Below, piece after piece: positions 1 to 64,000 of a stretch of 64,000 nt of DNA. Source of the stretch: Roseofilum acuticapitatum BLCC-M154 (GTDB taxonomy: Bacteria > Cyanobacteriota > Cyanobacteriia > Cyanobacteriales > Desertifilaceae). The notes under the pieces are model-generated. The model had not been told where the DNA came from, did not search any database, and saw nothing but the letters and a program-made list of their open reading frames with translations. The translations under genes were made by a program, and so were the position numbers. Location of the stretch: positions 62,001 to 126,000 of the forward strand of contig NZ_JAQOSP010000116.1 of NCBI RefSeq assembly GCF_030068475.1, read 5' to 3'. Each line of letters starts with the position of its first letter. Position 1 is the first letter of the stretch.

Positions 1-1628
1 AATCGACCGAGCATCATACTTTGGGGCGTATTGATATCGGCATCGCACTTAACATAGAATGCTTGAGCGGCAGATCCTCCCATGAGAGCGCCCGATCGCC
101 ACAAATCTGTTAAGAAGCTGGTAATCGTGCGTTTAACCCGTTGCCACAGGTCTTCATCATTGGGTTCAAACACTACCCATTGCATTCCATTTTCGATGGA
201 TTTCTCGATGTAGCTCATCAAGCGGCGAACGTTGATATAGCGCCATTGGATATTATCTGGCTCAACCAGAGTTCTCGCTCCCCAAACCCGAATGCCTCGG
301 TTGGGGAAGGGACGGATACAGTTAATTCCGGCCGGATTGAGCAGTTCCTGTTCCCGGAAATTACAATCGTAGGCTAAACCCATCACCCCTCTAGGCACTT
401 CATTGGCGGGTGCTTTATAAACGCCTCGCGTTTCATCGGTGCGAGACCAAACCCCAGCCATATAGCCACTGGGAGGAATTGCGACTGGGCGACCGGAATT
501 TCTGGGATTGGGAACGCGAATCCAGGGATAATAGAGGGCAGCAAACTGGGAACGGCGATTAAATTCTTCTCGCAGCCAACGACTGATTTCTTGGGGTTTT
601 ACCCGGTCTGGGGGCGGATCGAGAATCACCATCCGGTTGGGAGCGTTGGGAATATCCCCATCGGCCGCTCCTTCACAGAGACTGACCATGACATCCATAA
701 TGCCGTGGAGTTGGTCGATGTTGATCAGCCCCGCTTCGTAGACTTTCATTAGATCGGGGCAAGCCATGATCGTTACTTCGTCAATCTCGAAGAGTCCGCG
801 AACCCCGGTGCGGTCATCTCGTACCCCTTCAATGTGTTGGGAGAAGCGATCGGGGGGAGGCATCACCAGGGGAGGACTGATTTCATATACTCCATTACTG
901 GGTCGTCGGGCTAGGGGAGAGCCACTTATGGATAGGTCTACGGCCGCAATATATTCCGATTCTTCTAAGGCCGTCACCACATAATTGGCCACAGAAGTCT
1001 CGATTTGGGGATTCATGGTCAAGTTTTCAAACCGTTCGAGTTCTTCATCTCCTTGGGCGACGACTACGGTGAAAAATTCCCCGGTATTGGCGGTGATGGT
1101 TGTGCTAGAAGCTTCTGACTCTTCCGGTGGCGGTTTGGGTTCTCCGTCCATAATTTGCACCCGAACGGAGCGATCCATGGGTACGAGGGCGGCATTGATG
1201 GAGCCACTATCGCCAGTGGTCGTTAGGTCAGAACCGGCACGGATGGAAAACTTCAGGGAGGGTCTGTTTCCCCGGTTCATAATGCTGGTTCCGGTTTCGG
1301 TGGCTTCGGGTTCTGGGGAACCAGGTAAGCGCGTGCCGATGCTGACGATCCAGCAACGGCCGCCGCCATTGAGGAACCATCCGTAGACACTTAAGGGGAG
1401 ATAAGCGCCAAAGTCGGTAAACCCATCGGAGTTGGGTCGGCCAAAATATTGCAGATATTGATCCCAAGTGGTAACCAACATCGGTTTAAAGGGTTCTGCG
1501 CCCCCTCGGATGTCTTCGGTAAAACCGACAAAGCCACCTACAGCAGTCGGAACCCCTTCAATGGGACGACTGCCGCGATTGACTTCTTCGATATAAACAC
1601 CGGGAGCGTAATAATCAAGTCTCGCCAT
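1..1628 (-). CDS. Contractile tail sheath protein (partial, C-terminus off the left edge)
   Basis: The minus frame is open from an ATG at 1628 to the window edge, giving about 542 residues. It begins MARLDYYAPGVYIEEVNRG, the usual opening of phage-tail and injection-system sheath proteins, and continues with a GRCWIVSIG segment typical of the first sheath domain. The C-terminal part is rich in tail-sheath features (a YYPWIRV stretch, GVWSRTD, then RGIRVWGARTL and RRLMSYIEKSIE). The sheath polymer contracts to drive the inner tube through a membrane. Divergent neighbours encode a Pvc16-like protein and an AAA+ ATPase, so this is more likely an extracellular or thylakoid-anchored contractile injection system than a phage. 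No other tail genes are visible; they may lie to the left. Confidence 0.93.
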   Translation of the reverse strand, partial: MARLDYYAPGVYIEEVNRGSRPIEGVPTAVGGFVGFTEDIRGGAEPFKPMLVTTWDQYLQYFGRPNSDGFTDFGAYLPLSVYGWFLNGGGRCWIVSIGTRLPGSPEPEATETGTSIMNRGNRPSLKFSIRAGSDLTTTGDSGSINAALVPMDRSVRVQIMDGEPKPPPEESEASSTTITANTGEFFTVVVAQGDEELERFENLTMNPQIETSVANYVVTALEESEYIAAVDLSISGSPLARRPSNGVYEISPPLVMPPPDRFSQHIEGVRDDRTGVRGLFEIDEVTIMACPDLMKVYEAGLINIDQLHGIMDVMVSLCEGAADGDIPNAPNRMVILDPPPDRVKPQEISRWLREEFNRRSQFAALYYPWIRVPNPRNSGRPVAIPPSGYMAGVWSRTDETRGVYKAPANEVPRGVMGLAYDCNFREQELLNPAGINCIRPFPNRGIRVWGARTLVEPDNIQWRYINVRRLMSYIEKSIENGMQWVVFEPNDEDLWQRVKRTITSFLTDLWRSGALMGGSAAQAFYVKCDADINTPQSMMLGR

Positions 1629-1996
1629 AATGGATTCCTTCCGAATACCAAGTTACTGTGGAGATTTCCGGTTAAGAGATGACTGTATCCAAAAACGGAG
1701 ATCAAAATCAGAAAATAGGGAGTTTTTCCTAAATTACTCTTGACCACGATAAGTGCAACGATACAATAACGGAATTCTAAATGGCTAGTTCTTTAAGAGA
1801 TTTTTTTGAAGGTTTACTTTTTTTTACTTTTCTTAACGATTGATAATAATTAAGCAAAAAATATCCATAAAAAATGACAAAAATTAATCCATAGATGAAT
1901 GGCCGATCCTAGGCTAAGATAGCGGCTAAGACCCGATGAGCTATTCTGGGGCAGGATCAGGGCTGGCAATAGAACTGAAGCGAGTGAGTGAATTTA
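1629..1996. other. Divergent intergenic region, sheath / Pvc16-like gene
   Basis: About 370 bases separate the two divergent start codons and must hold the promoters for both directions. The stretch is AT-rich (runs such as tttactttttttt around 1815-1830). I see no convincing paired -35/-10 box, repeat or small gene. Confidence 0.5.
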
Positions 1997-3301
1997 ATGG
2001 CTAATTATTTAGCGATCGCCACGGCCACAGCGACCATGCAGCGCATTATTCAACAAGCGATACAAACGGATGTGGATGGTTCTAGGGTAACTACGGTGCG
2101 CCCGGATGGTGCGGGGGGCGGTATCCCAGAGACTGGGGTTAATCTCTATTTATACCACATCAAACGCAATCCGGCTCTAACAAATCAAGATACTCCCAAC
2201 TTTCAAAGACGGGGGGATATGGTTAAGCGCAGGCAAGCCGCCCTAGATTTATTTTACGTGATTTCTTGTTATGGGAATGATGCAGAATTAGAACCGCAAC
2301 GACTTTTAGGGTGTGTGGCTCGTGCCCTAGAAGACCAATTGGTTTTTACACCGCAAATGATTCAGGAAACGATTAACGATCCGACGTTTGACTACTTAGA
2401 AGGGTCGGATTTAGCTGACCAAATTGAACAAATTCGGGCGGAATTCATCTCTGTTTCTACGGATGAACTCTCGAAAATTTGGTCGGTCTTTTTCCAGACT
2501 CCCCATGCTTTATCGGTGGTCTATAAAATTAGTGTGATTCTGATTGAAAGCGATGTATCGGCTAAATCTGCACTACCAGTGCGCGATCGCCGCATGATCG
2601 GCGGCCCCTTCCCCAAACAACCCATGGTCGATCAAGTCGTCAATACCACGGGCAAATATATGCCGATTTTAGCCAACAGCACCCTCCGTATTCGCGGCCG
2701 CTTCCTCTCCCATTCCGTCACCCAAGTGCGGATCAATCAAGCGGAAGTGACTCCGCAAATTATCAACGACACCGAATTAAACCTTCCCCTGCGTCTGGTT
2801 CCCAATAGCCATTTGCGGGCCGGAGTTCAGTCCCTGCAAGTGATTCATCCCCAACTTCCCTCCCTTCCGTCTCAAAATGGTCGCTCTCGTCCCCGTCGCA
2901 GTGCCACGACTGAACCCATTCAAAAAGTGGAATCTAATGTTTTTCCCTTTGTGATCCGGCCGAGTTTTCTGGGTTATGAACTGGTAGACATAGAAGGAAC
3001 GGAAGAAGACCGACGCTTGGGTAAAGTGATTATTCGCACTAACCTCACCATTGGGCCGGGTCAGCGAGTAGTGCTGATGCTGAATGAATATTCTAGCGAA
3101 AGTGCGATCGCCTATCTCTTCAACAGTACCCCCATTCGCGACAATACCCGCACCCCAATCATTCCCATCAGCAACGTGCAACCGGGAGACTATTTTGTTC
3201 GCATTCAAGTTGACGGTGCAGAGAGCTTACTGGATGTAGATCTCGATCCCAATAGTCCCACCTATGAACAATATATCGGCCCCATTCTCAGCTTGGAATG
3301 A
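1997..3301 (+). CDS. DUF4255 (Pvc16 N-terminal) protein of a contractile injection system
   Basis: The 434-residue product opens MANYLAIATATATMQRIIQQ and has the DUF4255 pattern in its first 190 residues (LYLYHIKRNPALTNQD, then ALDLFYVISCYGND, then VYKISVILIES). DUF4255/Pvc16 proteins are tail-terminator or cap components of extracellular contractile injection systems. The C-terminal half (about 215-430) has beta-rich segments including FVIRPSFLGYELVD and may be an Ig-like adhesion module; that is inference. A GTG nine bases upstream could also start it; I prefer the ATG at 1997 because MANYLAIA matches the family start. Context (divergent sheath, downstream AAA+ ATPase) supports the role. 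Confidence 0.85.
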   Translation: MANYLAIATATATMQRIIQQAIQTDVDGSRVTTVRPDGAGGGIPETGVNLYLYHIKRNPALTNQDTPNFQRRGDMVKRRQAALDLFYVISCYGNDAELEPQRLLGCVARALEDQLVFTPQMIQETINDPTFDYLEGSDLADQIEQIRAEFISVSTDELSKIWSVFFQTPHALSVVYKISVILIESDVSAKSALPVRDRRMIGGPFPKQPMVDQVVNTTGKYMPILANSTLRIRGRFLSHSVTQVRINQAEVTPQIINDTELNLPLRLVPNSHLRAGVQSLQVIHPQLPSLPSQNGRSRPRRSATTEPIQKVESNVFPFVIRPSFLGYELVDIEGTEEDRRLGKVIIRTNLTIGPGQRVVLMLNEYSSESAIAYLFNSTPIRDNTRTPIIPISNVQPGDYFVRIQVDGAESLLDVDLDPNSPTYEQYIGPILSLE

Positions 3302-3352
3302 TTTCATGCAGCGCTTTCTTCTCTGGGGGATGGGGGGAGTGGGGAGGGCGGG

Positions 3353-3372
3353 TTTCCGCAAGCGGACATGAA
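3353..3372 (+). repeat. Mini-hairpin repeat, copy 1 (TTTC-stem-GACATGAA family)
   Basis: tttccgcaagcggacatgaa folds as TCCGC-AA-GCGGA. It shares its flanks (TTT before, CATGAA after) with copies at 3803, 3956, 43720 and 47927, whose stems differ but still pair. Confidence 0.6.
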
Positions 3373-3462
3373 TACAAAAATAGTTGTCAGTCTACAAGAT
3401 TTGGGTATAACCCGCCCCTACAGAGATAGGTAGCGTAAATAAATAGATTTGATATTAGATTC

Positions 3463-3663
3463 ATGAACGCTTACAAAGTCACTGCTATCCTGAAAGAAGA
3501 CGGAACCTTACTACTCGAAGGATTACCGTTTCAGGCTGGAGACGCAGTAGAAGTGATTATTTTAGAACAGTCTAAAGAACATCCCCTTCAGGGTACAGTT
3601 TTACGCTATGACGATCCTTTTGAACCGGCTGTAGTCGATCAAGATTGGGATGTGTTGAAATGA
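3463..3663 (+). CDS. Antitoxin-like protein (VapB type)
   Basis: A 66-residue acidic protein beginning MNAYKVTAILKEDGTLLLEG, with the short beta-strand start, central AGDAVEVIIL segment and acidic tail (DQDWDVLK) seen in small cyanobacterial antitoxins that precede PIN-domain toxins. Its TGA overlaps the ATG of the next frame (ATGA at 3660), the usual antitoxin-toxin coupling. The toxin partner survives only as a stump, so this antitoxin appears orphaned. The assignment rests on pattern and arrangement; no DNA-binding fold can be proved from sequence alone. Confidence 0.6.
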   Translation: MNAYKVTAILKEDGTLLLEGLPFQAGDAVEVIILEQSKEHPLQGTVLRYDDPFEPAVVDQDWDVLK

Positions 3664-3818
3664 TTGTTTTAGATACTCAAATCTGGATCTGGTGGGTTTA
3701 TATGGCGTTTTTAGATGAGTTTGAAGCGTGTGCCCCTCATCCCCCAACCCCTTCTCCCGCAGGAGAAGGGGAGCATAAGTCCCTCTCCCGTGGGAGAGGG
3801 ATTTTCCTTCGGACATGA
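3660..3818 (+). pseudogene. Remnant of a VapC-like PIN-domain toxin
   Basis: The frame starts at the ATGA overlap with the antitoxin-like gene and reads MIVLDTQIWIWWV, the first strand of a PIN-domain ribonuclease including its first metal-binding aspartate. After about 13-20 residues the family pattern is lost and the frame runs into a dispersed repeat (PHPPTPSPAGEGE), stopping at the TGA of a mini-hairpin. A PIN toxin is usually 120-140 residues, so nearly all of the catalytic domain is gone. I infer replacement or deletion by the repeat and call it non-functional. Confidence 0.65.
3731..3800 (+). repeat. Dispersed CCCCTCATCCCCC / GGAGAAGGGG repeat, copy 1
   Basis: It contains CCCCTCATCCCCC followed by CTTCTCCCGCAGGAGAAGG (hairpin CTTCTCC/GGAGAAG) and a second hairpin CCCTCTCCCGTGGGAGAGGG. 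Related copies lie at 29822-29873, 41141-41184 and 63258-63341. This copy sits where the PIN toxin body should be. Confidence 0.75.
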
Positions 3819-3820
3819 AA
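3803..3820 (+). repeat. Mini-hairpin repeat, copy 2
   Basis: tttccttcggacatgaaa: a short TCC-TTC-GGA version of the family, immediately after the CCCCTCATCCCCC repeat. It supplies the stop codon of the toxin remnant. Confidence 0.5.
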
Positions 3821-3873
3821 GGGAGAGGGCAAAAGCCTTATGTCCAAATTATTAACTAAATTTTTATTAAGCC

Positions 3874-5868
3874 ATGACTGATTTATTCAACACCACCTGG
3901 CAAAACGCAAATCAACAGGCTTTAATCCAAGCGTTGGCACAACTGCAAACCAGGATTTCGGACTTCGTCCGACATGAAAATGACAAAATAAGTCGGGAAT
4001 CGGTTACTGAGGAGATGGTTACCGATCAAGGGGAATCCATTCCCGATTTAGAAGAGTCTGAATTTGCTCTGGATCGACTGTGCAGTACGTTTAATCTTTC
4101 GAGTTTTGAGAGAGATATTTTACTCTTGTGTGCGGGAGCAGAATTAGATGAACAGTTTTTAGATTGGTTGAGCCATCTACAAGGAACAGGGCAGAAATCT
4201 TACCCTACATTTGGGTTAGCGTTGAAACTTTTAGATCGCCCCCATTGGAGCGCTTTAACTCCGGAATCTCCCTTACGGTATTGGCGCTTAATTGAATTGG
4301 GAGCGGGGCCGTCGTTTACCCTCAGTCCCCTAAGAATTGATGAGAGTATTCTGCATTATTTGGCGGGGGTAAAGACTCAACCGTTGCAACTCGAAGCGTT
4401 GATCCGACCCGTGGATGTTTCGGTATCCTTAATGGAACATGACCATGAGTTGATCCAAGTCTTGGTAGATACCTGGGTGGGTGCAGCGAATGGCCAGGAG
4501 TTTCCCTTGGTACAATTATGTGGGGAAGATAGTCAGAGTAAACAGGCGATCGCCGCTACCGCATTCTCTAGTCTTAATTTAACCCTCCATCATCTCGATC
4601 CCGCTCAACTTCCCTCTAGTCCCCATGATGTCCATCAACTGCTGAGATTATGGCATCGGGAAGCCTTTCTGAAAGGGTATGCGCTGTTGATTAACTGCGA
4701 TCGCCTTGCTACTCCCCTGAACCAAAACCTCGCCCTAGTTAAGCTCATTCAAGAGATTAGCACGCCGGTGATTCTCACCAGTGGCGATCGGCTCTCCATC
4801 CCCAACCGCTCCATCATCAACCTCGAAGTCCACAAACCCACCCTCAGCCAACAATCCCAATATTGGCAAACTCACCTCGACGCTTGGGGTATCGAACTTA
4901 ACGGCCAAGTGCAAACCCTAATCTCTCAATTCAACCTCACCAGCACCCAAATTCAAACCATCTGCGCCCATACCCTCAGTAAAAACCGCAATAAAACTCC
5001 AGAAATCATTACCCGTGAACTCTGGAGCGCCTGTCGCCACCAAGCCCGCCCCCGCATGGACGACCTCGCCCAACGCATCGAAGTCCAAGCCACCTGGGAA
5101 GATCTGGTACTTCCAGATACGCAAACGCAAACCCTAAAAACCATGGCCGCCCACCTGCGCCAACGGGCAAAAGTCTATGAAAATTGGGGCTTTCGGCGCA
5201 AAAGTGGACGCGGTTTAGGCATCAGTGCCCTATTTTCTGGCCCCAGTGGAACCGGGAAAACCACAGCAGCCGAAGTGCTTGCCAATACCCTAAAATTAGA
5301 CTTATATAAAATTGACCTCAGTTCCGTGGTTAGTAAATACATTGGCGAAACCGAAAAAAACCTGCGCCGCGTGTTTGATGCGGCAGAAAGTGGGGGAACC
5401 ATACTATTATTTGATGAAGCTGATGCTCTGTTTGGAAAACGTTCAGAAGTCAAAGATTCCCACGATCGCCACGCGAACATCGAAGTCAGCTATCTGTTGC
5501 AACGGATGGAAGCCTATCAAGGTCTCGCTATTCTCACCACCAACCTCAAAGGAGCCTTAGATAATGCCTTCATGCGACGCATCCGGTTTATTGTCCCCTT
5601 TAACTTTCCCGATATTAAACAACGGGCAGAAATTTGGCGCAGAATCTTCCCCCCAGAAACGCCGACTCAAGATCTCGATATGAACAAATTAGGAAAACTG
5701 AGTATTTCTGGGGGAAATATTCGTAATATTGCCCTGAATGCTGCATTTTTAGCCGCAGAAGAGGACGAACCGGTGCAGATGAAACATATCTTGCAAGCAG
5801 CGAAAAGTGAGTATGTCAAACTGGAAAAACCTCTGCTCGATAGCGAAGTCAAAGGATGGATCGCTTAA
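3874..5868 (+). CDS. AAA+ ATPase of the contractile injection system (Pvc15-like)
   Basis: The 664-residue protein has a long N-terminal region and a C-terminal AAA+ module. Walker A is GPSGTGKT near residue 456, Walker B is ILLFDEADALFG near 510, followed by a TTNLKGALDNAFMRRIRF sensor/arginine-finger segment near 555-575. Such ATPases are the conserved Pvc15-type component of extracellular contractile injection systems, thought to help assembly or cargo loading. It lies in the same direction as the Pvc16-like gene, separated by the antitoxin remnant. Oddity: a copy of the mini-hairpin repeat (3956-3980) lies in frame near residues 28-36 and encodes ISDFVRHE, so the repeat seems to have been absorbed into the coding sequence. 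Confidence 0.88.
   Translation: MTDLFNTTWQNANQQALIQALAQLQTRISDFVRHENDKISRESVTEEMVTDQGESIPDLEESEFALDRLCSTFNLSSFERDILLLCAGAELDEQFLDWLSHLQGTGQKSYPTFGLALKLLDRPHWSALTPESPLRYWRLIELGAGPSFTLSPLRIDESILHYLAGVKTQPLQLEALIRPVDVSVSLMEHDHELIQVLVDTWVGAANGQEFPLVQLCGEDSQSKQAIAATAFSSLNLTLHHLDPAQLPSSPHDVHQLLRLWHREAFLKGYALLINCDRLATPLNQNLALVKLIQEISTPVILTSGDRLSIPNRSIINLEVHKPTLSQQSQYWQTHLDAWGIELNGQVQTLISQFNLTSTQIQTICAHTLSKNRNKTPEIITRELWSACRHQARPRMDDLAQRIEVQATWEDLVLPDTQTQTLKTMAAHLRQRAKVYENWGFRRKSGRGLGISALFSGPSGTGKTTAAEVLANTLKLDLYKIDLSSVVSKYIGETEKNLRRVFDAAESGGTILLFDEADALFGKRSEVKDSHDRHANIEVSYLLQRMEAYQGLAILTTNLKGALDNAFMRRIRFIVPFNFPDIKQRAEIWRRIFPPETPTQDLDMNKLGKLSISGGNIRNIALNAAFLAAEEDEPVQMKHILQAAKSEYVKLEKPLLDSEVKGWIA
3956..3980 (+). 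repeat. Mini-hairpin repeat, copy 3, inside the AAA+ ATPase gene
   Basis: The stem is TCGGAC-TTC-GTCCGA, followed by CATGAAAA. It is in frame near the ATPase N-terminus. The stem differs from copies 1 and 2 but pairs perfectly. Confidence 0.5.
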
Positions 5869-5938
5869 TCTGGGACAATGGAACCTGATTGCCCTTCTGG
5901 TTGTACCATGCCTGCGTTAAGCCAGATGGCAAATACTA

Positions 5939-5957
5939 TACAGCGCAAAGCGCTGTA
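5939..5957. repeat. Palindrome TACAGCGC-AAA-GCGCTGTA, copy 1
   Basis: tacagcgcaaagcgctgta is a 19-base near-perfect palindrome (8-bp stem, 3-base loop). It lies between the convergent ends of the AAA+ ATPase and the hybrid kinase. Its exact reverse complement recurs at 28767-28785. It could act as a two-way transcription terminator, though no T-run follows on the plus strand. Confidence 0.7.
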
Positions 5958-5979
5958 AATAAGTCGGTTGAGGTCTTAA

Positions 5980-7959
5980 TTAGTCTGAGTTGGCAATCTC
6001 TTCGGTAACTTGGGTAATGGTCTCGAAGTCAAAGTTGTTGACCAGATGAGTTAAGGTATGGCTGAGGGGGCGATCGCGCTCTTGAATTTCGGCAATCAGA
6101 TCCAGCAGCAAATCGCTATCTGCTTCAATGGCTGCCTTCTGGAGGCGATCGAGCCAGGTTTGAGGGAGGGGTTTTAGGCGATCGGGGGTAAGGGCGATCG
6201 TCTCCTGCACATCTCCCTGGGCGATCGCTTTTTCCTCTTCATAAACATAGGCAATATCCAGATATTGAGCCATCTTTTCCAGCAATTCCACCTCATCAAA
6301 CGGTTTACTTAAATAATCATCACAACCACTCGCCAACATCTTTTCCTTATCCTCAGCAAAAGCATTTGCACTTAAAGCAATAATCACCGTTTCTTTTCCC
6401 CCTGGAGACGACCTAATCCTTCGAGTCGCCTCATATCCATCCATCACCGGCATTGCCATATCCATCCAAACCAAATCAGGATGCCAAGTTTGCCACATTT
6501 CTATCGCTTCAAGTCCATTCAGCGCTTCCTGAACTTCAAACCCAACTTGTTTTAACAAATTCACCAGCAATATCCGATTCGCCCAATGATCCTCTACCAC
6601 CAAAACCTTATACGTTGGATCATCTTTAGTCAGACCCATAATCTGACGATGGTGACTCAGGGAATTTTGAGTTGTCCAATCCGCCACTTTGACCGGAATA
6701 AAAAACTCAAACACTGTCCCTTTACCCAAAGTGCTACTGACCCAAATCTCACCCCCCATTAACTTGATAAATTCACGAGCGATCGGTAAGCCTAATCCTG
6801 TTCCCTGGTTGAGTTTCAGCCCTTGATTAGTTTGAAAGAAAACATCAAATAAATTATCCATCTCTTCCGGCGAGATCCCAATCCCCGTATCTTGAATCTT
6901 AAACATAAGACACTGATGGTTTTCTTCACCCTTTGGAGTCTCTTCTTCATACTGACCCACTTCAACTTTAATCCATCCCTTTTCTGTAAACTTAATTGCA
7001 TTATCGACTAAGTTAATCAATATTTGCCTTAATTTACTTTCATCTGCTATAATCACTTCAGCACCATCATCTAGGATTTCAAAAAGTAAATTGACCGATT
7101 TGCATTCAACCTTAAGGGATAACATCTTTTCAAGGCTTTCCATCATCGTCCATAAATTGAAAGTAGATTCATTGAGATGAGACTTACCCGCTTCGATTTT
7201 AGATAGCTCTAAAACATTATTGATTAACTGTAATAAATGTTCTCCACTATGAATAATAATATCCAAATATTGATCTTTATTCTTATGCTCACCCTGTTCC
7301 TTTCTTAACACCTGGGAAAAACCCAAGATCGCATTTAAGGGGGTTCTTAGTTCATGACTCATGCGTGCTAAAAAATCACTTTTTGCTTGACTTGCTCGAT
7401 CCGCTTTTTCTTTCGCAATTTGCAATTCAAGAGTTCTATATTTAATTCTAGATTCCAATTCTTGAGTCAATTTTTTCAAATCACATTCTACTTTTTCCCT
7501 TTCTTTAATTTCTTCCTGGAGCTGCTTGTTTTTCTTTTCTAAATCAAGATTTAAAGTTCTCAGAGTTAAATGGACTTTAATACGAGCTAACACCTCTTCT
7601 TGACGAAAAGGTTTCGTAATATAATCCACTGCACCAACATCAAAACCCCGCATTTTATCCTCAATTTCTCCTAATGCAGTCGTAAAAATAATCGGAATAT
7701 CTTGAGTAGAAGGTGACGACTTGAGACGACGACAGGTTTCAAATCCATCAATACCCGGCATCATCACATCTAAAAGAATCAAGTCAGGTTGTGCATATTC
7801 AGCCTGTTCAATTGCACTTTCTCCATCAAGAGCCACTAAAATTTCCCATCCTAAATCTTTGAGAGTATCCGATAAAACTTTTAAGTTCGTCGGATTATCA
7901 TCTACAATGAGAATAACAATGTCTTGAAAATCATTCTGAAAATCTGCAAAGGAATACAT
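5980..7959 (-). CDS. Hybrid sensor histidine kinase (REC - HisKA - HATPase - REC)
   Basis: The 659-residue soluble protein has an N-terminal receiver (phospho-acceptor in [10 protein letters not shown]), a coiled coil of about 70 residues ([19 protein letters not shown]), a dimerisation/phosphorylation box SHELRTPLN, an ATPase with N box [11 protein letters not shown] and G boxes DTGIGIS and GTGLGLPIA, and a second receiver ([13 protein letters not shown]). It has no membrane segment or sensory domain, so its input probably arrives as phosphoryl transfer to the first receiver or from a partner kinase. I start it at ATG 7959 ([10 protein letters not shown]) and not at the TTG 51 bases upstream. 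The gene stands alone; its target is not evident. Confidence 0.93.
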
Positions 7960-8400
7960 TAGAGGAGTTTTTTCTGTAGAACCACAATAGAAAGATGATG
8001 AATATCTCAATCTTAGGTTAAAACTGGATGAGATGACTACAAGAGTTAATCCTTATGATTTTACTGCCCTATTTACAGGGTGGTCAGATGGGTTTGATTT
8101 TAGACAATGAATCAGCGATTCGGTTCATCATTCTCTACTCATTTGGGATTTTCGTTAAATAAACTACTTAAAGTAAACTATAAATACTGAATTATTGTAA
8201 CAATTATAATCTAAAACCAGTGTTAATGTAAAGTTTTGTTGAATTCAATCTAAGAATTTGAATATTGAGAATAAGTATCTCCTGAAGATGGGATTTTCCA
8301 GGGAAAGCGTTATAATAAAATCTACCCCGATCCAAACCATGGGTAAAGAGTGACATTAAGGGTTCATCAAGTTTAAAATTATTAACACTTGTCATGATCT
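7960..8400. other. Divergent intergenic region, hybrid kinase / adenylate cyclase
   Basis: About 440 AT-rich bases between two divergent signalling genes. Promoters for both are expected here. A 63-codon minus frame (8204-8395) is low in complexity and lacks a recognisable motif, so I leave it out. Nothing else is evident. Confidence 0.5.
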
Positions 8401-10497
8401 ATGGTGGAGACCAATCTCAAACCAAAGGAAACCAGTATGAGAGAGATTGAAGAGAATGACCCTTTACAACATCAACCGTTAGTTTCTAAACCAAAAAGCA
8501 AAATTTCGGGAGATCAATCTCTGAATCTATCTCAAGATATCCCCCTCAGATTACTGTTAGTGATTCCCTTTATTTTACAAATTGTAGGAGCAGTGGGATT
8601 AACGGGTTGGTTATCTTTACGCAATGGTCAACAAGCGGTGCGGGAAGTCACTTTACAGCTTAGGGATGAAGCTAGTGCTAGAATTAAGCAAAATTTAGAT
8701 GATTATTTAGAAGCACCTCGAATTATTGCTGAAGTCAATACTAATAGCTTAGAATTAGGACAATTAGATCCACAAGATTATTCCCGTTTAACTCGTGCTT
8801 TTTGGCGACAGAGAGATTTGTTTGCTCCCATTAAGGTTTCAGCGATTTATTTTGGTACGCAAGAGGGAGAATTTACGGGTTTAGGATTTCAAAACGATCA
8901 AACTTGGCAAGTGGGAAGAGCGGGTATAGAAACTGGGTTTCACTTTTATAGTTATGCCACAGATAGTCAAGGGAATCCCACTCAACTTTTACAACAGGGA
9001 AATGCCTATGATCCGAGGGTGCGTCCTTGGTACAAAAAAGCGGTAGATACTCAAGAGGCGACTTGGAGTGATGTTTATACAGATTTTAAGGAACCGCGAT
9101 TAAAAATAACGCTTGCTCAACCGGTTGTTGAGGAGTCTGGAGAATTGTGGGGAGTATTAGGAGTGGATTTTGTTTTATCTCATATTCGTACTTTTTTGCA
9201 AGCGATTAAAATTGGTGAGTCAGGAAAAACTTTTATTATGGATCGCTCTGGTTTTCTGGTGGCAACTTCTACGTCAGAATTGCCTTTTGTGATTAAACCA
9301 GAGACTGTGGAGCGCTTGCCAGCTATTGAGAGTGAGAATGGAGTGATTCAAAAAACTGCTTTATATTTGTACGATCGGTTTGGTGATTTAGAGAAGATTA
9401 GAACAGCGCAAAATTTAGAATTAAAGGTGGATCGGGAGCGATATTTTTTGCAAGTTTTGCCCTTTGAGCAAGGACAGAATTTAGATTGGTTGATTGTGGT
9501 GATGGTTCCAGAGTCGGATTTTATGGGACAAATTCATAAAAATACACAACGGACGATCGCTCTGTGTGTGATTTCCTTAGTGGTTGCTACGGGTTTTGGA
9601 TGGGTGAGTGCAAAGTGGATCACCGATCCGATTATGCAGTTAAGTGCGGGAAGTCGTCGGTTAGCAAGTGCTGCTCTAACACGCTGGAGCCATGGGAGTT
9701 TAGCGGAGAATGTGGAGGTTAAAGGGGTGGCTGAGTTAAAAATTTTGGCCCAATCGTTTAATCAAATGGCTAATCAGCTTCAAGCCTCGTTTACGGCTCT
9801 AGAAAAAAGTAATGAGGAATTGGAGTTACGGGTGGAAGAGAGAACGGCGGATTTGCGTCGAGAGCAGGAGAAATCGGAGACGCTGTTGTTAAATATTCTG
9901 CCGGAGGCGATCGCGAAACAACTGAAGCAGGAAACCCAGGCGATCGCAGAACATTTTGAATCGGTAACTATCTTGTTTTCAGATATTGTGGGTTTCACGT
10001 CTTTATCGTCTCGTATGGCTCCGATAAATTTAGTCAATTGGCTTAATGAGCTGTTCTCTAGTTTTGATTATTTAGCCGAGAAACATGGTTTGGAAAAAAT
10101 AAAAACTATTGGTGATTCTTATATGGTGGTAGGTGGTTTACCGGTTCCCCAAGCGGATCATCAAGCAATTATGGCTGCTATGGCCTTAGAAATGCAAGAT
10201 TGTATACAACAGTTTTGTTTGAAAAATGGGGAATCTATACAAATTCGCATTGGGATTCATACCGGGCCAGTGGTCGCTGGAGTGATTGGTGTGCGTAAGT
10301 TTAGTTATGATTTATGGGGTGATACGGTGAATGTGGCTTCCCGGATGGAGTCTTCGGGGATGCCGGGAAAAATTCAGGTGAGTGAGCAATTTTATCAGTG
10401 TCTTCAAGACCGGTTTGAGTTTGAAGAACGGGGGATTATTTCGGTTAAAGGGAAGGGGAAGATGAAAACCTACTGGTTGGCAGGGGTAATGAGTTAG
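8401..10497 (+). CDS. Membrane adenylate cyclase, class III, with dCache sensor and HAMP
   Basis: The 698-residue protein has a membrane segment near residues 50-70, an extracytoplasmic dCache-like region (LRDEASARIKQNLDDYLEAP, VRPWYKKAVDTQEATWSDVY, LWGVLGVDFVLSHI), a second membrane segment near 380-400, a HAMP/coiled-coil linker and a class III cyclase domain from about 520. Metal-binding residues are in ILFSDIVGFT and the second aspartate is in IKTIGDSYMVVGG. The purine-selecting pair is K (EKIKTIGD) and D (YDLWGDTVN), which predicts ATP as substrate. It should make cAMP in response to a periplasmic small molecule. No effector gene is adjacent. Confidence 0.93.
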   Translation: MVETNLKPKETSMREIEENDPLQHQPLVSKPKSKISGDQSLNLSQDIPLRLLLVIPFILQIVGAVGLTGWLSLRNGQQAVREVTLQLRDEASARIKQNLDDYLEAPRIIAEVNTNSLELGQLDPQDYSRLTRAFWRQRDLFAPIKVSAIYFGTQEGEFTGLGFQNDQTWQVGRAGIETGFHFYSYATDSQGNPTQLLQQGNAYDPRVRPWYKKAVDTQEATWSDVYTDFKEPRLKITLAQPVVEESGELWGVLGVDFVLSHIRTFLQAIKIGESGKTFIMDRSGFLVATSTSELPFVIKPETVERLPAIESENGVIQKTALYLYDRFGDLEKIRTAQNLELKVDRERYFLQVLPFEQGQNLDWLIVVMVPESDFMGQIHKNTQRTIALCVISLVVATGFGWVSAKWITDPIMQLSAGSRRLASAALTRWSHGSLAENVEVKGVAELKILAQSFNQMANQLQASFTALEKSNEELELRVEERTADLRREQEKSETLLLNILPEAIAKQLKQETQAIAEHFESVTILFSDIVGFTSLSSRMAPINLVNWLNELFSSFDYLAEKHGLEKIKTIGDSYMVVGGLPVPQADHQAIMAAMALEMQDCIQQFCLKNGESIQIRIGIHTGPVVAGVIGVRKFSYDLWGDTVNVASRMESSGMPGKIQVSEQFYQCLQDRFEFEERGIISVKGKGKMKTYWLAGVMS

Positions 10498-10591
10498 GAT
10501 TAAAAACCTTATCTCCCTATCTCCCCATCCCCCCATTATGTAAAAATGGTAGATGTGCAAAATTGATGATCCGAATTAGATCGTAGTTAAG

Positions 10592-11242
10592 ATGACTCAA
10601 ACCACCAACGCCCGTGACCTTTTCCAAAGTGCTTACGAAAATCGTTATACCTGGGATGACCCGTTTCCCGGAATGAGTGCTGAGATTGATGTTGAACAAG
10701 GCAATGAAATCTATAGCGGTTCTATTCAGATTAACCGAGATCTGACGATTGAAGTTTCGGGGATTGAGAATGAGACGGTGAAAAAATCGGTGGAAACCCA
10801 ACTGAAGGATATCATTACCCATCGTAAACGTAGTCCTTTTGAGGATACCCATGGTAAAAATAGTTTTACTCTGGGAGAAAGGGATGATACGGGAGCGGTG
10901 GAGATCCAGGTTTCTGGTGCAGCTATGGGTTCAGAATATAAAGTGCGCGATCGCACGATTTGCTATGTCAAACGGGTGGTCGGTCAAATGACCTTTTATA
11001 TTGATACCCATGAAACCTTGGATACAGGCAAGGGCTATCTACCCACCCGTTATGATGCTGTGTTTCGCAAGACGGAAACGGGGGAGTTAATTCAGCAGGT
11101 GCAATTTGAAGACCGCTATCAACTCGTTGGTGATTATTTTATGCTCACCCATCAAACCCTGCATACGGAACGGCCAGAGGAAAAGGTGACGACCCAGTTT
11201 ACTTATTCCAAGATTAAACTGTTGGAGCCGAGTCTGGTTTAG
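10592..11242 (+). CDS. DUF3386 family protein
   Basis: A 216-residue soluble protein starting MTQTTNARDLFQSAYENRYTW, with the DUF3386 pattern (FPGMSAEIDV, then GAVEIQVSGAAMGSEYKVRD, then TRYDAVFRKTETGEL). The family is nearly confined to cyanobacteria and plant plastids and has no established function. The predicted fold is beta-rich, resembling lipid- or ligand-carrier barrels; this is inference. There is no signal peptide. It lies between the cyclase and the Nfu gene in the same direction, but the spacing gives no strong operon evidence. Confidence 0.8.
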   Translation: MTQTTNARDLFQSAYENRYTWDDPFPGMSAEIDVEQGNEIYSGSIQINRDLTIEVSGIENETVKKSVETQLKDIITHRKRSPFEDTHGKNSFTLGERDDTGAVEIQVSGAAMGSEYKVRDRTICYVKRVVGQMTFYIDTHETLDTGKGYLPTRYDAVFRKTETGELIQQVQFEDRYQLVGDYFMLTHQTLHTERPEEKVTTQFTYSKIKLLEPSLV

Positions 11243-11316
11243 GGCGATCGCCGAATTTCATTAATCGCGTTAGGATAATTGAAAGCATTTGAAGTCCATT
11301 GTGGTGAATAAAACCT

Positions 11317-11571
11317 ATGTCTAGCACTTTAACCCCTCCCCTGGAACTAACCCCGGATAATGTAGAAGCCGTTTTAGATGACCTCCGTCCCTACCTGATG
11401 GCTGATGGGGGAAATGTGGAACTGAGCGAAATTGATGGCCCCATTGTGAAATTGCGTTTACAAGGTGCTTGTGGCTCTTGTCCGAGTTCGGCAATGACGC
11501 TAAAAATGGGAATTGAACGCCGTTTGCGCGAATTTATTCCGGAAATTGCTGAAGTTGAACAGGTTCTCTAG
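11317..11571 (+). CDS. NifU C-terminal (Nfu-type) iron-sulfur scaffold protein
   Basis: The 84-residue protein consists only of the Nfu domain. The CxxC motif is in [16 protein letters not shown], and the start ([22 protein letters not shown]) matches cyanobacterial and plastid Nfu proteins. The CxxC cysteines bridge a labile cluster between two subunits that is passed to apo-targets, photosystem I being the best-known destination in cyanobacteria. The size matches the short cyanobacterial form. It appears to be a single-gene unit. Confidence 0.93.
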
Positions 11572-11683
11572 GGCTGGTAATGGGCCGTGATTGTAGGGGT
11601 GGGTCTAAAACTCATCCCTACTGGTGAATTGATTATTGAGCCTAGATGCTTGATAATTATGGTTTTCCTGTTTAGGTTGGTTT

Positions 11684-12973
11684 ATGATGCTCTCTGTTCG
11701 TCGCAAGTCGTTTTGGGTATGGATGGCGATCGCCTTTTGTCTCACTTGGCTGATCAGTTGTGGCACTCCCCAACCCAAGGATTCTGCTTCCGGGGAAGTG
11801 GAGTTCTGGACGATGCAATTGCAACCTAAGTTTACGGATTATTTTAATACCCTAATTGCTGAGTTTGAGGCTCAAAATCCTGGAGTGACTATTCGTTGGG
11901 TGGATGTGCCTTGGGCGGCAATGGAGAGTAAGATTTTAACGGCAGTAGCGGCGCAAACAGCTCCGGATGTGGTCAACTTGAATCCCAATTTTGCCTCGAC
12001 CTTGGCGGCTCGTCAAGCTTGGTTGCCTTTAGAAGATCGCATGAGTGAGGGCGATCGCAACCTCTATTTACCGGGAATTTGGAAAGCCAATACCCTCAAG
12101 GAGATGACATTCGGTTTACCCTGGTATCTGACGACCCGGATCGTCCTCCATAATCAATCGATTTTACAGTCAGCAGCCATTACCGAACCCCCGAAAACCT
12201 ATGCCGAACTAGCACAAGTTGCCCAACAAGTCAAGGAAAAAACCGGAAAATTTGCCTTTTTTGTTACTTTTGTGCCTGAAGATTCCTCGGAAGTCCTAGA
12301 GTCGATGGTACAAATGGGGGTAACGTTAGTCGATGAGCAAGGAAAAGCCGCGTTTAATACCCCTGAAGGAAAAGCCGCCTTTGAATACTGGGTTGATTTA
12401 TACCAAAAAGGTTGGTTACCCAGGGAAGTGCTAACCCAGGGACATCGGCGAGCGATTGAGCTGTACCAAGCAGGGGAAGTAGCCCTATTATTTTCCGGGC
12501 CAGAATTTATGAATGCGATCGCCACCAATGCCCCCACCATCGCCGAAGTGACCCAAAGTTCTCCGCAAATCACCGGAAGCACGGGTAAAATCAACGTCGC
12601 CGTCATGAACCTAGTCATCCCCCGTCAAACCGATCAACCCGAAAACGCCCTCAAATTCGCCCTCTTCGTCACCAACCCCGAAAATCAGCTTGCCTTTGCC
12701 CAAGCTGCCAATGTCTTACCCTCTACGGTAGAATCCGTACAAGAGTATCAAACCCAACTTAAATCCACCGCCCAATCTACTCCCCTAGAAACTGCCCGCT
12801 TGATCGGCTCCCAACAATTGGACTCAGCAGAAGTGTTAATTCCCGCCATGAAAGGACTAACCGAGTTAAAAGCAGCCATTTACGACAATCTACAAGGGGC
12901 AATGTTAGGGGAAAAAACAGTGGATCAAGCCCTATCAGACGCAGCCGAAACCTGGAATAGTATGAGTTTTTAG
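11684..12973 (+). CDS. Extracellular solute-binding lipoprotein, family 1 (sugar ABC type)
   Basis: The 429-residue precursor has a hydrophobic signal and a lipobox LISC at about residues 25-28, so the mature protein is probably lipid-anchored. The body has family-1 binding-protein features (FNTLIAEFEAQNPGVTIRWVDVPW, then APDVVNLNPNFASTLA, then GEVALLFSGPEFM). These proteins deliver sugars or polyols to an ABC permease. No permease or ATPase gene is adjacent, so the partner must be encoded elsewhere. Two ATGs lie at the start; the first is used. Confidence 0.88.
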   Translation: MMLSVRRKSFWVWMAIAFCLTWLISCGTPQPKDSASGEVEFWTMQLQPKFTDYFNTLIAEFEAQNPGVTIRWVDVPWAAMESKILTAVAAQTAPDVVNLNPNFASTLAARQAWLPLEDRMSEGDRNLYLPGIWKANTLKEMTFGLPWYLTTRIVLHNQSILQSAAITEPPKTYAELAQVAQQVKEKTGKFAFFVTFVPEDSSEVLESMVQMGVTLVDEQGKAAFNTPEGKAAFEYWVDLYQKGWLPREVLTQGHRRAIELYQAGEVALLFSGPEFMNAIATNAPTIAEVTQSSPQITGSTGKINVAVMNLVIPRQTDQPENALKFALFVTNPENQLAFAQAANVLPSTVESVQEYQTQLKSTAQSTPLETARLIGSQQLDSAEVLIPAMKGLTELKAAIYDNLQGAMLGEKTVDQALSDAAETWNSMSF

Positions 12974-13004
12974 GGCTATGCCATAAGAGTCTCAGGGGAT
13001 TGCC

Positions 13005-13031
13005 AGGCTACCCACCCCCAACGATGGTGAC
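13005..13031 (-). pseudogene. Orphan copy of the thiS 3' end
   Basis: On the minus strand this stretch reads VTIVGGG-stop plus the following bases. It matches the end of the intact thiS (14553-14579) at 25 of 27 positions. No upstream thiS sequence remains, and similarity stops sharply on both sides. Confidence 0.5.
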
Positions 13032-13116
13032 AATAATGCCGCTAGGATTACTGATTTATTCTCCGCGCAAAAATAGGTAAATTTGACGATCCTCGTAAGA
13101 TTGAGAAACAATCACC

Positions 13117-14229
13117 ATGGAAAACGATAAAATCCAATCCTTGTCAGTATCCTCTGCACTCTTAGCGCTTACCGCTACCGTTGGACTGAGTGCGATCGCC
13201 GCCCCCGTACAAGCAGGTACAATCCGTCACGATCGCTCCGACTCCCAATATCGCAATCTGGCTAACTTATTTCCCAGCGTCGGCTATCTCAGTGCCCGCA
13301 ACTCCAGCAGTAGTTGGGGATGTTCGGGAACACTCATTGGCTCCAGATATGTCATGACCGCCGCCCACTGTGTCGAAAATGGCTCATACATGAATCAAGG
13401 CACATTCTGGGTAGGCAATAATCGTTATTCTGTCACCGGATTAACCGCTCATAGAGATTGGTTTGCAACCGGTCGCAATTTCGCCTTGGGTAATGACATA
13501 GCCCTTCTGGCCTTATCTGAATCCGTCAGGGGAGTTAATGCGGCTTCACTTTATACTGGTTTTGATGAAGATATAAGTTTGGGCACTTATGTTGGTTATG
13601 GTCAAAGCGGTAACGGTTTGACGGGAGCTATTTCTAACGGTGGAACCAAGCGAGCTGGACAAAATGTCATTGGCACGGGTAATCGACTAGGATACAGTAC
13701 CAATCTTTTAGTCTCTGACTTTGACGACCCTGGTACTAGCAGATGGTGGGACTCCTTAAGCCAACCCCTCGATTTAGAATATCAGCTTGCCAAAGGCGAT
13801 AGCGGTGGGGGTTTATTTATTAATGGTCGAGTTGCAGGCGTTCATTCCTTTATCAGTTCCCGTGATGGTAATACCAATGCCAGCTACAGGGACTACTCTG
13901 CTTCTACCCGTGTTTCCACCAAGAAAAACTGGATTTGGGGAGGATTAAACGCTCTCGGCAAATTTTTTGGAGGGTCTACAGTCGCTGAGTCTAATCCTAG
14001 TGTACCCGCCCCTGCTGCGGCTCCCCCTGGTGGCTCCTTGATTCCCTCTCTAATGGAGCTTAACCCAGAATATAACTACTTTGATCCGAACCATAGAATC
14101 CGTGTTCTTGAGGATACAGGTTTTTACGCCGATCGCGCAGATGTCCCAGAACCGAGCAGTCTTTTCGGGTTGGGCTTAGTCGGTGCATTCCTTGTCAAAC
14201 TCCGGTTCCGTTCAGCAGGTAAAAAGTAA
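13117..14229 (+). CDS. Secreted trypsin-like serine protease with PEP-CTERM signal
   Basis: The 370-residue precursor has a signal peptide ending near APVQA. The catalytic triad is His in MTAAHC (about 86), Asp in GNDIALLAL (about 126) and Ser in KGDSGGGLF (about 229). The C-terminus carries VPEPSSLFGLGLVGAFLV followed by basic residues, a PEP-CTERM sorting tail with VPEP, one membrane helix and an RFRSAGKK end. The protein should be exported and then processed by an exosortase; no exosortase gene is in the window. A proline/alanine-rich linker (about 295-310) separates protease and tail. Substrates are unknown. Confidence 0.92.
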   Translation: MENDKIQSLSVSSALLALTATVGLSAIAAPVQAGTIRHDRSDSQYRNLANLFPSVGYLSARNSSSSWGCSGTLIGSRYVMTAAHCVENGSYMNQGTFWVGNNRYSVTGLTAHRDWFATGRNFALGNDIALLALSESVRGVNAASLYTGFDEDISLGTYVGYGQSGNGLTGAISNGGTKRAGQNVIGTGNRLGYSTNLLVSDFDDPGTSRWWDSLSQPLDLEYQLAKGDSGGGLFINGRVAGVHSFISSRDGNTNASYRDYSASTRVSTKKNWIWGGLNALGKFFGGSTVAESNPSVPAPAAAPPGGSLIPSLMELNPEYNYFDPNHRIRVLEDTGFYADRADVPEPSSLFGLGLVGAFLVKLRFRSAGKK

Positions 14230-14555
14230 TCTTCTTGCTCGATTAAGAAGTCAGCCATAGAGCTACAGAACATTACTCAGGGTGGAATATCATCTTCCAC
14301 CTCCTGTTCCTGCTGGCTTCAGATTGACCATAGCCAAAAACCCTTCAACTGGGCCAGGCCAGTTAATTTTTTTTGTCTAATGGTGTTGAGGGTGGGCAGG
14401 GTCTACTTGTAGAATTGGAATAATATTGCAGTCTTCTCCTGCCCACCTTGCTGATATAGATTAATTGATTACCCGGACTTAATACTATTCGGCTTTTTGA
14501 GTCACTTCTGCTGCTTAACTGATCCCCGTAGTAAAAACACAGTTAACCGGATAGG
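14230..14555. other. Convergent intergenic region, protease / thiS
   Basis: About 325 bases between two convergent stops. It holds a hairpin (GGTGGAA-TATCATC-TTCCACC, 14281-14301) and a rho-independent terminator (14347-14374). The remainder up to thiS shows nothing I recognise. Confidence 0.6.
14347..14374 (+). terminator. Rho-independent terminator after the PEP-CTERM protease
   Basis: AACTGG-GCCAGG-CCAGTT forms a stem-loop followed by AA and an eight-T run on the plus strand, about 120 bases after the protease stop. Confidence 0.7.
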
Positions 14556-14771
14556 CTACCCACCGCCGACGATGGTGACGATTTCCAGGCGATCGCCCTC
14601 TTTCATCTCAGTTGTATCCCAAAACTGGCGATGGAGGATTTCCCCGTTATACTCCACCGCCACCAAGCGCGGATTTAAGTCTATGGATTCCAAGAACTGG
14701 GGCAAACTCATGCCGATGGCACAAGTTCGGGATTCCCCATTCACCTGTAAGGTGACTTCTGTCATGCTCAA
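14556..14771 (-). CDS. thiS: Sulfur carrier protein ThiS
   Basis: The 71-residue ubiquitin-like protein ends VTIVGGG. The C-terminal Gly-Gly is thiocarboxylated and donates sulfur to thiazole in thiamine synthesis; a glycine-rich end of this kind is the family signature. The start MSMTEVTLQVNGE overlaps the thiE stop by four bases (ATGA), so the two are translationally coupled. The last gene partners (thiG, thiF) are not in the window. Confidence 0.95.
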   Translation of the reverse strand: MSMTEVTLQVNGESRTCAIGMSLPQFLESIDLNPRLVAVEYNGEILHRQFWDTTEMKEGDRLEIVTIVGGG

Positions 14772-15877
14772 CCCCTCCCGACTTGAGTATTTTGAATCGC
14801 TTTCATGGTTTCCATCCGCACCAATTGGGAGAGGAAATATTGAGTCACTAAGGTGGGTTGTTCGGCTTCCATAATCGCTCGCACTACGGCAATACGATTA
14901 GCGCCTGACTCTAGCACCTCATTAAAATTATTCACATCGATACCACCGATCGCAAACCAGGGAATGGGACAATGTTGGGCCGCATAGCGCACATACTCAT
15001 GGCCAGCCGCCGCCTTATTGGGTTTCGTCGGCGTAGCAAACACCGGCCCAACGCCCACATAATCAGCACCTTCGGCGATCGCCCGTTTCATCTCTTCCGG
15101 GTTCGTCGTCGAGCGGCCGATGATTTTCTGGGGGCCCAATAGTTCCCGCGCCACAGCAATAGGCAGATCCTGTTGTCCCAGATGGACTCCATCCGCATCC
15201 ACTGCCAACGCCAAATCTACCCGGTCATTAATCAAGAATAAAGCACCATAGCGATCGCACAATTGGCGCAAACTCTGAGCCAAAGCAAAACGCTCCCCAT
15301 CCTCAGTATTCTTATCCCGATATTGAATCAGCTTCAGCCCCCCTTGCAGAGCCGCCTCCACCACCTCCAACAACTCCGGCATCGGAGAAGTCACCAAATA
15401 TAACTGAGCCTCCAAAAGCTGCTGATGGCGACCATAGGCCATGAGCTGGCTCTCCAGGGTATACACCCGATAGCGCATTTGCTTACACACCCGTCCCATC
15501 TGCCGGTCTTCCAGTTTCCCATACTCCTCCAGAACCCGCAGCGCCTCCTCAACCCGGCACAAATTCGCCTGGAGCAACTGATGAATCGTTCCCCGATACT
15601 CTTCCCGCTCATGGGTTAACTGGGTTCCCGGATCGTCCGGCGTATTCCGCGCTGCCCGAATTTCCGCCGTATGCCATTGGGCCAATTCCTGGCGCAACCG
15701 CTTACACTCCTCCGTCAGATCCGGATTATTCAACCCAAACCGACACCACTCCTCAATAATCCGCAGTCCTTCTCTGGCGCGGTCTAGATTAGCATCCAAA
15801 ATGCGATAAATTACAGATTTTCCCATAACGTGACCGTTGTATAGCTCCGCCATTACCCCGTTTTGATGATTGACCAT
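14768..15877 (-). CDS. thiE: Thiamine phosphate synthase with N-terminal cyanobacterial domain
   Basis: About 369 residues. Roughly the first 140 (YRILDANLDRAREGLRIIEE onward) are the helical domain fused to ThiE in cyanobacteria. The C-terminal ThiE barrel has LKLIQYRDKN, DGVHLGQQDLP, IIGRSTTNPEE, YVGVGPVFATPTKP and FAIGGID, which bind pyrophosphate and the HMP-PP and thiazole substrates. It couples HMP-PP and thiazole phosphate to thiamine phosphate. Several starts are possible; I choose ATG 15877 because AGGA lies seven bases before it. A TTG at 15928 and ATGs at 15853 and 15826 are alternatives. Confidence 0.92.
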   Translation of the reverse strand: MVNHQNGVMAELYNGHVMGKSVIYRILDANLDRAREGLRIIEEWCRFGLNNPDLTEECKRLRQELAQWHTAEIRAARNTPDDPGTQLTHEREEYRGTIHQLLQANLCRVEEALRVLEEYGKLEDRQMGRVCKQMRYRVYTLESQLMAYGRHQQLLEAQLYLVTSPMPELLEVVEAALQGGLKLIQYRDKNTEDGERFALAQSLRQLCDRYGALFLINDRVDLALAVDADGVHLGQQDLPIAVARELLGPQKIIGRSTTNPEEMKRAIAEGADYVGVGPVFATPTKPNKAAAGHEYVRYAAQHCPIPWFAIGGIDVNNFNEVLESGANRIAVVRAIMEAEQPTLVTQYFLSQLVRMETMKAIQNTQVGRG

Positions 15878-16093
15878 TAGGATATCCTGCCATATAGTGC
15901 TTTCCACTGGTAATAGGTGAGCTGTCAACTCTCAATCTTAATGGCATCTCCCAAGGAGCGATCGCCCCGTCATGCAGAGCATTCTTGATCACAGAGTAGC
16001 AAAGAGTACCTAGACTAAGAAACCGTAGCCTAATTATGGTATGCTCAAAAACTGGAGACTTTCCCATCCTGTGTAAAACGTCCTGTAATTCCT

Positions 16094-16798
16094 ATGACCC
16101 TGGCAGAAGAGAAAAACCTAGTAGACGATAAGACCATCGTCAAAGACTACTTTAACCAAACCGGTTTTGACCGATGGCGGAAAATTTACGGTACAGAAGA
16201 GGTTAACCGCGTCCAACTTGATATCCGTAAAGGCCATCAACAAACCGTTGATACAGTTCTAGACTGGTTAAAAGCAGATAATAACCTCAAGGAACTGTCC
16301 ATCTGTGATGCTGGGTGTGGAGTCGGCAGCCTCAGTATTCCCCTAGCTCAAGCGGGTGCTAAAGTATTTGCCAGTGATATCTCGGAAAAAATGGTGGGAG
16401 AAGCACAAACTCGCGCTCAAAACGTTTTAGGCAATTTGGATAATATTCAATTTACTGCCCAAGATTTAGAGAAACTCGAAGGTGAATATCATAGTGTAAT
16501 TTGCCTGGATGTGCTAATTCATTATCCCCAAGAAAAAGCCGATGAAATGATTGGTCATCTCTGCTCTTTAGCCCAATCACGGGTCATCCTCAGTTTCGCC
16601 CCGAAAACCTGTGCTTTGGCGATTTTGAAGAAAATTGGCAGCTTTTTCCCCGGCCCTTCTAAGACAACTCGTGCTTACATGCACAAGGAGAAAGATGTGA
16701 TTGCCAGTTTAGAGAAATATGGCTTTAAGGTTGAGCGCAATGCCATGACGAAAACCCGCTTTTATTTCTCTCGTATTTTAGAAGCAACTCGTTCTTAG
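16094..16798 (+). CDS. chlM: Magnesium-protoporphyrin IX O-methyltransferase
   Basis: The 234-residue SAM-dependent methyltransferase transfers methyl to the ring-C propionate of Mg-protoporphyrin IX in chlorophyll synthesis, following Mg chelatase. The SAM loop is DAGCGVGSLS near residue 72. Family-specific segments are DYFNQTGFDRWRKIYG at the N-terminus and ILSFAPKTCALAILKKIG in the C-terminal half. Length and start fit cyanobacterial ChlM (BchM). It is monocistronic here, starting 140-odd bases from the divergent thiE upstream region. Confidence 0.96.
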   Translation: MTLAEEKNLVDDKTIVKDYFNQTGFDRWRKIYGTEEVNRVQLDIRKGHQQTVDTVLDWLKADNNLKELSICDAGCGVGSLSIPLAQAGAKVFASDISEKMVGEAQTRAQNVLGNLDNIQFTAQDLEKLEGEYHSVICLDVLIHYPQEKADEMIGHLCSLAQSRVILSFAPKTCALAILKKIGSFFPGPSKTTRAYMHKEKDVIASLEKYGFKVERNAMTKTRFYFSRILEATRS

Positions 16799-17064
16799 AG
16801 TGGTTTTATCCCCCAAAATTTCCCTTTCTAAGGTAGATTTTGGGGATGAATTCTATGGTTTAAACTGTAGACATTGTGATGGGTTGGGGTTGAAAGTCCA
16901 GAATAGGGGAGCCAAACTTTTCCCAAAAACGACCTTAAGAAGACTAGCGGCAGGAAAATCACCTAATTGTGGATCAACAGGCCCTAAAACAGCATTTTCA
17001 TCCATAACAATTTCAAATGAGATAATCAACCTTAACCCCAAATTCCCCATTCCCCCGCTCAAAC

Positions 17065-18564
17065 ATGCCCCAACTCCTCGTGCAACAAACCCAAATGGGA
17101 CAAAGCCAAGCCTACCTCGCCTCCGTCACCCTCGAATGGCTTGCCAACCATGTCCGGTTTGCCCACCAACTGCCCCTCTTTCAAGACAAATTCGACCCCC
17201 AAACCCACAACCCCATCCGGGATGCCGAAACCATTGAACAATTGCAACAGCGGCCCCTCGACTGGTCGCGCCAAGCCCCCCTCGCCCAATATCTGGCCGT
17301 GCGTCCCAACCACAAATTCCCCCCCATCCTGGCCGTCATCAGTCCTCCCTGGGTCGATGAACCCCATGCTCCTGAATGGGACAGCCAAGACCGGGCTACT
17401 GAGTCTGCCGCCCAATTCACCCCCCTAGATCTCCACCCCACCCTGGGCCAGCTCAACCTCGATCGCAGCGTCTCCCTTTTTGCCCTCGACGGCCAACATC
17501 GGCTCATGGGCATCCAAGGACTCATGGAACTGATCCGCACCGGTTCCCTGCCCAAATACAAGAAAAACAAAAAGCCCACCGGCTCCAGCATCACGGCTGA
17601 AGACCTCTATCAGCACTACCCCATCGCCCCCAGTCAACTGCAAAACCTAGCCCAAGAAACCATCGGCCTAGAGATCCTGCCCGCCGTCCTCCCTGGGGAA
17701 ACCCGCGACCAAGCCAGGGGGCGCATCCGCTCGATTTTCGTCCATGTCAACCTGATGGCCGTGCGCCTGAGTGCTGGTCAACTGGCGCTCCTGAATGAAG
17801 ATGACGGCTTCTCCATTGTCGCCCGTCGTATCGCTGTTCACCATCGCCTACTGAAAGCAGAGAGCGATCGCCACCCCAGAGTCAACTTCGACAGCGCCAC
17901 CGTCTCCGCCAAATCCACTGTTCTCACCACCCTCCCCGCCCTCAAAGACATGGCCCAAGCCTATCTCCAGCATCCCTATCCCCACTGGAAACCCACCGAC
18001 AAAGGACTGATCCCCCTGCGTCCCGAAGATGAAGAACTCGATGAGGCGATCGCCACCCTCTCCAGCCTCTTCGACCACCTGGCCACCCTTCCCAGCTACC
18101 AAGCCCTCGAAACCGGAGCCTTATCTACCGACCTGCGCCGCTTCAGCTTTGAGAGCATGGATGGCAAGGGTCACATGCTCTTCCGTCCCGTCGGTCAAAT
18201 TGCCCTCGTTCGGGCGATCGGTATCCTCGTTTACCAACACCACCTCAGCTTAACCCGCATCTTCACCCAACTGTACACCTACGACACCCAAGGCGGCTTC
18301 AGTCACATCGATCACCCCGAATCCCTCTGGTACGGCATCCTCTTCAACCCCACCAAAAAGCGCATCCAAGTCTCCGGCCGAGATCTCGCCACCCGTCTGA
18401 TCATCCACCTCATCAACGACACCCCCGATCCCCTAGAAAGGGCCCAACTCCGCCAAGACCTCGCCAACGCCCGCACCTTCCAAGACAAAGCCCTCAACTT
18501 CGACGGTAAACTCGTCCACCCCCGGCAACTCACCCTCCCAAGTCAACTCAAAATCAAAAATTAA
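17065..18564 (+). CDS. DGQHR-domain protein (DndB-like)
   Basis: The 499-residue protein carries the DGQHR motif near residues 141-145 (FALDGQHRLMG), which defines the family that includes DndB, the regulator of DNA phosphorothioation operons. A second conserved stretch is IFVHVNLMAVRLSAGQ near 230-245. No dndA/C/D/E gene is visible, so this is a stand-alone homologue of unknown role. It sits upstream of a restriction-methylation pair in the same direction, but its C-rich, higher-GC coding sequence contrasts with those AT-rich genes, so it probably has a different origin. Confidence 0.75.
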   Translation: MPQLLVQQTQMGQSQAYLASVTLEWLANHVRFAHQLPLFQDKFDPQTHNPIRDAETIEQLQQRPLDWSRQAPLAQYLAVRPNHKFPPILAVISPPWVDEPHAPEWDSQDRATESAAQFTPLDLHPTLGQLNLDRSVSLFALDGQHRLMGIQGLMELIRTGSLPKYKKNKKPTGSSITAEDLYQHYPIAPSQLQNLAQETIGLEILPAVLPGETRDQARGRIRSIFVHVNLMAVRLSAGQLALLNEDDGFSIVARRIAVHHRLLKAESDRHPRVNFDSATVSAKSTVLTTLPALKDMAQAYLQHPYPHWKPTDKGLIPLRPEDEELDEAIATLSSLFDHLATLPSYQALETGALSTDLRRFSFESMDGKGHMLFRPVGQIALVRAIGILVYQHHLSLTRIFTQLYTYDTQGGFSHIDHPESLWYGILFNPTKKRIQVSGRDLATRLIIHLINDTPDPLERAQLRQDLANARTFQDKALNFDGKLVHPRQLTLPSQLKIKN

Positions 18565-18708
18565 CTCTTCACCCTCTCCGTGTCCCTCCGTGGTATATCC
18601 GCTTCAAATGTGTCAAAATAAATTCACACTGCAAAAATAACAACAGGACAGAAAACCTAGGGGCCGGCGATCGCAATTCTTGCTAGTATTTAACTACACT
18701 ATTTTTTC

Positions 18709-19746
18709 ATGATTATGGAAAACTATACTAGAGATATCACCACCTTACAATCTCAGGCAACCCTTTGGTGGCCTGACACTCTAAAAAAACAAAATACAGC
18801 CATCAGTATTTTACCCAGATTACTAGAAACACAGGATGATTTTATTGCCCTGTTACAACTTAATAAAAGTAGTCCTACACAAATTTTTAATTTAATTAAA
18901 GCAGCCAATTTTCCTGCCAATTTATTTCTTAAGCATTTATGTATTCTTTCTGACTATGGTGGAGAACCTATGCAACGTCTAGGAAAAAGCTTTACCCATA
19001 TTTTTACCAAAACTGATTACACAGGAAAGCGAGTTATGGATTATATGTGGCGAGGCAACAGTTATCAGTATCTTTTTGAGTCAATGCCTGTTAAAAATTT
19101 GAGTAATGCAAAACTTCATATTGATGGTCGTGGATTACAAAAAAATAAACCTTTAGATGGACTTAAACGTGATATGGTTATGGTATTGCTACATGCCAGC
19201 ACTTCTAATGTATCAGATCGAGCGGGTTTAGATAATTGTCTGATTGGTTCTTTACTTGGGGATGAAGTTGCATTACAGAATTACATCCGACAAAGATATA
19301 TCGTTGTTAGCCGTATTACAGGTGGCTCAAATGCAAATTCTATGGGACAATTAGCCCAGAATTATGTTGTTGAATATTTAAAGCAAAAACTGGGAAATCA
19401 ATTAGATATTATCAGTAATAGTTCAATTGAAATAGAAACTCAACATCACAAGCAAACCATACCTTTTGATATAGTAGTCAGTAATCCAAACAAAAAAGTT
19501 GGTATTGAAGTCAGTTTTCAAGTGACTACAAATAGCACTATAGAGCGTAAAGCTGGTCAGGCGGCAACCCGAAAAATGATGATCGATGAAGTTGGCTATA
19601 AAATCGCCTATATTATTGATGGAGCAGGAAATTTTCAGCGCTCTGCCGCTATTTCTAGCTTGTGTCAGAATAGTGATTGTACAGTGGCTTATTCCGATCA
19701 AGAATTTGATGTTTTGGTTGATTTTTTGCGTGAGACTTTACTATGA
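18709..19746 (+). CDS. Putative type II restriction endonuclease
   Basis: The 345-residue protein has no clear family motif at the start. The C-terminal third has a plausible PD-(D/E)xK core: Asp in PFDIVVSN near residue 253 and Glu in VGIEVSFQV near 267, the usual D(X)n-ExQ/ExK spacing. Its stop overlaps the next methyltransferase start by four bases, typical of restriction-modification pairs. Size, order and overlap recall the BanI/HgiCI group (GGYRCC), but this is from memory and untested. Coding sequence is AT-rich compared with the DGQHR gene, suggesting horizontal transfer. Confidence 0.7.
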   Translation: MIMENYTRDITTLQSQATLWWPDTLKKQNTAISILPRLLETQDDFIALLQLNKSSPTQIFNLIKAANFPANLFLKHLCILSDYGGEPMQRLGKSFTHIFTKTDYTGKRVMDYMWRGNSYQYLFESMPVKNLSNAKLHIDGRGLQKNKPLDGLKRDMVMVLLHASTSNVSDRAGLDNCLIGSLLGDEVALQNYIRQRYIVVSRITGGSNANSMGQLAQNYVVEYLKQKLGNQLDIISNSSIEIETQHHKQTIPFDIVVSNPNKKVGIEVSFQVTTNSTIERKAGQAATRKMMIDEVGYKIAYIIDGAGNFQRSAAISSLCQNSDCTVAYSDQEFDVLVDFLRETLL

Positions 19747-21029
19747 TCCGTTTTATTGATATTTTTGCTGGTATTGGGGGAATGAGACTGGGTTTTGAGA
19801 AAGCCTGTAACGATTTTGGCGTAGACTGTGAATGTGTCCTGAGTTCGGAAATAGATAAAAAGGCAATTGAAACTTATAAACTCAATTTTGGACAGGAACC
19901 CTATGGAGATATTCAGAAAATTGATCTTGTCCCTAACTTTGATTTTCTGCTGGCAGGTTTTCCCTGTCAACCCTTTTCGTATGCTGGTAAGCAAAAAGGG
20001 TTTGGTGATACTAGGGGAACCCTATTTTTTGAAATCGAAAGACTACTGAAGTCTTATCAACCTAAAGGGTTTCTTTTAGAAAATGTTAGAGGTCTGACCA
20101 GTCACGATAAAGGTAGAACATTTAAGACTATTATTCATCGTCTAGAAAAATTAGGCTATGGAGTCAGTTATTTATTGTTAAATAGTAGCAATTTTGGCGT
20201 ACCTCAAAATCGTATTCGTATTTATATTATAGGGGAATTAGGAACAAAACCCATTCTCACACTGAAGTCTGATCGAGGTGCTACCGACTCCCATTCTTTT
20301 AAAAAAGAGTATTATCAAACCAGTCTTTTTAATCAAGGTAAATATCTAGTTAAAGTTAAATATATTTTGCAAAAAAAAGTATCAGAAAATTATTTTTTGT
20401 CGCCACAATTTGAACATCAGCTATATAATGCTGTTCAGGGTCAATGGGAAAAACTCCATGGAGTTCGTTTAATTGATTTTCGCGGCGGAAATTCTCTACA
20501 TTCCTGGGATTTAGGGATTAAAGGTGAGTGTAGCGAAGATGAAAAAGATTTTATGAATGCCTTGATAGCCCATAGAAGGCATAAAAAATTTGGAGTTCAC
20601 CAAGATGGAAAAAGTTTAACTTTAGAGCAAATCAGGACTTTTTTCCATCGAGATAACATGGATAAGATTATCGACTCGCTTATTCAAAAGAAATATTTAA
20701 AAGAAGTTGAAGGTAAGTATAATCCCGTGAGTGGGAATATGTCCTTTGAGGTGTTTAAATTTCTCGATCCAGAGAGTATTTCTATCACTCTGACTTCATC
20801 TGATGCTCATAAGTTAGGTATAGTCCACAATAGGAGACCGAGACGAATAACGCCTCGTGAATGTGCGAATTTACAAGGTTTCCCAGAGAGTTACAGGATT
20901 CATCCAGATGATAGTGCAGCTTATAAGCAGTTGGGTAATACCGTAAGTGTGCCAGTTATTCAAGCTATTGTAGCCGATTGGATCGAGAATAATTACTTAC
21001 ACAAAAGCAACGTTGCCCATCAAAGTTAA
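19743..21029 (+). CDS. DNA (cytosine-5) methyltransferase of a type II system
   Basis: The 428-residue protein has the C5-methyltransferase motifs in order: I (FIDIFAGIGGMRLGF), IV with catalytic Cys (AGFPCQPFSYAG, near residue 75), VI (LLENVRG), VIII (NFGVPQNRIRIY), then the target-recognition region (about 200-370), IX (RRITPRECANLQGFP) and X (YKQLGNTVSVPVIQ). It should protect the host from the nuclease encoded just upstream. The variable region holds an extra helical insert (about 255-330) that may set specificity. It is AT-rich and part of the same transferred unit. Confidence 0.95.
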   Translation: MIRFIDIFAGIGGMRLGFEKACNDFGVDCECVLSSEIDKKAIETYKLNFGQEPYGDIQKIDLVPNFDFLLAGFPCQPFSYAGKQKGFGDTRGTLFFEIERLLKSYQPKGFLLENVRGLTSHDKGRTFKTIIHRLEKLGYGVSYLLLNSSNFGVPQNRIRIYIIGELGTKPILTLKSDRGATDSHSFKKEYYQTSLFNQGKYLVKVKYILQKKVSENYFLSPQFEHQLYNAVQGQWEKLHGVRLIDFRGGNSLHSWDLGIKGECSEDEKDFMNALIAHRRHKKFGVHQDGKSLTLEQIRTFFHRDNMDKIIDSLIQKKYLKEVEGKYNPVSGNMSFEVFKFLDPESISITLTSSDAHKLGIVHNRRPRRITPRECANLQGFPESYRIHPDDSAAYKQLGNTVSVPVIQAIVADWIENNYLHKSNVAHQS

Positions 21030-21078
21030 TCCTGAACCAATGATTGTATGTTGACCACTTTTCTGTGTAAACACCCGC

Positions 21079-21924
21079 TTAGAGCGCATCCAGGAGCGCC
21101 CGACGCATCACCCCGACGGGAACTGGTTCATCGAGCCAGATCTGGAGGGCGGCAGCTCCTTGCTGAACGAGCATTTCTGTGCCATCAATAGTGAAGAGAT
21201 CGAGCGATCGCCCCAATTTCAACAACTGAGTCGGACGGGGATTATAAATCAAGTCGTATACTATCGCTCCCTTGGGCAACTGAGCCAATAGTTCCTGCTC
21301 TACCGGAGTAGCATTAACATGGGGAGACATACCTATGGGTGTGGTATTCACCAACAAGGTGGTCTCAGAGAGCAGCTCCGGTAACTCATGCCATAAATGG
21401 ACAATTACAGGATCTGACCAACTCTGTTGAAAGGCTTGCAAGCGCTCCAGATTCCTTCCCACCACATGCACTTGCTTAACCCCTAACTCGAAACAACCCG
21501 CCACTACTGCTCGCGCCGATCCCCCATTGCCTAAAATCACCACTTGTGATTCTGACCACTTCTGGCGCTCTTCTTTCAAGGGGGCAATAAATCCCAGCAC
21601 ATCTGTATTGGTTCCTTCCCATCCTCGCTCCGTGCGCCAAACCGTATTCACAGCACCCATGGCTTGGGCTAGTGGAGAAATCTGGGATAGATAGGGCATG
21701 ATGGCCTGTTTGTGGGGAATGGTAACATTAAACCCAACCACGCCAACGGCTTGAAATCCCTCTAGAACAATGCCCAGTTGCTCTTGTTTGACGGGAAAGG
21801 GGACATAGACGTAATCAGCCCCTAGATGGGAAAGGGCGGCATTTTGCATAATAGGCGATCGCGAATGCTTAATCGGATCGCCAATAATGCCTAGTAACCG
21901 GGTGGTTCCTTGAATCTCATGCAT
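21079..21924 (-). CDS. aroE: Shikimate dehydrogenase
   Basis: The 281-residue enzyme reduces 3-dehydroshikimate to shikimate with NADPH in aromatic amino acid synthesis. It shows the substrate pocket IGDPIKHSRSPIMQNAAL, the catalytic Lys in FNVTIPHKQAI, an NADPH-binding VILGNGGSARAVV and the late GTEMLVQQGAAALQIW. I start it at ATG 21924 (MHEIQGTTRLLG), not at the TTG 36 bases upstream. Divergent from the GAF protein; the two starts are about 95 bases apart. Confidence 0.96.
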   Translation of the reverse strand: MHEIQGTTRLLGIIGDPIKHSRSPIMQNAALSHLGADYVYVPFPVKQEQLGIVLEGFQAVGVVGFNVTIPHKQAIMPYLSQISPLAQAMGAVNTVWRTERGWEGTNTDVLGFIAPLKEERQKWSESQVVILGNGGSARAVVAGCFELGVKQVHVVGRNLERLQAFQQSWSDPVIVHLWHELPELLSETTLLVNTTPIGMSPHVNATPVEQELLAQLPKGAIVYDLIYNPRPTQLLKLGRSLDLFTIDGTEMLVQQGAAALQIWLDEPVPVGVMRRALLDAL

Positions 21925-22018
21925 GGGTTTAATCTCTCGCCAAAAGAAGGCCTTGTACAATCAGGGTATCATTGAGATTGATTGCATAGCTAAATCCGTT
22001 CAGATCAGGTTGTACGAT

Positions 22019-24862
22019 ATGATCGCCCATGAGAGCCACTCCCTGACTCCTTCTGCCAAATACTCTACTGGCCTCGATTTGGCCAGGGGAATGAAAGCCA
22101 AAACCCGGAATTATCGCACCCTGATTTCCACTGTGTTTTTCTGGACTTCTGCCCATCCTCTGCTGACGATTAAGGTCTGCCAGGTGATTGCAGATGCCGA
22201 AGATGCGCCTATGATTGGTCGCGAAGAAGAATGGATTTCTAACTTAGTGCAAAGGGAATTAATTCAGAATTGGGAAAATCATGAAGAATTAAAGCATTTA
22301 CGCAGTATTCGCGATCGCCTCTTACAGCCGCAACTGGTAACCTTGAATCTGCTTAAATTGTATAAAAAAGTATTGGTAGAACAGACAATACTGGCTAACG
22401 AAAGTCCGGAACAGCGAGAGTTACGGACAATGGGGTTAGTGATGCGGGAAGAAGGAAAGTTATTAATCCATAACCGTATTTATGCGGGTATTTTCAATAC
22501 TCAATGGGTGGAGCAGGCGATCGAAACCATCGAAACGGAGCTAGAAGTTGATGAAACGGAATTCCTGAAAACCTTTACCCAACTAGAGCGCAAATTACTC
22601 GTTTCTCAAGTCGATTTCCTCTCTGAAGGTCAAACCCCGGAAGAAGGTCATCAATCCGCCCAAGCGCTTTATGAAGTGCTGCGAGATGTGACTTCTACGG
22701 TAGGGCAGTTGCTCCGAGCCGAGCGAACCACCATCTTTTTGCTCAATGACGAGAAAACCGAGTTATGGTCTTTAGTGGCTCAAAATGAACAGGGTGAATT
22801 TTTGGATATTCATGTGCGAGTGGGTGAGGGAATTGCGGGAGGAGTAGCCCAATTGAAGCGGGTGATTAATATTCCTAATAATGTTTATGATGACCCCCGA
22901 TGTAAGTTGGTGAAGGAATACGATCAAAAGTATAATTATCGCACTCGAAATATTTTAGCTTTTCCCATTTTAGATGAGCAAAAGAATGTGGTAGCCGTTA
23001 TTCAATTGCTCAATAAAATTCAGCCCAAAATCGGCAATACTCAATCAAGCCAAGTGCAAGGATTTACCCGCAAAGATTTAGAGCGCTTGGTCAAATGCGT
23101 GCTTCCCATTCGGCAAATTTTACAAGCTTGTCAATCCTCCTATAAAGCGACTAAAAAGTTACGCGCAACTGCGGCACTTACGGAAGCGACGCGATCGCTC
23201 GATCAGATTAACCTCGATACTCAAACCGTCTTACATCGGGTGATGAATACGGCGAAAAAACTGATGAATGCTGACCGCTCTACCCTGTGGTTATACGATC
23301 CTCAAGCTGGGGATTTATGGACAGAATTACCCGGAAAAGGTAAAGTTCGGTGTCCAATTGGGGTGGGATTTGTCGGTGAAGTTGCCCAAACCAAACACAC
23401 CCTCAATATTCCCTTTGACCTCTACAACGATCCCAATGCGGAAAATGCTAAACGCACCGATGCCCAAACCCGCTATCGGACTTGTAGTTTGCTCTGTATG
23501 CCCATCGAAAGTCCGGAAGGGGAATTACTCGGTGTGACTCAATTGGTCAACAAACGTAAACCGGGTAATCATCCTGAATATAATAAAGACGATTGGCCGG
23601 CAGTTCCCGATTATTTGAAAGCGAGTTTTGACCGCAACGATCAACAAACCATGCAGTTATTTAATGAACGGGTAGCCGTACTGCTTCAGTTCATTAGAAG
23701 CCATGAAACCTTGAAAAAACAAGCCCAAATTAATCCCATTGAGGTGACCCAACAAAGCTTGATTCTGCTCAGTCAAATGGAGCTGGATCGCACTTCTAAT
23801 CAGCAGGCTGCTTATCATTCTTTAGTGCATTTTCTCCAACCGTTACATCGTTCTATTGAACAGGCGATCGGGGTGGCTAAAGCAACTCTATTTATTTTGG
23901 ATTCTAGCCGCCATCAACTCTGGTCTGTGGTTTTAGATGCCGAGAAAAACCCTAAGTTTATTACGGTTTCTACAGAGCAAGGGTTAGCGAAGACTATTGT
24001 CAGTACCCAAGACTTTAAGGGAACGAATAAATTAGGGAATTTAGCCGATCCGCTTGTGGTTCAAGGGGCAGGGAAACTGGCTAATTATAGTCAGTTATTT
24101 CTCTTTCCTCTCATCAGCGATCAAAAGGAATTAGTGGGAGTGGTACGCTTATTTAATAAACAAACTGACGGCCGTCTCGATCCCAAAGGATTTAACCGTA
24201 GTGATGCCGATCGCCTTCGGGAGTATACCCAGTTAATTACGCCTATTCTCCAAGGCTTCCAATCCTTCTATACTGAGATTCCGACTCTGAAAAAATCAGG
24301 TCTCATGGTCGATCCGTTAACTCATGCTCTGAATCTAATTAAAAGCAGTAGCAGTTCTGAAGAAGAAATCATTCGTAATGTGATGCAAGCGGCTAAAACT
24401 TTAACGGATGCTGACCGTTCTACCCTTTGGTTAATCGATCGAGCGAATAAACAGTTATGGACGAAATTGCCTCAAAGTGATGGCTCTTTAATTGATATTC
24501 GTATTCCGATGGGAGAGGGATTTGCTGGTCGTGTTGCTCTGACGGGACAACCGTTGAATATTCCTTTTGATTTGTATGATTATCCGGGATCGGAAATTGC
24601 CCAACAAACGGATAAAAAGACGGGTTATAGAACCTCTAGTTTACTCTGTATGCCGGTGTTATCCAAAGATGGGCAACCCTGGGGAGTTACCCAGTTAGTG
24701 AATAAGCGTAAATCAGGACAGTTTGCTGCCTACGATCCCAGCACTTGGCCCCAAGCTCCAGAACAATTTAAGACGAGTTTTAGTGTTAAGGATCAAGAGG
24801 ATATGGAGGTTCTAAATGCCCAGGTGGGAGAGGTTTTACCTGGAATTTTAGAGGAGAGTTAG
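22019..24862 (+). CDS. Multi-GAF protein with AAA-like (AAA_35) C-terminal fragment
   Basis: About 947 residues. Residues 30-115 (VFFWTSAHPLLTIKVCQVIA, WISNLVQRELIQNWENHEE) resemble the winged-helix end of cyanobacterial AAA-like (AAA_35) proteins, without the ATPase. Then four GAF domains follow: about 215-360, 405-540, 575-720 and 770-905. GAF2 and GAF4 are near-duplicates (DADRSTLWL, LNIPFDLY, SLLCMPV, GVTQLVNKRK). GAF3 is more diverged. No kinase, cyclase or phosphodiesterase output is present, so it probably acts by protein contact, perhaps binding cyclic nucleotides; that is inference. I start it at ATG 22019 (MIAHESHSLTP) because an upstream frame would overlap aroE. Confidence 0.8.
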   Translation: MIAHESHSLTPSAKYSTGLDLARGMKAKTRNYRTLISTVFFWTSAHPLLTIKVCQVIADAEDAPMIGREEEWISNLVQRELIQNWENHEELKHLRSIRDRLLQPQLVTLNLLKLYKKVLVEQTILANESPEQRELRTMGLVMREEGKLLIHNRIYAGIFNTQWVEQAIETIETELEVDETEFLKTFTQLERKLLVSQVDFLSEGQTPEEGHQSAQALYEVLRDVTSTVGQLLRAERTTIFLLNDEKTELWSLVAQNEQGEFLDIHVRVGEGIAGGVAQLKRVINIPNNVYDDPRCKLVKEYDQKYNYRTRNILAFPILDEQKNVVAVIQLLNKIQPKIGNTQSSQVQGFTRKDLERLVKCVLPIRQILQACQSSYKATKKLRATAALTEATRSLDQINLDTQTVLHRVMNTAKKLMNADRSTLWLYDPQAGDLWTELPGKGKVRCPIGVGFVGEVAQTKHTLNIPFDLYNDPNAENAKRTDAQTRYRTCSLLCMPIESPEGELLGVTQLVNKRKPGNHPEYNKDDWPAVPDYLKASFDRNDQQTMQLFNERVAVLLQFIRSHETLKKQAQINPIEVTQQSLILLSQMELDRTSNQQAAYHSLVHFLQPLHRSIEQAIGVAKATLFILDSSRHQLWSVVLDAEKNPKFITVSTEQGLAKTIVSTQDFKGTNKLGNLADPLVVQGAGKLANYSQLFLFPLISDQKELVGVVRLFNKQTDGRLDPKGFNRSDADRLREYTQLITPILQGFQSFYTEIPTLKKSGLMVDPLTHALNLIKSSSSSEEEIIRNVMQAAKTLTDADRSTLWLIDRANKQLWTKLPQSDGSLIDIRIPMGEGFAGRVALTGQPLNIPFDLYDYPGSEIAQQTDKKTGYRTSSLLCMPVLSKDGQPWGVTQLVNKRKSGQFAAYDPSTWPQAPEQFKTSFSVKDQEDMEVLNAQVGEVLPGILEES

Positions 24863-24883
24863 GTGGGGACTTTAGGGTAGGGT

Positions 24884-25465
24884 CTATCGGGAAGACAACC
24901 ACTGAGCGTCGGGTTCTAAAATCCAGAGGGTATACTCTGGAGAATTGGGAATAATGATAATTTTATCGCCTTTTTGGGCGAGACGTAGGGCGATTTCTGA
25001 GGCTTGATGAATATCAGAAAAAGTTTTAAATAGGCTGTAATATTGGTTGTCAAATTGGAGGGCTTCTAGGTCATCGTTTAAGTCGGGAACTTTAATATAT
25101 CCGAGCTGATAGACTTCTGGATCGTTGAGAATTTTATAGGGAGGTTCAGGAGGATTGGCAGGGGTTTGAGTTTTCTCTGATTTTTTTTCGGAACGGGAAA
25201 CGGGAGAACCTTGGGCTTCTTCGACCCAAACAGCGCTTCCTTTGGGAGTCGGGGTAATGATGACTTCATCTCCTCTTTTACTGAGGCGTTGGGCAATGGT
25301 TTCGGCGCGTTTGCTGTCTGTAAATACTTGAAATAGACTGTAGTAGCGTTCGTTGACTCGAATGGCAGCAATGGCATGATCTAAGTCGGGTACGTTAATC
25401 CGACAAGGTTTATATTGACTGCGATCGCTGAGAATTTGGTAAGAGGTGGCTGGGGAATTGACCAT
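24884..25465 (-). CDS. Unknown protein with two tandem copies of a ~75-residue domain
   Basis: The 193-residue protein has no recognised family. It is an internal duplication. Unit 1 spans about residues 9-82 and unit 2 about 109-184; both run YxIL(S/N)D, then VPDL, then YYSLFxxF(T/S)D, then (L)xxxGDxxII(I/T)P and end in (V)W(V/I). A charged, proline-rich linker (about 83-108) separates them. There is no signal peptide or membrane segment. Each unit resembles a small alpha/beta fold. The gene is convergent with the GAF protein. Confidence 0.7.
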   Translation of the reverse strand: MVNSPATSYQILSDRSQYKPCRINVPDLDHAIAAIRVNERYYSLFQVFTDSKRAETIAQRLSKRGDEVIITPTPKGSAVWVEEAQGSPVSRSEKKSEKTQTPANPPEPPYKILNDPEVYQLGYIKVPDLNDDLEALQFDNQYYSLFKTFSDIHQASEIALRLAQKGDKIIIIPNSPEYTLWILEPDAQWLSSR

Positions 25466-25539
25466 TATAATTTAGAGAGAGATAGATTCACGGCTTTTAT
25501 TTATTGTAAAAGCGGTTGGTCAGAATGTCTTAAGGAAAA

Positions 25540-25896
25540 TTACAGATTTTGATGGACGATCAACCGATTGCCATCGGGATCGTAGGTATAGATTTCCTGA
25601 CCATGGGAAGCGGTTTGAATTTCTCCAGGAGGAGGATAACCTAAATGATGTAAGTGGGCGATCGCCTCCTGAATGTCTTCAACTTCTACACATAAACTCA
25701 TTGTGCCTGGGGTAGAGGACTGAAATTCCTGGCGATCGCGGGGCTGAAATATCCCCAAGCGCAACCCCCCAACGACAAACTCTATATAAACCCCTGGAAT
25801 TTCTCCCTGTGCTTGTGTCTGGAGCAAGCCGCTATAAAAAATTTTGAGCTGTTCTAAGTTTTCCGTTGCGATCGTAACCCAGAGTTCGGAAACCAT
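25540..25896 (-). CDS. VOC (glyoxalase/bleomycin-resistance) family protein
   Basis: The 118-residue protein has one VOC module made of two beta-alpha-beta-beta-beta halves. MVSELWVTIATENLEQLKIFYSGLL opens the first half; EIYTYDPDGNRLIVHQNL closes the second and carries a likely metal or substrate glutamate-position equivalent. The substrate cannot be inferred. It is followed on the minus strand by no close partner; a DnaJ-type gene lies ten bases upstream in the same direction, so the two may be cotranscribed. Confidence 0.85.
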   Translation of the reverse strand: MVSELWVTIATENLEQLKIFYSGLLQTQAQGEIPGVYIEFVVGGLRLGIFQPRDRQEFQSSTPGTMSLCVEVEDIQEAIAHLHHLGYPPPGEIQTASHGQEIYTYDPDGNRLIVHQNL

Positions 25897-25905
25897 GTTA
25901 CTCCA

Positions 25906-26280
25906 CTAATCCAACCAGTTTTGCATATCCCGGCTATGGTGACGAATATAATCATCCAGCACCCGGTTATAATCTTCTCTTGTGGCTTGTGAAAAGCCAG
26001 AGGACTGATAAGCCTGTGGTTCAGGGGTTTTTGCTTGTCTCCAAGGGCGATCGCCCCCATGCACCGATGGCATCATCCAATTTTGTTTTGACTTGAGTTG
26101 CTCATAGGCTCCATTAAGCTGTTTAATTTTTTCTTGGGCTTTGTTATAGAGGCGGGGATGATGCACAAAGCGGTCAGGATGCCAGACCATCACTAAATCC
26201 TTGTAGCTTTCGTGAATTTCCTCAAAACTAGCGTTAGGGGCCACTTCTAGAATCTCATAACAGTGATGTAAGTGACGCAT
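25906..26280 (-). CDS. J-domain protein
   Basis: The 124-residue protein starts MRHLHHCYEILEVAPNAS. Its J domain (about 5-70) has the HPD tripeptide (MVWHPDRFV) needed to stimulate Hsp70 ATPase, and KIKQLNGAYEQLKSK in helix IV. The C-terminus lacks zinc-finger or client domains; it ends with an RPWRQAKTPE linker and a short helical tail. It is a specialised DnaK co-chaperone. The start at 26280 is supported by AGGAG eight bases upstream; an in-frame TTG 42 bases further up is unlikely. Confidence 0.88.
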   Translation of the reverse strand: MRHLHHCYEILEVAPNASFEEIHESYKDLVMVWHPDRFVHHPRLYNKAQEKIKQLNGAYEQLKSKQNWMMPSVHGGDRPWRQAKTPEPQAYQSSGFSQATREDYNRVLDDYIRHHSRDMQNWLD

Positions 26281-26581
26281 AACGACAACTCCTGTCGAGA
26301 AATAAAGAATAGTTTGCAGCAAATTAGGTCAGTTCAGGGACTTTCCACACATCAGTTCAAAAAACATTGCGTTTCCAGTTTTTATTTAAATTAACTTCAC
26401 AGAAGGATTAGTAACTTGGATTACCGAATGTAAGGCATACGTTACAAACTCAAAGGCTAAAAAAAGTTGAATCTCTACCAGAAACTGGGAATTCTCTGCC
26501 AGAATAGACAGTTGGCGATCGCCAAGCGACTGGGCAGGAGTATCGCCCTTAATCAACCTATAACCAGGATCTGGAGCAACC
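26281..26581. other. Divergent intergenic region, J-domain gene / aminotransferase
   Basis: About 300 bases. A minus frame reaching into the aminotransferase gene has no family signature. Promoters for both directions are expected; none is distinct enough to place. Confidence 0.5.
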
Positions 26582-27745
26582 ATGAAGTTAGCATCTCGTG
26601 TGGCACAAGTAACCCCTTCATTGACCTTAGCAATCACGGCTAAAGCCAAGAAAATGAAAGGATCGGGGTTAGATGTGTGTAGCTTTAGTGCGGGGGAACC
26701 GGACTTTGATACCCCCGATCACATCAAAGCGGCTGCACAAAAAGCCCTGAGTGACGGAAAAACCAGATATGGCCCAGCATCAGGAGAGCCAAAACTGAAA
26801 GAGGCGATCGCCAAAAAGTTACAAAAAGACAACACTCTTAACTACCAACCGGAAAATATCATTGTCACCAATGGGGGTAAACATTCCCTCTATAACTTAA
26901 TGATGGCCCTGATCGAAGCGGGAGATGAAGTGATTATCCCCGTTCCCTATTGGGTGAGCTATCCGGAAATGGTGGCTTTAGCGGGAGGAAAATCGGTTTT
27001 AGTTGAAACTGATGCTTCTACAGGCTATAAAATTACCCCAGAACAACTTCAAAACGCCATTACCCCCAACAGCAAGCTGTTTGTTCTCAACTCCCCCTCG
27101 AACCCCACAGGAATGGTTTACAGTCCAGAGGAAATTAAGGCGTTAGCCGAAGTGGTGGTCAAAAATAACCTGTGGGTGGTCTCTGACGAAATTTATGAAA
27201 AAATTCTCTATGATGGTTCAGTGCATCTGAGTATTGGTGCAGCTAGTCCAGAAGCCTTTGAACGCACCATCATTAGTAATGGGTTTGCTAAAGCCTATGC
27301 CATGACCGGTTGGCGGGTGGGCTATCTGGCTGCCCCTGTAGAGCTGATTAAGGCTTGTAACACGATTCAAGGCCATAGTACCTCCAATGTATGTACTTTT
27401 GCCCAATATGGGGCGATCGCCGCTTTGGAATCTTCCCAAGACTGTGTAGAAAAAATGCGCCTAGCCTTTGATGAACGACGCAAAGTAATTGTAGAGCGCA
27501 TTCAAGCCATTCCCAAACTCTCGGTCGCTGAACCCAACGGTGCGTTTTATGTCTATGTCAACATTGGTCAACTGGGTCTCAACTCCACTGATTTTTGCGA
27601 TCGGTTCCTAGACAACTACTATGTAGCCACTATTCCCGGTGTTGCCTTTGGTGCAGATGACCACATTCGCCTCTCCTATGCCACGGATATGACCTCTATC
27701 GAAAAAGGGATGGAGCGGTTAAGCCAATTTGTACAAACTCTGTAA
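26582..27745 (+). CDS. aspC: Class I/II pyridoxal-phosphate aspartate aminotransferase
   Basis: The 387-residue enzyme interconverts aspartate and 2-oxoglutarate with oxaloacetate and glutamate. It matches the 1-gamma/1-beta group: start [29 protein letters not shown], substrate loop [15 protein letters not shown]-contacting VVSDEIYE and the Schiff-base lysine in [18 protein letters not shown]. The C-terminal arginine contacting the carboxylate is in DDHIRLSYA. Length is standard. Related enzymes also act on prephenate, so the substrate range is not certain. Monocistronic. Confidence 0.92.
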
Positions 27746-27916
27746 ATTTGGCGATCGCTCCTAGTTGGGCAATTCTAAAGACTCTATGCTACAGGATTTC
27801 TTCGCGACCATCCTAGGGCATAGATCTTCCTTTTCAACATCGCTTTAGGAGAGTCACCTGTATTAATAACTCACTCTCCTCAATTAGTCATCCTCATTTT
27901 CAAGGAACACTTTTGG

Positions 27917-28504
27917 ATGAACAGCATCAAAAACACCGTTGTCAATCATTTTAATTTTTTAGCCAATTACTATGATGAAAAATGTCTCAACCGCAAAGCA
28001 TACTTGCAATCCATTGATGACTTAATCTTGGCCTATTTACAGAAAAAACATAGCAAACCACTCAAGATCCTTGATGTCGGTTGCGGAACAGGAAAAAGAA
28101 CCGAAAAATATAAATTAAGCTTGGAGGAATCCGTTGTTTACGGATGCGATATCTCTCCGATCATGATCGACATAGCCCAAAAGCGAAATATAGACAAAGC
28201 GATCTTATCTGATATGGCTCACCTGCCCTTCAGTCAGGAGTCTTTTGATGTTATCCTGTGTCTTTTTAATTCCTTTGGTTATGTCCCCGATCAACAGAAA
28301 AGATTACAGGTACTAACCCAATTTAGCAAAATATTGAAAAACAACGGTCTATTATTTATTGATGTTATGAACAAGTGGCACATGGGGGAAGGGTTAAATT
28401 ACAAAAAGTCGATCTATTCTATTTTACGGACATATATTACTTCAGCATTCTCCTCTTCTATGTACGGAACAATGCTTTTATCCGCTTTGATGCGGACTTT
28501 TTGA
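27917..28504 (+). CDS. SAM-dependent methyltransferase, C-terminally truncated
   Basis: The 195-residue product has a class I SAM site, ILDVGCGTGKRTEKY near residue 50 and VYGCDISPIMIDIAQ near 75, with a PFSQESFDVILCLFNSFGY motif IV. Relatives run about 240-260 residues, with a beta sheet after FIDVMNKWHMGEG. Here the last 30 residues (from SILRTYITSAF) are encoded antisense to a secreted-protein gene, not by methyltransferase sequence. I read this as a truncated, probably inactive gene; the substrate is unknown. Confidence 0.75.
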   Translation: MNSIKNTVVNHFNFLANYYDEKCLNRKAYLQSIDDLILAYLQKKHSKPLKILDVGCGTGKRTEKYKLSLEESVVYGCDISPIMIDIAQKRNIDKAILSDMAHLPFSQESFDVILCLFNSFGYVPDQQKRLQVLTQFSKILKNNGLLFIDVMNKWHMGEGLNYKKSIYSILRTYITSAFSSSMYGTMLLSALMRTF

Positions 28505-28737
28505 CGACAATTATAAATTTCTAGGGGATAGGTTGTATCATTGACGCGCACAGAAGCACGATATTCCCAATAATATTTAGCACTCCGCTTAATAGAGAGA
28601 AGACAAATGACATTATTCCCCTGTTGACGGCAAATAGAAGCTTGTGCAGGGGACAGATTAAGGGTTAAGACTACTCCAACAATGAATAGCCCTAGCAAAA
28701 GACGAGATAAAAACGGTTGGCTGGGTGTAACTCTCAT
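28414..28737 (-). CDS. Small exported protein of unknown function
   Basis: The 107-residue precursor has a typical Sec signal peptide (LLLGLFIVGVVLTLNLSPAQA) and a mature domain of about 75 residues with two pairs of cysteines in CRQQGNNVICLLS and YNCRQKV. It ends in an acidic, lysine-rich tail. The sequence is typical of a small cyanobacterial secreted protein with no recognised family. Its 3' end lies convergently over the last 90 bases of the truncated methyltransferase, which is the clearest sign that sequence was lost there. Confidence 0.7.
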   Translation of the reverse strand: MRVTPSQPFLSRLLLGLFIVGVVLTLNLSPAQASICRQQGNNVICLLSIKRSAKYYWEYRASVRVNDTTYPLEIYNCRQKVRIKADKSIVPYIEEENAEVIYVRKIE

Positions 28738-28766
28738 TATTCCGGTAAAAAATCAGAGCAAAAAAT

Positions 28767-28785
28767 ACAGCGCTTTGCGCTGTAT
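28767..28785. repeat. Palindrome TACAGCGC-TTT-GCGCTGTA, copy 2
   Basis: It is the exact reverse complement of the 19-base palindrome at 5939-5957. Confidence 0.7.
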
Positions 28786-28815
28786 CGGTGGACAGTAGGA
28801 AAAGATCCCCCCTTG

Positions 28816-28834
28816 CCCCCCTTAAAAAGGGGGG
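28816..28834 (-). terminator. GC-rich hairpin downstream of the Dam-like gene
   Basis: CCCCCCTT-AAA-AAGGGGGG is followed by other CCCCC/GGGG runs to 28875. On the minus strand it lies about 60-80 bases past the methylase stop and could terminate transcription. Similar sequences are common interspersed repeats in cyanobacteria. Confidence 0.5.
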
Positions 28835-28894
28835 AATAGGAAAACCCCCTGCTTAAAAAGGGGAATTTAGGGGAATCAAATTTCTCTATAATTT

Positions 28895-29815
28895 TCAATA
28901 ATTTCTCACCACAATCTCCTGAACTAACCCCCGTTTCTTACCCTTACTATTAATCATCCGATTCGCCGATACCCGCTCAATGGTAAACCCCTCATACAAC
29001 CGTTCAAAAAAATCGTCAGTTGGGTCTTCATTTTTCGGATCGGAATTACTCAACATCATCTTCACATCATACAGTCGATCTAACTTGCGGAAAAACTGCC
29101 CTAACCTTTCCTGCTCTCGCTCTGCAAACTCCGATTGAGCATAAGCGGTAAACTTCGCTGTTTGACTCAGGGGGCGATAGGGAGGATCGAAATAAATAAA
29201 TGAATCATCTGTAACCACGGATTCAGAGGTCTGAAAATCTCCGCCGATAATTTCTGCTTTCTGCAAGACCTCAGACGCTACTTGCAAGTTCTTTGCATCC
29301 AAAATTTTCGGATTTTTATATTTCCCCGGAGGCACATTAAACTCCCCCTTACTATTGAGCCGAAACAGACCATTAAAACAAGTGCGATTCAGGAAAATTA
29401 GCCAACTCGCTCTGACTGTCGAATCTGGAGAATACTTTTCATAATTAAACTCTAGTCTTTGGCTATTATAATGTTCCCGAATCAGAAAATAGAAATCTTT
29501 GCGCTCAGAATGGGTCAAACCATGATATTTATTTTCCAGTTGTTCTAATGTCGCCATCAAGTCGTCTGGATAGTGCTTCACCACCTGATACACTAACACC
29601 AGTTCCGGATTCACATCATAGAGAAAAGCGGAATCAAACTCATAGGTTTGCGCTAAATCAAAAAAGACCGCACCCCCCCCTAAAAATGGCTCAATATAGC
29701 GCTTTATTTTTCCCTGTTTTAATTCAGGGGGATAGTGTGCTTCAAATTGAGAGAGCAGTTGAGATTTACCCCCTGCCCATTTTAAGAAGGGTTTAGCGCG
29801 TTGATTTAATATCAT
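28895..29815 (-). CDS. Dam-like DNA adenine methyltransferase (D12 class)
   Basis: The 306-residue enzyme begins MILNQRAKPFLKWAGGKSQ; FLKWAGGK is the SAM-binding motif of the Dam (alpha, D12) class. Motif IV DPPY occurs in SFIYFDPPYRPLSQ near residue 207. LNRTCFNGLFRLNSKGEFNVPPG is the conserved middle of the class. Cyanobacteria usually have a GATC-specific member; the HIP1 octamer contains GATC, so that target is a reasonable inference. No nuclease gene adjoins it. The ATG at 29815 is preceded by GGGG from a dispersed repeat, which seems to provide its ribosome-binding site. Confidence 0.92.
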   Translation of the reverse strand: MILNQRAKPFLKWAGGKSQLLSQFEAHYPPELKQGKIKRYIEPFLGGGAVFFDLAQTYEFDSAFLYDVNPELVLVYQVVKHYPDDLMATLEQLENKYHGLTHSERKDFYFLIREHYNSQRLEFNYEKYSPDSTVRASWLIFLNRTCFNGLFRLNSKGEFNVPPGKYKNPKILDAKNLQVASEVLQKAEIIGGDFQTSESVVTDDSFIYFDPPYRPLSQTAKFTAYAQSEFAEREQERLGQFFRKLDRLYDVKMMLSNSDPKNEDPTDDFFERLYEGFTIERVSANRMINSKGKKRGLVQEIVVRNY

Positions 29816-29821
29816 TCCATT

Positions 29822-29873
29822 TCCCCTCATCCCCCTACCCCCTTCTCCCGCAGGAGAAGGGGGAAAGTCAAGA
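29822..29873 (-). repeat. Dispersed CCCCTCATCCCCC / GGAGAAGGGG repeat, copy 2
   Basis: It matches the copy at 63258-63341 (which is inverted) over about 50 bases, including the hairpin CTTCTCCCGCAGGAGAAG and the following GGGGAAAGTCAAGAA. It lies directly upstream of the Dam-like start. Confidence 0.75.
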
Positions 29874-29934
29874 ATTATATTTTTCCTATAAAACTAAGGT
29901 TAATCGTAACCGATGGAGAAGATTAAATCAACGC

Positions 29935-30909
29935 CTAATTTACAGTAACTTTTTGTCCCGTTAATGCCGATCTTTCGGCAGCGCAAGCGACTTTAAGGGC
30001 GTATAAACTGGACTGAGGATTAACATAGAGTTCTGTCCCTTCTGTTAAATACTCTAAGACTTGCTGAGTGTCTTGGGCAAAGAGTCCCCGGCGAGTGCCT
30101 ACGGGGATTTCTGTGATTTTGTCCAGTTGAATGAAGGAGCCTTTATCCCCTTCAAAGATTAGGGTTCCTTGGTGTCCATGGGCTTCTAATTTTCGTTCAG
30201 GTTGCCAAAAAATATCCCCTTTGCCATAAATAATATCGGCAATTGTACCGCTAGTAAATTGGAGTTGGGCGGTGCAGAAACAGCCGTGATAATAGTCGGA
30301 ATTCTCTGGCCAATAGCGGTTTTGGGCGTAAACTGTTTCCACAGTACCTAATGCATCGGTGAACCGGTGGATAGAAGGGAGGGAGGCGACTAAGGGAAAG
30401 CCGAAGAGGTCTTTGTGATAATTCCAGCGCTGGGGTGCGGGATGAATGGGGGCAATTTTGCTATAGCGCAGATAGCTAATTTCTCCAAGTTGGGGGAGGG
30501 TTTGCTTAAAGGCTTGGTGGAGTCCGCCTAAGAGTTCGATATGCTCGATATGGAGGAGTTTGTGTTGGGTTTTGGAGAGTATCCAGAGGCTTTTGGCTCC
30601 CTCGAAGTTCAGGGATAGGGGATATTCAACGACGACATGCTTTTGTGCGGTTAAGGCGGCTTTGGCGATCGCCCCATGGTCTCGATTAATCGTACTAATT
30701 ATAACTAAATCTAAATCATCAAGCTGCACCAATTCTTGCCAAGATTCTAGCACCCGCGCCCCATATTTTTGGGCAAACTCAGCCGTTTTATCTGGATTAT
30801 AACCCACCACTGCCACTAGACGGCTACGGGAATCACTCTGTAAAGTTTCTGCCCTTAAGCGAGCCGCAAATCCCGTACCCACTAGACCCACATTCAAAGG
30901 ATTCTGCAC
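29935..30909 (-). CDS. bvdR: Biliverdin reductase (cyanobacterial BvdR)
   Basis: The 324-residue Gfo/Idh/MocA-type oxidoreductase reduces biliverdin IX-alpha to bilirubin with NAD(P)H. The Rossmann motif is VGLVGTGFAARLRAE. The assignment to BvdR, as opposed to a general sugar dehydrogenase, comes from the catalytic region LLHIEHIELLGGLHQA, the stretch HPAPQRWNYH followed by FGFPLVASL, and the late segment VGTRRGLFAQDT, all of which I recall from Synechocystis BvdR. The start is GTG at 30909, supported by GGGGGAAA about seven bases upstream. It is the last gene of the minus-strand run from rpaB. Confidence 0.85.
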   Translation of the reverse strand: MQNPLNVGLVGTGFAARLRAETLQSDSRSRLVAVVGYNPDKTAEFAQKYGARVLESWQELVQLDDLDLVIISTINRDHGAIAKAALTAQKHVVVEYPLSLNFEGAKSLWILSKTQHKLLHIEHIELLGGLHQAFKQTLPQLGEISYLRYSKIAPIHPAPQRWNYHKDLFGFPLVASLPSIHRFTDALGTVETVYAQNRYWPENSDYYHGCFCTAQLQFTSGTIADIIYGKGDIFWQPERKLEAHGHQGTLIFEGDKGSFIQLDKITEIPVGTRRGLFAQDTQQVLEYLTEGTELYVNPQSSLYALKVACAAERSALTGQKVTVN

Positions 30910-30921
30910 TGATTTCCCCCA

Positions 30922-31818
30922 TCAATTCATACTGTCTACATAGCCTAAAAATGCCGTTACCACCTCATTGGGGGGACTTTTATAGACATAATATAAGGTG
31001 CGCGTATAGGGATAACCGGAAAATCCCGGTAATACCCCATCAATCGCCACTGCTCTGACGGTTTGCTGATTGATAATTTGATCGGCTGTGGCATAACCGA
31101 TACCATCCTCACCTAATGCCTGTAACATGGGGGTTGTAGCATCTCGGTCTAGGGTCGTAATATTTGCGCTTGTACCAAAATTCTCCCCTTGTAGGGCCAA
31201 TTCTTGAAAGGCTTGACGGGTTCCACTCACCACTGGTCGATTAATGACGCGAATGGGACGATTAGATCCCCCAACTTCTGACCAATTGGTAATTTTACCT
31301 TGAAAGATGTCTTTCACTTGTTGCATAGTTAACCCAGCAGATAGGGAATTACTGTTGCTGACGGCGATCGCAATTTGATCTGTCGTCACCGGAAACGCCA
31401 TCAACCCCTCCTGAGTTTCTTGCGACGACAGGGGACGAGACACAGCCGCTAAATCCAACTGTCCTATCAACACCCCTTGAATTCCCTTATCCGAACCATT
31501 GGCTTGAGTTTCTACCGTGGTATTTGCAAATTGCCCCTCAAACCCCTGCTTCAGAGTCCGATTTAACGTCACCATACTCGTACTACCATCAATACGAATC
31601 ACCGTACCCCCAGCAACCGATGTGGGTTTAGGAAATTTAGCAGTTTCGGCAGTGGGGGGAGTTTGTCCAGCAGAAGTAGGCGCTTGATTCGGTGCGACTG
31701 TTTCCATCGGTTGCTCAGGAGAAGGTTGGCGCACGAAAAACCAATACCCTCCTCCCGCTCCAAAGATCAAAAACAGGCCAATAAACAGAAATGGAGATGG
31801 ATCGTTATTTTGAGCCAT
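30922..31818 (-). CDS. PstS-like phosphate-binding domain protein, membrane-anchored
   Basis: The 298-residue protein has an N-terminal membrane anchor (FLFIGLFLIFGAGGGYWFF), a proline/threonine linker (about 35-65) and a PstS-type binding domain with phosphate-contacting RIDGSTSMVTLNRTL, GSDKGIQGV, PVTTDQIAIAVS and SGTRQAFQE. It probably binds phosphate or a related anion on the outer face of the membrane. No pst permease gene is adjacent. Such single proteins in cyanobacteria may serve as sensors. It lies 9 bases after fabD in the same direction. Confidence 0.85.
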   Translation of the reverse strand: MAQNNDPSPFLFIGLFLIFGAGGGYWFFVRQPSPEQPMETVAPNQAPTSAGQTPPTAETAKFPKPTSVAGGTVIRIDGSTSMVTLNRTLKQGFEGQFANTTVETQANGSDKGIQGVLIGQLDLAAVSRPLSSQETQEGLMAFPVTTDQIAIAVSNSNSLSAGLTMQQVKDIFQGKITNWSEVGGSNRPIRVINRPVVSGTRQAFQELALQGENFGTSANITTLDRDATTPMLQALGEDGIGYATADQIINQQTVRAVAIDGVLPGFSGYPYTRTLYYVYKSPPNEVVTAFLGYVDSMN

Positions 31819-31826
31819 AATCTCAG

Positions 31827-32708
31827 TTAGCTCGGTACTTGAGCTAAAGTTGCAATATTCTCTAAGGCTAACCCCGGACAGGTGCGTTTGACCAGTCCCG
31901 TCAACACATTACCGGGGCCAATTTCCACCACTTTTTCTATTCCTTCATCTACCAGTTTTAAGCAAGTTTCTCGCCAGCGCACAGAACCGGTCATTTGCTC
32001 TAGTAGACGGTTTTTCAGGGTGTGAGAATCCGTAGATGGAGACGGATCGACATTGGAAAGAACGGGAACTTTAGCTTCAGCAAAAGATGCAGTTTCTAGA
32101 ACGGCTTGAAACTTTTGTGATGCCTCTTCCATGAATGGAGAATGGAAAGCTCCAGAAACGGGAAGAGCAACGGCTTTTTTGACTTTAATTTGTCCCATCA
32201 CCTGCTCGACGGCTTCGGGTTTGCCCGAAATCACGACTTGCATAGCGCTATTGTCATTAGCAAGTACCACATCGGGCGTTTTTTCTAAAGCTTCCTGGAG
32301 TTGGTCAGATTTAAAGCCAATTAGGGCGGCCATTTTGCCCCCGGAAGCATTTTCCATCAATTCTGCACGGCACTTTACTAATTCTAGTCCCGTGGCAAAA
32401 TCAAAGACTCCGGCAGCATAAAGGGCGACATATTCACCAAGACTATGGCCGGCGACGAGATCGGGGGAGTGTCCTTGTTCTCGTAAGAGGTCAATCAGAA
32501 TGGTTTCGATGACATACAAACAAGGTTGGGTGTAAAGGGTACGGGATAAGATATCGGGTTCACTTTGACAGAGATCGAGGACTGACCATCCTAAAATTTG
32601 TTCAGCTTGAACAAAACGATCTTGGCCAATTTTGGTATCTTTAAGGTCGATGCCCATGCCTGTTTTTTGCGATCCTTGTCCAGGAAATAACCAAGCTGTT
32701 TTTGTCAT
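31827..32708 (-). CDS. fabD: Malonyl-CoA:ACP transacylase
   Basis: The 293-residue enzyme loads malonyl from CoA onto acyl carrier protein for fatty-acid synthesis. FPGQGSQKTGMG is the N-terminal signature, catalytic Ser is in VAGHSLGEYVALYAAG (about residue 90), and the catalytic His is in LPVSGAFHSPFM (about 200). The QGSQ oxyanion loop is intact. It follows fabH by about 90 bases, with a heptamer repeat array between. Confidence 0.97.
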   Translation of the reverse strand: MTKTAWLFPGQGSQKTGMGIDLKDTKIGQDRFVQAEQILGWSVLDLCQSEPDILSRTLYTQPCLYVIETILIDLLREQGHSPDLVAGHSLGEYVALYAAGVFDFATGLELVKCRAELMENASGGKMAALIGFKSDQLQEALEKTPDVVLANDNSAMQVVISGKPEAVEQVMGQIKVKKAVALPVSGAFHSPFMEEASQKFQAVLETASFAEAKVPVLSNVDPSPSTDSHTLKNRLLEQMTGSVRWRETCLKLVDEGIEKVVEIGPGNVLTGLVKRTCPGLALENIATLAQVPS

Positions 32709-32717
32709 AGATTTATT

Positions 32718-32752
32718 GGGTAATAAGTAATGGGTAATGGGTAATGGGTAAT
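32718..32752 (-). repeat. Tandem heptamer array (GGGTAAT)
   Basis: Five units of seven bases, four GGGTAAT and one AAGTAAT, lie between fabD and fabH. Related GGGTAAT/CCCTATT sequence is at 60300-60325. Confidence 0.7.
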
Positions 32753-32797
32753 AGGGAATCGAAGCCTACCTCTGTTCCCTATTCCCTATTCCTTTAA

Positions 32798-33790
32798 TTA
32801 ACGTCCCCAGCGAAAGATGGCCGATCCCCAGGTCAAGCCTGCACCAAATCCAGAAGCGGCAATCAGATCGCCGGGTTGAATTTTTCCAGAGCGGACGGCT
32901 TCATCGAGTACCAGGGGAATGGAGGCAGCCGAGGTATTGCCATAGTTGGCTAAGTTACTCAATACTTTTTCATTGGGAATATTGAGCCGTTTAGCCACAG
33001 CATCAAGAATCCGTTGATTGGCTTGATGGAGGATGAGCCAATCAACTTGCTCGGTACTAATTTGAGCATGAAAAAGAGCTTTTTCAATAACTTCAGGGAC
33101 TTTTTGCACGGCAAAGCGATAGACTTCTTTGCCGTTCATGCTGATGAATTGATAGGTTCCTTGACCGACGCTGAAGTTAGGAAGGATTTCCTCATATTTG
33201 GGTTGGTAAGCCAGTTGTAAACAGTGGTTTTGAGTGCCATCGCTTTTGAGTTCAAAACCGAGAAGGCGATCGTCTGGGTTGGCTTCCATGACGATCGCCC
33301 CTGCACCATCGCCAAATAACACGCATGTGGTGCGATCGCTCCAATTAACCCATCGAGAGAGTAGATCTGCGCCAATCACCAATACTTTTTGGTATGCTCC
33401 CGTGCGGATATATTGGGCCGCTGTCACCAAAGCAAAAAGGAACCCAGAGCAAGCAGCCGTTAAATCAAAAGCGACGGCTTGATGGGCCCCTAATGCGGCT
33501 TGGATTTGACTGGCATTACCAAATAAATCATCAGGAGTTGAGGTAGCCAGCAGGATTAAATCGAGATCGGCAGGGTCAATTCCCGCTTGCTCTATGGCTT
33601 TGAGTCCTGCTTGGGTGGCGATCGCCGTTAATGACTCACCCTCTCCAGCCAAGCAGCGATTTTTAATTCCCGTCCGAGTAGTAATCCACTCATCTGAGGT
33701 TTCCACTCGCTCCGATAGGCCCTGATTGGTCAATTTTGCGCTAGGAGTAGCCGAACCACTACCGGTTATTGCAATGCCCATATGTTTCAT
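32798..33790 (-). CDS. fabH: 3-oxoacyl-ACP synthase III
   Basis: The 330-residue enzyme condenses acetyl-CoA with malonyl-ACP to start fatty-acid synthesis. Catalytic Cys is in FDLTAACSGFLFAL (about 117), His in LILHQANQRILDAV (about 257), Asn in SNLANYGNTSAASIP (about 287). Length is standard. Start MKHMGIAITG at 33790 or the ATG at 33781; neither has a clear Shine-Dalgarno. It sits between plsX (upstream) and fabD (downstream) as in many bacteria. Confidence 0.97.
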   Translation of the reverse strand: MKHMGIAITGSGSATPSAKLTNQGLSERVETSDEWITTRTGIKNRCLAGEGESLTAIATQAGLKAIEQAGIDPADLDLILLATSTPDDLFGNASQIQAALGAHQAVAFDLTAACSGFLFALVTAAQYIRTGAYQKVLVIGADLLSRWVNWSDRTTCVLFGDGAGAIVMEANPDDRLLGFELKSDGTQNHCLQLAYQPKYEEILPNFSVGQGTYQFISMNGKEVYRFAVQKVPEVIEKALFHAQISTEQVDWLILHQANQRILDAVAKRLNIPNEKVLSNLANYGNTSAASIPLVLDEAVRSGKIQPGDLIAASGFGAGLTWGSAIFRWGR

Positions 33791-33840
33791 ATATCTTGTT
33801 TATTTTCTTAAGGGAAGTCTTCCGGCTTCAATCACCCAAG

Positions 33841-34896
33841 TTATCCCTCACTCTCCTGCTCTCCTGAAACTGCTCCTAAACCGGCGACTGTTTTTTGGTA
33901 TTGTCCTCGGAGTCGGTCTAAGACACGATTATCTACAGCGTCTTTACCTAAACGAATGGCATTAAAAATGGTTGGCGCTTGGGCAGAGCCATGACTAATA
34001 ATACAAACCCCTGCAACTCCCAAAAGAAGGGCCCCACCATGTTCGGCATGATCTAACCGTTGTTTAATCCGTCGCAGATTGGGTTTCAAGATTGCCGTCC
34101 CAATTTGGCCATGGAGACCTTGAGGCAGTTCTTCCCGCACAATCTGTAACATGACGCTCCCCACTGCTTCCGCAAATTTGAGCAACACATTACCGGCGAA
34201 TCCATCACAAACGATCACATCATAATCACCGGAGAGAACATCCCGGCCTTCAGCATTGCCGATGAAGGGAATTAGGGGATTTTCATCTAATAACTGGTGA
34301 GTGCGAATGGCTAAATCATTTCCTTTACAGGATTCTTCGCCAATGTTTAATAGTCCCACTTTAGGCTGGTCAATTCCCAGGACATACTGACTATAAACCG
34401 TACCCATGAGGGCAAACTGTTCTAAAAATTGGGGGCGACAATCGACATTAGCCCCCACGTCTAGAATTAAAACCGATTTATTGGCCATCAGAGTCGGAAA
34501 CATGGCCCCGATCGCCGGACGGTCAATCCCTGGTAAGCGACCTAAGCGCAGCAGAGCTGCTGCCATTGCTGCCCCAGAGTGACCGGCAGATACCACGGCA
34601 TCGGCTCGGTTTTGCTTAACTAAATTCATCGCCACACTAATGGAGGCGTTTTTCTTGCGTCTGAGGGCAACCAGGGGTTCCTCATTCATAGAAATCACGC
34701 CTTCGGAAGGCACGATTTCCAGTTGGTGGGATTGGGTGTGTTTACCCATGGATTCTTCAATCCGATCTGGATCGCCCACCAGCAGGATATGGACATCGAG
34801 TTCCTCTTTTGCCCTTAGCGCTCCTGCGACAATTTCATCGGGGGCGAAATCCCCACCCATTGCGTCTATTGCGATTCTTGCCGGAGTTGATCCCAT
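33841..34896 (-). CDS. plsX: Acyl-ACP:phosphate acyltransferase PlsX
   Basis: The 351-residue enzyme converts acyl-ACP to acyl-phosphate for phospholipid synthesis. Characteristic segments are IAIDAMGGDFAPDEIVAGAL at the N-terminus, SAGHSGAAMAAALLRLGRL, VLILDVGANVDCRP, LLNIGEESCKGN and CDGFAGNVLLKFAEAV. It is the first lipid gene after rpaB in the run plsX-fabH-fabD. Confidence 0.97.
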   Translation of the reverse strand: MGSTPARIAIDAMGGDFAPDEIVAGALRAKEELDVHILLVGDPDRIEESMGKHTQSHQLEIVPSEGVISMNEEPLVALRRKKNASISVAMNLVKQNRADAVVSAGHSGAAMAAALLRLGRLPGIDRPAIGAMFPTLMANKSVLILDVGANVDCRPQFLEQFALMGTVYSQYVLGIDQPKVGLLNIGEESCKGNDLAIRTHQLLDENPLIPFIGNAEGRDVLSGDYDVIVCDGFAGNVLLKFAEAVGSVMLQIVREELPQGLHGQIGTAILKPNLRRIKQRLDHAEHGGALLLGVAGVCIISHGSAQAPTIFNAIRLGKDAVDNRVLDRLRGQYQKTVAGLGAVSGEQESEG

Positions 34897-34986
34897 TGCT
34901 CGCCAGTGATAAAAGCCTTACAAATTCTACCAAATCGTTTCACCCCAGAGATCGTCTTCTGAAGGCGATCGCCGAATTTTCTAGGG

Positions 34987-35712
34987 TTATTCCTCCATTC
35001 CCGGTTCGAGAATCCGTTGGAATAAATACCCTGTACCCCTAGCGGTAAGGATTAATTCCGGATTACTGGGATCTTCTTCTAACTTGGCTCGAAGCCTTGA
35101 GATATGAACATCCACCACACGGGTATCTACATGGCGTTCTGGGGTATAGCCCCATACCTCCTGTAGAATCTCGGAACGGGAAAAGGGTTCTCCCGAACGA
35201 CTCACCAAAAGTTCCAGAAGGCTAAACTCCATCCCCGTCAGGCGAATGCGTTCATCTCCTTTATAAACTTGTCGTTTATTGGTATCGATGCGGATATTGC
35301 TCACCTGGATCACGCCAGAGCTAGGAATGCCAGAGGTGCTAGTTTTATCCACACGGCGCAGAACTGAACGAATGCGAGCTTCGAGTTCTTTGGGGGAAAA
35401 AGGTTTGACGACATAATCATCAGCTCCCAATTCCAGACCCGTGATGCGATCGGCTACATCTCCCAGGGCAGTTAACATAATGATGGGCACATCCGACTCT
35501 TTACGGAGTTCTTGGCAGACTCCATAACCATCGAGCTTGGGCATCATCACATCTAAAACCACCAAATCCGGTAAGATATGGCGGAAGGTTTCTAAGGCTT
35601 CTTCCCCATCACCAGCCGTGACCACATCATACCCGATCATCGATAGCCGGGTTTCTAAGATGCGTCGGATACTGGCTTCATCGTCAACAACCAGAATTTT
35701 TTCTTTGTCCAA
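34987..35712 (-). CDS. rpaB: OmpR-type response regulator RpaB (Ycf27)
   Basis: The 241-residue regulator has a receiver (phospho-Asp in LVVLDVMMPKLDG near 54, Lys in VVKPFSPKELEARI near 106) and an OmpR winged-helix DNA-binding domain (RLTGMEFSLLELLVSRSGEPF, HVDTRVVDVHISRLRAKLEEDP, GTGYLFQRI). The near-invariant stretch IRRILETRLSMIGYDVVTA identifies it as RpaB, the essential high-light and redox regulator that binds HLR1 sites. It uses TTG at 35712; no ATG lies in frame nearby upstream, and AAGGAG is about 12 bases before. Upstream sequence (35713-35941) shows no exact HLR1 site. Confidence 0.93.
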   Translation of the reverse strand: MDKEKILVVDDEASIRRILETRLSMIGYDVVTAGDGEEALETFRHILPDLVVLDVMMPKLDGYGVCQELRKESDVPIIMLTALGDVADRITGLELGADDYVVKPFSPKELEARIRSVLRRVDKTSTSGIPSSGVIQVSNIRIDTNKRQVYKGDERIRLTGMEFSLLELLVSRSGEPFSRSEILQEVWGYTPERHVDTRVVDVHISRLRAKLEEDPSNPELILTARGTGYLFQRILEPGMEE

Positions 35713-35941
35713 GTGCCGTAACTCTCCTTGACCTCTGAATTCTGCTGCAAAAGTTTACTTAACTACTCTTAACACTACGATATTATGTTATTGGGCGTTT
35801 GGGCAATACAGAGGGAAAATCGAGGTAAACCTCTCGCTGATAACAATAACCCGGCTTCAGGAAACCGTTGGATGCGATCTAAAACTATGTGACTATGAGT
35901 CAGTGGACTAGGAGTCACTATTCACAGATAATCCATAAATT

Positions 35942-36928
35942 ATGGATCATCAACTTAACAATGCAATAAAAAATGCCAGAATTAAGGCTGGTCTATCACA
36001 AGAGCAACTGGCTGAATTAATCGGTGTTGATAGAACTTATATTAGCTTTCTGGAGACAGGCAAGAGAAGCCCTTCAATGGAAACCTTTTTTCAGCTATTG
36101 AAATATTTAGATATTGAGTTAGACTTCTTGCCCTACGAATGGCTCAAAAAACTATACTTTGTCTGTAAACAGTATAATTTAGAAATAGAAACTTTAGCAG
36201 ATACGATTAACGATCCAAAAGTGATTCCCATGCTTCGAGGAAAAGCTTTTGAATTCACTGCTTGTAAAATCCTAAACGAAACTCTCGACCCTCGTAAATA
36301 TCAAGTCTCCAATCCTAGGTTAAACGCACAATCAACGCAAAAAGATATAGATATTGAATTAACCGATCTTATTTCCACAAAACAGTATGCGATTGAGTGT
36401 AAATTATCTGCAAAAGGGAGTTTTGAATATAATGTTAAAGGTCAAGAAGATTTAGTGTCTATGAAAGTCAAGTGTATGAGATCTAGAACATTAGGACAGG
36501 TTGCAGCACAAAGAAAGTCAAAAAATGAACGGATTGATTCAAGTCTTCTAATGATTCATAACGATCAGTATTTATCCTCTGATTTTGACTTTGTTATTAC
36601 ATCAATTGCGAATGCTTTTTATAAGACAAACAAAGATAATGGACTATATTATTGGTCTCCGTCAAAAGATGGAGAATTTTTTTTGAATCTTATAGGAGTC
36701 AACAATCAGGAAGAAGCATTTTATAAAACCTATATTGCTAAAAGTAAAGATTTAGCTGTATATCCAGAAAATAATATCCAGTGTACAAGAAGAAAGTGTG
36801 AATCTAAAAAAAATTGTGGCTTTATACCAAATTATCCATACATTTATTTTCATAAAAGCACAGGAAAAGTAATGCACCCTTGGGTAGAAACTAAAAATTT
36901 CATGATTCTTCTTGAAGATTTAAAATAA
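35942..36928 (+). CDS. XRE-type HTH fused to a restriction-endonuclease-like domain
   Basis: The 328-residue protein starts with a helix-turn-helix of the XRE/Cro type (residues about 5-58: ARIKAGLSQEQLAELIGVDR, TYISFLETGKRSP). From about 95 it resembles a PD-(D/E)xK nuclease: Asp in QKDIDIELTD near 137, Glu and Lys in YAIECKLSAKG near 151-153. Two CxxxxC/C pairs (CTRRKCESKKNCGF) near 280-292 may bind zinc. It overlaps the convergent adenine methylase by nine bases. I interpret it as the endonuclease of a restriction-modification system whose regulatory C-protein is fused in; that role is inference. AT-rich and probably acquired. Confidence 0.72.
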   Translation: MDHQLNNAIKNARIKAGLSQEQLAELIGVDRTYISFLETGKRSPSMETFFQLLKYLDIELDFLPYEWLKKLYFVCKQYNLEIETLADTINDPKVIPMLRGKAFEFTACKILNETLDPRKYQVSNPRLNAQSTQKDIDIELTDLISTKQYAIECKLSAKGSFEYNVKGQEDLVSMKVKCMRSRTLGQVAAQRKSKNERIDSSLLMIHNDQYLSSDFDFVITSIANAFYKTNKDNGLYYWSPSKDGEFFLNLIGVNNQEEAFYKTYIAKSKDLAVYPENNIQCTRRKCESKKNCGFIPNYPYIYFHKSTGKVMHPWVETKNFMILLEDLK

Positions 36929-37825
36929 GCTTAGTTGGTTATAAAAAATAGATTGTTGGATTCCCGAAAATTTGCTGATATCGTAGTTAGTTATAAAAAC
37001 CTCCTTACCTTTATATCGATTACTTTTATATCCATCAGAAAGTTTTTTATTATTTTTTTGATCGTCTGTACGATTAATCGTATAATTCCATTCATTGTCT
37101 TGAATTGATGTACACCAACCATACATTTCCCGCACTTCAGGAACATTATCATAAGTAATCAAAAATTTAAATCGGTATGCATTTTTTTGCAAAATAGATT
37201 GAAGCCGATAATGATCTTCTAGCTGAAAACTGCATGAGTAAAACTTGTCTTGATCTGCACCAAAGTATGGGGGATCGATAAACAAAAAAAAGTCGTCATC
37301 AAGAGATGAAATTATTTCTTCAAAATCCAATGAAGTCAACTCAACTGATTGTAATTTTTCAGAAGTAGTTCTTAAATGTTTAGGCCAGTTCTCCGGGCGC
37401 ATAGAATACTTATCTCCATAACCCCAATAACAATTAGCATGTTTCATAATTCCTGAATATGATGTCCGGTTTAGATAAAACCACCTCATTGCTTTTTCTA
37501 AATTGTTTGAAGGGACATAGTTAAGTTTGTAATAGGTATGGAGTTCTTTGCTGGCAGGAATACCTTCCAAAAGTTTAATTAATGATTCAACATTGTCTCG
37601 AATTTGAATATAAGTATTAATTAAATCAGGATCTTTATCATTGAGAATATTTATAACACTTTTGGATTTTGCAAAAAAGATAGATCCACCTCCAACAAAA
37701 GGCTCACAATATTTGTCATGTTGGGGAATACAAGGCAAAATTAATTTACGAGCATAAAATTTTCCACCAGGATATCGAAAGGGTGAGTTACTTAATTGTT
37801 TTGCTTTTCTCTTAAGCTGAACCAC
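36920..37825 (-). CDS. DNA adenine methyltransferase, D12 class
   Basis: The 301-residue enzyme has SAM-binding PFRYPGGKFYARKL (about 17-30), CEPFVGGGSIFFA and motif IV DPPY in FLFIDPPYFGAD near residue 184. The N6-adenine D12 class is clear, though this member is distinct from the Dam-like protein at 28895-29815. It faces the HTH-nuclease fusion, and the two stop regions overlap by nine bases, so the pair is likely one restriction-modification unit. AT content is high, like its partner. Confidence 0.9.
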   Translation of the reverse strand: MVQLKRKAKQLSNSPFRYPGGKFYARKLILPCIPQHDKYCEPFVGGGSIFFAKSKSVINILNDKDPDLINTYIQIRDNVESLIKLLEGIPASKELHTYYKLNYVPSNNLEKAMRWFYLNRTSYSGIMKHANCYWGYGDKYSMRPENWPKHLRTTSEKLQSVELTSLDFEEIISSLDDDFFLFIDPPYFGADQDKFYSCSFQLEDHYRLQSILQKNAYRFKFLITYDNVPEVREMYGWCTSIQDNEWNYTINRTDDQKNNKKLSDGYKSNRYKGKEVFITNYDISKFSGIQQSIFYNQLSLF

Positions 37826-37930
37826 AGGGACTGAAAAAATACAATACTATATGCCATTAGCTTCACAATAACAAAATTCTTAGCAGAAAGTCAAAGCGAT
37901 CGCCGGGAGATTTACACCAATATACTCGCC

Positions 37931-37972
37931 CTATGCGTCCTTCGACTCCGCTCAGGGCGCATAGTCGAAGGG
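37931..37972. repeat. Interspersed repeat with two alternative hairpins
   Basis: CTATGCG (37931) can pair with CGCATAG (37959), and CCTTCGACT (37939) can pair with AGTCGAAGG (37964). The right arms overlap, so only one hairpin can form at a time. The sequence (CTTCGACTCCGCTCAGG) is a common cyanobacterial interspersed repeat. Confidence 0.55.
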
Positions 37973-38019
37973 CGCACGGAAAGACGGAAAGCAACAATTT
38001 CAGCTAACTCCTAAAATAC

Positions 38020-39474
38020 TTAGAAATATTGCCGCAATTTTAACACTTTTATTGCCTCGCGGCGTACCCGTTCATACAAGGGTAGGCTTCCCACCTGAAT
38101 CTCTGCATAGAATTCACCATTGATCAACTCTTTCTCATTTGAATTATCCACCGTTGCGGTTAAAACCACTTGTTTAGTGGTTTGAGAAGGATCGGGTTGT
38201 GCCACTGGTTCCATATCGCTCAGTTTTACCGTTTGGGGTTTATAACCCGGTTGCCTGGGTTTTAATTTCACTTCTGCCGATTTTGCATCAAGCAAGGGTT
38301 GAAGTAAATCAAGATCCGCTTGATCGACAAAAATTGTCGCCTCCAGTGGATCGATTTTGACAACTTTCATAATCTGATCGTGGCGCTCTAACCATTTACC
38401 CTTATTTTCTGATAAATTTTCGGCAAAAACAATGCCTTCATGTTCGGCTTTAAGGGTTTGATTTTTATCCTGTTGTTCTTGCAGCGCTGCGATCGCTTTT
38501 TGACGCATGTTCACTAGCTCCGCCTGAGCCAGTTTTTCTTGCTCCGCAGACTCCAATTCCTGACGTACTGTCTCCAAACGCTCTTCTTCCATTCTCAATT
38601 CATCTTGAACATTCTCCAAGTCACGCTCTAGATTTTGACGAATAGCATCAATCCTCGCTTTTTTAGAGAATTGATTGCTCTCCAATTCCCCGACTCTTGC
38701 CTTGGAAGTTTCTAGCTCTCGTTCCAATCGTTTGATTTCTGTTTCAATATTTAGCTGATACTCAATAGAAATAGCACCCTCGTCAATGGCTTGTGAAACT
38801 TTCTCCAGTCTGTCTTGATGAATTTGAATCTCTTCTTCAACCGAAACAATTACCGGTTCTAATCCCTGAATATCTCGGTCTATGGAAGCAATTTCATGGT
38901 TTATGATCTCAATTTCTGGAGGAGGAGAACTACTCAATAAGCGATTCACATCTTCCTGGGCATCATCTACTTGACGCTGCATCGCTCTCACTCGTTGCTC
39001 TGCCTCACTTTCTTGGGATCTTAAAATTCCAATCTTTTGCTCGGCAGAAGTTAACTTGGCTTGTTCTTCTTGCAGTTTAATTTGTTCGGCTAGAATCTCT
39101 TCTTTCAAGTCTTGACTTTGCACTTCTGCTAGAGTCTCTCCAGCTTGGACTCGATCTCCATGTTGCACCAGGAAATTATCAATTCTTCCCGGTTCTTTCA
39201 AATAAACCGGGTGGATATTATTTTGTAATGCGGTGAGTTTTGCTTCTCCTCGCACTGAAACAGGAACTTCCAGTTGAGAGAGCCAAAAGCCACCGCCAAC
39301 AACAGCACAGAGAAAGACAATTCGGCCCCAGTTGATGCCAGATTCTTCGGGAACAGGTATAGATTCTTGGGCGGGCATTTCTCGTGATTTGGGTGCTGAT
39401 TGGGTTGAGGGTTTAATCTGATTGGGGGGAACGGCTTTTAAGGAAGCGGGTTGTTTTTCAGGGGTGCTAGTCAT
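38020..39474 (-). CDS. HlyD/membrane-fusion-type adaptor protein
   Basis: The 484-residue protein has one membrane anchor (WGRIVFLCAVVGGGFWLS, about residues 49-66), a short biotinyl-lipoyl-like segment (VQHGDRVQAGETLAEVQSQD) and a very long alpha-helical coiled coil of roughly 230 residues (about 110-340). The second half of the lipoyl domain (AEHEGIVFAENLSENKGKWL) and a beta-barrel follow. This is the HlyD-type adaptor layout. A metallopeptidase starts 35 bases upstream in the same direction, so they look cotranscribed. No ABC transporter or outer-membrane channel gene is next to them. Confidence 0.85.
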   Translation of the reverse strand: MTSTPEKQPASLKAVPPNQIKPSTQSAPKSREMPAQESIPVPEESGINWGRIVFLCAVVGGGFWLSQLEVPVSVRGEAKLTALQNNIHPVYLKEPGRIDNFLVQHGDRVQAGETLAEVQSQDLKEEILAEQIKLQEEQAKLTSAEQKIGILRSQESEAEQRVRAMQRQVDDAQEDVNRLLSSSPPPEIEIINHEIASIDRDIQGLEPVIVSVEEEIQIHQDRLEKVSQAIDEGAISIEYQLNIETEIKRLERELETSKARVGELESNQFSKKARIDAIRQNLERDLENVQDELRMEEERLETVRQELESAEQEKLAQAELVNMRQKAIAALQEQQDKNQTLKAEHEGIVFAENLSENKGKWLERHDQIMKVVKIDPLEATIFVDQADLDLLQPLLDAKSAEVKLKPRQPGYKPQTVKLSDMEPVAQPDPSQTTKQVVLTATVDNSNEKELINGEFYAEIQVGSLPLYERVRREAIKVLKLRQYF

Positions 39475-39509
39475 GGTAGATACAAAGAATAAAATAACAG
39501 CAAGAAAAA

Positions 39510-40940
39510 TTAGTCTCTAGGACAGAAATAATAAACAGCCCAAATGGCGAGTAAGAAGAGGACTGTAATGGGCATTTGAGTCCAACTCCAGGTGAAAATT
39601 CGCCAAAATAGAAAGCCAAATACAAACCAGATATAGAGCAAACTAAAAGGAGCGTAAAGGGCTAAAATCCAGAGGTCTTTTTGCGGTTCGCGGATGGGTT
39701 TTCCGGTGAAGAAATTGATGTATAATCCAAAGGCGCGACCTCTTAAGTTGTTAATGCCGGTGGCAGCAACGGCGAGATAATAGCCGTCAAATTTGGCGAC
39801 GGGGTTGAGGTTGAGAGCGAGGGTAAATAGGGAGGCAGCCATGAGCAGAAAACTGCTGGTATGTAACCAGATGCCGTCGGTGGAAAAATACCAGATCCAA
39901 AAGCCGATCGCTGCTAAAATGAATTGTACTAAGATGCCAGCTCCGACTACAAAGAGCCGTTTCCAGCGCGGTAAACAGTAACTATCGCTGGTGTTGGTGT
40001 AGGCTGCGGGGATGAGCATCATGAATAATAGACCGATTTCGGGCACGATTCCCCGATAATGTTTGAGGGTGAAGGCATGGCCGAATTCGTGGAGGGTGAC
40101 GACAAAGGCGCTAGAGAAAATGAAGGGTAATGTCAGCGATGCTCCGTTTTCAAGAAGTTGTTGCCCTTGATGCACAATGATGTTCTGCTTGTGGACTCCG
40201 AAGGCAGCCGAAAAGCTGAGAAAGCCGAGGAGGAGAACAAAGGCAGGTTGGGAAAATACCCAGCGTATTTTGTCGATATGGGCGTTGAGGAAGCGATCGG
40301 GGTTAAAAAGGGGAATTCGGAAAAAGAGCAGTTGTAGGGGCGTAAATTTGCCTCTACGGGGCTTCGCGGGTTCCGTCCCCACTAACATGCCGGTGGCTGC
40401 CAGCATTTGCAGCAGACCTTTGAGATGGTGGGGGGGAATGCAAAATTCTTGGATAATGGCTTGGGGCGATCGCACCCCAATCTGTTCGATAATCGTCTTA
40501 TCTTGGTCACATACTTGCAGAAAAGTGACGTTTTCTGGGTTTCGCAGTACCCAATAGTCCCGATGTTCAATCCACTCTAGACAGGGTTTGAGTTGGGAAC
40601 CCCCAGCCGTCGCAGCTTGAGGAGTTTCCGTTGCTTCCACTTCATCAAAAGTCAAAATTCCCAAACCGATCAGTTTTTCCAGCAGTTGCTCTGCAAACTT
40701 GGGATCTAGGGTATCTTCAAACTCATCTTGGCAGGCTTTTTGGATACTCTCTAGGCTAAATTGACCAGTAAAGTAGCGCAGAGCATAGCCTTCTTCTTTA
40801 GAGAAGAGGAACTGCTGTCCTGACGCTTTGAGGATAATTTGGTCGGAGTCTTTAAGTTTACCGAGTTTCCAATATTGTCCCAAGTTCGGACAAATCAGGG
40901 TATCGAGTTCTGAACGCGGGGGGGATGATTCGGAGTTCAT
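39510..40940 (-). CDS. Membrane M50-type zinc metallopeptidase with PqqD-like N-terminus
   Basis: The 476-residue protein has the site-2-protease motif HEFGH (VVTLHEFGHAFTLKHYRG, about 282) and a downstream NPVAKFDGYY near 390, plus five or six membrane segments. Its first 190 residues contain two stretches resembling PqqD-type winged helices (FSKEEGYALRYFTGQFSLE, and VRSPQAIIQEFCIPPHHLK). Cyanobacterial relatives pair with HlyD-like adaptors. The start is ATG 40940, since the upstream codon at 40958 is TTG. The substrate is not known; one possibility is a secreted peptide. Confidence 0.85.
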   Translation of the reverse strand: MNSESSPPRSELDTLICPNLGQYWKLGKLKDSDQIILKASGQQFLFSKEEGYALRYFTGQFSLESIQKACQDEFEDTLDPKFAEQLLEKLIGLGILTFDEVEATETPQAATAGGSQLKPCLEWIEHRDYWVLRNPENVTFLQVCDQDKTIIEQIGVRSPQAIIQEFCIPPHHLKGLLQMLAATGMLVGTEPAKPRRGKFTPLQLLFFRIPLFNPDRFLNAHIDKIRWVFSQPAFVLLLGFLSFSAAFGVHKQNIIVHQGQQLLENGASLTLPFIFSSAFVVTLHEFGHAFTLKHYRGIVPEIGLLFMMLIPAAYTNTSDSYCLPRWKRLFVVGAGILVQFILAAIGFWIWYFSTDGIWLHTSSFLLMAASLFTLALNLNPVAKFDGYYLAVAATGINNLRGRAFGLYINFFTGKPIREPQKDLWILALYAPFSLLYIWFVFGFLFWRIFTWSWTQMPITVLFLLAIWAVYYFCPRD

Positions 40941-41123
40941 CTTCTTAGGTAGACGCAATGGATAGAGGAAAGAAGGAGAAGTTGTTTCTCCTTCGGGAGG
41001 ATAGCGGTAGGATTGAGTGCTTCACTCACCTCCTATAGAGTTCTCAGTTTTTTGGGGCGGTTTTTATGCGAAATCCCGAAAACTGTAATATTTCTTTATA
41101 TTTTCCCTCTGCCTTTCTCTAGC

Positions 41124-41141
41124 GAGCATCTTGCTCGCACT
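41124..41141. repeat. Short hairpin with TCT loop (GCGAGCA-TCT-TGCTCGC)
   Basis: This 17-base hairpin shares its TCT loop with GGGAGCG-TCT-CGCTCCC at 43684-43700 and, inverted, with the GGGCA-AGA-TGCCC hairpin at 43640-43653. The stems differ. Confidence 0.55.
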
Positions 41142-41184
41142 TCTCTCCCTCTTCCCAGAGGAGAAGGAGGTAGGAGGATGAGGG
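41141..41184 (-). repeat. Dispersed CCCTCATCCTCC / GAGAAGGAGG repeat, copy 4 (diverged)
   Basis: On the minus strand it reads CCCTCATCCTCCTACCTCC then CTTCTCC, the same skeleton as copies 1-3 with several changes. It lies upstream of dcd, next to a GCGAGCA-TCT-TGCTCGC hairpin. Confidence 0.6.
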
Positions 41185-41231
41185 CCAAGAGGGTTATGAT
41201 TGCTAAAGTTTTGGAAAAGTAGAATCCAGAT

Positions 41232-41385
41232 ATGCTCAAGAATGATAAGTGGATTGCAGAACAAGCCCAAAAGGGGATGATCGACCCGTTTGAGCCTGCA
41301 TTAATTCGGGCGATCGAAAAAGAGGAGGAATTGACGAGAAAAGTTCTAAGCTACGGAGCCTCTTCGTATGGGTATGATATCAGAT
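41232..41385 (+). CDS. dcd: dcd exon 1
   Basis: It encodes [20 protein letters not shown] through SYGYDIR, plus the first base of a Leu codon. Beyond 41385 the frame reads [10 protein letters not shown] and stops, which is intron sequence. Confidence 0.92.
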
Positions 41386-44300
41386 GTGCGACTCGTTCCT
41401 GTCAAATGAGCAACTAGGCTCAGGGAAACAGGGCATTGTGTTCATAAATGTTAAGGATTCAATGAATCTTTACATTAGTGATTTCACAATGACAACTTAG
41501 TATCCATAGAGGTGAGTCGATTAAAGACAACCCCTCTCGCCAAGGTACATGGTTGAAAACACTTCCCCAACTCAGGAGACTGGTCATCAACTGGGTTGAA
41601 GCGGGAAGGAATGTTGGTAACTTCAAACCCGATGAGGAACCCCAGCTAGTAGGTTAGCCATGAGTAGGAAACGAACTTCTGTTTAACCCATCGTCACGTA
41701 GAAGTAGCCAAAACGGGTTGATAGGCTGCGAGACAAAAGTCAATAGAGTAAAAAGGATGAAGGGGTGTCGGATCTCTTCATTTGTACCCAAAGAACTCTC
41801 GGTGGAAAGGAAGACTCTAAAGCTAACGAAAAATGGATACTAGGAACGAGGTAATCACTTATGTTTCTCTCAACCCAGGTCGAAAGTTGAGTAGTAACCA
41901 GCGCAAGGACATAAGTGACAGGATTGAGTCAAAAGCGAAAGCCTCTCTGTAATGGAGATGGATAGGCTGACAGACTCACGAAAACTTGGAAGATAAAGTC
42001 ACAAGTAACAGTGTATATGTTATGAACCCAGTCAATCTGAGGTATAAATGGAGCGACATCCCCTGGAGACAAATCGAGAGGATGGTGTTCAAGCTGCAAA
42101 AGAGAATTTATCAAGCTAAAAGTAGTGGAAACGTCAGATTAGTTCGCCGACTCCAAAAACTGCTAAGTAAGTCCTGGTCAGCTAAATTGTTGGCAACGAG
42201 AAAAATTACCCAAGATAATAGGGGTAAGAAAACAGCAGGGATAGACGGAGTTAAATCTGTTGACCCTCGCAAAAGACTTGAACTCGCCAATAATATTAAG
42301 CTAGATGGAAAGGCTAAACCGGTAAGAAGAATCGAGATTCCCAAACCTGGAAAAACAGAAAAAAGACCTCTAGGAATTCCTACTATTGAAGATAGGATAA
42401 AACAAACTTTGGTCAAATTCACTCTGGAACCAGAATGGGAAGCGGTATTTGAACCCAATAGCTATGGATTCAGACCAGGTAGAGGTTGCCATGATGCTAT
42501 AGAGGCAATATTCAACGCAGTCAGGTATAAGCCGAAATATGTGTTGGATGCAGATATAGCCCAATGCTTTGACAAAATAGACCATGACAAGCTATTAGAA
42601 AAGATCGATACTTATCCTTCCCTAAGAAGGCAGATAAGGTCTTGGCTTAAGGCAGGCTTCATGTCCCAAAAAGAATGGTTCCCCACGGACGAAGGAACCC
42701 CTCAAGGGGGAGCAATATCCCCGCTCCTGGCAAACATCGCCTTACACGGGATGGAAAACAGGATTAAGGAATTTGCAACAACCCTGAAGGGAACAAACAA
42801 CCTGAATCTAAAGGAAATCCAACTGATCAGATACGCAGATAATTTTGTGGTTTTACACAAAGATCTAGAGGTCATTAAAAAGTGTAAGACAATCATCTCG
42901 GAATGGTTAAAGGAAGTGGGACTAGAGATCAAACCTGAAAAGACGAGTATCACCCATACCCTAGAAAAACACGAAGGTAAAGTGGGATTTGACTTTCTAG
43001 GGTTTAATGTCAGACAGTACAAACATGGCGTACACTCCAGTGGTAAAAATACCCAGGGTACACCCAAGGGATTCAAAACCATTGTGAAACCCTCTAAAGA
43101 AAGCATCAAGAAGGTATATAGAACCTTAGCCAAGGAAATTGAGAAACATAGAGCCGTCAAACAGGAGATTCTAATTAAAAGAATCAACCCGATAATACGA
43201 GAATGGTGTAACTATTACTCGACGACCTGCGCTAATGATGCTTTCTCCTTAATACAATACTTACTGTTTTGGAAGTTGAAAAGATGGGGATTCCACAGAC
43301 ATCCCAACAAAACCTCACAATGGATTAATGCCAAATATTGGTTCCAAAGAGGGGATAATAAATGGGTGTTCGGAGTTAAAGACATCTGTGAACTAATCGA
43401 CCCTAGATATACAGAGATTAAACGGCACACAAAGGTCAGAGGTAACGCCTCCCCTTTTAATGGAGAAGACACCTACTGGGCAACCAGATTAGGTAGACAT
43501 CCCGAAATGCCCAATAGAATCTCAATGCTTCTTAAAAAGCAGAAAGGGAAATGTAATATCTGCGGGTTAACATTTAAAGACGGTGACGTAATGGAAGCTG
43601 ACCATATCATATCAATTCCGGATAAAGGGTGAAGAAGCGGGCAAGATGCCCACACTCCTCTAATCCCTTGATATTGCTGGAGTGGGAGCGTCTCGCTCCC
43701 TAAGTTTTTAATCATGGTATTTCCGCTTCGCGGACACGAACAATCGGACTTGATATCATTCCGAAATCCAAAGGAGGAAGGAATGATTACAAAAATGTCC
43801 AATTAATACACGGTCACTGTCACGACGTTAAAACATACTTAGACTTTAGTGCTAATGACAATAGCCAAGTTTTTGAGGAGCCGGATGAGGCGAAAGTCTC
43901 ATGTCCGGTTTTGAAGACGAGTTAGAAGGGTGACCTTCTAGCTTAGTTTAACTAAGCCCTAAAGAATTCCTGATCTTTAAGCACATTCCTGGTACAGTCG
44001 TCGATCCGAAAAATTTTAATCCCGACAACCTCGAATCTGTTCCCCTGCACCAGGATGAACAGGGAGACTTTTTTATCATTCCCGCCCACAGCTACGGCTT
44101 AGGGGTTGCTTTAGAGCGTCTAGAGGTTCCGCCCAATATCACTGTCATTTGTTTGGGTAAATCCACATATGCTAGATGCTCGATTATCCTGAATGCGACC
44201 CCCGCAGAAGCCTGTTGGCGCGGTCATCTCACCTTAGAATTATCTAATTCTTCGAGTGCTGACTGTCGGGTTTATGCGAATGAGGGGATTGCCGTGTGAT

Positions 44301-46840
44301 TCGTTCAGTACAAAAGTAGATAGGGCAACCTTGAAACGTGGTACTGGCAAGGGTTACGACCCTTGACAACTGAAAGATTGTTCCCAATCGGTGGGAGCGT
44401 CTGGACTCCACTCTCAATAAAAAGAGAGTAGACGACAGGACAACACCCCTAGTTCTGAGACTCATTATCAAAGGATTAAAGCGGGGTGTAACGGGAAACC
44501 TGACTCTAGCCAAAGGGTTAAAATGTATCCCAAGTCAACTAGCAATGGTGAGCGAAAGCGAACTACTGGATGGAACCTTCAATACCTCAAAGCGGTGAAA
44601 TAGGCTGATACACCGCGTCCAAAAGGACATAGGGAATAGATAGGCGTATGGCAATGCGACCTATTAAGGAGTCCCAAAAGTATCTTGGGGGAGAGGTAGC
44701 ACCTAAAGTTAGATAACCCAATCTTTCGGAACGAATTAATCCCATAGATTCTCCTGCATAAAGGTCGGTGAAGCAGGTAGTGACAAATGTAAGCGCAAGG
44801 TCTATGGGGGTGAGATGGAGTAAGAAGCAAATGCCCATTTGTAATGAATGTGGATAAGCTGACGTACTCCGGCTTAGTCAAAATGTAGAGTGGTAAATAG
44901 TGATGAATACGCCAATAGCGAGTTTAGAGACTACGAACAATGGATGGAATACAACCCCCTGGAAGAAAGTACAGAGGAAAGTGTTCAAGTTGCAAAAGTC
45001 AATCTACAAAGCGGTTAAATCGGAACAGTTTGCTAAAGCTAGGAAACTCCAGAAAATCCTTTCAAAGTCATACTACGCTCGACTCTTAGCAGTTCGGAAA
45101 GTATCACAAGATAACCCAGGAAAGAAAACCGCAGGTATTGATGGGGTCAAAGCCATCACGCCTAAGCAAAGACTGGAATGGGTTGACGAACTGAGAAACG
45201 TCTACAAAGCTAAACCGCTCAGAAGGGTATGGATTCCCAAACCTGGAAGAGAAGAAAAGCGACCATTAGGCATTCCAACCTTAAGAGATAGAGCAATGCA
45301 AGCCGTGGTCAAACAAGCGCTTGAACCTTACTGGGAAGCTAGATTTGAAGGCACGTCCTACGGATTTAGACCGGGTAGATCAGCACAGGACGCTATAGCG
45401 CAAATCTTCACAAAGATTAATCATCAACCCTGTTATGCACTGGATGCTGATATTGCTAAGTGTTTCGACAAAATTGACCATAGCAAATTGCTGTCCAAAT
45501 TAGAATGTCCACAATCCCTGAAGCGGCACATCAAAGGCTGGTTAAAAGCAGGAGTAATGGACAAAGGCGTATTTGAAAACGTGGTAACAGGGACACCGCA
45601 AGGTGGAGTTATATCACCCCTGTTAGCAAACATCGCGTTGGATGGAATGATTGAGGACATAAGGGACTTATTCCCGAATTTTATGGTAAAAAACGGGAAA
45701 GGAAACCAGAAATACAAGCCAAAAATCATCAGATACGCCGATGACTTCGTTATTCTGCACAAGGATATCGAAGTCATTCAACAATGCAAGGTTGCCATTT
45801 CCAACTGGTTATCGCAAGTTGGACTAGAACTCAAACCGGAAAAAACTCGAATCTGTCATACGTTAAACCCAATTAACGTAAATGGGAAAGAGGAACAACC
45901 CGGCTTCGATTTCCTAGGATTCAATGTGCGGCAATACAAGGTTGGAAAGTATAAAGGAGGCAAAAGTGGTGGGACAAATTCTAGAGAGCTAGAGTTCAAA
46001 ACCATAATCAAACCTTCAGAAAAGGCAATCAAAGCCCACAGGGAAGCGGTGAAAACGGTCATTATCAACCATAAAACAGCACCTCAATCCGCACTCATAA
46101 AGCACTTAAACCCGGTTATACGAGGGTGGTGCAATTATTATAGTGGAGTCGTATCTAAGGATGTGTTTGCTTATGAAGACAACATTACTTGGTCAAGACT
46201 AAGGGCATGGACAGTAAGCAGAACGGGGAAAGCTAACGCCCAAAAGCTGAGGAAATACTTCAGTCATGGGAAAAACGGAAAATGGACGTTTCAGACAAGA
46301 GAAGAGGGTTTACGCCTGTTAACTCACGCGGAAACGCCCATCAGACGACATACAGCAGTTAAAGCAGACCAATCCCCTTATGACGGAGACTGGATATATT
46401 GGAGTAAACGTAGAGGTAAAGACCTGGATACCCCCACGAGGGTAGCCAAACTCATGCAAAAACAAGAAGGCAAATGTAACCATTGTGGGCTGTACTTCAC
46501 GGATACAGACCTAATTGAAGGCGATCGCATCATCCCAAACGCTAATGGTGGAAAGGATGAATATAAAAGTCTTCAATTGTTGCATAGGCACGCTTCACGA
46601 TTATGAAACTTCCAGAGATGGAAGTCTAAACCGTACCAATGACAAGGATTGACTAAGTTAGGAGCCGGATGAGGTGAAAGTCTCATGTCCGGTTCTGAAT
46701 GGGAGGGGGAGATGGTAACGTCTCTCTCGACCCCTAATCAATTGTTATTTTTTGAAGGAGAACCCTGTAATGTCACGTATCAAGACCGGTTAGGTAAGTA
46801 TCAGGATCAAACCCACCAAGTGGTTTTGCCGAAAGTGTAA
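41232..46840 (+). CDS. dcd: dCTP deaminase, interrupted by two group II introns
   Basis: Joining 41232-41385, 43953-44293 and 46739-46840 gives 597 bases with no stop until the final TAA, i.e. 198 residues, the usual length. The product converts dCTP to dUTP, supplying thymidylate synthesis. Exon-joining restores SYGYDIR|LSPKEF across junction 1 (the Leu codon is split T|TA) and [16 protein letters not shown] across junction 2, both as in intact homologues. Catalytic-region motifs GKSTYARC and the Glu in HLTLELSN are intact in exon 2. Expression needs splicing of both introns. Confidence 0.92.
42022..43632 (+). CDS. Intron-1 reverse transcriptase/maturase, HNH domain split
   Basis: The 536-residue frame starts at ATG 42022 ([15 protein letters not shown]). 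Reverse-transcriptase blocks are clear: [56 protein letters not shown]. The catalytic box reads RYADN instead of RYADD (42832-42843), losing a metal-binding aspartate. Domain X (maturase) looks intact ([13 protein letters not shown]). The C-terminal HNH zinc finger begins ([21 protein letters not shown]) and then stops, where a repeat cluster is inserted. It could still aid splicing, but reverse transcription and DNA cutting are probably lost. Confidence 0.9.
   Translation: MNPVNLRYKWSDIPWRQIERMVFKLQKRIYQAKSSGNVRLVRRLQKLLSKSWSAKLLATRKITQDNRGKKTAGIDGVKSVDPRKRLELANNIKLDGKAKPVRRIEIPKPGKTEKRPLGIPTIEDRIKQTLVKFTLEPEWEAVFEPNSYGFRPGRGCHDAIEAIFNAVRYKPKYVLDADIAQCFDKIDHDKLLEKIDTYPSLRRQIRSWLKAGFMSQKEWFPTDEGTPQGGAISPLLANIALHGMENRIKEFATTLKGTNNLNLKEIQLIRYADNFVVLHKDLEVIKKCKTIISEWLKEVGLEIKPEKTSITHTLEKHEGKVGFDFLGFNVRQYKHGVHSSGKNTQGTPKGFKTIVKPSKESIKKVYRTLAKEIEKHRAVKQEILIKRINPIIREWCNYYSTTCANDAFSLIQYLLFWKLKRWGFHRHPNKTSQWINAKYWFQRGDNKWVFGVKDICELIDPRYTEIKRHTKVRGNASPFNGEDTYWATRLGRHPEMPNRISMLLKKQKGKCNICGLTFKDGDVMEADHIISIPDKG
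43622..43748 (+). repeat. Repeat cluster inserted in the intron-1 HNH region
   Basis: About 125 bases separate the two halves of the HNH motif. They hold the hairpins GGGCA-AGA-TGCCC (43640-43653) and GGGAGCG-TCT-CGCTCCC (43684-43700), and a mini-hairpin TCCGC-TTC-GCGGA (43720-43740). Confidence 0.75.
43720..43740 (+). repeat. Mini-hairpin repeat, copy 4
   Basis: tttccgcttcgcggacacga: stem TCCGC-TTC-GCGGA, with CACGAA in place of CATGAA. It lies inside the HNH insertion. Confidence 0.5.
43749..43925 (+). pseudogene. Detached HNH C-terminal part of the intron-1 protein
   Basis: In a different frame this reads [28 protein letters not shown] and then [16 protein letters not shown]-stop. That is the expected end of a cyanobacterial group II intron HNH domain. 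Removing the insertion would restore the frame to the preceding gene. Confidence 0.75.
43878..43911 (+). ncRNA. Domain V of group II intron 1
   Basis: GAGCCGGATGAGGCGAAAG ... CATGTCCGG is the 34-base domain V hairpin with GAAA tetraloop; it is the catalytic core of the ribozyme. Confidence 0.8.
43953..44293 (+). CDS. dcd: dcd exon 2
   Basis: It encodes the second and third bases of a Leu codon, [18 protein letters not shown], the catalytic stretch GKSTYARC, and ends YANEGIA. 341 bases, in phase with exon 1 and exon 3. Confidence 0.92.
44903..46606 (+). CDS. Intron-2 reverse transcriptase/maturase, HNH domain defective
   Basis: The 567-residue frame starts at ATG 44903 ([15 protein letters not shown]). 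Blocks [42 protein letters not shown] and [14 protein letters not shown] are intact, and the catalytic box is RYADDF. Domain X ([14 protein letters not shown]) is present. In the HNH domain the expected Asp-His is Asp-Arg ([12 protein letters not shown], 46517-46534) because the codon is CGC inside a GCGATCGC octamer. Eight residues after LLHRH the frame shifts and ends (ASRL-stop). It may still act as maturase and reverse transcriptase, but not as an HNH nuclease. Confidence 0.9.
   Translation: MNTPIASLETTNNGWNTTPWKKVQRKVFKLQKSIYKAVKSEQFAKARKLQKILSKSYYARLLAVRKVSQDNPGKKTAGIDGVKAITPKQRLEWVDELRNVYKAKPLRRVWIPKPGREEKRPLGIPTLRDRAMQAVVKQALEPYWEARFEGTSYGFRPGRSAQDAIAQIFTKINHQPCYALDADIAKCFDKIDHSKLLSKLECPQSLKRHIKGWLKAGVMDKGVFENVVTGTPQGGVISPLLANIALDGMIEDIRDLFPNFMVKNGKGNQKYKPKIIRYADDFVILHKDIEVIQQCKVAISNWLSQVGLELKPEKTRICHTLNPINVNGKEEQPGFDFLGFNVRQYKVGKYKGGKSGGTNSRELEFKTIIKPSEKAIKAHREAVKTVIINHKTAPQSALIKHLNPVIRGWCNYYSGVVSKDVFAYEDNITWSRLRAWTVSRTGKANAQKLRKYFSHGKNGKWTFQTREEGLRLLTHAETPIRRHTAVKADQSPYDGDWIYWSKRRGKDLDTPTRVAKLMQKQEGKCNHCGLYFTDTDLIEGDRIIPNANGGKDEYKSLQLLHRHASRL
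46596..46652 (+). pseudogene. Out-of-frame HNH tail of the intron-2 protein
   Basis: One base extra between the last histidines shifts the frame. In the next frame the sequence reads [18 protein letters not shown]-stop, the expected HNH continuation (HCHD...K). Confidence 0.7.
46662..46695 (+). ncRNA. Domain V of group II intron 2
   Basis: GAGCCGGATGAGGTGAAAG ... CATGTCCGGTTC, the same hairpin as in intron 1 with two changes. Confidence 0.8.
46739..46840 (+). CDS. dcd: dcd exon 3
   Basis: It encodes [19 protein letters not shown] to the C-terminal VVLPKV-stop, the end of dCTP deaminase (34 codons with the stop). Confidence 0.92.
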   Translation, partial: QLLFFEGEPCNVTYQDRLGKYQDQTHQVVLPKV

Positions 46841-46859
46841 GTTGAAGATTGTGCCTTAT

Positions 46860-46882
46860 CCCCCTGCTCCCAAAGCAGGGGG
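46860..46882 (+). terminator. Hairpin downstream of dcd
   Basis: CCCCCTGCT-CCCAA-AGCAGGGGG is a strong stem-loop 20 bases after the dcd stop, followed by ACTTTC; the T-run is weak. Confidence 0.55.
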
Positions 46883-46925
46883 ACTTTCAGAGAAAAAGAG
46901 TTGACGAATTACCGATTCCCCACCC

Positions 46926-47906
46926 ATGGCCATGAAAGAACATATTTTAAGAGCAACCTGCGAGACTGTTCATCTGGGGGGCTTTTCGGAGAATATTCCG
47001 CCTGTGCTTAGGGTGGAGTCAGGCGATCGCATCCAGATCGAGACCTATACCGGATTTTACCTGATTCAGGAGCATGATCGCGCCCCCCAAGCCTTCTTTC
47101 CTCCAGAACTGCTCAACATCTGTCACCATCTGCCCCCTGAGCGCAAAATTGGCCCCGGCCCCCACCTGCTCACCGGCCCCATCCACATCCAAAATGCCCA
47201 ACCTGGCGACATCCTGGAAATCCGTCTAGAGCGCATCACTCCCAGTTTACCCGTTGGGTTTAACGCCATTCGCGCTGGTTGGGGAGCCTTACCCCAAAAG
47301 TTCCCCCATCCCGCGCTGCGCTTCATTCCCCTCGACCTCGACCAACAAATTGCCCACTTCCCCGGCCATCCAGAGATTAAAATCCCCCTTCAGCCCTTTT
47401 TTGGCATTTTAGCCGTTGCACCCCCCTCAAAACCCCATTCTTCCGTCCCTCCGGGCACATTTGGCGGCAATATGGACAACCGGGAATTGCAAGCTGGATC
47501 TCGGCTCTTTCTCCCCGTGCAAGTGCCTGGGGCCCTGCTCTCGGTTGGCGATGGTCATGGGGCCCAAGGGGATGGGGAAGTCAATGTGACGGCGATCGAA
47601 ACCTCCATGAATGGCACAATTCAAGTTATTCTGCATCAAAACTTTCCTCTTCCCGTCCCCCTCGCCCAAACCCCCACCGACCTGATTACTATGGGATTTG
47701 CCCCTACCTTGGACGAAGCCTTAGAACAAGCCTTAGAACAGATGATCCAGGTGCTGGTATACTGCGGAGGTCTTACCCCAGAAGAAGCCTATGTTCTCTG
47801 TAGTTTAGCCGCTTCTTTTCGGATTACCCAAGTGGTGAACCAGCCCCAAAAAGGGGTTCATGGCCTATTTCCCCTGAAGATGCTCCCCCAAGGTTTTCCA
47901 TTCTGA
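46926..47906 (+). CDS. Acetamidase/formamidase family protein
   Basis: The 326-residue protein has family features: a beta-rich fold with the TFGGNMDNRELQAGSRLFLPV and SVGDGHGAQGDGEVNVTAIE stretches (metal/active-site region), and GPHLLTGPIHIQNAQPGDILE. Family members hydrolyse formamide or short amides. The exact substrate cannot be told from sequence. The start at ATG 46926 is close to a second ATG at 46932. C-rich coding sequence, as in the DGQHR gene. Confidence 0.88.
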   Translation: MAMKEHILRATCETVHLGGFSENIPPVLRVESGDRIQIETYTGFYLIQEHDRAPQAFFPPELLNICHHLPPERKIGPGPHLLTGPIHIQNAQPGDILEIRLERITPSLPVGFNAIRAGWGALPQKFPHPALRFIPLDLDQQIAHFPGHPEIKIPLQPFFGILAVAPPSKPHSSVPPGTFGGNMDNRELQAGSRLFLPVQVPGALLSVGDGHGAQGDGEVNVTAIETSMNGTIQVILHQNFPLPVPLAQTPTDLITMGFAPTLDEALEQALEQMIQVLVYCGGLTPEEAYVLCSLAASFRITQVVNQPQKGVHGLFPLKMLPQGFPF

Positions 47907-47926
47907 AAATGTTTAACGTTTAATTT

Positions 47927-47950
47927 TTTCGGCTGTCGCCGACATAAAAA
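47927..47950 (+). repeat. Mini-hairpin repeat, copy 5
   Basis: TTTCGGC-TGT-CGCCGACATAAA: stem TCGGC-TGTC-GCCGA, with CATAAA in place of CATGAA. Confidence 0.5.
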
Positions 47951-47978
47951 TTTTTAATTTTTAATTTTTAATTTTTAA
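47951..47978 (+). repeat. Tandem heptamer (TTTTTAA)x4
   Basis: Four perfect TTTTTAA units end six bases before the TauE-like start codon. Confidence 0.8.
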
Positions 47979-47983
47979 TTGAC

Positions 47984-48763
47984 ATGACTGTAACCCAAAT
48001 CATTTTATTAGCCAGTGGAGGACTCTTTGCGGGAATTCTCGCGGGTTTTTTAGGCATTGGTGGCGGAACCGTCTTAGTTCCCCTCTTGACTACATTAGGC
48101 TATTCTCCGGTCGAATCTGTGGCCACCAGTAGCCTCTCGATTTTAATCACTGCTAGTTCAGGAACCGTGCAAAATTGGCGCATGGGCTACTTAAAATTAT
48201 CTAAAGTTCTACTCTTAGGATTCCCGGCAATTATTACAGCTCAAGTGGGCAGTATTTTTGCCGATCGCCTCCCCTCCTATCTTCTCCTCTTCTCCTTCGG
48301 ACTGCTCTTACTGCTCAACCTCTACTTAGTCCAAGTCCGCAAGAACCTCACCCAGTCTGAACCCACCATCGAAGAACCCCAGTTTAATCCCAGCTTGGCG
48401 AGAGTTATTACTGGCTCAATTGCCGGATTTATGGCGGGGTTTTTAGGGGTAGGGGGAGGGGTAATTATGGTTCCCCTACAGATTTTATGGCTCGGAGAAA
48501 CGATTAAAGATGCCGTCCGCACCAGTTTAGGGGTGATTGTATTAACTGCCCTCTCCGCTTGTATTGGTCATACTCTGCAAAATAATATTGTTCCTTTAGC
48601 TGGAATTATCTTAGGAACCGGGGGACTTATTGGCGCGCAGGTGAGTACCCGATTTTTGCCGACATTGGACGATCGCACTATTACTGTTTCCTTTCGTCTG
48701 CTGTTGGCACTATTAGCGATTTATGTTTTTTGGCAAGCTTGGGTGCAGTTCAATACTTTTTAA
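47984..48763 (+). CDS. TauE/SafE family membrane permease
   Basis: The 259-residue protein has about eight membrane helices in two similar halves, each with the G-rich family motif (AGFLGIGGGTVLVPLL near residue 20 and AGFLGVGGGVIMVPLQ near 155). The family exports or imports sulfite, sulfoacetate and other small organosulfur anions. The ATG is preceded by the TTTTTAA array and lacks a clear Shine-Dalgarno. Substrate unknown. Confidence 0.9.
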   Translation: MTVTQIILLASGGLFAGILAGFLGIGGGTVLVPLLTTLGYSPVESVATSSLSILITASSGTVQNWRMGYLKLSKVLLLGFPAIITAQVGSIFADRLPSYLLLFSFGLLLLLNLYLVQVRKNLTQSEPTIEEPQFNPSLARVITGSIAGFMAGFLGVGGGVIMVPLQILWLGETIKDAVRTSLGVIVLTALSACIGHTLQNNIVPLAGIILGTGGLIGAQVSTRFLPTLDDRTITVSFRLLLALLAIYVFWQAWVQFNTF

Positions 48764-48830
48764 TTCCTACTGAGTGCTATAGAATATAGGGATTAATCTT
48801 TTTGGTGTGTATTCTATCTTTTAGTGAACC

Positions 48831-51059
48831 ATGTCCCGGACAAGCGGTGTATTGTTATGTCTGGCGTATATCATGGGGTTGCTGCTGGTTCCAGTTCCTG
48901 GGGGAAATTATGGGATGCTGGTTTTGGGGGCGATCGCCGCATTTACCCTCCCCCGATATTGGCCCATGGGGCCCAAGTTTCGGATATGGCTACTGGCGGG
49001 AATTGTGGGATTTCTAGCGGGTTTTTATTTTCATTTTCGCACCCCCCAACCTCCAGAAATAGACTTCAGTGCTTGGATGGGTGAACCGGTGACAGTGCAA
49101 GGAAAGGTACTTGATGAGCCTCAGTTGACGCGATCGCAACGTATCCGGTTTACGCTTCAGGTGAGTCAGATTGACAACCAAGCCGTTCAGGGAAAGTTCT
49201 ATACTACCATTCCCCGATTGCAAGCTACAGGATTACATCCAGGGTATTCAGTGGAAGTGAGGGGAAAACTCTATAAACCCCAACCGGCAAGCATCCCCAG
49301 AGGGTTTGATTTCCAGCAGTATTTAGCCCGCCAGGGCATATTTATGGGGCTGAGTGCCAAAAGTGTCAAATTTGACCCTAATCAGGGTTCCTGGGGCTGG
49401 TGGTGGGTGCGTGGGCGAATTTTGCACTCCCTGGTGCAGGGGTTGGATGTGCCGGAAGGTATCGTTATTGCTTCCATGGTGTTGGGTCGGCGATCGGTGG
49501 ATTTACCCTTTGATATTCGGGATAATTTTGTTCAGGTGGGACTCGCTCATGTATTGGCAGCTTCTGGGTTTCATGTATCGTTGTTATTGGGTTTTGTATT
49601 AGCTCTCACTCAGGGATTCTCAAAGCAAATTCAGTTTCGGGTGGGCATGATTACCCTGATTCTCTATAGCGCCTTAACTGGGTTTGCCCCTTCAGTATTA
49701 CGAGCATCATTAATGGGGTTTGGCGCAGTTTTAGCAAAATTATTAGACCGTCGAGTGAATACTTTAGGCTCCCTATTACTGACGGCAACAATATTACTTT
49801 TTCTCAACCCATTGTGGATTCAAGATATAGGATTTCAGTTGAGTTTTTTGGCGACATTGGGGTTAGTAGTAACGGTTCCCGTGTTGATGGAAATGTGGGA
49901 TTATCTGCCACCTGCGATCGCCTCTGCATTCGCCGTTCCTGTCAGTGCTTTTCTCTGGACATTTCCCCTACAGTTGTATCATTTTGGCGTACTGCCCCCC
50001 TATGGCATTTTAGTCAATTTAGTAACTTTGCCCTTGGTAGTGCTGCTCACTCTGGGAGGGATGTTAATTGCTTTTGTAGCAGTCATTTCTCCCTGGTTGG
50101 GAAGTTGGGTTTCGACCCTGTTGTATTATCCCACGGTGGTGTTTCTAGGGATCATTGATGGGTTTACTCAGCTACCGGGAAATTCGGTTGCGGTAGGTAA
50201 AATTTCGGCACTTCAGTTACTGGTGTTATATGGGGTAATTCTCTTGTTTTGGGTGAAGGGGAGAATTTATCTTAAGTCTAGGATAGTGCTGGGGATTGCG
50301 GTGGGTTTCGCGATCGCCGTCATAGTCATTCCCCTATGGTACACTCAATCCTATCTCTCTCAGGTAACAGTGTTTGCCACTCGCACCCCAGTAGCGACAA
50401 TTCAGGATCGGGGTAACGTAGTGCTGCTCAATACGCCAGATTTCGCAGTTGCTCAGTATACTCTCATTCCCTTCTTTCAGTCTCAAGGGGTGAATGCATT
50501 GGATGCTGGGATGATGATCAATGCAGACAATCCTCCCATGGACGGATGGTTAAAGATTTTGGACACATTACCCATACAGCGATTTTATCAGATTGGCGAC
50601 CCTGGAACTCAACCAGAGCCGAAGATTGAGGAGCAGGTAAAAACCTATCAAGTTTTACAGGTGAATCAGGGTTTAAACTGGAAAACCTTGAGCGTTGAAA
50701 GCTTGAGTTTAGATCCGCAAGTTTTGGAATTTGAGTTAGAGAATAAACGTTGGTTAATGTTGGAAGGTAGAAGTTTTACGGATGCTTTTTGCCAGACTCA
50801 GAGTTGGTGTAAGCCTGATAGTAGGGAGACAGTATTGATTTGGTCGGGTCAAGGTTTGGCAGTAGAGATGATCCAAAAAATACAACCAGAGGTGGCGATC
50901 GCCCTTTCTGATGCTCTTGATGAAGATATTTTATCCGCACTGAGAGCGACCAATACCACCATTTTTTTAACCGAAAGAGATGGAGCAATTCAATGGAATT
51001 CCCAACAAGGATTTAGCAAAACTTCTGATTTAAACTCTCAAAGTGATTTCGCTTTTTAA
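48831..51059 (+). CDS. comEC: ComEC/Rec2 DNA-uptake channel protein
   Basis: The 742-residue membrane protein has an N-terminal DUF4131-type region (about 20-170, with PEIDFSAWMGEPVTVQGKVL), the competence channel core with its SMVLGRRSVDLPFDIRDNF and HVLAASGFHVSLLLGFVLAL stretches (about 210-260), and further helices up to about 470. The C-terminal beta-lactamase-like domain lacks the HxHxDH metal motif; the corresponding region reads MMINADNPPMDGW. It would transport single-stranded DNA during natural transformation. It overlaps the convergent helicase gene by four bases. Confidence 0.88.
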   Translation: MSRTSGVLLCLAYIMGLLLVPVPGGNYGMLVLGAIAAFTLPRYWPMGPKFRIWLLAGIVGFLAGFYFHFRTPQPPEIDFSAWMGEPVTVQGKVLDEPQLTRSQRIRFTLQVSQIDNQAVQGKFYTTIPRLQATGLHPGYSVEVRGKLYKPQPASIPRGFDFQQYLARQGIFMGLSAKSVKFDPNQGSWGWWWVRGRILHSLVQGLDVPEGIVIASMVLGRRSVDLPFDIRDNFVQVGLAHVLAASGFHVSLLLGFVLALTQGFSKQIQFRVGMITLILYSALTGFAPSVLRASLMGFGAVLAKLLDRRVNTLGSLLLTATILLFLNPLWIQDIGFQLSFLATLGLVVTVPVLMEMWDYLPPAIASAFAVPVSAFLWTFPLQLYHFGVLPPYGILVNLVTLPLVVLLTLGGMLIAFVAVISPWLGSWVSTLLYYPTVVFLGIIDGFTQLPGNSVAVGKISALQLLVLYGVILLFWVKGRIYLKSRIVLGIAVGFAIAVIVIPLWYTQSYLSQVTVFATRTPVATIQDRGNVVLLNTPDFAVAQYTLIPFFQSQGVNALDAGMMINADNPPMDGWLKILDTLPIQRFYQIGDPGTQPEPKIEEQVKTYQVLQVNQGLNWKTLSVESLSLDPQVLEFELENKRWLMLEGRSFTDAFCQTQSWCKPDSRETVLIWSGQGLAVEMIQKIQPEVAIALSDALDEDILSALRATNTTIFLTERDGAIQWNSQQGFSKTSDLNSQSDFAF

Positions 51060-52543
51060 GTGTCTCCCTTTTCCTCTTCCGATTCTGTAGTATAGGAAGA
51101 AGATTTTTCTGCTGCTCGCTGGGTTTGAGCCTCTCCTTTGCCATAAACTAAACGCAAGGGAGTAAGAGATTTTTGCGGTTCTCCCCGACGACGTTCTGAA
51201 GTACGTTCTTCCGCAGTATCTTCAGCAATAACTTCGTAGAGAATAGCTCGTTTATTCTTTTGGGAACCTTTCCGTAAAACTCGCCCTAACCGTTGAATAT
51301 ATTCCCGCTTAGATGCCGTTCCAGATAAGATAATCGCAATGCGAGCATCCGGAACATCAACCCCCTCATTTAAAACATGGGAAGCCACTAAAGTTTTATA
51401 TTCTCCTTGACGAAAACGGGTCAGAATATCATGGCGTTCTTTCACCGGGGTTTGGTGAGTAATGGCGGGAATGAGGAGAGTTTCAGAAATCTGGTAAACG
51501 GTGGCATTATCTGCCGTAAAAATGAGAATTTTTTCCGAATAATGTTGGCTCAGGAGGTCTTGAAGCACCCGCAGTTTACTATCAGTAGAAAGGGCGATCG
51601 CCTTCGCCTCTCGATGAGCTAACATCGCTCTACGTCCTTCCGGAGAGCGACAACTAGCGCGGACAAAGAGTTGCCAGCCTTTGACAGAACCCAGGAAAAT
51701 ATTCGACGATCGCAGAAATTGATTCCTTTCTTCAATTAGCGCCTCATATCGCTGCTTCTCCTGTTGCGAGAGCTTCACCTTAATTTGCACCACCTCATGG
51801 TGCGCCAACGCCTTACCCGATAACTCCTGTGCCGTTTTCTGATAAACCGTTTCCCCCAACAAAAACGCTAAATCTCGGTGTCGTCCATCCCCTCGCTCCA
51901 ACGTCGCGGTTAACCCCAACCGATAGGGTGCGATCGCATATTCAGCAATCACCCGACTAAACTCCGTCGGTAAATGATGACACTCATCGCAGATTAACAA
52001 CCCATAGCGAGACCCCAGCGCCTCCGCATGAATTGCCGCACTATCATAGGTGGCAATCAGAACCGGAGAGCGATCGCGAGATCCGCCCCCCAACAAACCC
52101 ACCTCCACATCCGGAAACGCCGCCTTCAGATGGGCATACCATTGATGCATCAAATCTAACGTCGGCACAACAATCAACGTCGTTCGGGGCGTAATCTGCA
52201 TCGCCAACTGTGCCAAATACGTCTTCCCCGCAGCCGTCGGCAACACCACCACCCCCTGACGTTGAGCATCCCGCCAAGCTTGCAGCGCCTCCACCTGATG
52301 CGGATAAGGAGTCATTTCTAAAGCCGGAATTAACTCCACCGGATAAAATTCCTTCGCCCGATCCTCAAATACCGCCTCCTCCTGCCATAATGTTTCCATC
52401 AACCGGCGATAATGCATCGCCAAAATCCGAAACTTTTCAATTCGGTCATCCCAAGTCGCATAATCAACCCAAGTTTTTCCCCTCGGTGGAGGATGCAAAA
52501 TCAATGTCCCGCGATCGTAAGTTAACTTTGAAATACCAGTCAT
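51056..52543 (-). CDS. SF2 DEAD/DEAH-box helicase, XPB-like
   Basis: The 495-residue protein has Walker A in VVVLPTAAGKTYLA (about 101), a DECH box in LLICDECHHLPTE (about 188), motif III LGLTATLERGDG and the C-terminal motifs LNEGVDVPDA and QRLGRVLRKG. The N-terminal segment (about 10-75) is the RAD25/XPB-type damage-recognition-like leader. A charged tail of about 45 residues follows. Such stand-alone helicases occur across cyanobacteria with no defined pathway. Confidence 0.88.
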   Translation of the reverse strand: MTGISKLTYDRGTLILHPPPRGKTWVDYATWDDRIEKFRILAMHYRRLMETLWQEEAVFEDRAKEFYPVELIPALEMTPYPHQVEALQAWRDAQRQGVVVLPTAAGKTYLAQLAMQITPRTTLIVVPTLDLMHQWYAHLKAAFPDVEVGLLGGGSRDRSPVLIATYDSAAIHAEALGSRYGLLICDECHHLPTEFSRVIAEYAIAPYRLGLTATLERGDGRHRDLAFLLGETVYQKTAQELSGKALAHHEVVQIKVKLSQQEKQRYEALIEERNQFLRSSNIFLGSVKGWQLFVRASCRSPEGRRAMLAHREAKAIALSTDSKLRVLQDLLSQHYSEKILIFTADNATVYQISETLLIPAITHQTPVKERHDILTRFRQGEYKTLVASHVLNEGVDVPDARIAIILSGTASKREYIQRLGRVLRKGSQKNKRAILYEVIAEDTAEERTSERRRGEPQKSLTPLRLVYGKGEAQTQRAAEKSSSYTTESEEEKGDT

Positions 52544-52631
52544 AAACTCACCAATTGACCAGAAACAAGCCCGTCTAAATTGTTCAGTAAACTACTTGCC
52601 ATCACTGCCTAAGATCCAACTACCATAAATC

Positions 52632-54164
52632 ATGCACATTTCCCTCGATCGCCTCAAAAAATCCATCCTCCCCCTCAGCCTTACATTAGCCCTATCTGCT
52701 TGCAATACTCCCCCCCCTCCCATCACCGAAACTCCCACTCCTAGCCCCTCCAGTACCCCAGTAGCAAACCTTCAAGGCATAACCCTAAACGTATTAACCG
52801 AAGTTGGCCCCACCATCTCCGAACCCCTCAAACGTCGTGCCCCTGACTTCGAGCGTCTCACCGGAGTCAAGATTAACATCGTCACCGTTCCCTTTGGCCA
52901 ACTCTATCAAACCATTTTGGACGACTTAAGCCAAGGGAAAAAACAATACGACCTGATCGTATTTGCTCCCCAATGGATGGTCGATTTTGCCGCTCCCGGA
53001 TACTTAGAAGAATTAAGTGAGCGCATCGCCAACGACCCCGCCCTAGAATGGAACGACATCGCCCCCTTCTTTCGAGAATTTAGCGCCACCTACGACGGCA
53101 AAATCTATACCATTCCCCTCGATGGTGACTTTCAAATCGTCTACTATCGCTCCGACTTACTCGCACAAGCAGGACTCAACCCCCCGAAAACCTGGGATTA
53201 CTATCTAGCCATCGCCCAAACCTTCCATGGAAAAGACCTCAATGGCGACGGCGAACCCGACTATGGCTCTTGTATCGCGAAACAACCCAATTATCATGCC
53301 TATTGGATGTTTGGCTCTATTCTCAGCCCCTTGGTTCAAAATCAAGGCACTCGTCAAGGCCTCTTTTTTGACCCTGAAACGATGAAACCCTTGGTCAAAA
53401 ATGAAGCCTTTGCCAAAGCCTTAGAAATTTATCAACAAACCACCCAATACGCCCCCCCCAATGAAGCGGAACTCACCATTCATGATGTTCGCGATCTCTT
53501 TGCTTCTGGTCGTTGTGCCCTCACTTTAGATTGGGGAGATACAGGAACTATTGTTATTAACCCAGAAATTTCCCAAGTGATTGATAAAGTCGGTGCAGAC
53601 ATCACTCCCGGTTCGCGGGAAATTCTAGACCGAGAAACCGGACAATTAGTCCCCTGTGATAAGATTACTTGTCCCTATGCCATTAATGGCATTAATCATG
53701 CTCCCTATGCTGCTTTTGGGGGATGGTCAGGTGCGGTCAATGCGGCCAGCGAGGAAAGCCGCAAGAATGCCGCCTATGCTTTTTTATCCTATATGAGTCA
53801 ACCGGCACAAGCGAATGTGGATGTAACCATTGGTGCAACTGGATTTAATCCCTATCGTTTCTCCCAATATTCTGAACAAAAATTGTGGATTGAAGCGGGA
53901 ATGAGCGTCGAAGCAGCCCAGAGATATTTAGGCGCGATTGGCTTAAGTTTAAGTAGTGCCAATGTGGTCTTAGATTTGCGGATTCCCCACAATAATCGCT
54001 ATCAACAGGAAGTCTTAGATCGGGTCTTAGCCGCTTATCTCAGGGAGGAAATCACTACAGAACAAGCCATACAACAAATTGAACAAGACTGGGAAAAGAT
54101 TACCAATGAAGTGGGGCGAGAGTCTCAACAGCAAGCCTATCGAGCCAGTATTGGGGTTAAATAA
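52632..54164 (+). CDS. Extracellular solute-binding lipoprotein with an extended body
   Basis: The 510-residue precursor has a signal with lipobox LSAC at about residues 20-23 and a proline/threonine linker (about 24-45). The body has family-1 binding features (NVLTEVGPTISEPLKRR, VPFGQLYQTILDD, DLIVFAPQWMVDF, then YDGKIYTIPLDGDFQIVYYR). It is the first gene of a partner-switching operon and no permease is nearby. I infer it passes a ligand signal to the membrane-bound phosphatase encoded directly after, not to a transporter. Confidence 0.85.
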   Translation: MHISLDRLKKSILPLSLTLALSACNTPPPPITETPTPSPSSTPVANLQGITLNVLTEVGPTISEPLKRRAPDFERLTGVKINIVTVPFGQLYQTILDDLSQGKKQYDLIVFAPQWMVDFAAPGYLEELSERIANDPALEWNDIAPFFREFSATYDGKIYTIPLDGDFQIVYYRSDLLAQAGLNPPKTWDYYLAIAQTFHGKDLNGDGEPDYGSCIAKQPNYHAYWMFGSILSPLVQNQGTRQGLFFDPETMKPLVKNEAFAKALEIYQQTTQYAPPNEAELTIHDVRDLFASGRCALTLDWGDTGTIVINPEISQVIDKVGADITPGSREILDRETGQLVPCDKITCPYAINGINHAPYAAFGGWSGAVNAASEESRKNAAYAFLSYMSQPAQANVDVTIGATGFNPYRFSQYSEQKLWIEAGMSVEAAQRYLGAIGLSLSSANVVLDLRIPHNNRYQQEVLDRVLAAYLREEITTEQAIQQIEQDWEKITNEVGRESQQQAYRASIGVK

Positions 54165-54182
54165 CCTTGGGGGGTTCCATAG

Positions 54183-54188
54183 AGGAGG
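54183..54188 (+). promoter_or_regulatory. Ribosome-binding site deciding a TTG start
   Basis: AGGAGG lies seven bases before the TTG at 54196, after the previous gene's stop at 54164. It picks this start over the upstream ATG at 54079. Confidence 0.8.
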
Positions 54189-54195
54189 GATAGTT

Positions 54196-55872
54196 TTGTT
54201 GGTTTCTATCAGTCGATGGTATAAGGGGATTCAAAACTGGAGTTTAAGTGCCAAGTTAACGGCTACTTATTCTCTGTTAATTACTCTGGTGGCCGGTTCA
54301 CTGACACTCAGTTTGTATCTCCAATTTCAAAGGACTCAACGGCAAGCAATTAAGGAGCGTTTGCGCGATATTATTGCCCTATCGGTTCCCCAGATTGATA
54401 GTGATTTTCATGCCCTGATTGTTACGCCTAGCGATCGCATCAGCTCCTATTATCAGATTACTCAACAGCGACTCAAAGAGATTCAAGCCATGAGTAACTC
54501 CATTAAGCACATTTATACACTCAGAGAAAGCCAAGAAGGATCAATCCGGGTGATTGTAGATTACGCGCCCCCTCCTGCCTCTATCCGCACCGTAGGTACA
54601 CCCCTAACTCCCATCACTCCCCTTTTAGAAAAAGGGTTAGAGCATATTCAGGAACCCAAAGTAGAGAGCCGGTTTTTCACCAATGCCAAAGGAGAATTAG
54701 TCGTTTATGGCTATGCCCCCATTGTCAACTCCATTGGTCGCCTCGATGGGATCTTAGCCATTGAACTCGATGCCTCACCAGTCAGGGAGAGTGAAAAACG
54801 AGCGCGGGCGATCGCCTCCATCACCTTTTTGACCAGTCTTCCCCTCGCCCTACTCCTTGGATGGCTCCTCGCTCGCCATCTCACTGCCCCCATTGCCGAG
54901 TTAGTAGAAGCAGTCGAGCGTATTGCCCAAGGCGATCGCGACACCCTAGTTCAAGTCCGTACTCAAGATGAAGTCGGCATCCTCGCCCAAACCTTCAACC
55001 GCATGAGTCGCCAACTCAAAACCTCCTTTGAAACCCTTGAAGCCAAAGTTGCCCAACGCACCACCCAACTCGCTCAAGCCAATCAAGCCATTACCGCCCT
55101 CAACCAGCGCCTAAAACAAGAAAATTTACGGATGGGAGCAGAATTAGAAATCACCCGTAAACTCCAGCAAATGATATTACCTAAATCCGAAGAATTAAGT
55201 CAAATTCTCGGCTTAGAAATCGCTGGATATATGGAACCCGCAGCCGAAGTTGGTGGCGATTATTACGATGTACTCGAACAAGATGGACGCATAAAAATTG
55301 CGATTGGTGATGTTACCGGCCATGGCTTAGAAAGCGGCGTAGTCATGATTATGGTACAATCGGCTGCCCGCGCCCTACTCGCCAATAATGAAACCAATCC
55401 CGTTAAATTTTTAGATGCCCTCAATCGGACAATTTATAATAACCTTGAGCGGATGAAAATAGATAAACATTTAACCTTCATGATCCTCGATTACTACGAA
55501 GGTATCCTTAAGCTCAGTGGTCAGCATGAAGAAATTATTATTGTGCGTTCTGGAGGCATAATTGAACGCATAGATACCATAGATCTAGGGTTTCCCATTG
55601 GTTTAGATCGCGAGATTTCCCCCTTTATTGCTGAAGAAAATATTCTTTTAAACTCAGGTGATATTGTTTTTCTTTATACAGATGGTGTCACGGAAGCCGA
55701 AAATTCAGATGGGGTACACTATGGAGTAAATCGTCTGTGTGAAATTCTCAGGCAAAACTGGCAAAAGTCCGCCGAAGAGATTCGGCAAAGTGTCATTGAA
55801 GACATTTTACGTCATATTGACCAACAGAAAATCTACGACGATATTACCTTATTGGTCTTAAAAAAACGATAG
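54196..55872 (+). CDS. Membrane HAMP-SpoIIE protein phosphatase
   Basis: The 558-residue protein has two membrane segments around an extracytoplasmic sensor (about residues 23-210), a HAMP domain (RHLTAPIAELVEAVERIA), a coiled coil (ALNQRLKQENLRMGAELEI) and a PP2C-type SpoIIE domain from about 345 with metal residues in AAEVGGDYYDVL, GDVTGHGLESGVVMI and YTDGVTEAENSDG. It would dephosphorylate the STAS protein encoded at 57741-58103, completing a partner switch. An upstream ATG at 54079 would overlap the binding-protein gene by 85 bases and lacks a ribosome site. Confidence 0.9.
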   Translation: MLVSISRWYKGIQNWSLSAKLTATYSLLITLVAGSLTLSLYLQFQRTQRQAIKERLRDIIALSVPQIDSDFHALIVTPSDRISSYYQITQQRLKEIQAMSNSIKHIYTLRESQEGSIRVIVDYAPPPASIRTVGTPLTPITPLLEKGLEHIQEPKVESRFFTNAKGELVVYGYAPIVNSIGRLDGILAIELDASPVRESEKRARAIASITFLTSLPLALLLGWLLARHLTAPIAELVEAVERIAQGDRDTLVQVRTQDEVGILAQTFNRMSRQLKTSFETLEAKVAQRTTQLAQANQAITALNQRLKQENLRMGAELEITRKLQQMILPKSEELSQILGLEIAGYMEPAAEVGGDYYDVLEQDGRIKIAIGDVTGHGLESGVVMIMVQSAARALLANNETNPVKFLDALNRTIYNNLERMKIDKHLTFMILDYYEGILKLSGQHEEIIIVRSGGIIERIDTIDLGFPIGLDREISPFIAEENILLNSGDIVFLYTDGVTEAENSDGVHYGVNRLCEILRQNWQKSAEEIRQSVIEDILRHIDQQKIYDDITLLVLKKR

Positions 55873-55889
55873 CTCTTGACGCTCGAACA

Positions 55890-56789
55890 ATGAAGCCTAT
55901 GACTGCTGAAATTTCCCCCAAATCTACTCTTTCTTATTCCGGAACATTGACAGCCATGAATATATCCTCTCAATCTCTTCATCAATACCAGAAAGAAATT
56001 GAGAAATTGCGGCAAGAAATGGCTCTGCTGAAGCAAGAAAAACATGATTTAGAAATCCTGCTAGAAAATACAGTCGATCATGCTGATACTGTAGAAACCC
56101 TGCTCCATGAATCGAATCGCAAACTCCGCGCAGAAATTTTAGAACGCAAGCAAATAGAAAAAGAACTCCAACGCTCGCAAACTGAACTTCAGCGTCTTCT
56201 GGAAATCGTCTCTAGGGATAAAGAAGATTTAGAAATTATTTTAGAGACCATTACTGAACATGGCGATTTTATTGAAGAACAAACCCATAAACAAAGTATT
56301 CATGATGCTTTGACTCACTTGTATAACCGTCAATATTTGGAAGAAGTTCTCGATCGAGAACTCGATCGCGCCGATCGCTATCACTCTAACTTAGGTTTTG
56401 TGATGATTGACATCGATTACTTTAAAGTGTTCAATGACACTTTTGGCCATGATGCTGGAGATAAAGTCTTACAAGCGGTTGGCCAATGCTTACAAGAACA
56501 AGTTAAAGAAAAAGGGGTGGCTTTTCGCTATGGAGGAGAAGAATTAACTTTGGTCTTACCCCATCATAATCTTGAACAAACAGCCCAATTGGCCGAACAT
56601 ATTCGTCAAGCAGTTAAAAATATTGAGGTTCATCACCAAGAAAAACTCTTAGCCCCTGTAACCATTTCCCTCGGAGTAGCCTGTTATCCAATCCACGGGC
56701 CAACCCCGACAGAATTGATGAAAGCGGCAGATCTGGCCTTGTATCAAGCCAAAAATCAAGGACGCGATCGCGTTATCCTTGCTCATTAA
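55890..56789 (+). CDS. Diguanylate cyclase (GGEEL variant) with coiled coil
   Basis: The 299-residue protein has a long coiled coil (about 30-130, EIEKLRQEMALLKQEKHD) and a GGDEF domain. The signature is GGEEL in FRYGGEELTLVLPH near 215, with DIDYFKVFNDTFGHDAGDKV before it and LGVACYP after. The substitution of Leu for Phe is conservative and the metal-binding acids remain, so activity (two GTP to c-di-GMP) is likely. It begins 17 bases after the phosphatase and is cotranscribed with it. Confidence 0.88.
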   Translation: MKPMTAEISPKSTLSYSGTLTAMNISSQSLHQYQKEIEKLRQEMALLKQEKHDLEILLENTVDHADTVETLLHESNRKLRAEILERKQIEKELQRSQTELQRLLEIVSRDKEDLEIILETITEHGDFIEEQTHKQSIHDALTHLYNRQYLEEVLDRELDRADRYHSNLGFVMIDIDYFKVFNDTFGHDAGDKVLQAVGQCLQEQVKEKGVAFRYGGEELTLVLPHHNLEQTAQLAEHIRQAVKNIEVHHQEKLLAPVTISLGVACYPIHGPTPTELMKAADLALYQAKNQGRDRVILAH

Positions 56790-57086
56790 CTTTCTCGATC
56801 CTAAAATAAACATCCATAGTACAATGAACAAGTGTCATCTCATATATCCCAATTTAAGGAGAAAGAGCATAACCCTATAGTATTTTCAGTTGATTTACAT
56901 CAACGCACATGAAGGTAAAGCAGCCCAATTGGCCCTCCTCCCCGCCCTCTACTGTCCTGGCACATACATGAAGAGGCATTTAGGGAAAGCCAGGTTATCT
57001 CAAGCTGTTCTCTCATGTGAAAATGCTATACATATATAGAAGTTGATTCAGTAGAGCAATCCAAATGGTCAAAGGTGAACTCAAAA

Positions 57087-57662
57087 ATGGCAGAATTTTT
57101 TGGTGATTATATCGATAACTTACCAGAGAGTCCAGAATACTTAATTATTGGATTTTCCCCCAGCTCTGTTCCCTTAAAACAGCGTTGGCGCAACAATGGC
57201 TTATCAGCAGACTTTCTTGCTGACTATCTGACCACCTTTTTCCCTGCCAAAGATGATGTTACAGAACAACAGCAAGCAGAAGTCAAAAGTGCTGTCAGCT
57301 ACATTGCCAATGAATTATTAGAAAATGCTATGAAATTTAATGACGAAACTTCAGAATTTCCAATTAGTATTCGTCTCCAAGTTCGCGAGGACAAAATCAT
57401 ATTTTTCACCTCTAACAGTATTCCCCCTAAAGATGTGAGCAAATTTCAAACTTTCTTGCGAAAAATAGAGCAAGTTGATCCACAAACCCTGTACCTTGAA
57501 CAACTGGAAAATAGCGTCAAAGAAGAGACTCACTCGAATTCAGGATTAGGACTATTAACCATGCTTAATGACTACCTGGCAAAGTTAGGATGGAAATTTG
57601 AAAACGTTTCCGACTATCCGGGTGTGGTTAAAGTCACGACTATGGTTCAACTGCCCATATAA
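57087..57662 (+). CDS. SpoIIAB-like ATP-binding protein (partner-switch kinase, DUF6272-type)
   Basis: The 191-residue protein resembles an anti-sigma-factor/serine kinase ATPase. N box: SYIANELLENAMKFND near 85-100; a later NSGLGLLTMLNDYLAKLGW near 155-175 is the G2-like lid. Cyanobacterial partners of SpoIIE/STAS modules have this shape. It should phosphorylate the STAS protein, releasing or sequestering a downstream target. A GTG at 57075 is an alternative start; the ATG at 57087 follows AAGGTG by nine bases. It lies about 290 bases after the cyclase gene. Confidence 0.8.
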   Translation: MAEFFGDYIDNLPESPEYLIIGFSPSSVPLKQRWRNNGLSADFLADYLTTFFPAKDDVTEQQQAEVKSAVSYIANELLENAMKFNDETSEFPISIRLQVREDKIIFFTSNSIPPKDVSKFQTFLRKIEQVDPQTLYLEQLENSVKEETHSNSGLGLLTMLNDYLAKLGWKFENVSDYPGVVKVTTMVQLPI

Positions 57663-57740
57663 TGCCATAGAATACTGAATGGTTTGAGGTTAGCGGAAAG
57701 TAATCAAGGATAATTCATAGATAACAAGGAGAATAAATGA

Positions 57741-58103
57741 ATGACTACTGAACCCATTCACAGTATCAAAACAGAAGAATATAGAGTAGACTATGATGAA
57801 GGAACAAACACCATTAGCTTTCAAGGTTCTCTTCGTTTGAGCGGCATGGAAGAATATGCCCCAATTGTGAAAATTTTGGAAACTATTGCTAACCAAGATC
57901 CTCCTGCGATCACCTTAGATTTACTAGAATTGGAATTCCTCAATAGCTCAGGGATTAGTATGCTGTCTAAATTTGTGATTAAAATTCGACAGAAAAAGGA
58001 GATTAATATGGTCGTGAAAGGATCAAAAGGTATCCCTTGGCAAGGTAAATCTCTGAAAAATTTACAACGGTTAATGCCTTCCTTAACCTTAGAAATCGAG
58101 TAA
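57741..58103 (+). CDS. STAS-domain protein (SpoIIAA-like regulator)
   Basis: The 120-residue protein has a STAS fold. The phospho-acceptor region is LLELEFLNSSGISMLSKFV, where serine in the NSSG loop is the expected phosphorylation site. The flanking phosphatase and kinase-like genes make it the switch component: phosphorylated by the ATP-binding protein, dephosphorylated by SpoIIE. A Shine-Dalgarno AAGGAG lies about ten bases before the ATG. Confidence 0.88.
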   Translation: MTTEPIHSIKTEEYRVDYDEGTNTISFQGSLRLSGMEEYAPIVKILETIANQDPPAITLDLLELEFLNSSGISMLSKFVIKIRQKKEINMVVKGSKGIPWQGKSLKNLQRLMPSLTLEIE

Positions 58104-58123
58104 AACAGTTTAAACTTTTGGTT

Positions 58124-59053
58124 ATGCTCCCTCCATCCCATCGTGAATTGGTCGGTTATGGCCAAAATCCTCCCGATCCCAAATGGCCCAACCAAGCCAG
58201 ACTTGCCGTTCAATTTGTCATTAATTACGAAGAAGGCGGAGAAAACTGTATTCTTCATGGAGATTCCCATTCTGAATCATTTCTATCAGAAATCATTGGC
58301 GCAACTCCATTATATGGCGTTCGCAATATGAACATGGAATCGATCTATGAATATGGCAGTAGAGCCGGATTCTGGCGACTCCATCGCCTGTTTACCCAGC
58401 GCCACATCCCCGTGACCGTCTATGGGGTCGCCATGGCCTTAGAGCGCAATCCAAAAGCTGTTGCGGCCATGAAACAAGCAGAGTGGGAAATTGCATCCCA
58501 TGGTTATCGCTGGATTGACTATCAGCATATCAGCGAGGAAACAGAACGGGAACATATACAAAAAGCTATAGATATTCATACTCAAGTGACGGGATCTCGT
58601 CCCTTGGGATGGTATACCGGGCGAGTCAGTCCCCATACTCGCAAATTGGTGGTAGAAGCTGGGGGGTTTTTGTATGATGCGGATAGTTATGCTGATGATT
58701 TGCCCTACTGGATCATGGAGTACGGTGCGCCCCATCTGGTGATTCCCTATACTCTAGATACGAATGATATGCGGTTTGCCACTTACCAAGGGTTTAATAG
58801 TGGAGATCAATTTTTTACTTATTTGCGAGATGCCTTTGACCTGTTGTATGCAGAAGGTGAAGAGCATCCTAAAATGCTCAGTATTGGTCTGCATTGCCGA
58901 TTAGCAGGACGACCTGGAAGAGCAGCCGCGTTAGCTCGGTTTTTAGATTATGTGCAACAACAAGAGCAGGTGTGGATTTGTCGTCGGGTAGATATTGCCC
59001 GTCATTGGCATAAATATCATTATGTGGAAGATCATTATCCGGAAGATCGTTAG
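58124..59053 (+). CDS. PuuE-like polysaccharide deacetylase / allantoinase
   Basis: The 309-residue protein belongs to the NodB-homology (polysaccharide deacetylase) family in its PuuE allantoinase branch. INYEEGGENCILHGDSHSE, the metal-site ASHGYRWIDYQH, and GWYTGRVSPHTRKL are the family motifs. PuuE hydrolyses allantoin to allantoate in purine degradation. The substrate assignment rests on overall similarity. The start is ATG 58124 (the TTG at 58118 is not used). It may be cotranscribed with the STAS gene, 20 bases upstream. Confidence 0.85.
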   Translation: MLPPSHRELVGYGQNPPDPKWPNQARLAVQFVINYEEGGENCILHGDSHSESFLSEIIGATPLYGVRNMNMESIYEYGSRAGFWRLHRLFTQRHIPVTVYGVAMALERNPKAVAAMKQAEWEIASHGYRWIDYQHISEETEREHIQKAIDIHTQVTGSRPLGWYTGRVSPHTRKLVVEAGGFLYDADSYADDLPYWIMEYGAPHLVIPYTLDTNDMRFATYQGFNSGDQFFTYLRDAFDLLYAEGEEHPKMLSIGLHCRLAGRPGRAAALARFLDYVQQQEQVWICRRVDIARHWHKYHYVEDHYPEDR

Positions 59054-59076
59054 GGCTATATTGAAGGCGATCTTAT

Positions 59077-59442
59077 TTAAGTATTAGGACTTCGCTGTTC
59101 ATAGAATCGACAGCTAGAACAGGGGCCTTCTGGATAGACTGCACAACGAATCAATTCAGATAAGGCATTAAAGCGACAACTGCTATCACCAATAGTCCAC
59201 CGTCCATTGACTAAGCTTTGTTCGCTGGGAGGGGAGGAAGGTTGAACATAGAGGGCAATTTTCTGTAAACGATATTGACCCGATTTGAGGCTATAGCGGT
59301 GACGACGCTCTAGGACAGTATAGGTTTTGCCTTCAACATGGAGATAGTTGCCTGGTTGGGGAGTCCAATCGAGTTGAACTTTGCCGAGGGTTTGCCGGGG
59401 ATGGGTAACAATAATCTCTGTGGGTAATGAATCAGGTTCCAT
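59077..59442 (-). CDS. DUF6464 family protein
   Basis: The 121-residue protein has three cysteine clusters at the C-terminus (IGDSSCRFNAL, RCAVYPEGPCSSCRFY) suggesting a metal site, and a beta-rich N-terminal half (LPTEIIVTHPRQTLGKVQL). It fits the cyanobacterial DUF6464 family, whose function is unknown. It is convergent with the PuuE-like gene. Confidence 0.75.
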   Translation of the reverse strand: MEPDSLPTEIIVTHPRQTLGKVQLDWTPQPGNYLHVEGKTYTVLERRHRYSLKSGQYRLQKIALYVQPSSPPSEQSLVNGRWTIGDSSCRFNALSELIRCAVYPEGPCSSCRFYEQRSPNT

Positions 59443-59644
59443 TGATAATTAGATAATCTGCTGGCAACAATCCTTTAAGGTATCGCATTGAATCAATTCT
59501 GGCTGTCTGGATTTTAGATTTTTTTATAAAATCTAGACCATCTGAAGCCATAATATGGGGTATCCGGATCGGGACAACTGTAATCAGAATAGTCTAAACA
59601 TGAGTTTTTAAGTACACTATCTAGAGCGATCGCAGAGGGGAATC

Positions 59645-60250
59645 ATGGTAGCACACAAACATGGATTAGGGTTCTGGAAAGCGTTTTTAGGTTTAGGCCT
59701 GACTTTGGGGTTGAATACAACCGGGTTGCCGGTTCAAAGTGTGGAGATCGATCGAGGCCAGGTGATTCAGTCTATACCGATGGCTACAATGAGTGGTTGG
59801 GAAAGTGCATCCTTTCCGGTGGAAAATTTTGTCGAGTATACTTCCCGGTTTGGGCCGCGCTCTGGAGGGTATCACTACGGCTTAGATTTGGCTGCTCCCT
59901 ATGGTAGTTATATTCGCAATTGGTGGCAAGGGCAAGTGGTGGAAGTGTGGGAAGATAATCGCTGCGGTACGGGAATTGTGATTGAGTCGGGATATTGGGA
60001 GCATATTTATTGCCATGTGCAGGGACGGGTAGGAACCCATCAAGGCCGTCCCTATTTGATGGATCAAGGAGGGGGGATTCTTCTTTGGGAAGGTCAGATG
60101 GTGAATGCAGGCGATCGCATTGCTAGAGTAGGTATGACCGGACGCACCAGTGGCCCTCACTTACATTGGGGCTTGAAATATGCCGGTCAATGGGTTGACC
60201 CCAGTGTGATTCTATTGGCTATGTCCCAATCTCGCGTTGCTGGACGGTAG
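59645..60250 (+). CDS. Secreted M23 (LytM) metallopeptidase
   Basis: The 201-residue precursor has a signal-like N-terminus (LGLTLGLNTTGLPVQS) and one LytM domain. Zinc ligands are H and D in YHYGLDLAAPYG near 80 and H in SGPHLHWGLK near 175. It lacks SH3 or LysM modules. It probably trims peptidoglycan in the periplasm. Confidence 0.9.
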   Translation: MVAHKHGLGFWKAFLGLGLTLGLNTTGLPVQSVEIDRGQVIQSIPMATMSGWESASFPVENFVEYTSRFGPRSGGYHYGLDLAAPYGSYIRNWWQGQVVEVWEDNRCGTGIVIESGYWEHIYCHVQGRVGTHQGRPYLMDQGGGILLWEGQMVNAGDRIARVGMTGRTSGPHLHWGLKYAGQWVDPSVILLAMSQSRVAGR

Positions 60251-60330
60251 GGGGAATCGGGGAATGGGGGAATGGGGAGATGGGGGAAATTGCCTTTTGC
60301 CTATTCCCTATTCCCTATTACCCAATTCCT

Positions 60331-61311
60331 TTAACCCGTCTGAAAAATATTCTTGACCATTCCCTTTTTCAAACCCGCAGCCGCTCGATCGAGTTCATCG
60401 ATTTCCCCAAGGTTTAAAGACCAACCTAACGCGCCAATATTGTCTTGAGCTTGTCTAACATTTTTAGCTCCAGGAATGGGAATAGTTCCTTTTGCCATAC
60501 ACCAATTTAAGGCAACTTGTGAGGGGGTTTTGTGGCGACTTTTTCCTATTTCTTGCAAACATCCTAAAACCGGTTTCACTTGGGGTAATAATTCCCGAAA
60601 TAATCCCTTACGCAGTCCTTGGGGAAATGGGCCAGATTCTGTATATTTTCCCGTTAATAGTCCTAATGCTAAGGGACTATAGGCAATCAGTTGGATGCCC
60701 AAATCATCACAGACGGCTTTCAAATTGAGTTGGGTAACTGGAGCAGTGGATAAGAGAGAATATTGTACCTGTAGGCTGAAAATGGAAACGCCCCTTTTTT
60801 GCAGATGGTTCACCACTTTTTGCAATCGTTTCGGCCCATAATTGGATAAACCAACGGCTTTGACTTTTCCCTGTTCATATAAATCCCCTAACCCATCTAA
60901 AAGCGCCCATTCTTGCCAAGGAGCATAATTAGCGGTAGACCAATGCATTTGCACTAAATCAATCGGTCTTTGCAACCGTTGAGCAGATGCCTCTCCAGCT
61001 TGTACCATGGCATTTTGGGTTAAGCGCCAAGGATAGGGAGCGAGTTTGGTGGCGATGCAAAGACTATCTCTATTCGTCGCTATGCAACCTTGGGCAAATT
61101 GTCCGAGAAGTTTTTCACTTTGTCCGTTTAATTTTCCTGTTCCGTAGGAATCTCCGGTATCAAAGAGGGTAATGCCGTTGCCTATACAAAGATTAAAGAC
61201 TTTTTGTAATTCTCGATCCATGCTGGGGTCATATTGCCAGAGTAAACGATTGCCCCATGCCCAGGTTCCGCATCCCATTTTGGGTAAAGATAAGGTGGAA
61301 GTGTTTGCCAT
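60331..61311 (-). CDS. Aldo/keto reductase
   Basis: The 326-residue (alpha/beta)8 enzyme reduces carbonyls with NADPH. The catalytic tetrad is Asp, Tyr, Lys and His in LFDTGDSYGTG, IATKLAPYPW and LVQMHWSTANY; the NADPH-binding end is ALNWCMAKGTIPIPGAKN. It starts 26 bases from the VOC gene in the same direction and may be cotranscribed with it. Substrate unknown. Confidence 0.92.
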   Translation of the reverse strand: MANTSTLSLPKMGCGTWAWGNRLLWQYDPSMDRELQKVFNLCIGNGITLFDTGDSYGTGKLNGQSEKLLGQFAQGCIATNRDSLCIATKLAPYPWRLTQNAMVQAGEASAQRLQRPIDLVQMHWSTANYAPWQEWALLDGLGDLYEQGKVKAVGLSNYGPKRLQKVVNHLQKRGVSIFSLQVQYSLLSTAPVTQLNLKAVCDDLGIQLIAYSPLALGLLTGKYTESGPFPQGLRKGLFRELLPQVKPVLGCLQEIGKSRHKTPSQVALNWCMAKGTIPIPGAKNVRQAQDNIGALGWSLNLGEIDELDRAAAGLKKGMVKNIFQTG

Positions 61312-61338
61312 TATGAAGGGTAAATTTGGATTGGGTAA

Positions 61339-61782
61339 CTAATTGGGATCGCAGCGAATTTCGACCAGGAAGCCATCAGGATCGTAGAAGTAAATCCCGC
61401 GTCCTGTGGGGCGAGTGACGGGGCCGTGGTCGATGGGAACTTGATGATGATGGAGGACAGAAAGGGCGTGTTCAAAGTCTTCTGGGGCGATGTCAAAGGC
61501 GAGATGGTTGGCGCGGGTAAATTGGGTTTTCGGATTGGGGTCTGGGGGGGATAATTGGGGTTCCCAGAAGAGGTCAATAATGATGCCGTCGGGGGTGCGA
61601 AAGTTGGCGACTTTTCCGGCAGCGACGAGGTTAATGAGGGTTTCGGGAATTTGATCGCCGGTGAGTTCTTCTAAGCCGAGGATTGTTCCGTAGAAGTGTC
61701 GAGAAGCGTCCATATTTTTGACGTTGAGGGCGATATGATGGACGGTTTTAAGATGACCTTGGAGGAGGGGAGGGGAGTTCAT
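61339..61782 (-). CDS. VOC family protein
   Basis: The 147-residue protein has both VOC half-motifs (HHIALNVKNMDASRHFYGTI and GRGIYFYDPDGFLVEIRCD), with metal-ligand positions His at the first strand and Glu at the last. It could be a dioxygenase or isomerase; the substrate is unknown. It lies next to the aldo/keto reductase. Confidence 0.9.
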   Translation of the reverse strand: MNSPPLLQGHLKTVHHIALNVKNMDASRHFYGTILGLEELTGDQIPETLINLVAAGKVANFRTPDGIIIDLFWEPQLSPPDPNPKTQFTRANHLAFDIAPEDFEHALSVLHHHQVPIDHGPVTRPTGRGIYFYDPDGFLVEIRCDPN

Positions 61783-61825
61783 GTTTATTTAGTATAGTTA
61801 AAGGGTTGATGATGGCTAGGGTGTG

Positions 61826-62257
61826 ATGTTAGAGCAGTTTAAGATTACTTACGATCGCCTGTCTTTAGAGGAAGTGTATCATTTAGCCGAAGATCCTGGC
61901 AATGGGGCGATCGCCTTGATGAGTGGTATGGTTCGCAATCAGACTGAAGGTAAACCGGTGATTGCCCTAGATTATCAAGCCTATGAACCGATGGCCCTAG
62001 AAGTCTTTAAGCAGATTGCCCAACGGATTCATCAAGCTTATCCTACCGTTAATCGAGTCGTGATTCACCATCGATTGGGATATTTAGAAATTGGTGAAGT
62101 GAGTGTGATTATTGCTGTGGGTAGTCCCCACCGTGCCGAAGCCTTTGCTGCTTGTCAGTATGCCATTGATGCGCTCAAGGAGGATGCGCCCATCTGGAAA
62201 CATGAATGTTGGGCAGATGGGACACAAAGTTGGGTGAAACCGTCAGTGAGGCTTTAA
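61826..62257 (+). CDS. moaE: Molybdopterin synthase catalytic subunit
   Basis: The 143-residue protein has the MoaE pattern: GAIALMSGMVRNQTEGKPV, ALDYQAYEPMA, VIHHRLGYLEIGEVSVIIA and the catalytic Lys in ALKEDAPIWKHE. It uses sulfur from MoaD to form the dithiolene of molybdopterin. The start is ATG 61826; the preceding GTG is part of GTGATG. moaD is not adjacent. Confidence 0.96.
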   Translation: MLEQFKITYDRLSLEEVYHLAEDPGNGAIALMSGMVRNQTEGKPVIALDYQAYEPMALEVFKQIAQRIHQAYPTVNRVVIHHRLGYLEIGEVSVIIAVGSPHRAEAFAACQYAIDALKEDAPIWKHECWADGTQSWVKPSVRL

Positions 62258-62266
62258 GAAATTGGT

Positions 62267-62286
62267 GGTCTGATATTAGGCAGACC
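62267..62286. terminator. Two-way terminator between moaE and the next gene
   Basis: GGTCTG-ATATTAGG-CAGACC lies between two convergent stops (62257 and 62289) and is followed by GTTTATTT. Confidence 0.6.
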
Positions 62287-62288
62287 GT

Positions 62289-62717
62289 TTATTTGCCTTT
62301 TTTTGCCTCTTGACCCGATTTTTGGAATTTACAGGAAATACTAGGAGGAATTCCGAGTTTAATATCAATGACTAAATCTTGGAGAATGGCAATATATACC
62401 CCTTCAAGTTTTTCATGAAATCCCTTAGCCATCAAAACCGCTTTTAGGGCAGCAACTAAGAGTTTATTGTTCTCATTTTCGCTAATGATGCGCTCAACCG
62501 TGGCATTGTCAATATTATCGACTGAACCGATGAGAGTGGCATTGATTTCCGGTAAAATTCCGGCTTCAATATTAAAGCTTTCAAGGCTTAAACCCAGGTC
62601 TTCAGCTAGAGGTAGAAACTTGTTAAATTCATCAATAACTTGTTCGAGTTTATCCTGGGCTGCACCCGCAACTTCGGATGCTTTTTGTTGGGCTTGATTT
62701 TTGATGTTGCCAAACAT
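62289..62717 (-). CDS. Unknown small cyanobacterial protein
   Basis: The 142-residue protein starts MFGNIKNQAQQKASEVAGAA, an amphipathic alanine-rich helix, then a central region (FLPLAEDLGLSLESFNIE) and a lysine-rich tail (KSGQEAKKGK). It has no signal peptide. The helical start and basic end suggest membrane- or protein-surface binding; no family is recognised. Confidence 0.65.
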   Translation of the reverse strand: MFGNIKNQAQQKASEVAGAAQDKLEQVIDEFNKFLPLAEDLGLSLESFNIEAGILPEINATLIGSVDNIDNATVERIISENENNKLLVAALKAVLMAKGFHEKLEGVYIAILQDLVIDIKLGIPPSISCKFQKSGQEAKKGK

Positions 62718-62804
62718 GACTTAAATTGGACTTCAGAATGAGAGAATATTCTGTTTACTATCATGAGGCTCAAGCCTAGTCAAGAAAGAAATCGTTAAAT
62801 TCTA

Positions 62805-63200
62805 TTAAGTCCCTTTGAGTTGGGCAATCAATTGAGGTTCATCCCAATAGGATGATAACGTTATTATTTTACCGGCTTCATTAAATTCAAATACGCTAAT
62901 CCCTTCGGTTTGGGCTGTTTTTCCCGTTTTAGAAACAACCTTCATCTGCCATTTGACGGCTGCACCTGTACCCGAAATAAAAGGAGTTTCGGGAGTAATC
63001 TCTAGGCGTTCATAAAATTGGGCTAAGAATTGGAAAAAGGCCGTCGCTTTTTCATGGGCGATCGCCGGAGGTTTGCCTACAGGATCGGCAATTTTGGCAT
63101 CCGGGGTAAAGAGTTCAACCCACCCTTCAGGGTTCATAGCACTCATTTGGGTAAAGTAGCCCTTGAGGGTAGTTTTCATGAGTTCAGGGGACATAGACAT
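62805..63200 (-). CDS. SnoaL/NTF2-like (ketosteroid isomerase-type) protein
   Basis: The 131-residue protein fits the SnoaL-like NTF2 fold: KTTLKGYFTQMSAMNPEGWV at the first helix, FTPDAKIADPVGKPP in the first strand and the late FNEAGKIITLSSYWD. Many members bind small hydrophobic ligands. The open frame continues 159 bases upstream through a dispersed repeat, which is not coding; I start at ATG 63200 (MSMSPELMK). Substrate unknown. Confidence 0.82.
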   Translation of the reverse strand: MSMSPELMKTTLKGYFTQMSAMNPEGWVELFTPDAKIADPVGKPPAIAHEKATAFFQFLAQFYERLEITPETPFISGTGAAVKWQMKVVSKTGKTAQTEGISVFEFNEAGKIITLSSYWDEPQLIAQLKGT

Positions 63201-63257
63201 AGGGAGATTGATCCACAGCAATATAGCTAGTCTAAATGAATTGTGCAACGAGAAAAG

Positions 63258-63341
63258 CCCTCTCCCTTTCGTATCCCTCTCCCACAGGATTCTTGACTTT
63301 CCCCTTCTCCTGTGGGAGAAGGGGGTAGGGGGATGAGGGGC
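63258..63341 (+). repeat. Dispersed CCCCTCATCCCCC / GGAGAAGGGG repeat, copy 3 (inverted)
   Basis: On the minus strand it reads CCCCTCATCCCCCTACCCCC, a CTTCTCC-GGAGAAG hairpin, then CTGTGGGAGAGGG. It lies upstream of the SnoaL-like gene and would be an apparent N-terminal extension if read as coding. Confidence 0.75.
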
Positions 63342-63393
63342 AGCCATTACATAACTCATTTAGGTTTACTATACTCTACCCGTTTTTCCCGAT

Positions 63394-64000
63394 TCAGAGA
63401 TAATTGAGGATAAATCGCCGCAAGATTTCAGTAATTTCTGTGGCCATGCGAGCATCAATTTCTGTAGCTTCTTGGTTTTCTCGCGCCTTTTGATCCGGGC
63501 CATTTAACGCTTTTGCCCCTCGTAGCGTTAAGGTTAAAGATTTGACTTGATTTTGATATTCAAATTGCACAAAACCAGTGTAAGTCATTTCTGTCCGTCT
63601 GCGGGATGAGCTGTAACCAAAGCCCATTTTAGAAAGGATAATAGGGTTTTGGATCTCTACTGCTAAGGTGGCGATCGCCAGATCGACAAATCGAGCCGTA
63701 TCTTGACCTAAACAAGAGGCCAATAGGTTGATTTTTCCTCCATCTAATCCTGGAATTTGGCCCGATTGGGGGAGATGATCGTGCCATCCTACCATGGACA
63801 AGATCCGAGTCAAGGCATAGGCAGGAATCAGGTTTTCTCCCGGTTGACTAGAGCGAGATTTGGATTCAACTGCTGAGAGTCGGATGTTATCAGAATCCAC
63901 AATTTGAGGGGTAGGGGTAAAGGGTTCTTCTCCATAGAGTCCTTGGAAATTTAAATCCGTTTGTCCTGTGAGATCTTTAACCCACTGTTCTAAGCCTGCA
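63394..64000 (-). CDS. Unknown protein (N-terminus off the right edge)
   Basis: The frame is open to the window end, giving about 201 visible residues of the C-terminal part. Recognisable stretches are GQTDLNFQGLYGEEPF, LIPAYALTRILSMVGWHDHLP, LASCLGQDTARFVDLAIAT and TEMTYTGFVQFEYQN. It ends RRFILNYL. No family is recognised. A GTG at 63900 is not the real start, because the frame continues without a stop upstream of it. Confidence 0.7.
   Translation of the reverse strand, partial: AGLEQWVKDLTGQTDLNFQGLYGEEPFTPTPQIVDSDNIRLSAVESKSRSSQPGENLIPAYALTRILSMVGWHDHLPQSGQIPGLDGGKINLLASCLGQDTARFVDLAIATLAVEIQNPIILSKMGFGYSSSRRRTEMTYTGFVQFEYQNQVKSLTLTLRGAKALNGPDQKARENQEATEIDARMATEITEILRRFILNYL

Follow-up and report, generated by a model that had tools for sequence, protein, structure and literature searches.

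The dCTP deaminase gene (dcd) of Roseofilum acuticapitatum BLCC-M154 is interrupted by two group II introns and lies within the window, a stretch of 64,000 nt. Intron 1 is very likely an ancestral resident whose protein would act only as a maturase, and intron 2 a later arrival. This reading builds on the anatomy and boundaries of the introns, the conservation of their folds, selection and distribution, all of which were observed directly. Six Roseofilum genomes were compared: BLCC-M154 (G000 hereafter), G034, G057 (a metagenome assembly), G076, G093 and G127. The features are listed in Table 1.

Table 1. Features of the interrupted dcd gene, numbered by position in the window.
Feature	Position	Strand	Description
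dcd exon 1	41232..41385	+	51 codons and base 1 of codon 52
Intron 1	41386..43952	+	group II, 2567 nt, GTGCG...AAC
Candidate EBS2 of intron 1	41583..41587	+	GTCAT, against exon bases -12 to -8 (ATGAT); by eye
Candidate EBS1 of intron 1	41767..41773	+	GTCGGAT, in hairpin loop
Intron 1 protein	42022..43632	+	RVT_N, RVT_1, GIIM; YADN for YADD; HNH-like C-terminus shortened by insert
MITE-like repeat	43606..43754	+	within HNH-like part of intron 1 protein
Domains V and VI of intron 1	43876..43952	+	bulged A at -8 from 3' end
dcd exon 2	43953..44293	+	341 nt, between both introns
Intron 2	44294..46738	+	group II, 2445 nt, GTGTG...AAT
Candidate EBS2 of intron 2	44461..44466	+	CTCATT, against exon bases -15 to -10 (AATGAG); by eye
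Candidate EBS1 of intron 2	44650..44655	+	GGCAAT
Intron 2 protein	44903..46606	+	RVT_N, RVT_1, GIIM; YADD; HNH-like part with R for H, altered C-terminus
Domains V and VI of intron 2	46660..46738	+	
dcd exon 3	46739..46840	+	33 codons and stop

Joining the three exons resulted in a 597-nt open frame of 198 codons plus stop, in which intron 1 interrupts a Leu codon (T/TA) and intron 2 is inserted between codons 165 and 166. The product matched Pfam DCD (PF22769) at 80.9 bits (cut-off 27) over residues 4-171 of 198, and was 93-96% identical to the products of intronless orthologues (198 aa). In the orthologues of G076, G034 and G127 both sites are empty, with scarless read-through. The boundaries are unique, because neither intron opens with the base that opens its downstream exon or closes with the base that closes its upstream exon. 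The 5' GUGYG and 3' AY termini were present in both introns at the exact borders of the empty sites. The sequence-only reading had placed both introns right to the base, as the spliced frame and the empty sites of the three relatives demonstrated, and the uninterrupted 198-codon deaminase, the split Leu codon and the GTGYG...AY termini that it had described were found as well. It is extremely improbable that the arrangement is an assembly artefact, a suspicion that could arise from several contigs starting with copies of the MITE-like repeat found in intron 1. The boundaries are exact, and in two other genomes a single unbroken orthologous intron corresponds to the two halves of intron 1. Intron 2 is without a near-identical second copy, which makes misassembly through repeats unlikely.

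Both inserts are group II introns, because they contain domains V and VI, a conserved domain I fold and a reverse transcriptase (RT)/maturase. The 3' ends of introns 1 and 2 matched Rfam RF00029 at 56.7 and 59 bits (cut-off 40), bearing out the domain V hairpin that had been recognised in each from the sequence alone. Matches of domain V to the plastid family RF04357 also exceeded the cut-off of that family; matches to Rfam SECIS_5 and Plastid-petD stayed below theirs and were rejected. In a genome-wide search, in which 150 of the 289 first-look candidates were scored against RF00029, the G000 genome contained at least three matches over the cut-off, namely the two dcd introns and an intron in the rne leader. 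The weaker RT matches on contigs C39 and C87 had no RF00029 match among the scored candidates.

The consensus fold of domain I was determined for intron 2 together with nine relatives, drawn from the 12 loci L123-L134 after leaving out L126, which lacks a clear start, L129, for which a wrong start had been chosen, and L133. It comprises 114 pairs, 80 of which keep pairing through two-sided changes, a count made without a shuffled control. Intron 2 itself forms 101 of the 114 pairs; seven of the nine relatives form more than 105, and the remaining two form 104/108 and 82/108. For intron 1 the consensus contains 157 pairs, 52 of them with two-sided changes kept (likewise without a shuffled control), and the G000 copy forms 156 of these. 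The candidate EBS1 of intron 1 forms six of seven pairs with the last seven bases of exon 1 in G000 (P=0.06 for 7 bases and 0.19 for 6), seven of seven in G057 (P=0.004) and five of seven in G093 (P=0.58 over 7, 0.31 over 6). At position -5 of this pairing there is a two-sided swap, C:G in G057 and G000 and G:C in G093. Of the five pairs of the candidate EBS2, G093 has lost one. The candidate EBS1 of intron 2 is fully Watson-Crick paired (6/6) with the end of exon 2, ATTGCC (P=0.003 for 6 bases and 0.02 for 7). The EBS1-IBS1 test is a weak one, because it did not fall below P=0.05 for any of the nine relatives of intron 2 that served as positive control (0.08-0.51 for 6 bases); in six of these nine the best match lay at the same loop offset as in intron 2.

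The sequence-only reading had counted a second intact dcd elsewhere in the genome as half of what could overturn it; a search of the G000 genome detected a single dcd and no second one. dUTPase gave no match in any of the 10 family genomes searched. The dcd exons are under strong purifying selection, with dN/dS of 0.04-0.07 against the four relatives with unsaturated dS, and exon 3 differs from that of G076 by eight synonymous changes and one non-synonymous change. Because this is the only dcd detected, no dUTPase was found and the exons are under such selection, both introns presumably splice in vivo, to judge from the sequence. The opposite reading, that dcd is a pseudogene whose introns splice inefficiently and whose exons are relics, could appeal to the EBS1-IBS1 mismatch and the MITE-like insert of intron 1 in G000 and to the damaged HNH-like C-terminus of both intron proteins. 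We consider it very unlikely in view of the exon dN/dS and the exon 3 counts, the conserved ribozyme folds and the lack of any alternative dcd or dUTPase among the matches found, although the bulk of the selection would be older than intron 2 if intron 2 is very recent. Separately, shortened dcd matches were seen in genomes G066 and G070 and, among the matches listed, in G315 and G185.

The proteins of both introns matched RVT_N, RVT_1 and GIIM over the Pfam cut-offs. We take their C-terminal part to be HNH-like from its motif; the intron 1 protein gave no match to Pfam HNH. Given this HNH-like C-terminus, the cyanobacterial host and the RF04357 matches of domain V, both introns would belong to class IIB/chloroplast-like (CL), an assignment made by features. 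CL2 introns are nearly restricted to cyanobacteria (PMC4424553). Among 49 compared proteins (counted by alignment column after merging identical ones, with L149 and L198 dropped as they had no usable protein) 47 contained YADD, including intron 1 of G093, and YADN was found only in the intron 1 proteins of G000 and G057. Replacement of YADD by YADN is expected to abolish RT activity, and the intron 1 protein of G000 and G057 is accordingly predicted to have lost reverse transcription. An intact YADD together with an intact HNH, as needed for retrohoming, was found in neither intron: intron 1 combines YADN with an interrupted HNH-like part, and intron 2 combines YADD with R for H and an altered end. 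The MITE-like repeat that interrupts intron 1 has about 40 more long matches in the G000 genome and is missing from intron 1 of G057 and G093. The YADN, this insert and the damage to the same C-terminal region of the intron 2 protein go beyond what the sequence-only reading had described.

The intron 1 protein is under purifying selection, as expected for a maturase retained for splicing. Between the two YADN copies (G000 and G057) dN/dS was 0.09, and the G000 branch contained 58 synonymous and 7 non-synonymous changes, with 14 and 1, respectively, in domain X; these counts were restricted to codons that are identical in the two remaining sequences and are thereby biased towards conserved sites. 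The 'En' values of the G000 protein were excluded because its last residues stem from the inserted repeat, and the branch counts end before these residues. It is improbable that splicing is instead helped in trans by another maturase, such as that of the rne-leader intron, while the intron 1 protein decays. The rne-leader protein, 59% identical to the intron 1 protein of G093, combines YADD with an uninterrupted C-terminal motif, and introns that depend on other factors have been described (PMC4424553). Yet selection on the intron 1 protein persisted after the YADN change, and G057 carries intron 1 without the rne-leader intron.

Nor had the sequence-only reading described that two other members of the genus carry intron 1 in the identical position and that close relatives lack it. 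Orthologous copies occupy the site in three of the six genomes (G000, G057 and G093), and the intron is precisely absent from G076, G034 and G127. The G000 copy is 85.6% identical to that of G057 over the main aligned stretch and 79.6% to that of G093. Intron 2 was seen within the genus in G000 only (six genomes), where it has no near-identical copy and the next protein is 54% identical. Since half of the genomes carry intron 1 and half precisely lack it, including G076, the sister of the carrier G057 (dS 0.17-0.18), intron 1 is probably ancestral in the genus and was lost repeatedly, the tree alone giving no direction of gain or loss. Between G000 and G057 the intron 1 protein had a dS of 0.78, where the dcd exons gave 0.59, ComEC 0.61 and rne 0.64; this is roughly what vertical descent would give. 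Towards G093, dS of the intron 1 protein was 1.61 from G000 and 1.17 from G057, below the 1.98-2.54 of ComEC and rne, values that are near saturation; there may have been a later exchange of intron 1 with the G093 lineage.

The same data allow another reading, with separate gains or transfers of intron 1 in G000, G057 and G093 in place of inheritance and loss. The patchy distribution with the absence from G076, the fixed homing sites typical of group II introns and the lower dS of the intron protein to G093 would fit it, but we judge it unlikely. The intron protein tree, G093,(G000,G057), has no conflict with the species tree, in which G093 also stands apart; in that tree G000, G034, G127 and the G057-G076 pair join at one fork without a settled order, and the long branches of G093 and the outgroup meet (a warning of the tool). 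The divergence of intron 1 between G000 and G057 is close to that of the host genes, and the YADN common to these two copies is predicted to block self-retrohoming.

In the preferred reading, an ancestral intron 1 and a later intron 2, intron 1 would already have occupied its current dcd site in the ancestor of Roseofilum, and two lineages or more would since have lost it precisely. Its protein in G000 and G057 would no longer reverse transcribe, and purifying selection would preserve it for its maturase role in splicing. Intron 2 would have come later, in the G000 lineage only, presumably by retrohoming to ATTGCC/CAATTG. Production of the enzyme would need both introns spliced from the dcd transcript, probably through catalysis by domains V and VI, lariat formation and the help of maturases.

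Bacterial genes with several introns are already known, and dcd is a further example. The ribonucleotide reductase gene of Trichodesmium erythraeum reportedly contains three group II introns and four inteins (Liu et al. 2003). It resembles the present case in combining several group II introns with one nucleotide-metabolism gene in a cyanobacterium; dcd differs in having two introns and no intein, with intron 1 shared in the genus and encoding a YADN protein. Splicing has been demonstrated for the twintron in Trichodesmium Tery_4732 (PMC4649490), which is nested, whereas the dcd introns follow one another and are separated by a 341-nt exon. The gene for dCTP deaminase has also been invaded by other self-splicing elements: an intein in ORF069 of cyanophage CL131 (PMC6293099) and inserts in 14 cyanobacterial genomes found in this analysis. 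Like G000 these cases affect dCTP deaminase, but at other insertion sites and, where shown, with splicing at the protein level. PMC6293099 also mentions intron-containing dCTP deaminases in two bacteria, of the Proteobacteria and Chloroflexi, which could be introns or inteins. In the open-licence literature searched there was no report by title of an intron in a bacterium's own dcd and no paper on introns of Roseofilum genomes; the portions of PMC2814812, PMC12702839 and PMC5894124 available contained nothing bearing on dcd.

The protein MatK belongs to the organellar type of group II intron. Introns of this type are vertically inherited and immobile, reside in housekeeping genes and often have degenerate proteins (PMC4424553). 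Intron 1 is like them in its common site across species, its predicted RT-dead protein under selection and its probable losses, and unlike them in residing on a bacterial chromosome and in still encoding a protein with full RT and X domains. We give an even chance to the stronger proposal that intron 1 is a bacterial organellar-like case, an immobile intron that has occupied one site of a single-copy gene for as long as the genus has existed, with an RT-dead protein held purely as a maturase and with exact losses elsewhere, and that together with intron 2 it would make the only detected dCTP deaminase dependent on two separate maturases.

The only detected dCTP deaminase gene of this cyanobacterium, whose product serves the supply of DNA precursors, is in three pieces. 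One of its two introns is apparently a long-standing resident with a protein that is altered at a key RT residue but preserved by selection, a state better known in chloroplasts than in bacteria. Within one genus, intron 1 can be compared between three carriers, one with YADD and two with YADN, and three precisely intronless genomes. This set allows a direct test of the change from a mobile intron to a splicing-only resident, which has been proposed as a stage in the evolution of organellar and spliceosomal introns.

The sequence-only reading had claimed that dcd, the dCTP deaminase gene, is split by two group II introns, and the predicted splice held: removal of both introns at the boundaries listed in the table gives a 198-aa protein that is a member of the Pfam DCD family. 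Over its full length the spliced protein shares 93-96% identity with the products of the intronless genes of three other genomes of the genus (G076, G127 and G034), and the nucleotide sequences of these genes contain scarless empty sites for both introns. One copy of dcd was found in the genome containing the window (G000; 5.2 Mb, 154 contigs, 99.84% complete). No match to dUTPase (PF00692) was detected in any of the 10 family genomes searched; in the control, the same search gave a match in 11 of 14 named genomes, Synechococcus elongatus among them. dcd appears to be needed in G000. Three of the 10 family genomes lacking a dUTPase match (G110, G147 and G148) were also without a match to this dcd, indicating that some relatives manage without both. 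dcd also appears, from codon comparisons, to be under selection, with dN/dS of 0.03-0.07 for the pairs with a computable value and, in exon 3, downstream of both introns, 8 synonymous changes and 1 non-synonymous change relative to G076. Should intron 2 be very recent, some of this selection signal would be older than the intron.

Features of the split dcd gene and associated elements
Feature	Location	Coordinates	Strand	Remarks
dcd exon 1	window	41232-41385
Intron 1	window	41386-43952
MITE-like repeat	window	43606-43754		149 bases, imperfect inverted ends
dcd exon 2	window	43953-44293
Intron 2	window	44294-46738
dcd exon 3	window	46739-46840
C6 intron, third group II intron (L039)	G000, contig C6	437-2813	reverse	2.4 kb, YADD protein
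Second, partial dcd copy	G128:C99	35067-35252		contains a stop

Domains V and VI were placed by Rfam at the 3′ ends of both dcd introns. A search of the whole G000 genome, in which 150 of 289 first-look candidates were scored, detected three introns above the RF00029 cut-off, namely the two in dcd and one on contig C6. The predicted fold of the 5′ part of intron 2 and nine relatives has 114 consensus pairs, 80 of them with pair-keeping two-sided changes, and intron 2 forms 101 of the 114. The fold predicted for the C6 intron together with intron 1 of G000, G057 (a metagenome assembly of the genus) and G093 (a further genus genome) has 157 pairs (52 with pair-keeping two-sided changes), 156 of which are formed by G000 intron 1. 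In domain VI of intron 1 an A is bulged out at position -8, counted from the 3′ end, in the usual branch-point region. The EBS1 candidate of intron 2, the motif pairing with the last exon bases, formed 6/6 pairs with exon 2 (P=0.003); the nine relatives, used as a control, gave P of 0.08-0.51 over six bases, and in six of them the best match lay at the same loop offset as in intron 2. For intron 1 the candidate formed 7/7 pairs in G057 (P=0.004), 6/7 in G000 (P=0.06) and 5/7 in G093 (P=0.58). The pair at position -5 has changed on both its exon and its intron side, being C:G in G000 and G057 and G:C in G093. Introns 1 and 2 are not copies of each other; in a quick tree their proteins were separated by a branch with an SH-aLRT support of 100.

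Intron 1 appears to have been in dcd for a long time. G057 and G093 have it at the identical site, so that three of the six genus genomes carry it, and it is missing from G076, G034 and G127. Between G000 and G057, dS was 0.78 for the intron 1 protein, close to the values of 0.59 for the dcd exons, 0.61 for ComEC and 0.64 for rne. Of the close sister pair G057 and G076 (dS 0.17-0.18, 100 support), only G057 has the intron; the sister grouping of G034 and G127 had 88/91 support in the dcd tree. With G093 as the outgroup, ancestral presence requires two losses (provided that G034 and G127 form a sister pair) and ancestral absence three gains, counted on trees in which the middle fork lacks resolution and long branches meet. 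Losses thus fit the distribution better; independent transfer of intron 1 into its carriers is a less likely possibility. Later exchange with the G093 lineage is also possible, and the dS of the intron 1 protein to G093 (1.61 and 1.17) counts toward it, being below that of ComEC and rne (1.98-2.54), with values near saturation.

The proteins of intron 1 in G000 and G057 carry YADN at the reverse transcriptase active site; YADD was found in 47 of the 49 compared proteins, including that of G093. In reverse transcriptases the aspartate at the changed position binds a catalytic metal, and reverse transcriptase activity is therefore predicted to be lost in G000 and G057. If YADN is shared by descent, all of the divergence between these two proteins is later than the change. 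Their dN/dS was 0.09 for the whole protein and 0.07 for both the reverse transcriptase and the maturase parts. Synonymous to non-synonymous counts, taken only at codons where the other two sequences agree, were 58:7 on the G000 branch and 37:11 on the G057 branch, and in domain X, the maturase domain, 14:1 and 6:0, respectively. The intron 1 protein appears to have been retained as a splicing maturase. Its HNH-like C-terminal part is broken in G000 by the MITE-like repeat. Among 50 matches to this repeat listed in G000, 41 cover at least 123 bases, including the copy in intron 1, and the other 40 of these are 90-98% identical to it. Several copies lie at contig starts.

Intron 2 was detected in G000 only among the six genus genomes and is probably a later arrival. 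Its protein retains YADD, has a damaged HNH-like part and is 66-67% identical to its closest relatives. The C6 intron lies directly upstream of rne (RNase E), in its leader, and within the genus is likewise found in G000 only, with an empty site in the other five genomes.

This dcd was matched in 89 of 147 genomes of the order and, among the matches listed, in 155 of 386 of the phylum. Over these matches, apart from a few of partial length, no dcd other than those of the three genus members was recognised as carrying a group II intron. In-frame inserts occur at three further sites in 14 other cyanobacterial genomes (L162-L175): nine at STYAR|C, a tenth (L175) assigned to this site from its downstream junction, three ahead of STYAR and one further downstream. 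Three of four inserts tested with profiles matched Intein_splicing, and one matched only LAGLIDADG_3. With the two intron sites, dcd has been entered at five sites in the cyanobacteria examined. The partial dcd copy of G128 lies about 10 kb from an intact one. In G016, another genome of the order (3.8 Mb), a first look gave more than 240 candidate group II intron proteins, 9 of which were scored, possibly reflecting massive intron proliferation.

PMC4424553 places most bacterial introns outside housekeeping genes, notes that some did enter such genes, particularly in cyanobacteria, and states that immobile derivatives seem short-lived in bacteria. PMC6293099 describes a cyanophage dCTP deaminase with a self-excising intein and refers to two other bacteria with dCTP deaminases that contain introns. 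Bacterial genes with several introns are already known, for example in Trichodesmium (PMC4649490). The apparent long residence of intron 1 with its putative YADN maturase is more interesting than the two-intron gene itself.
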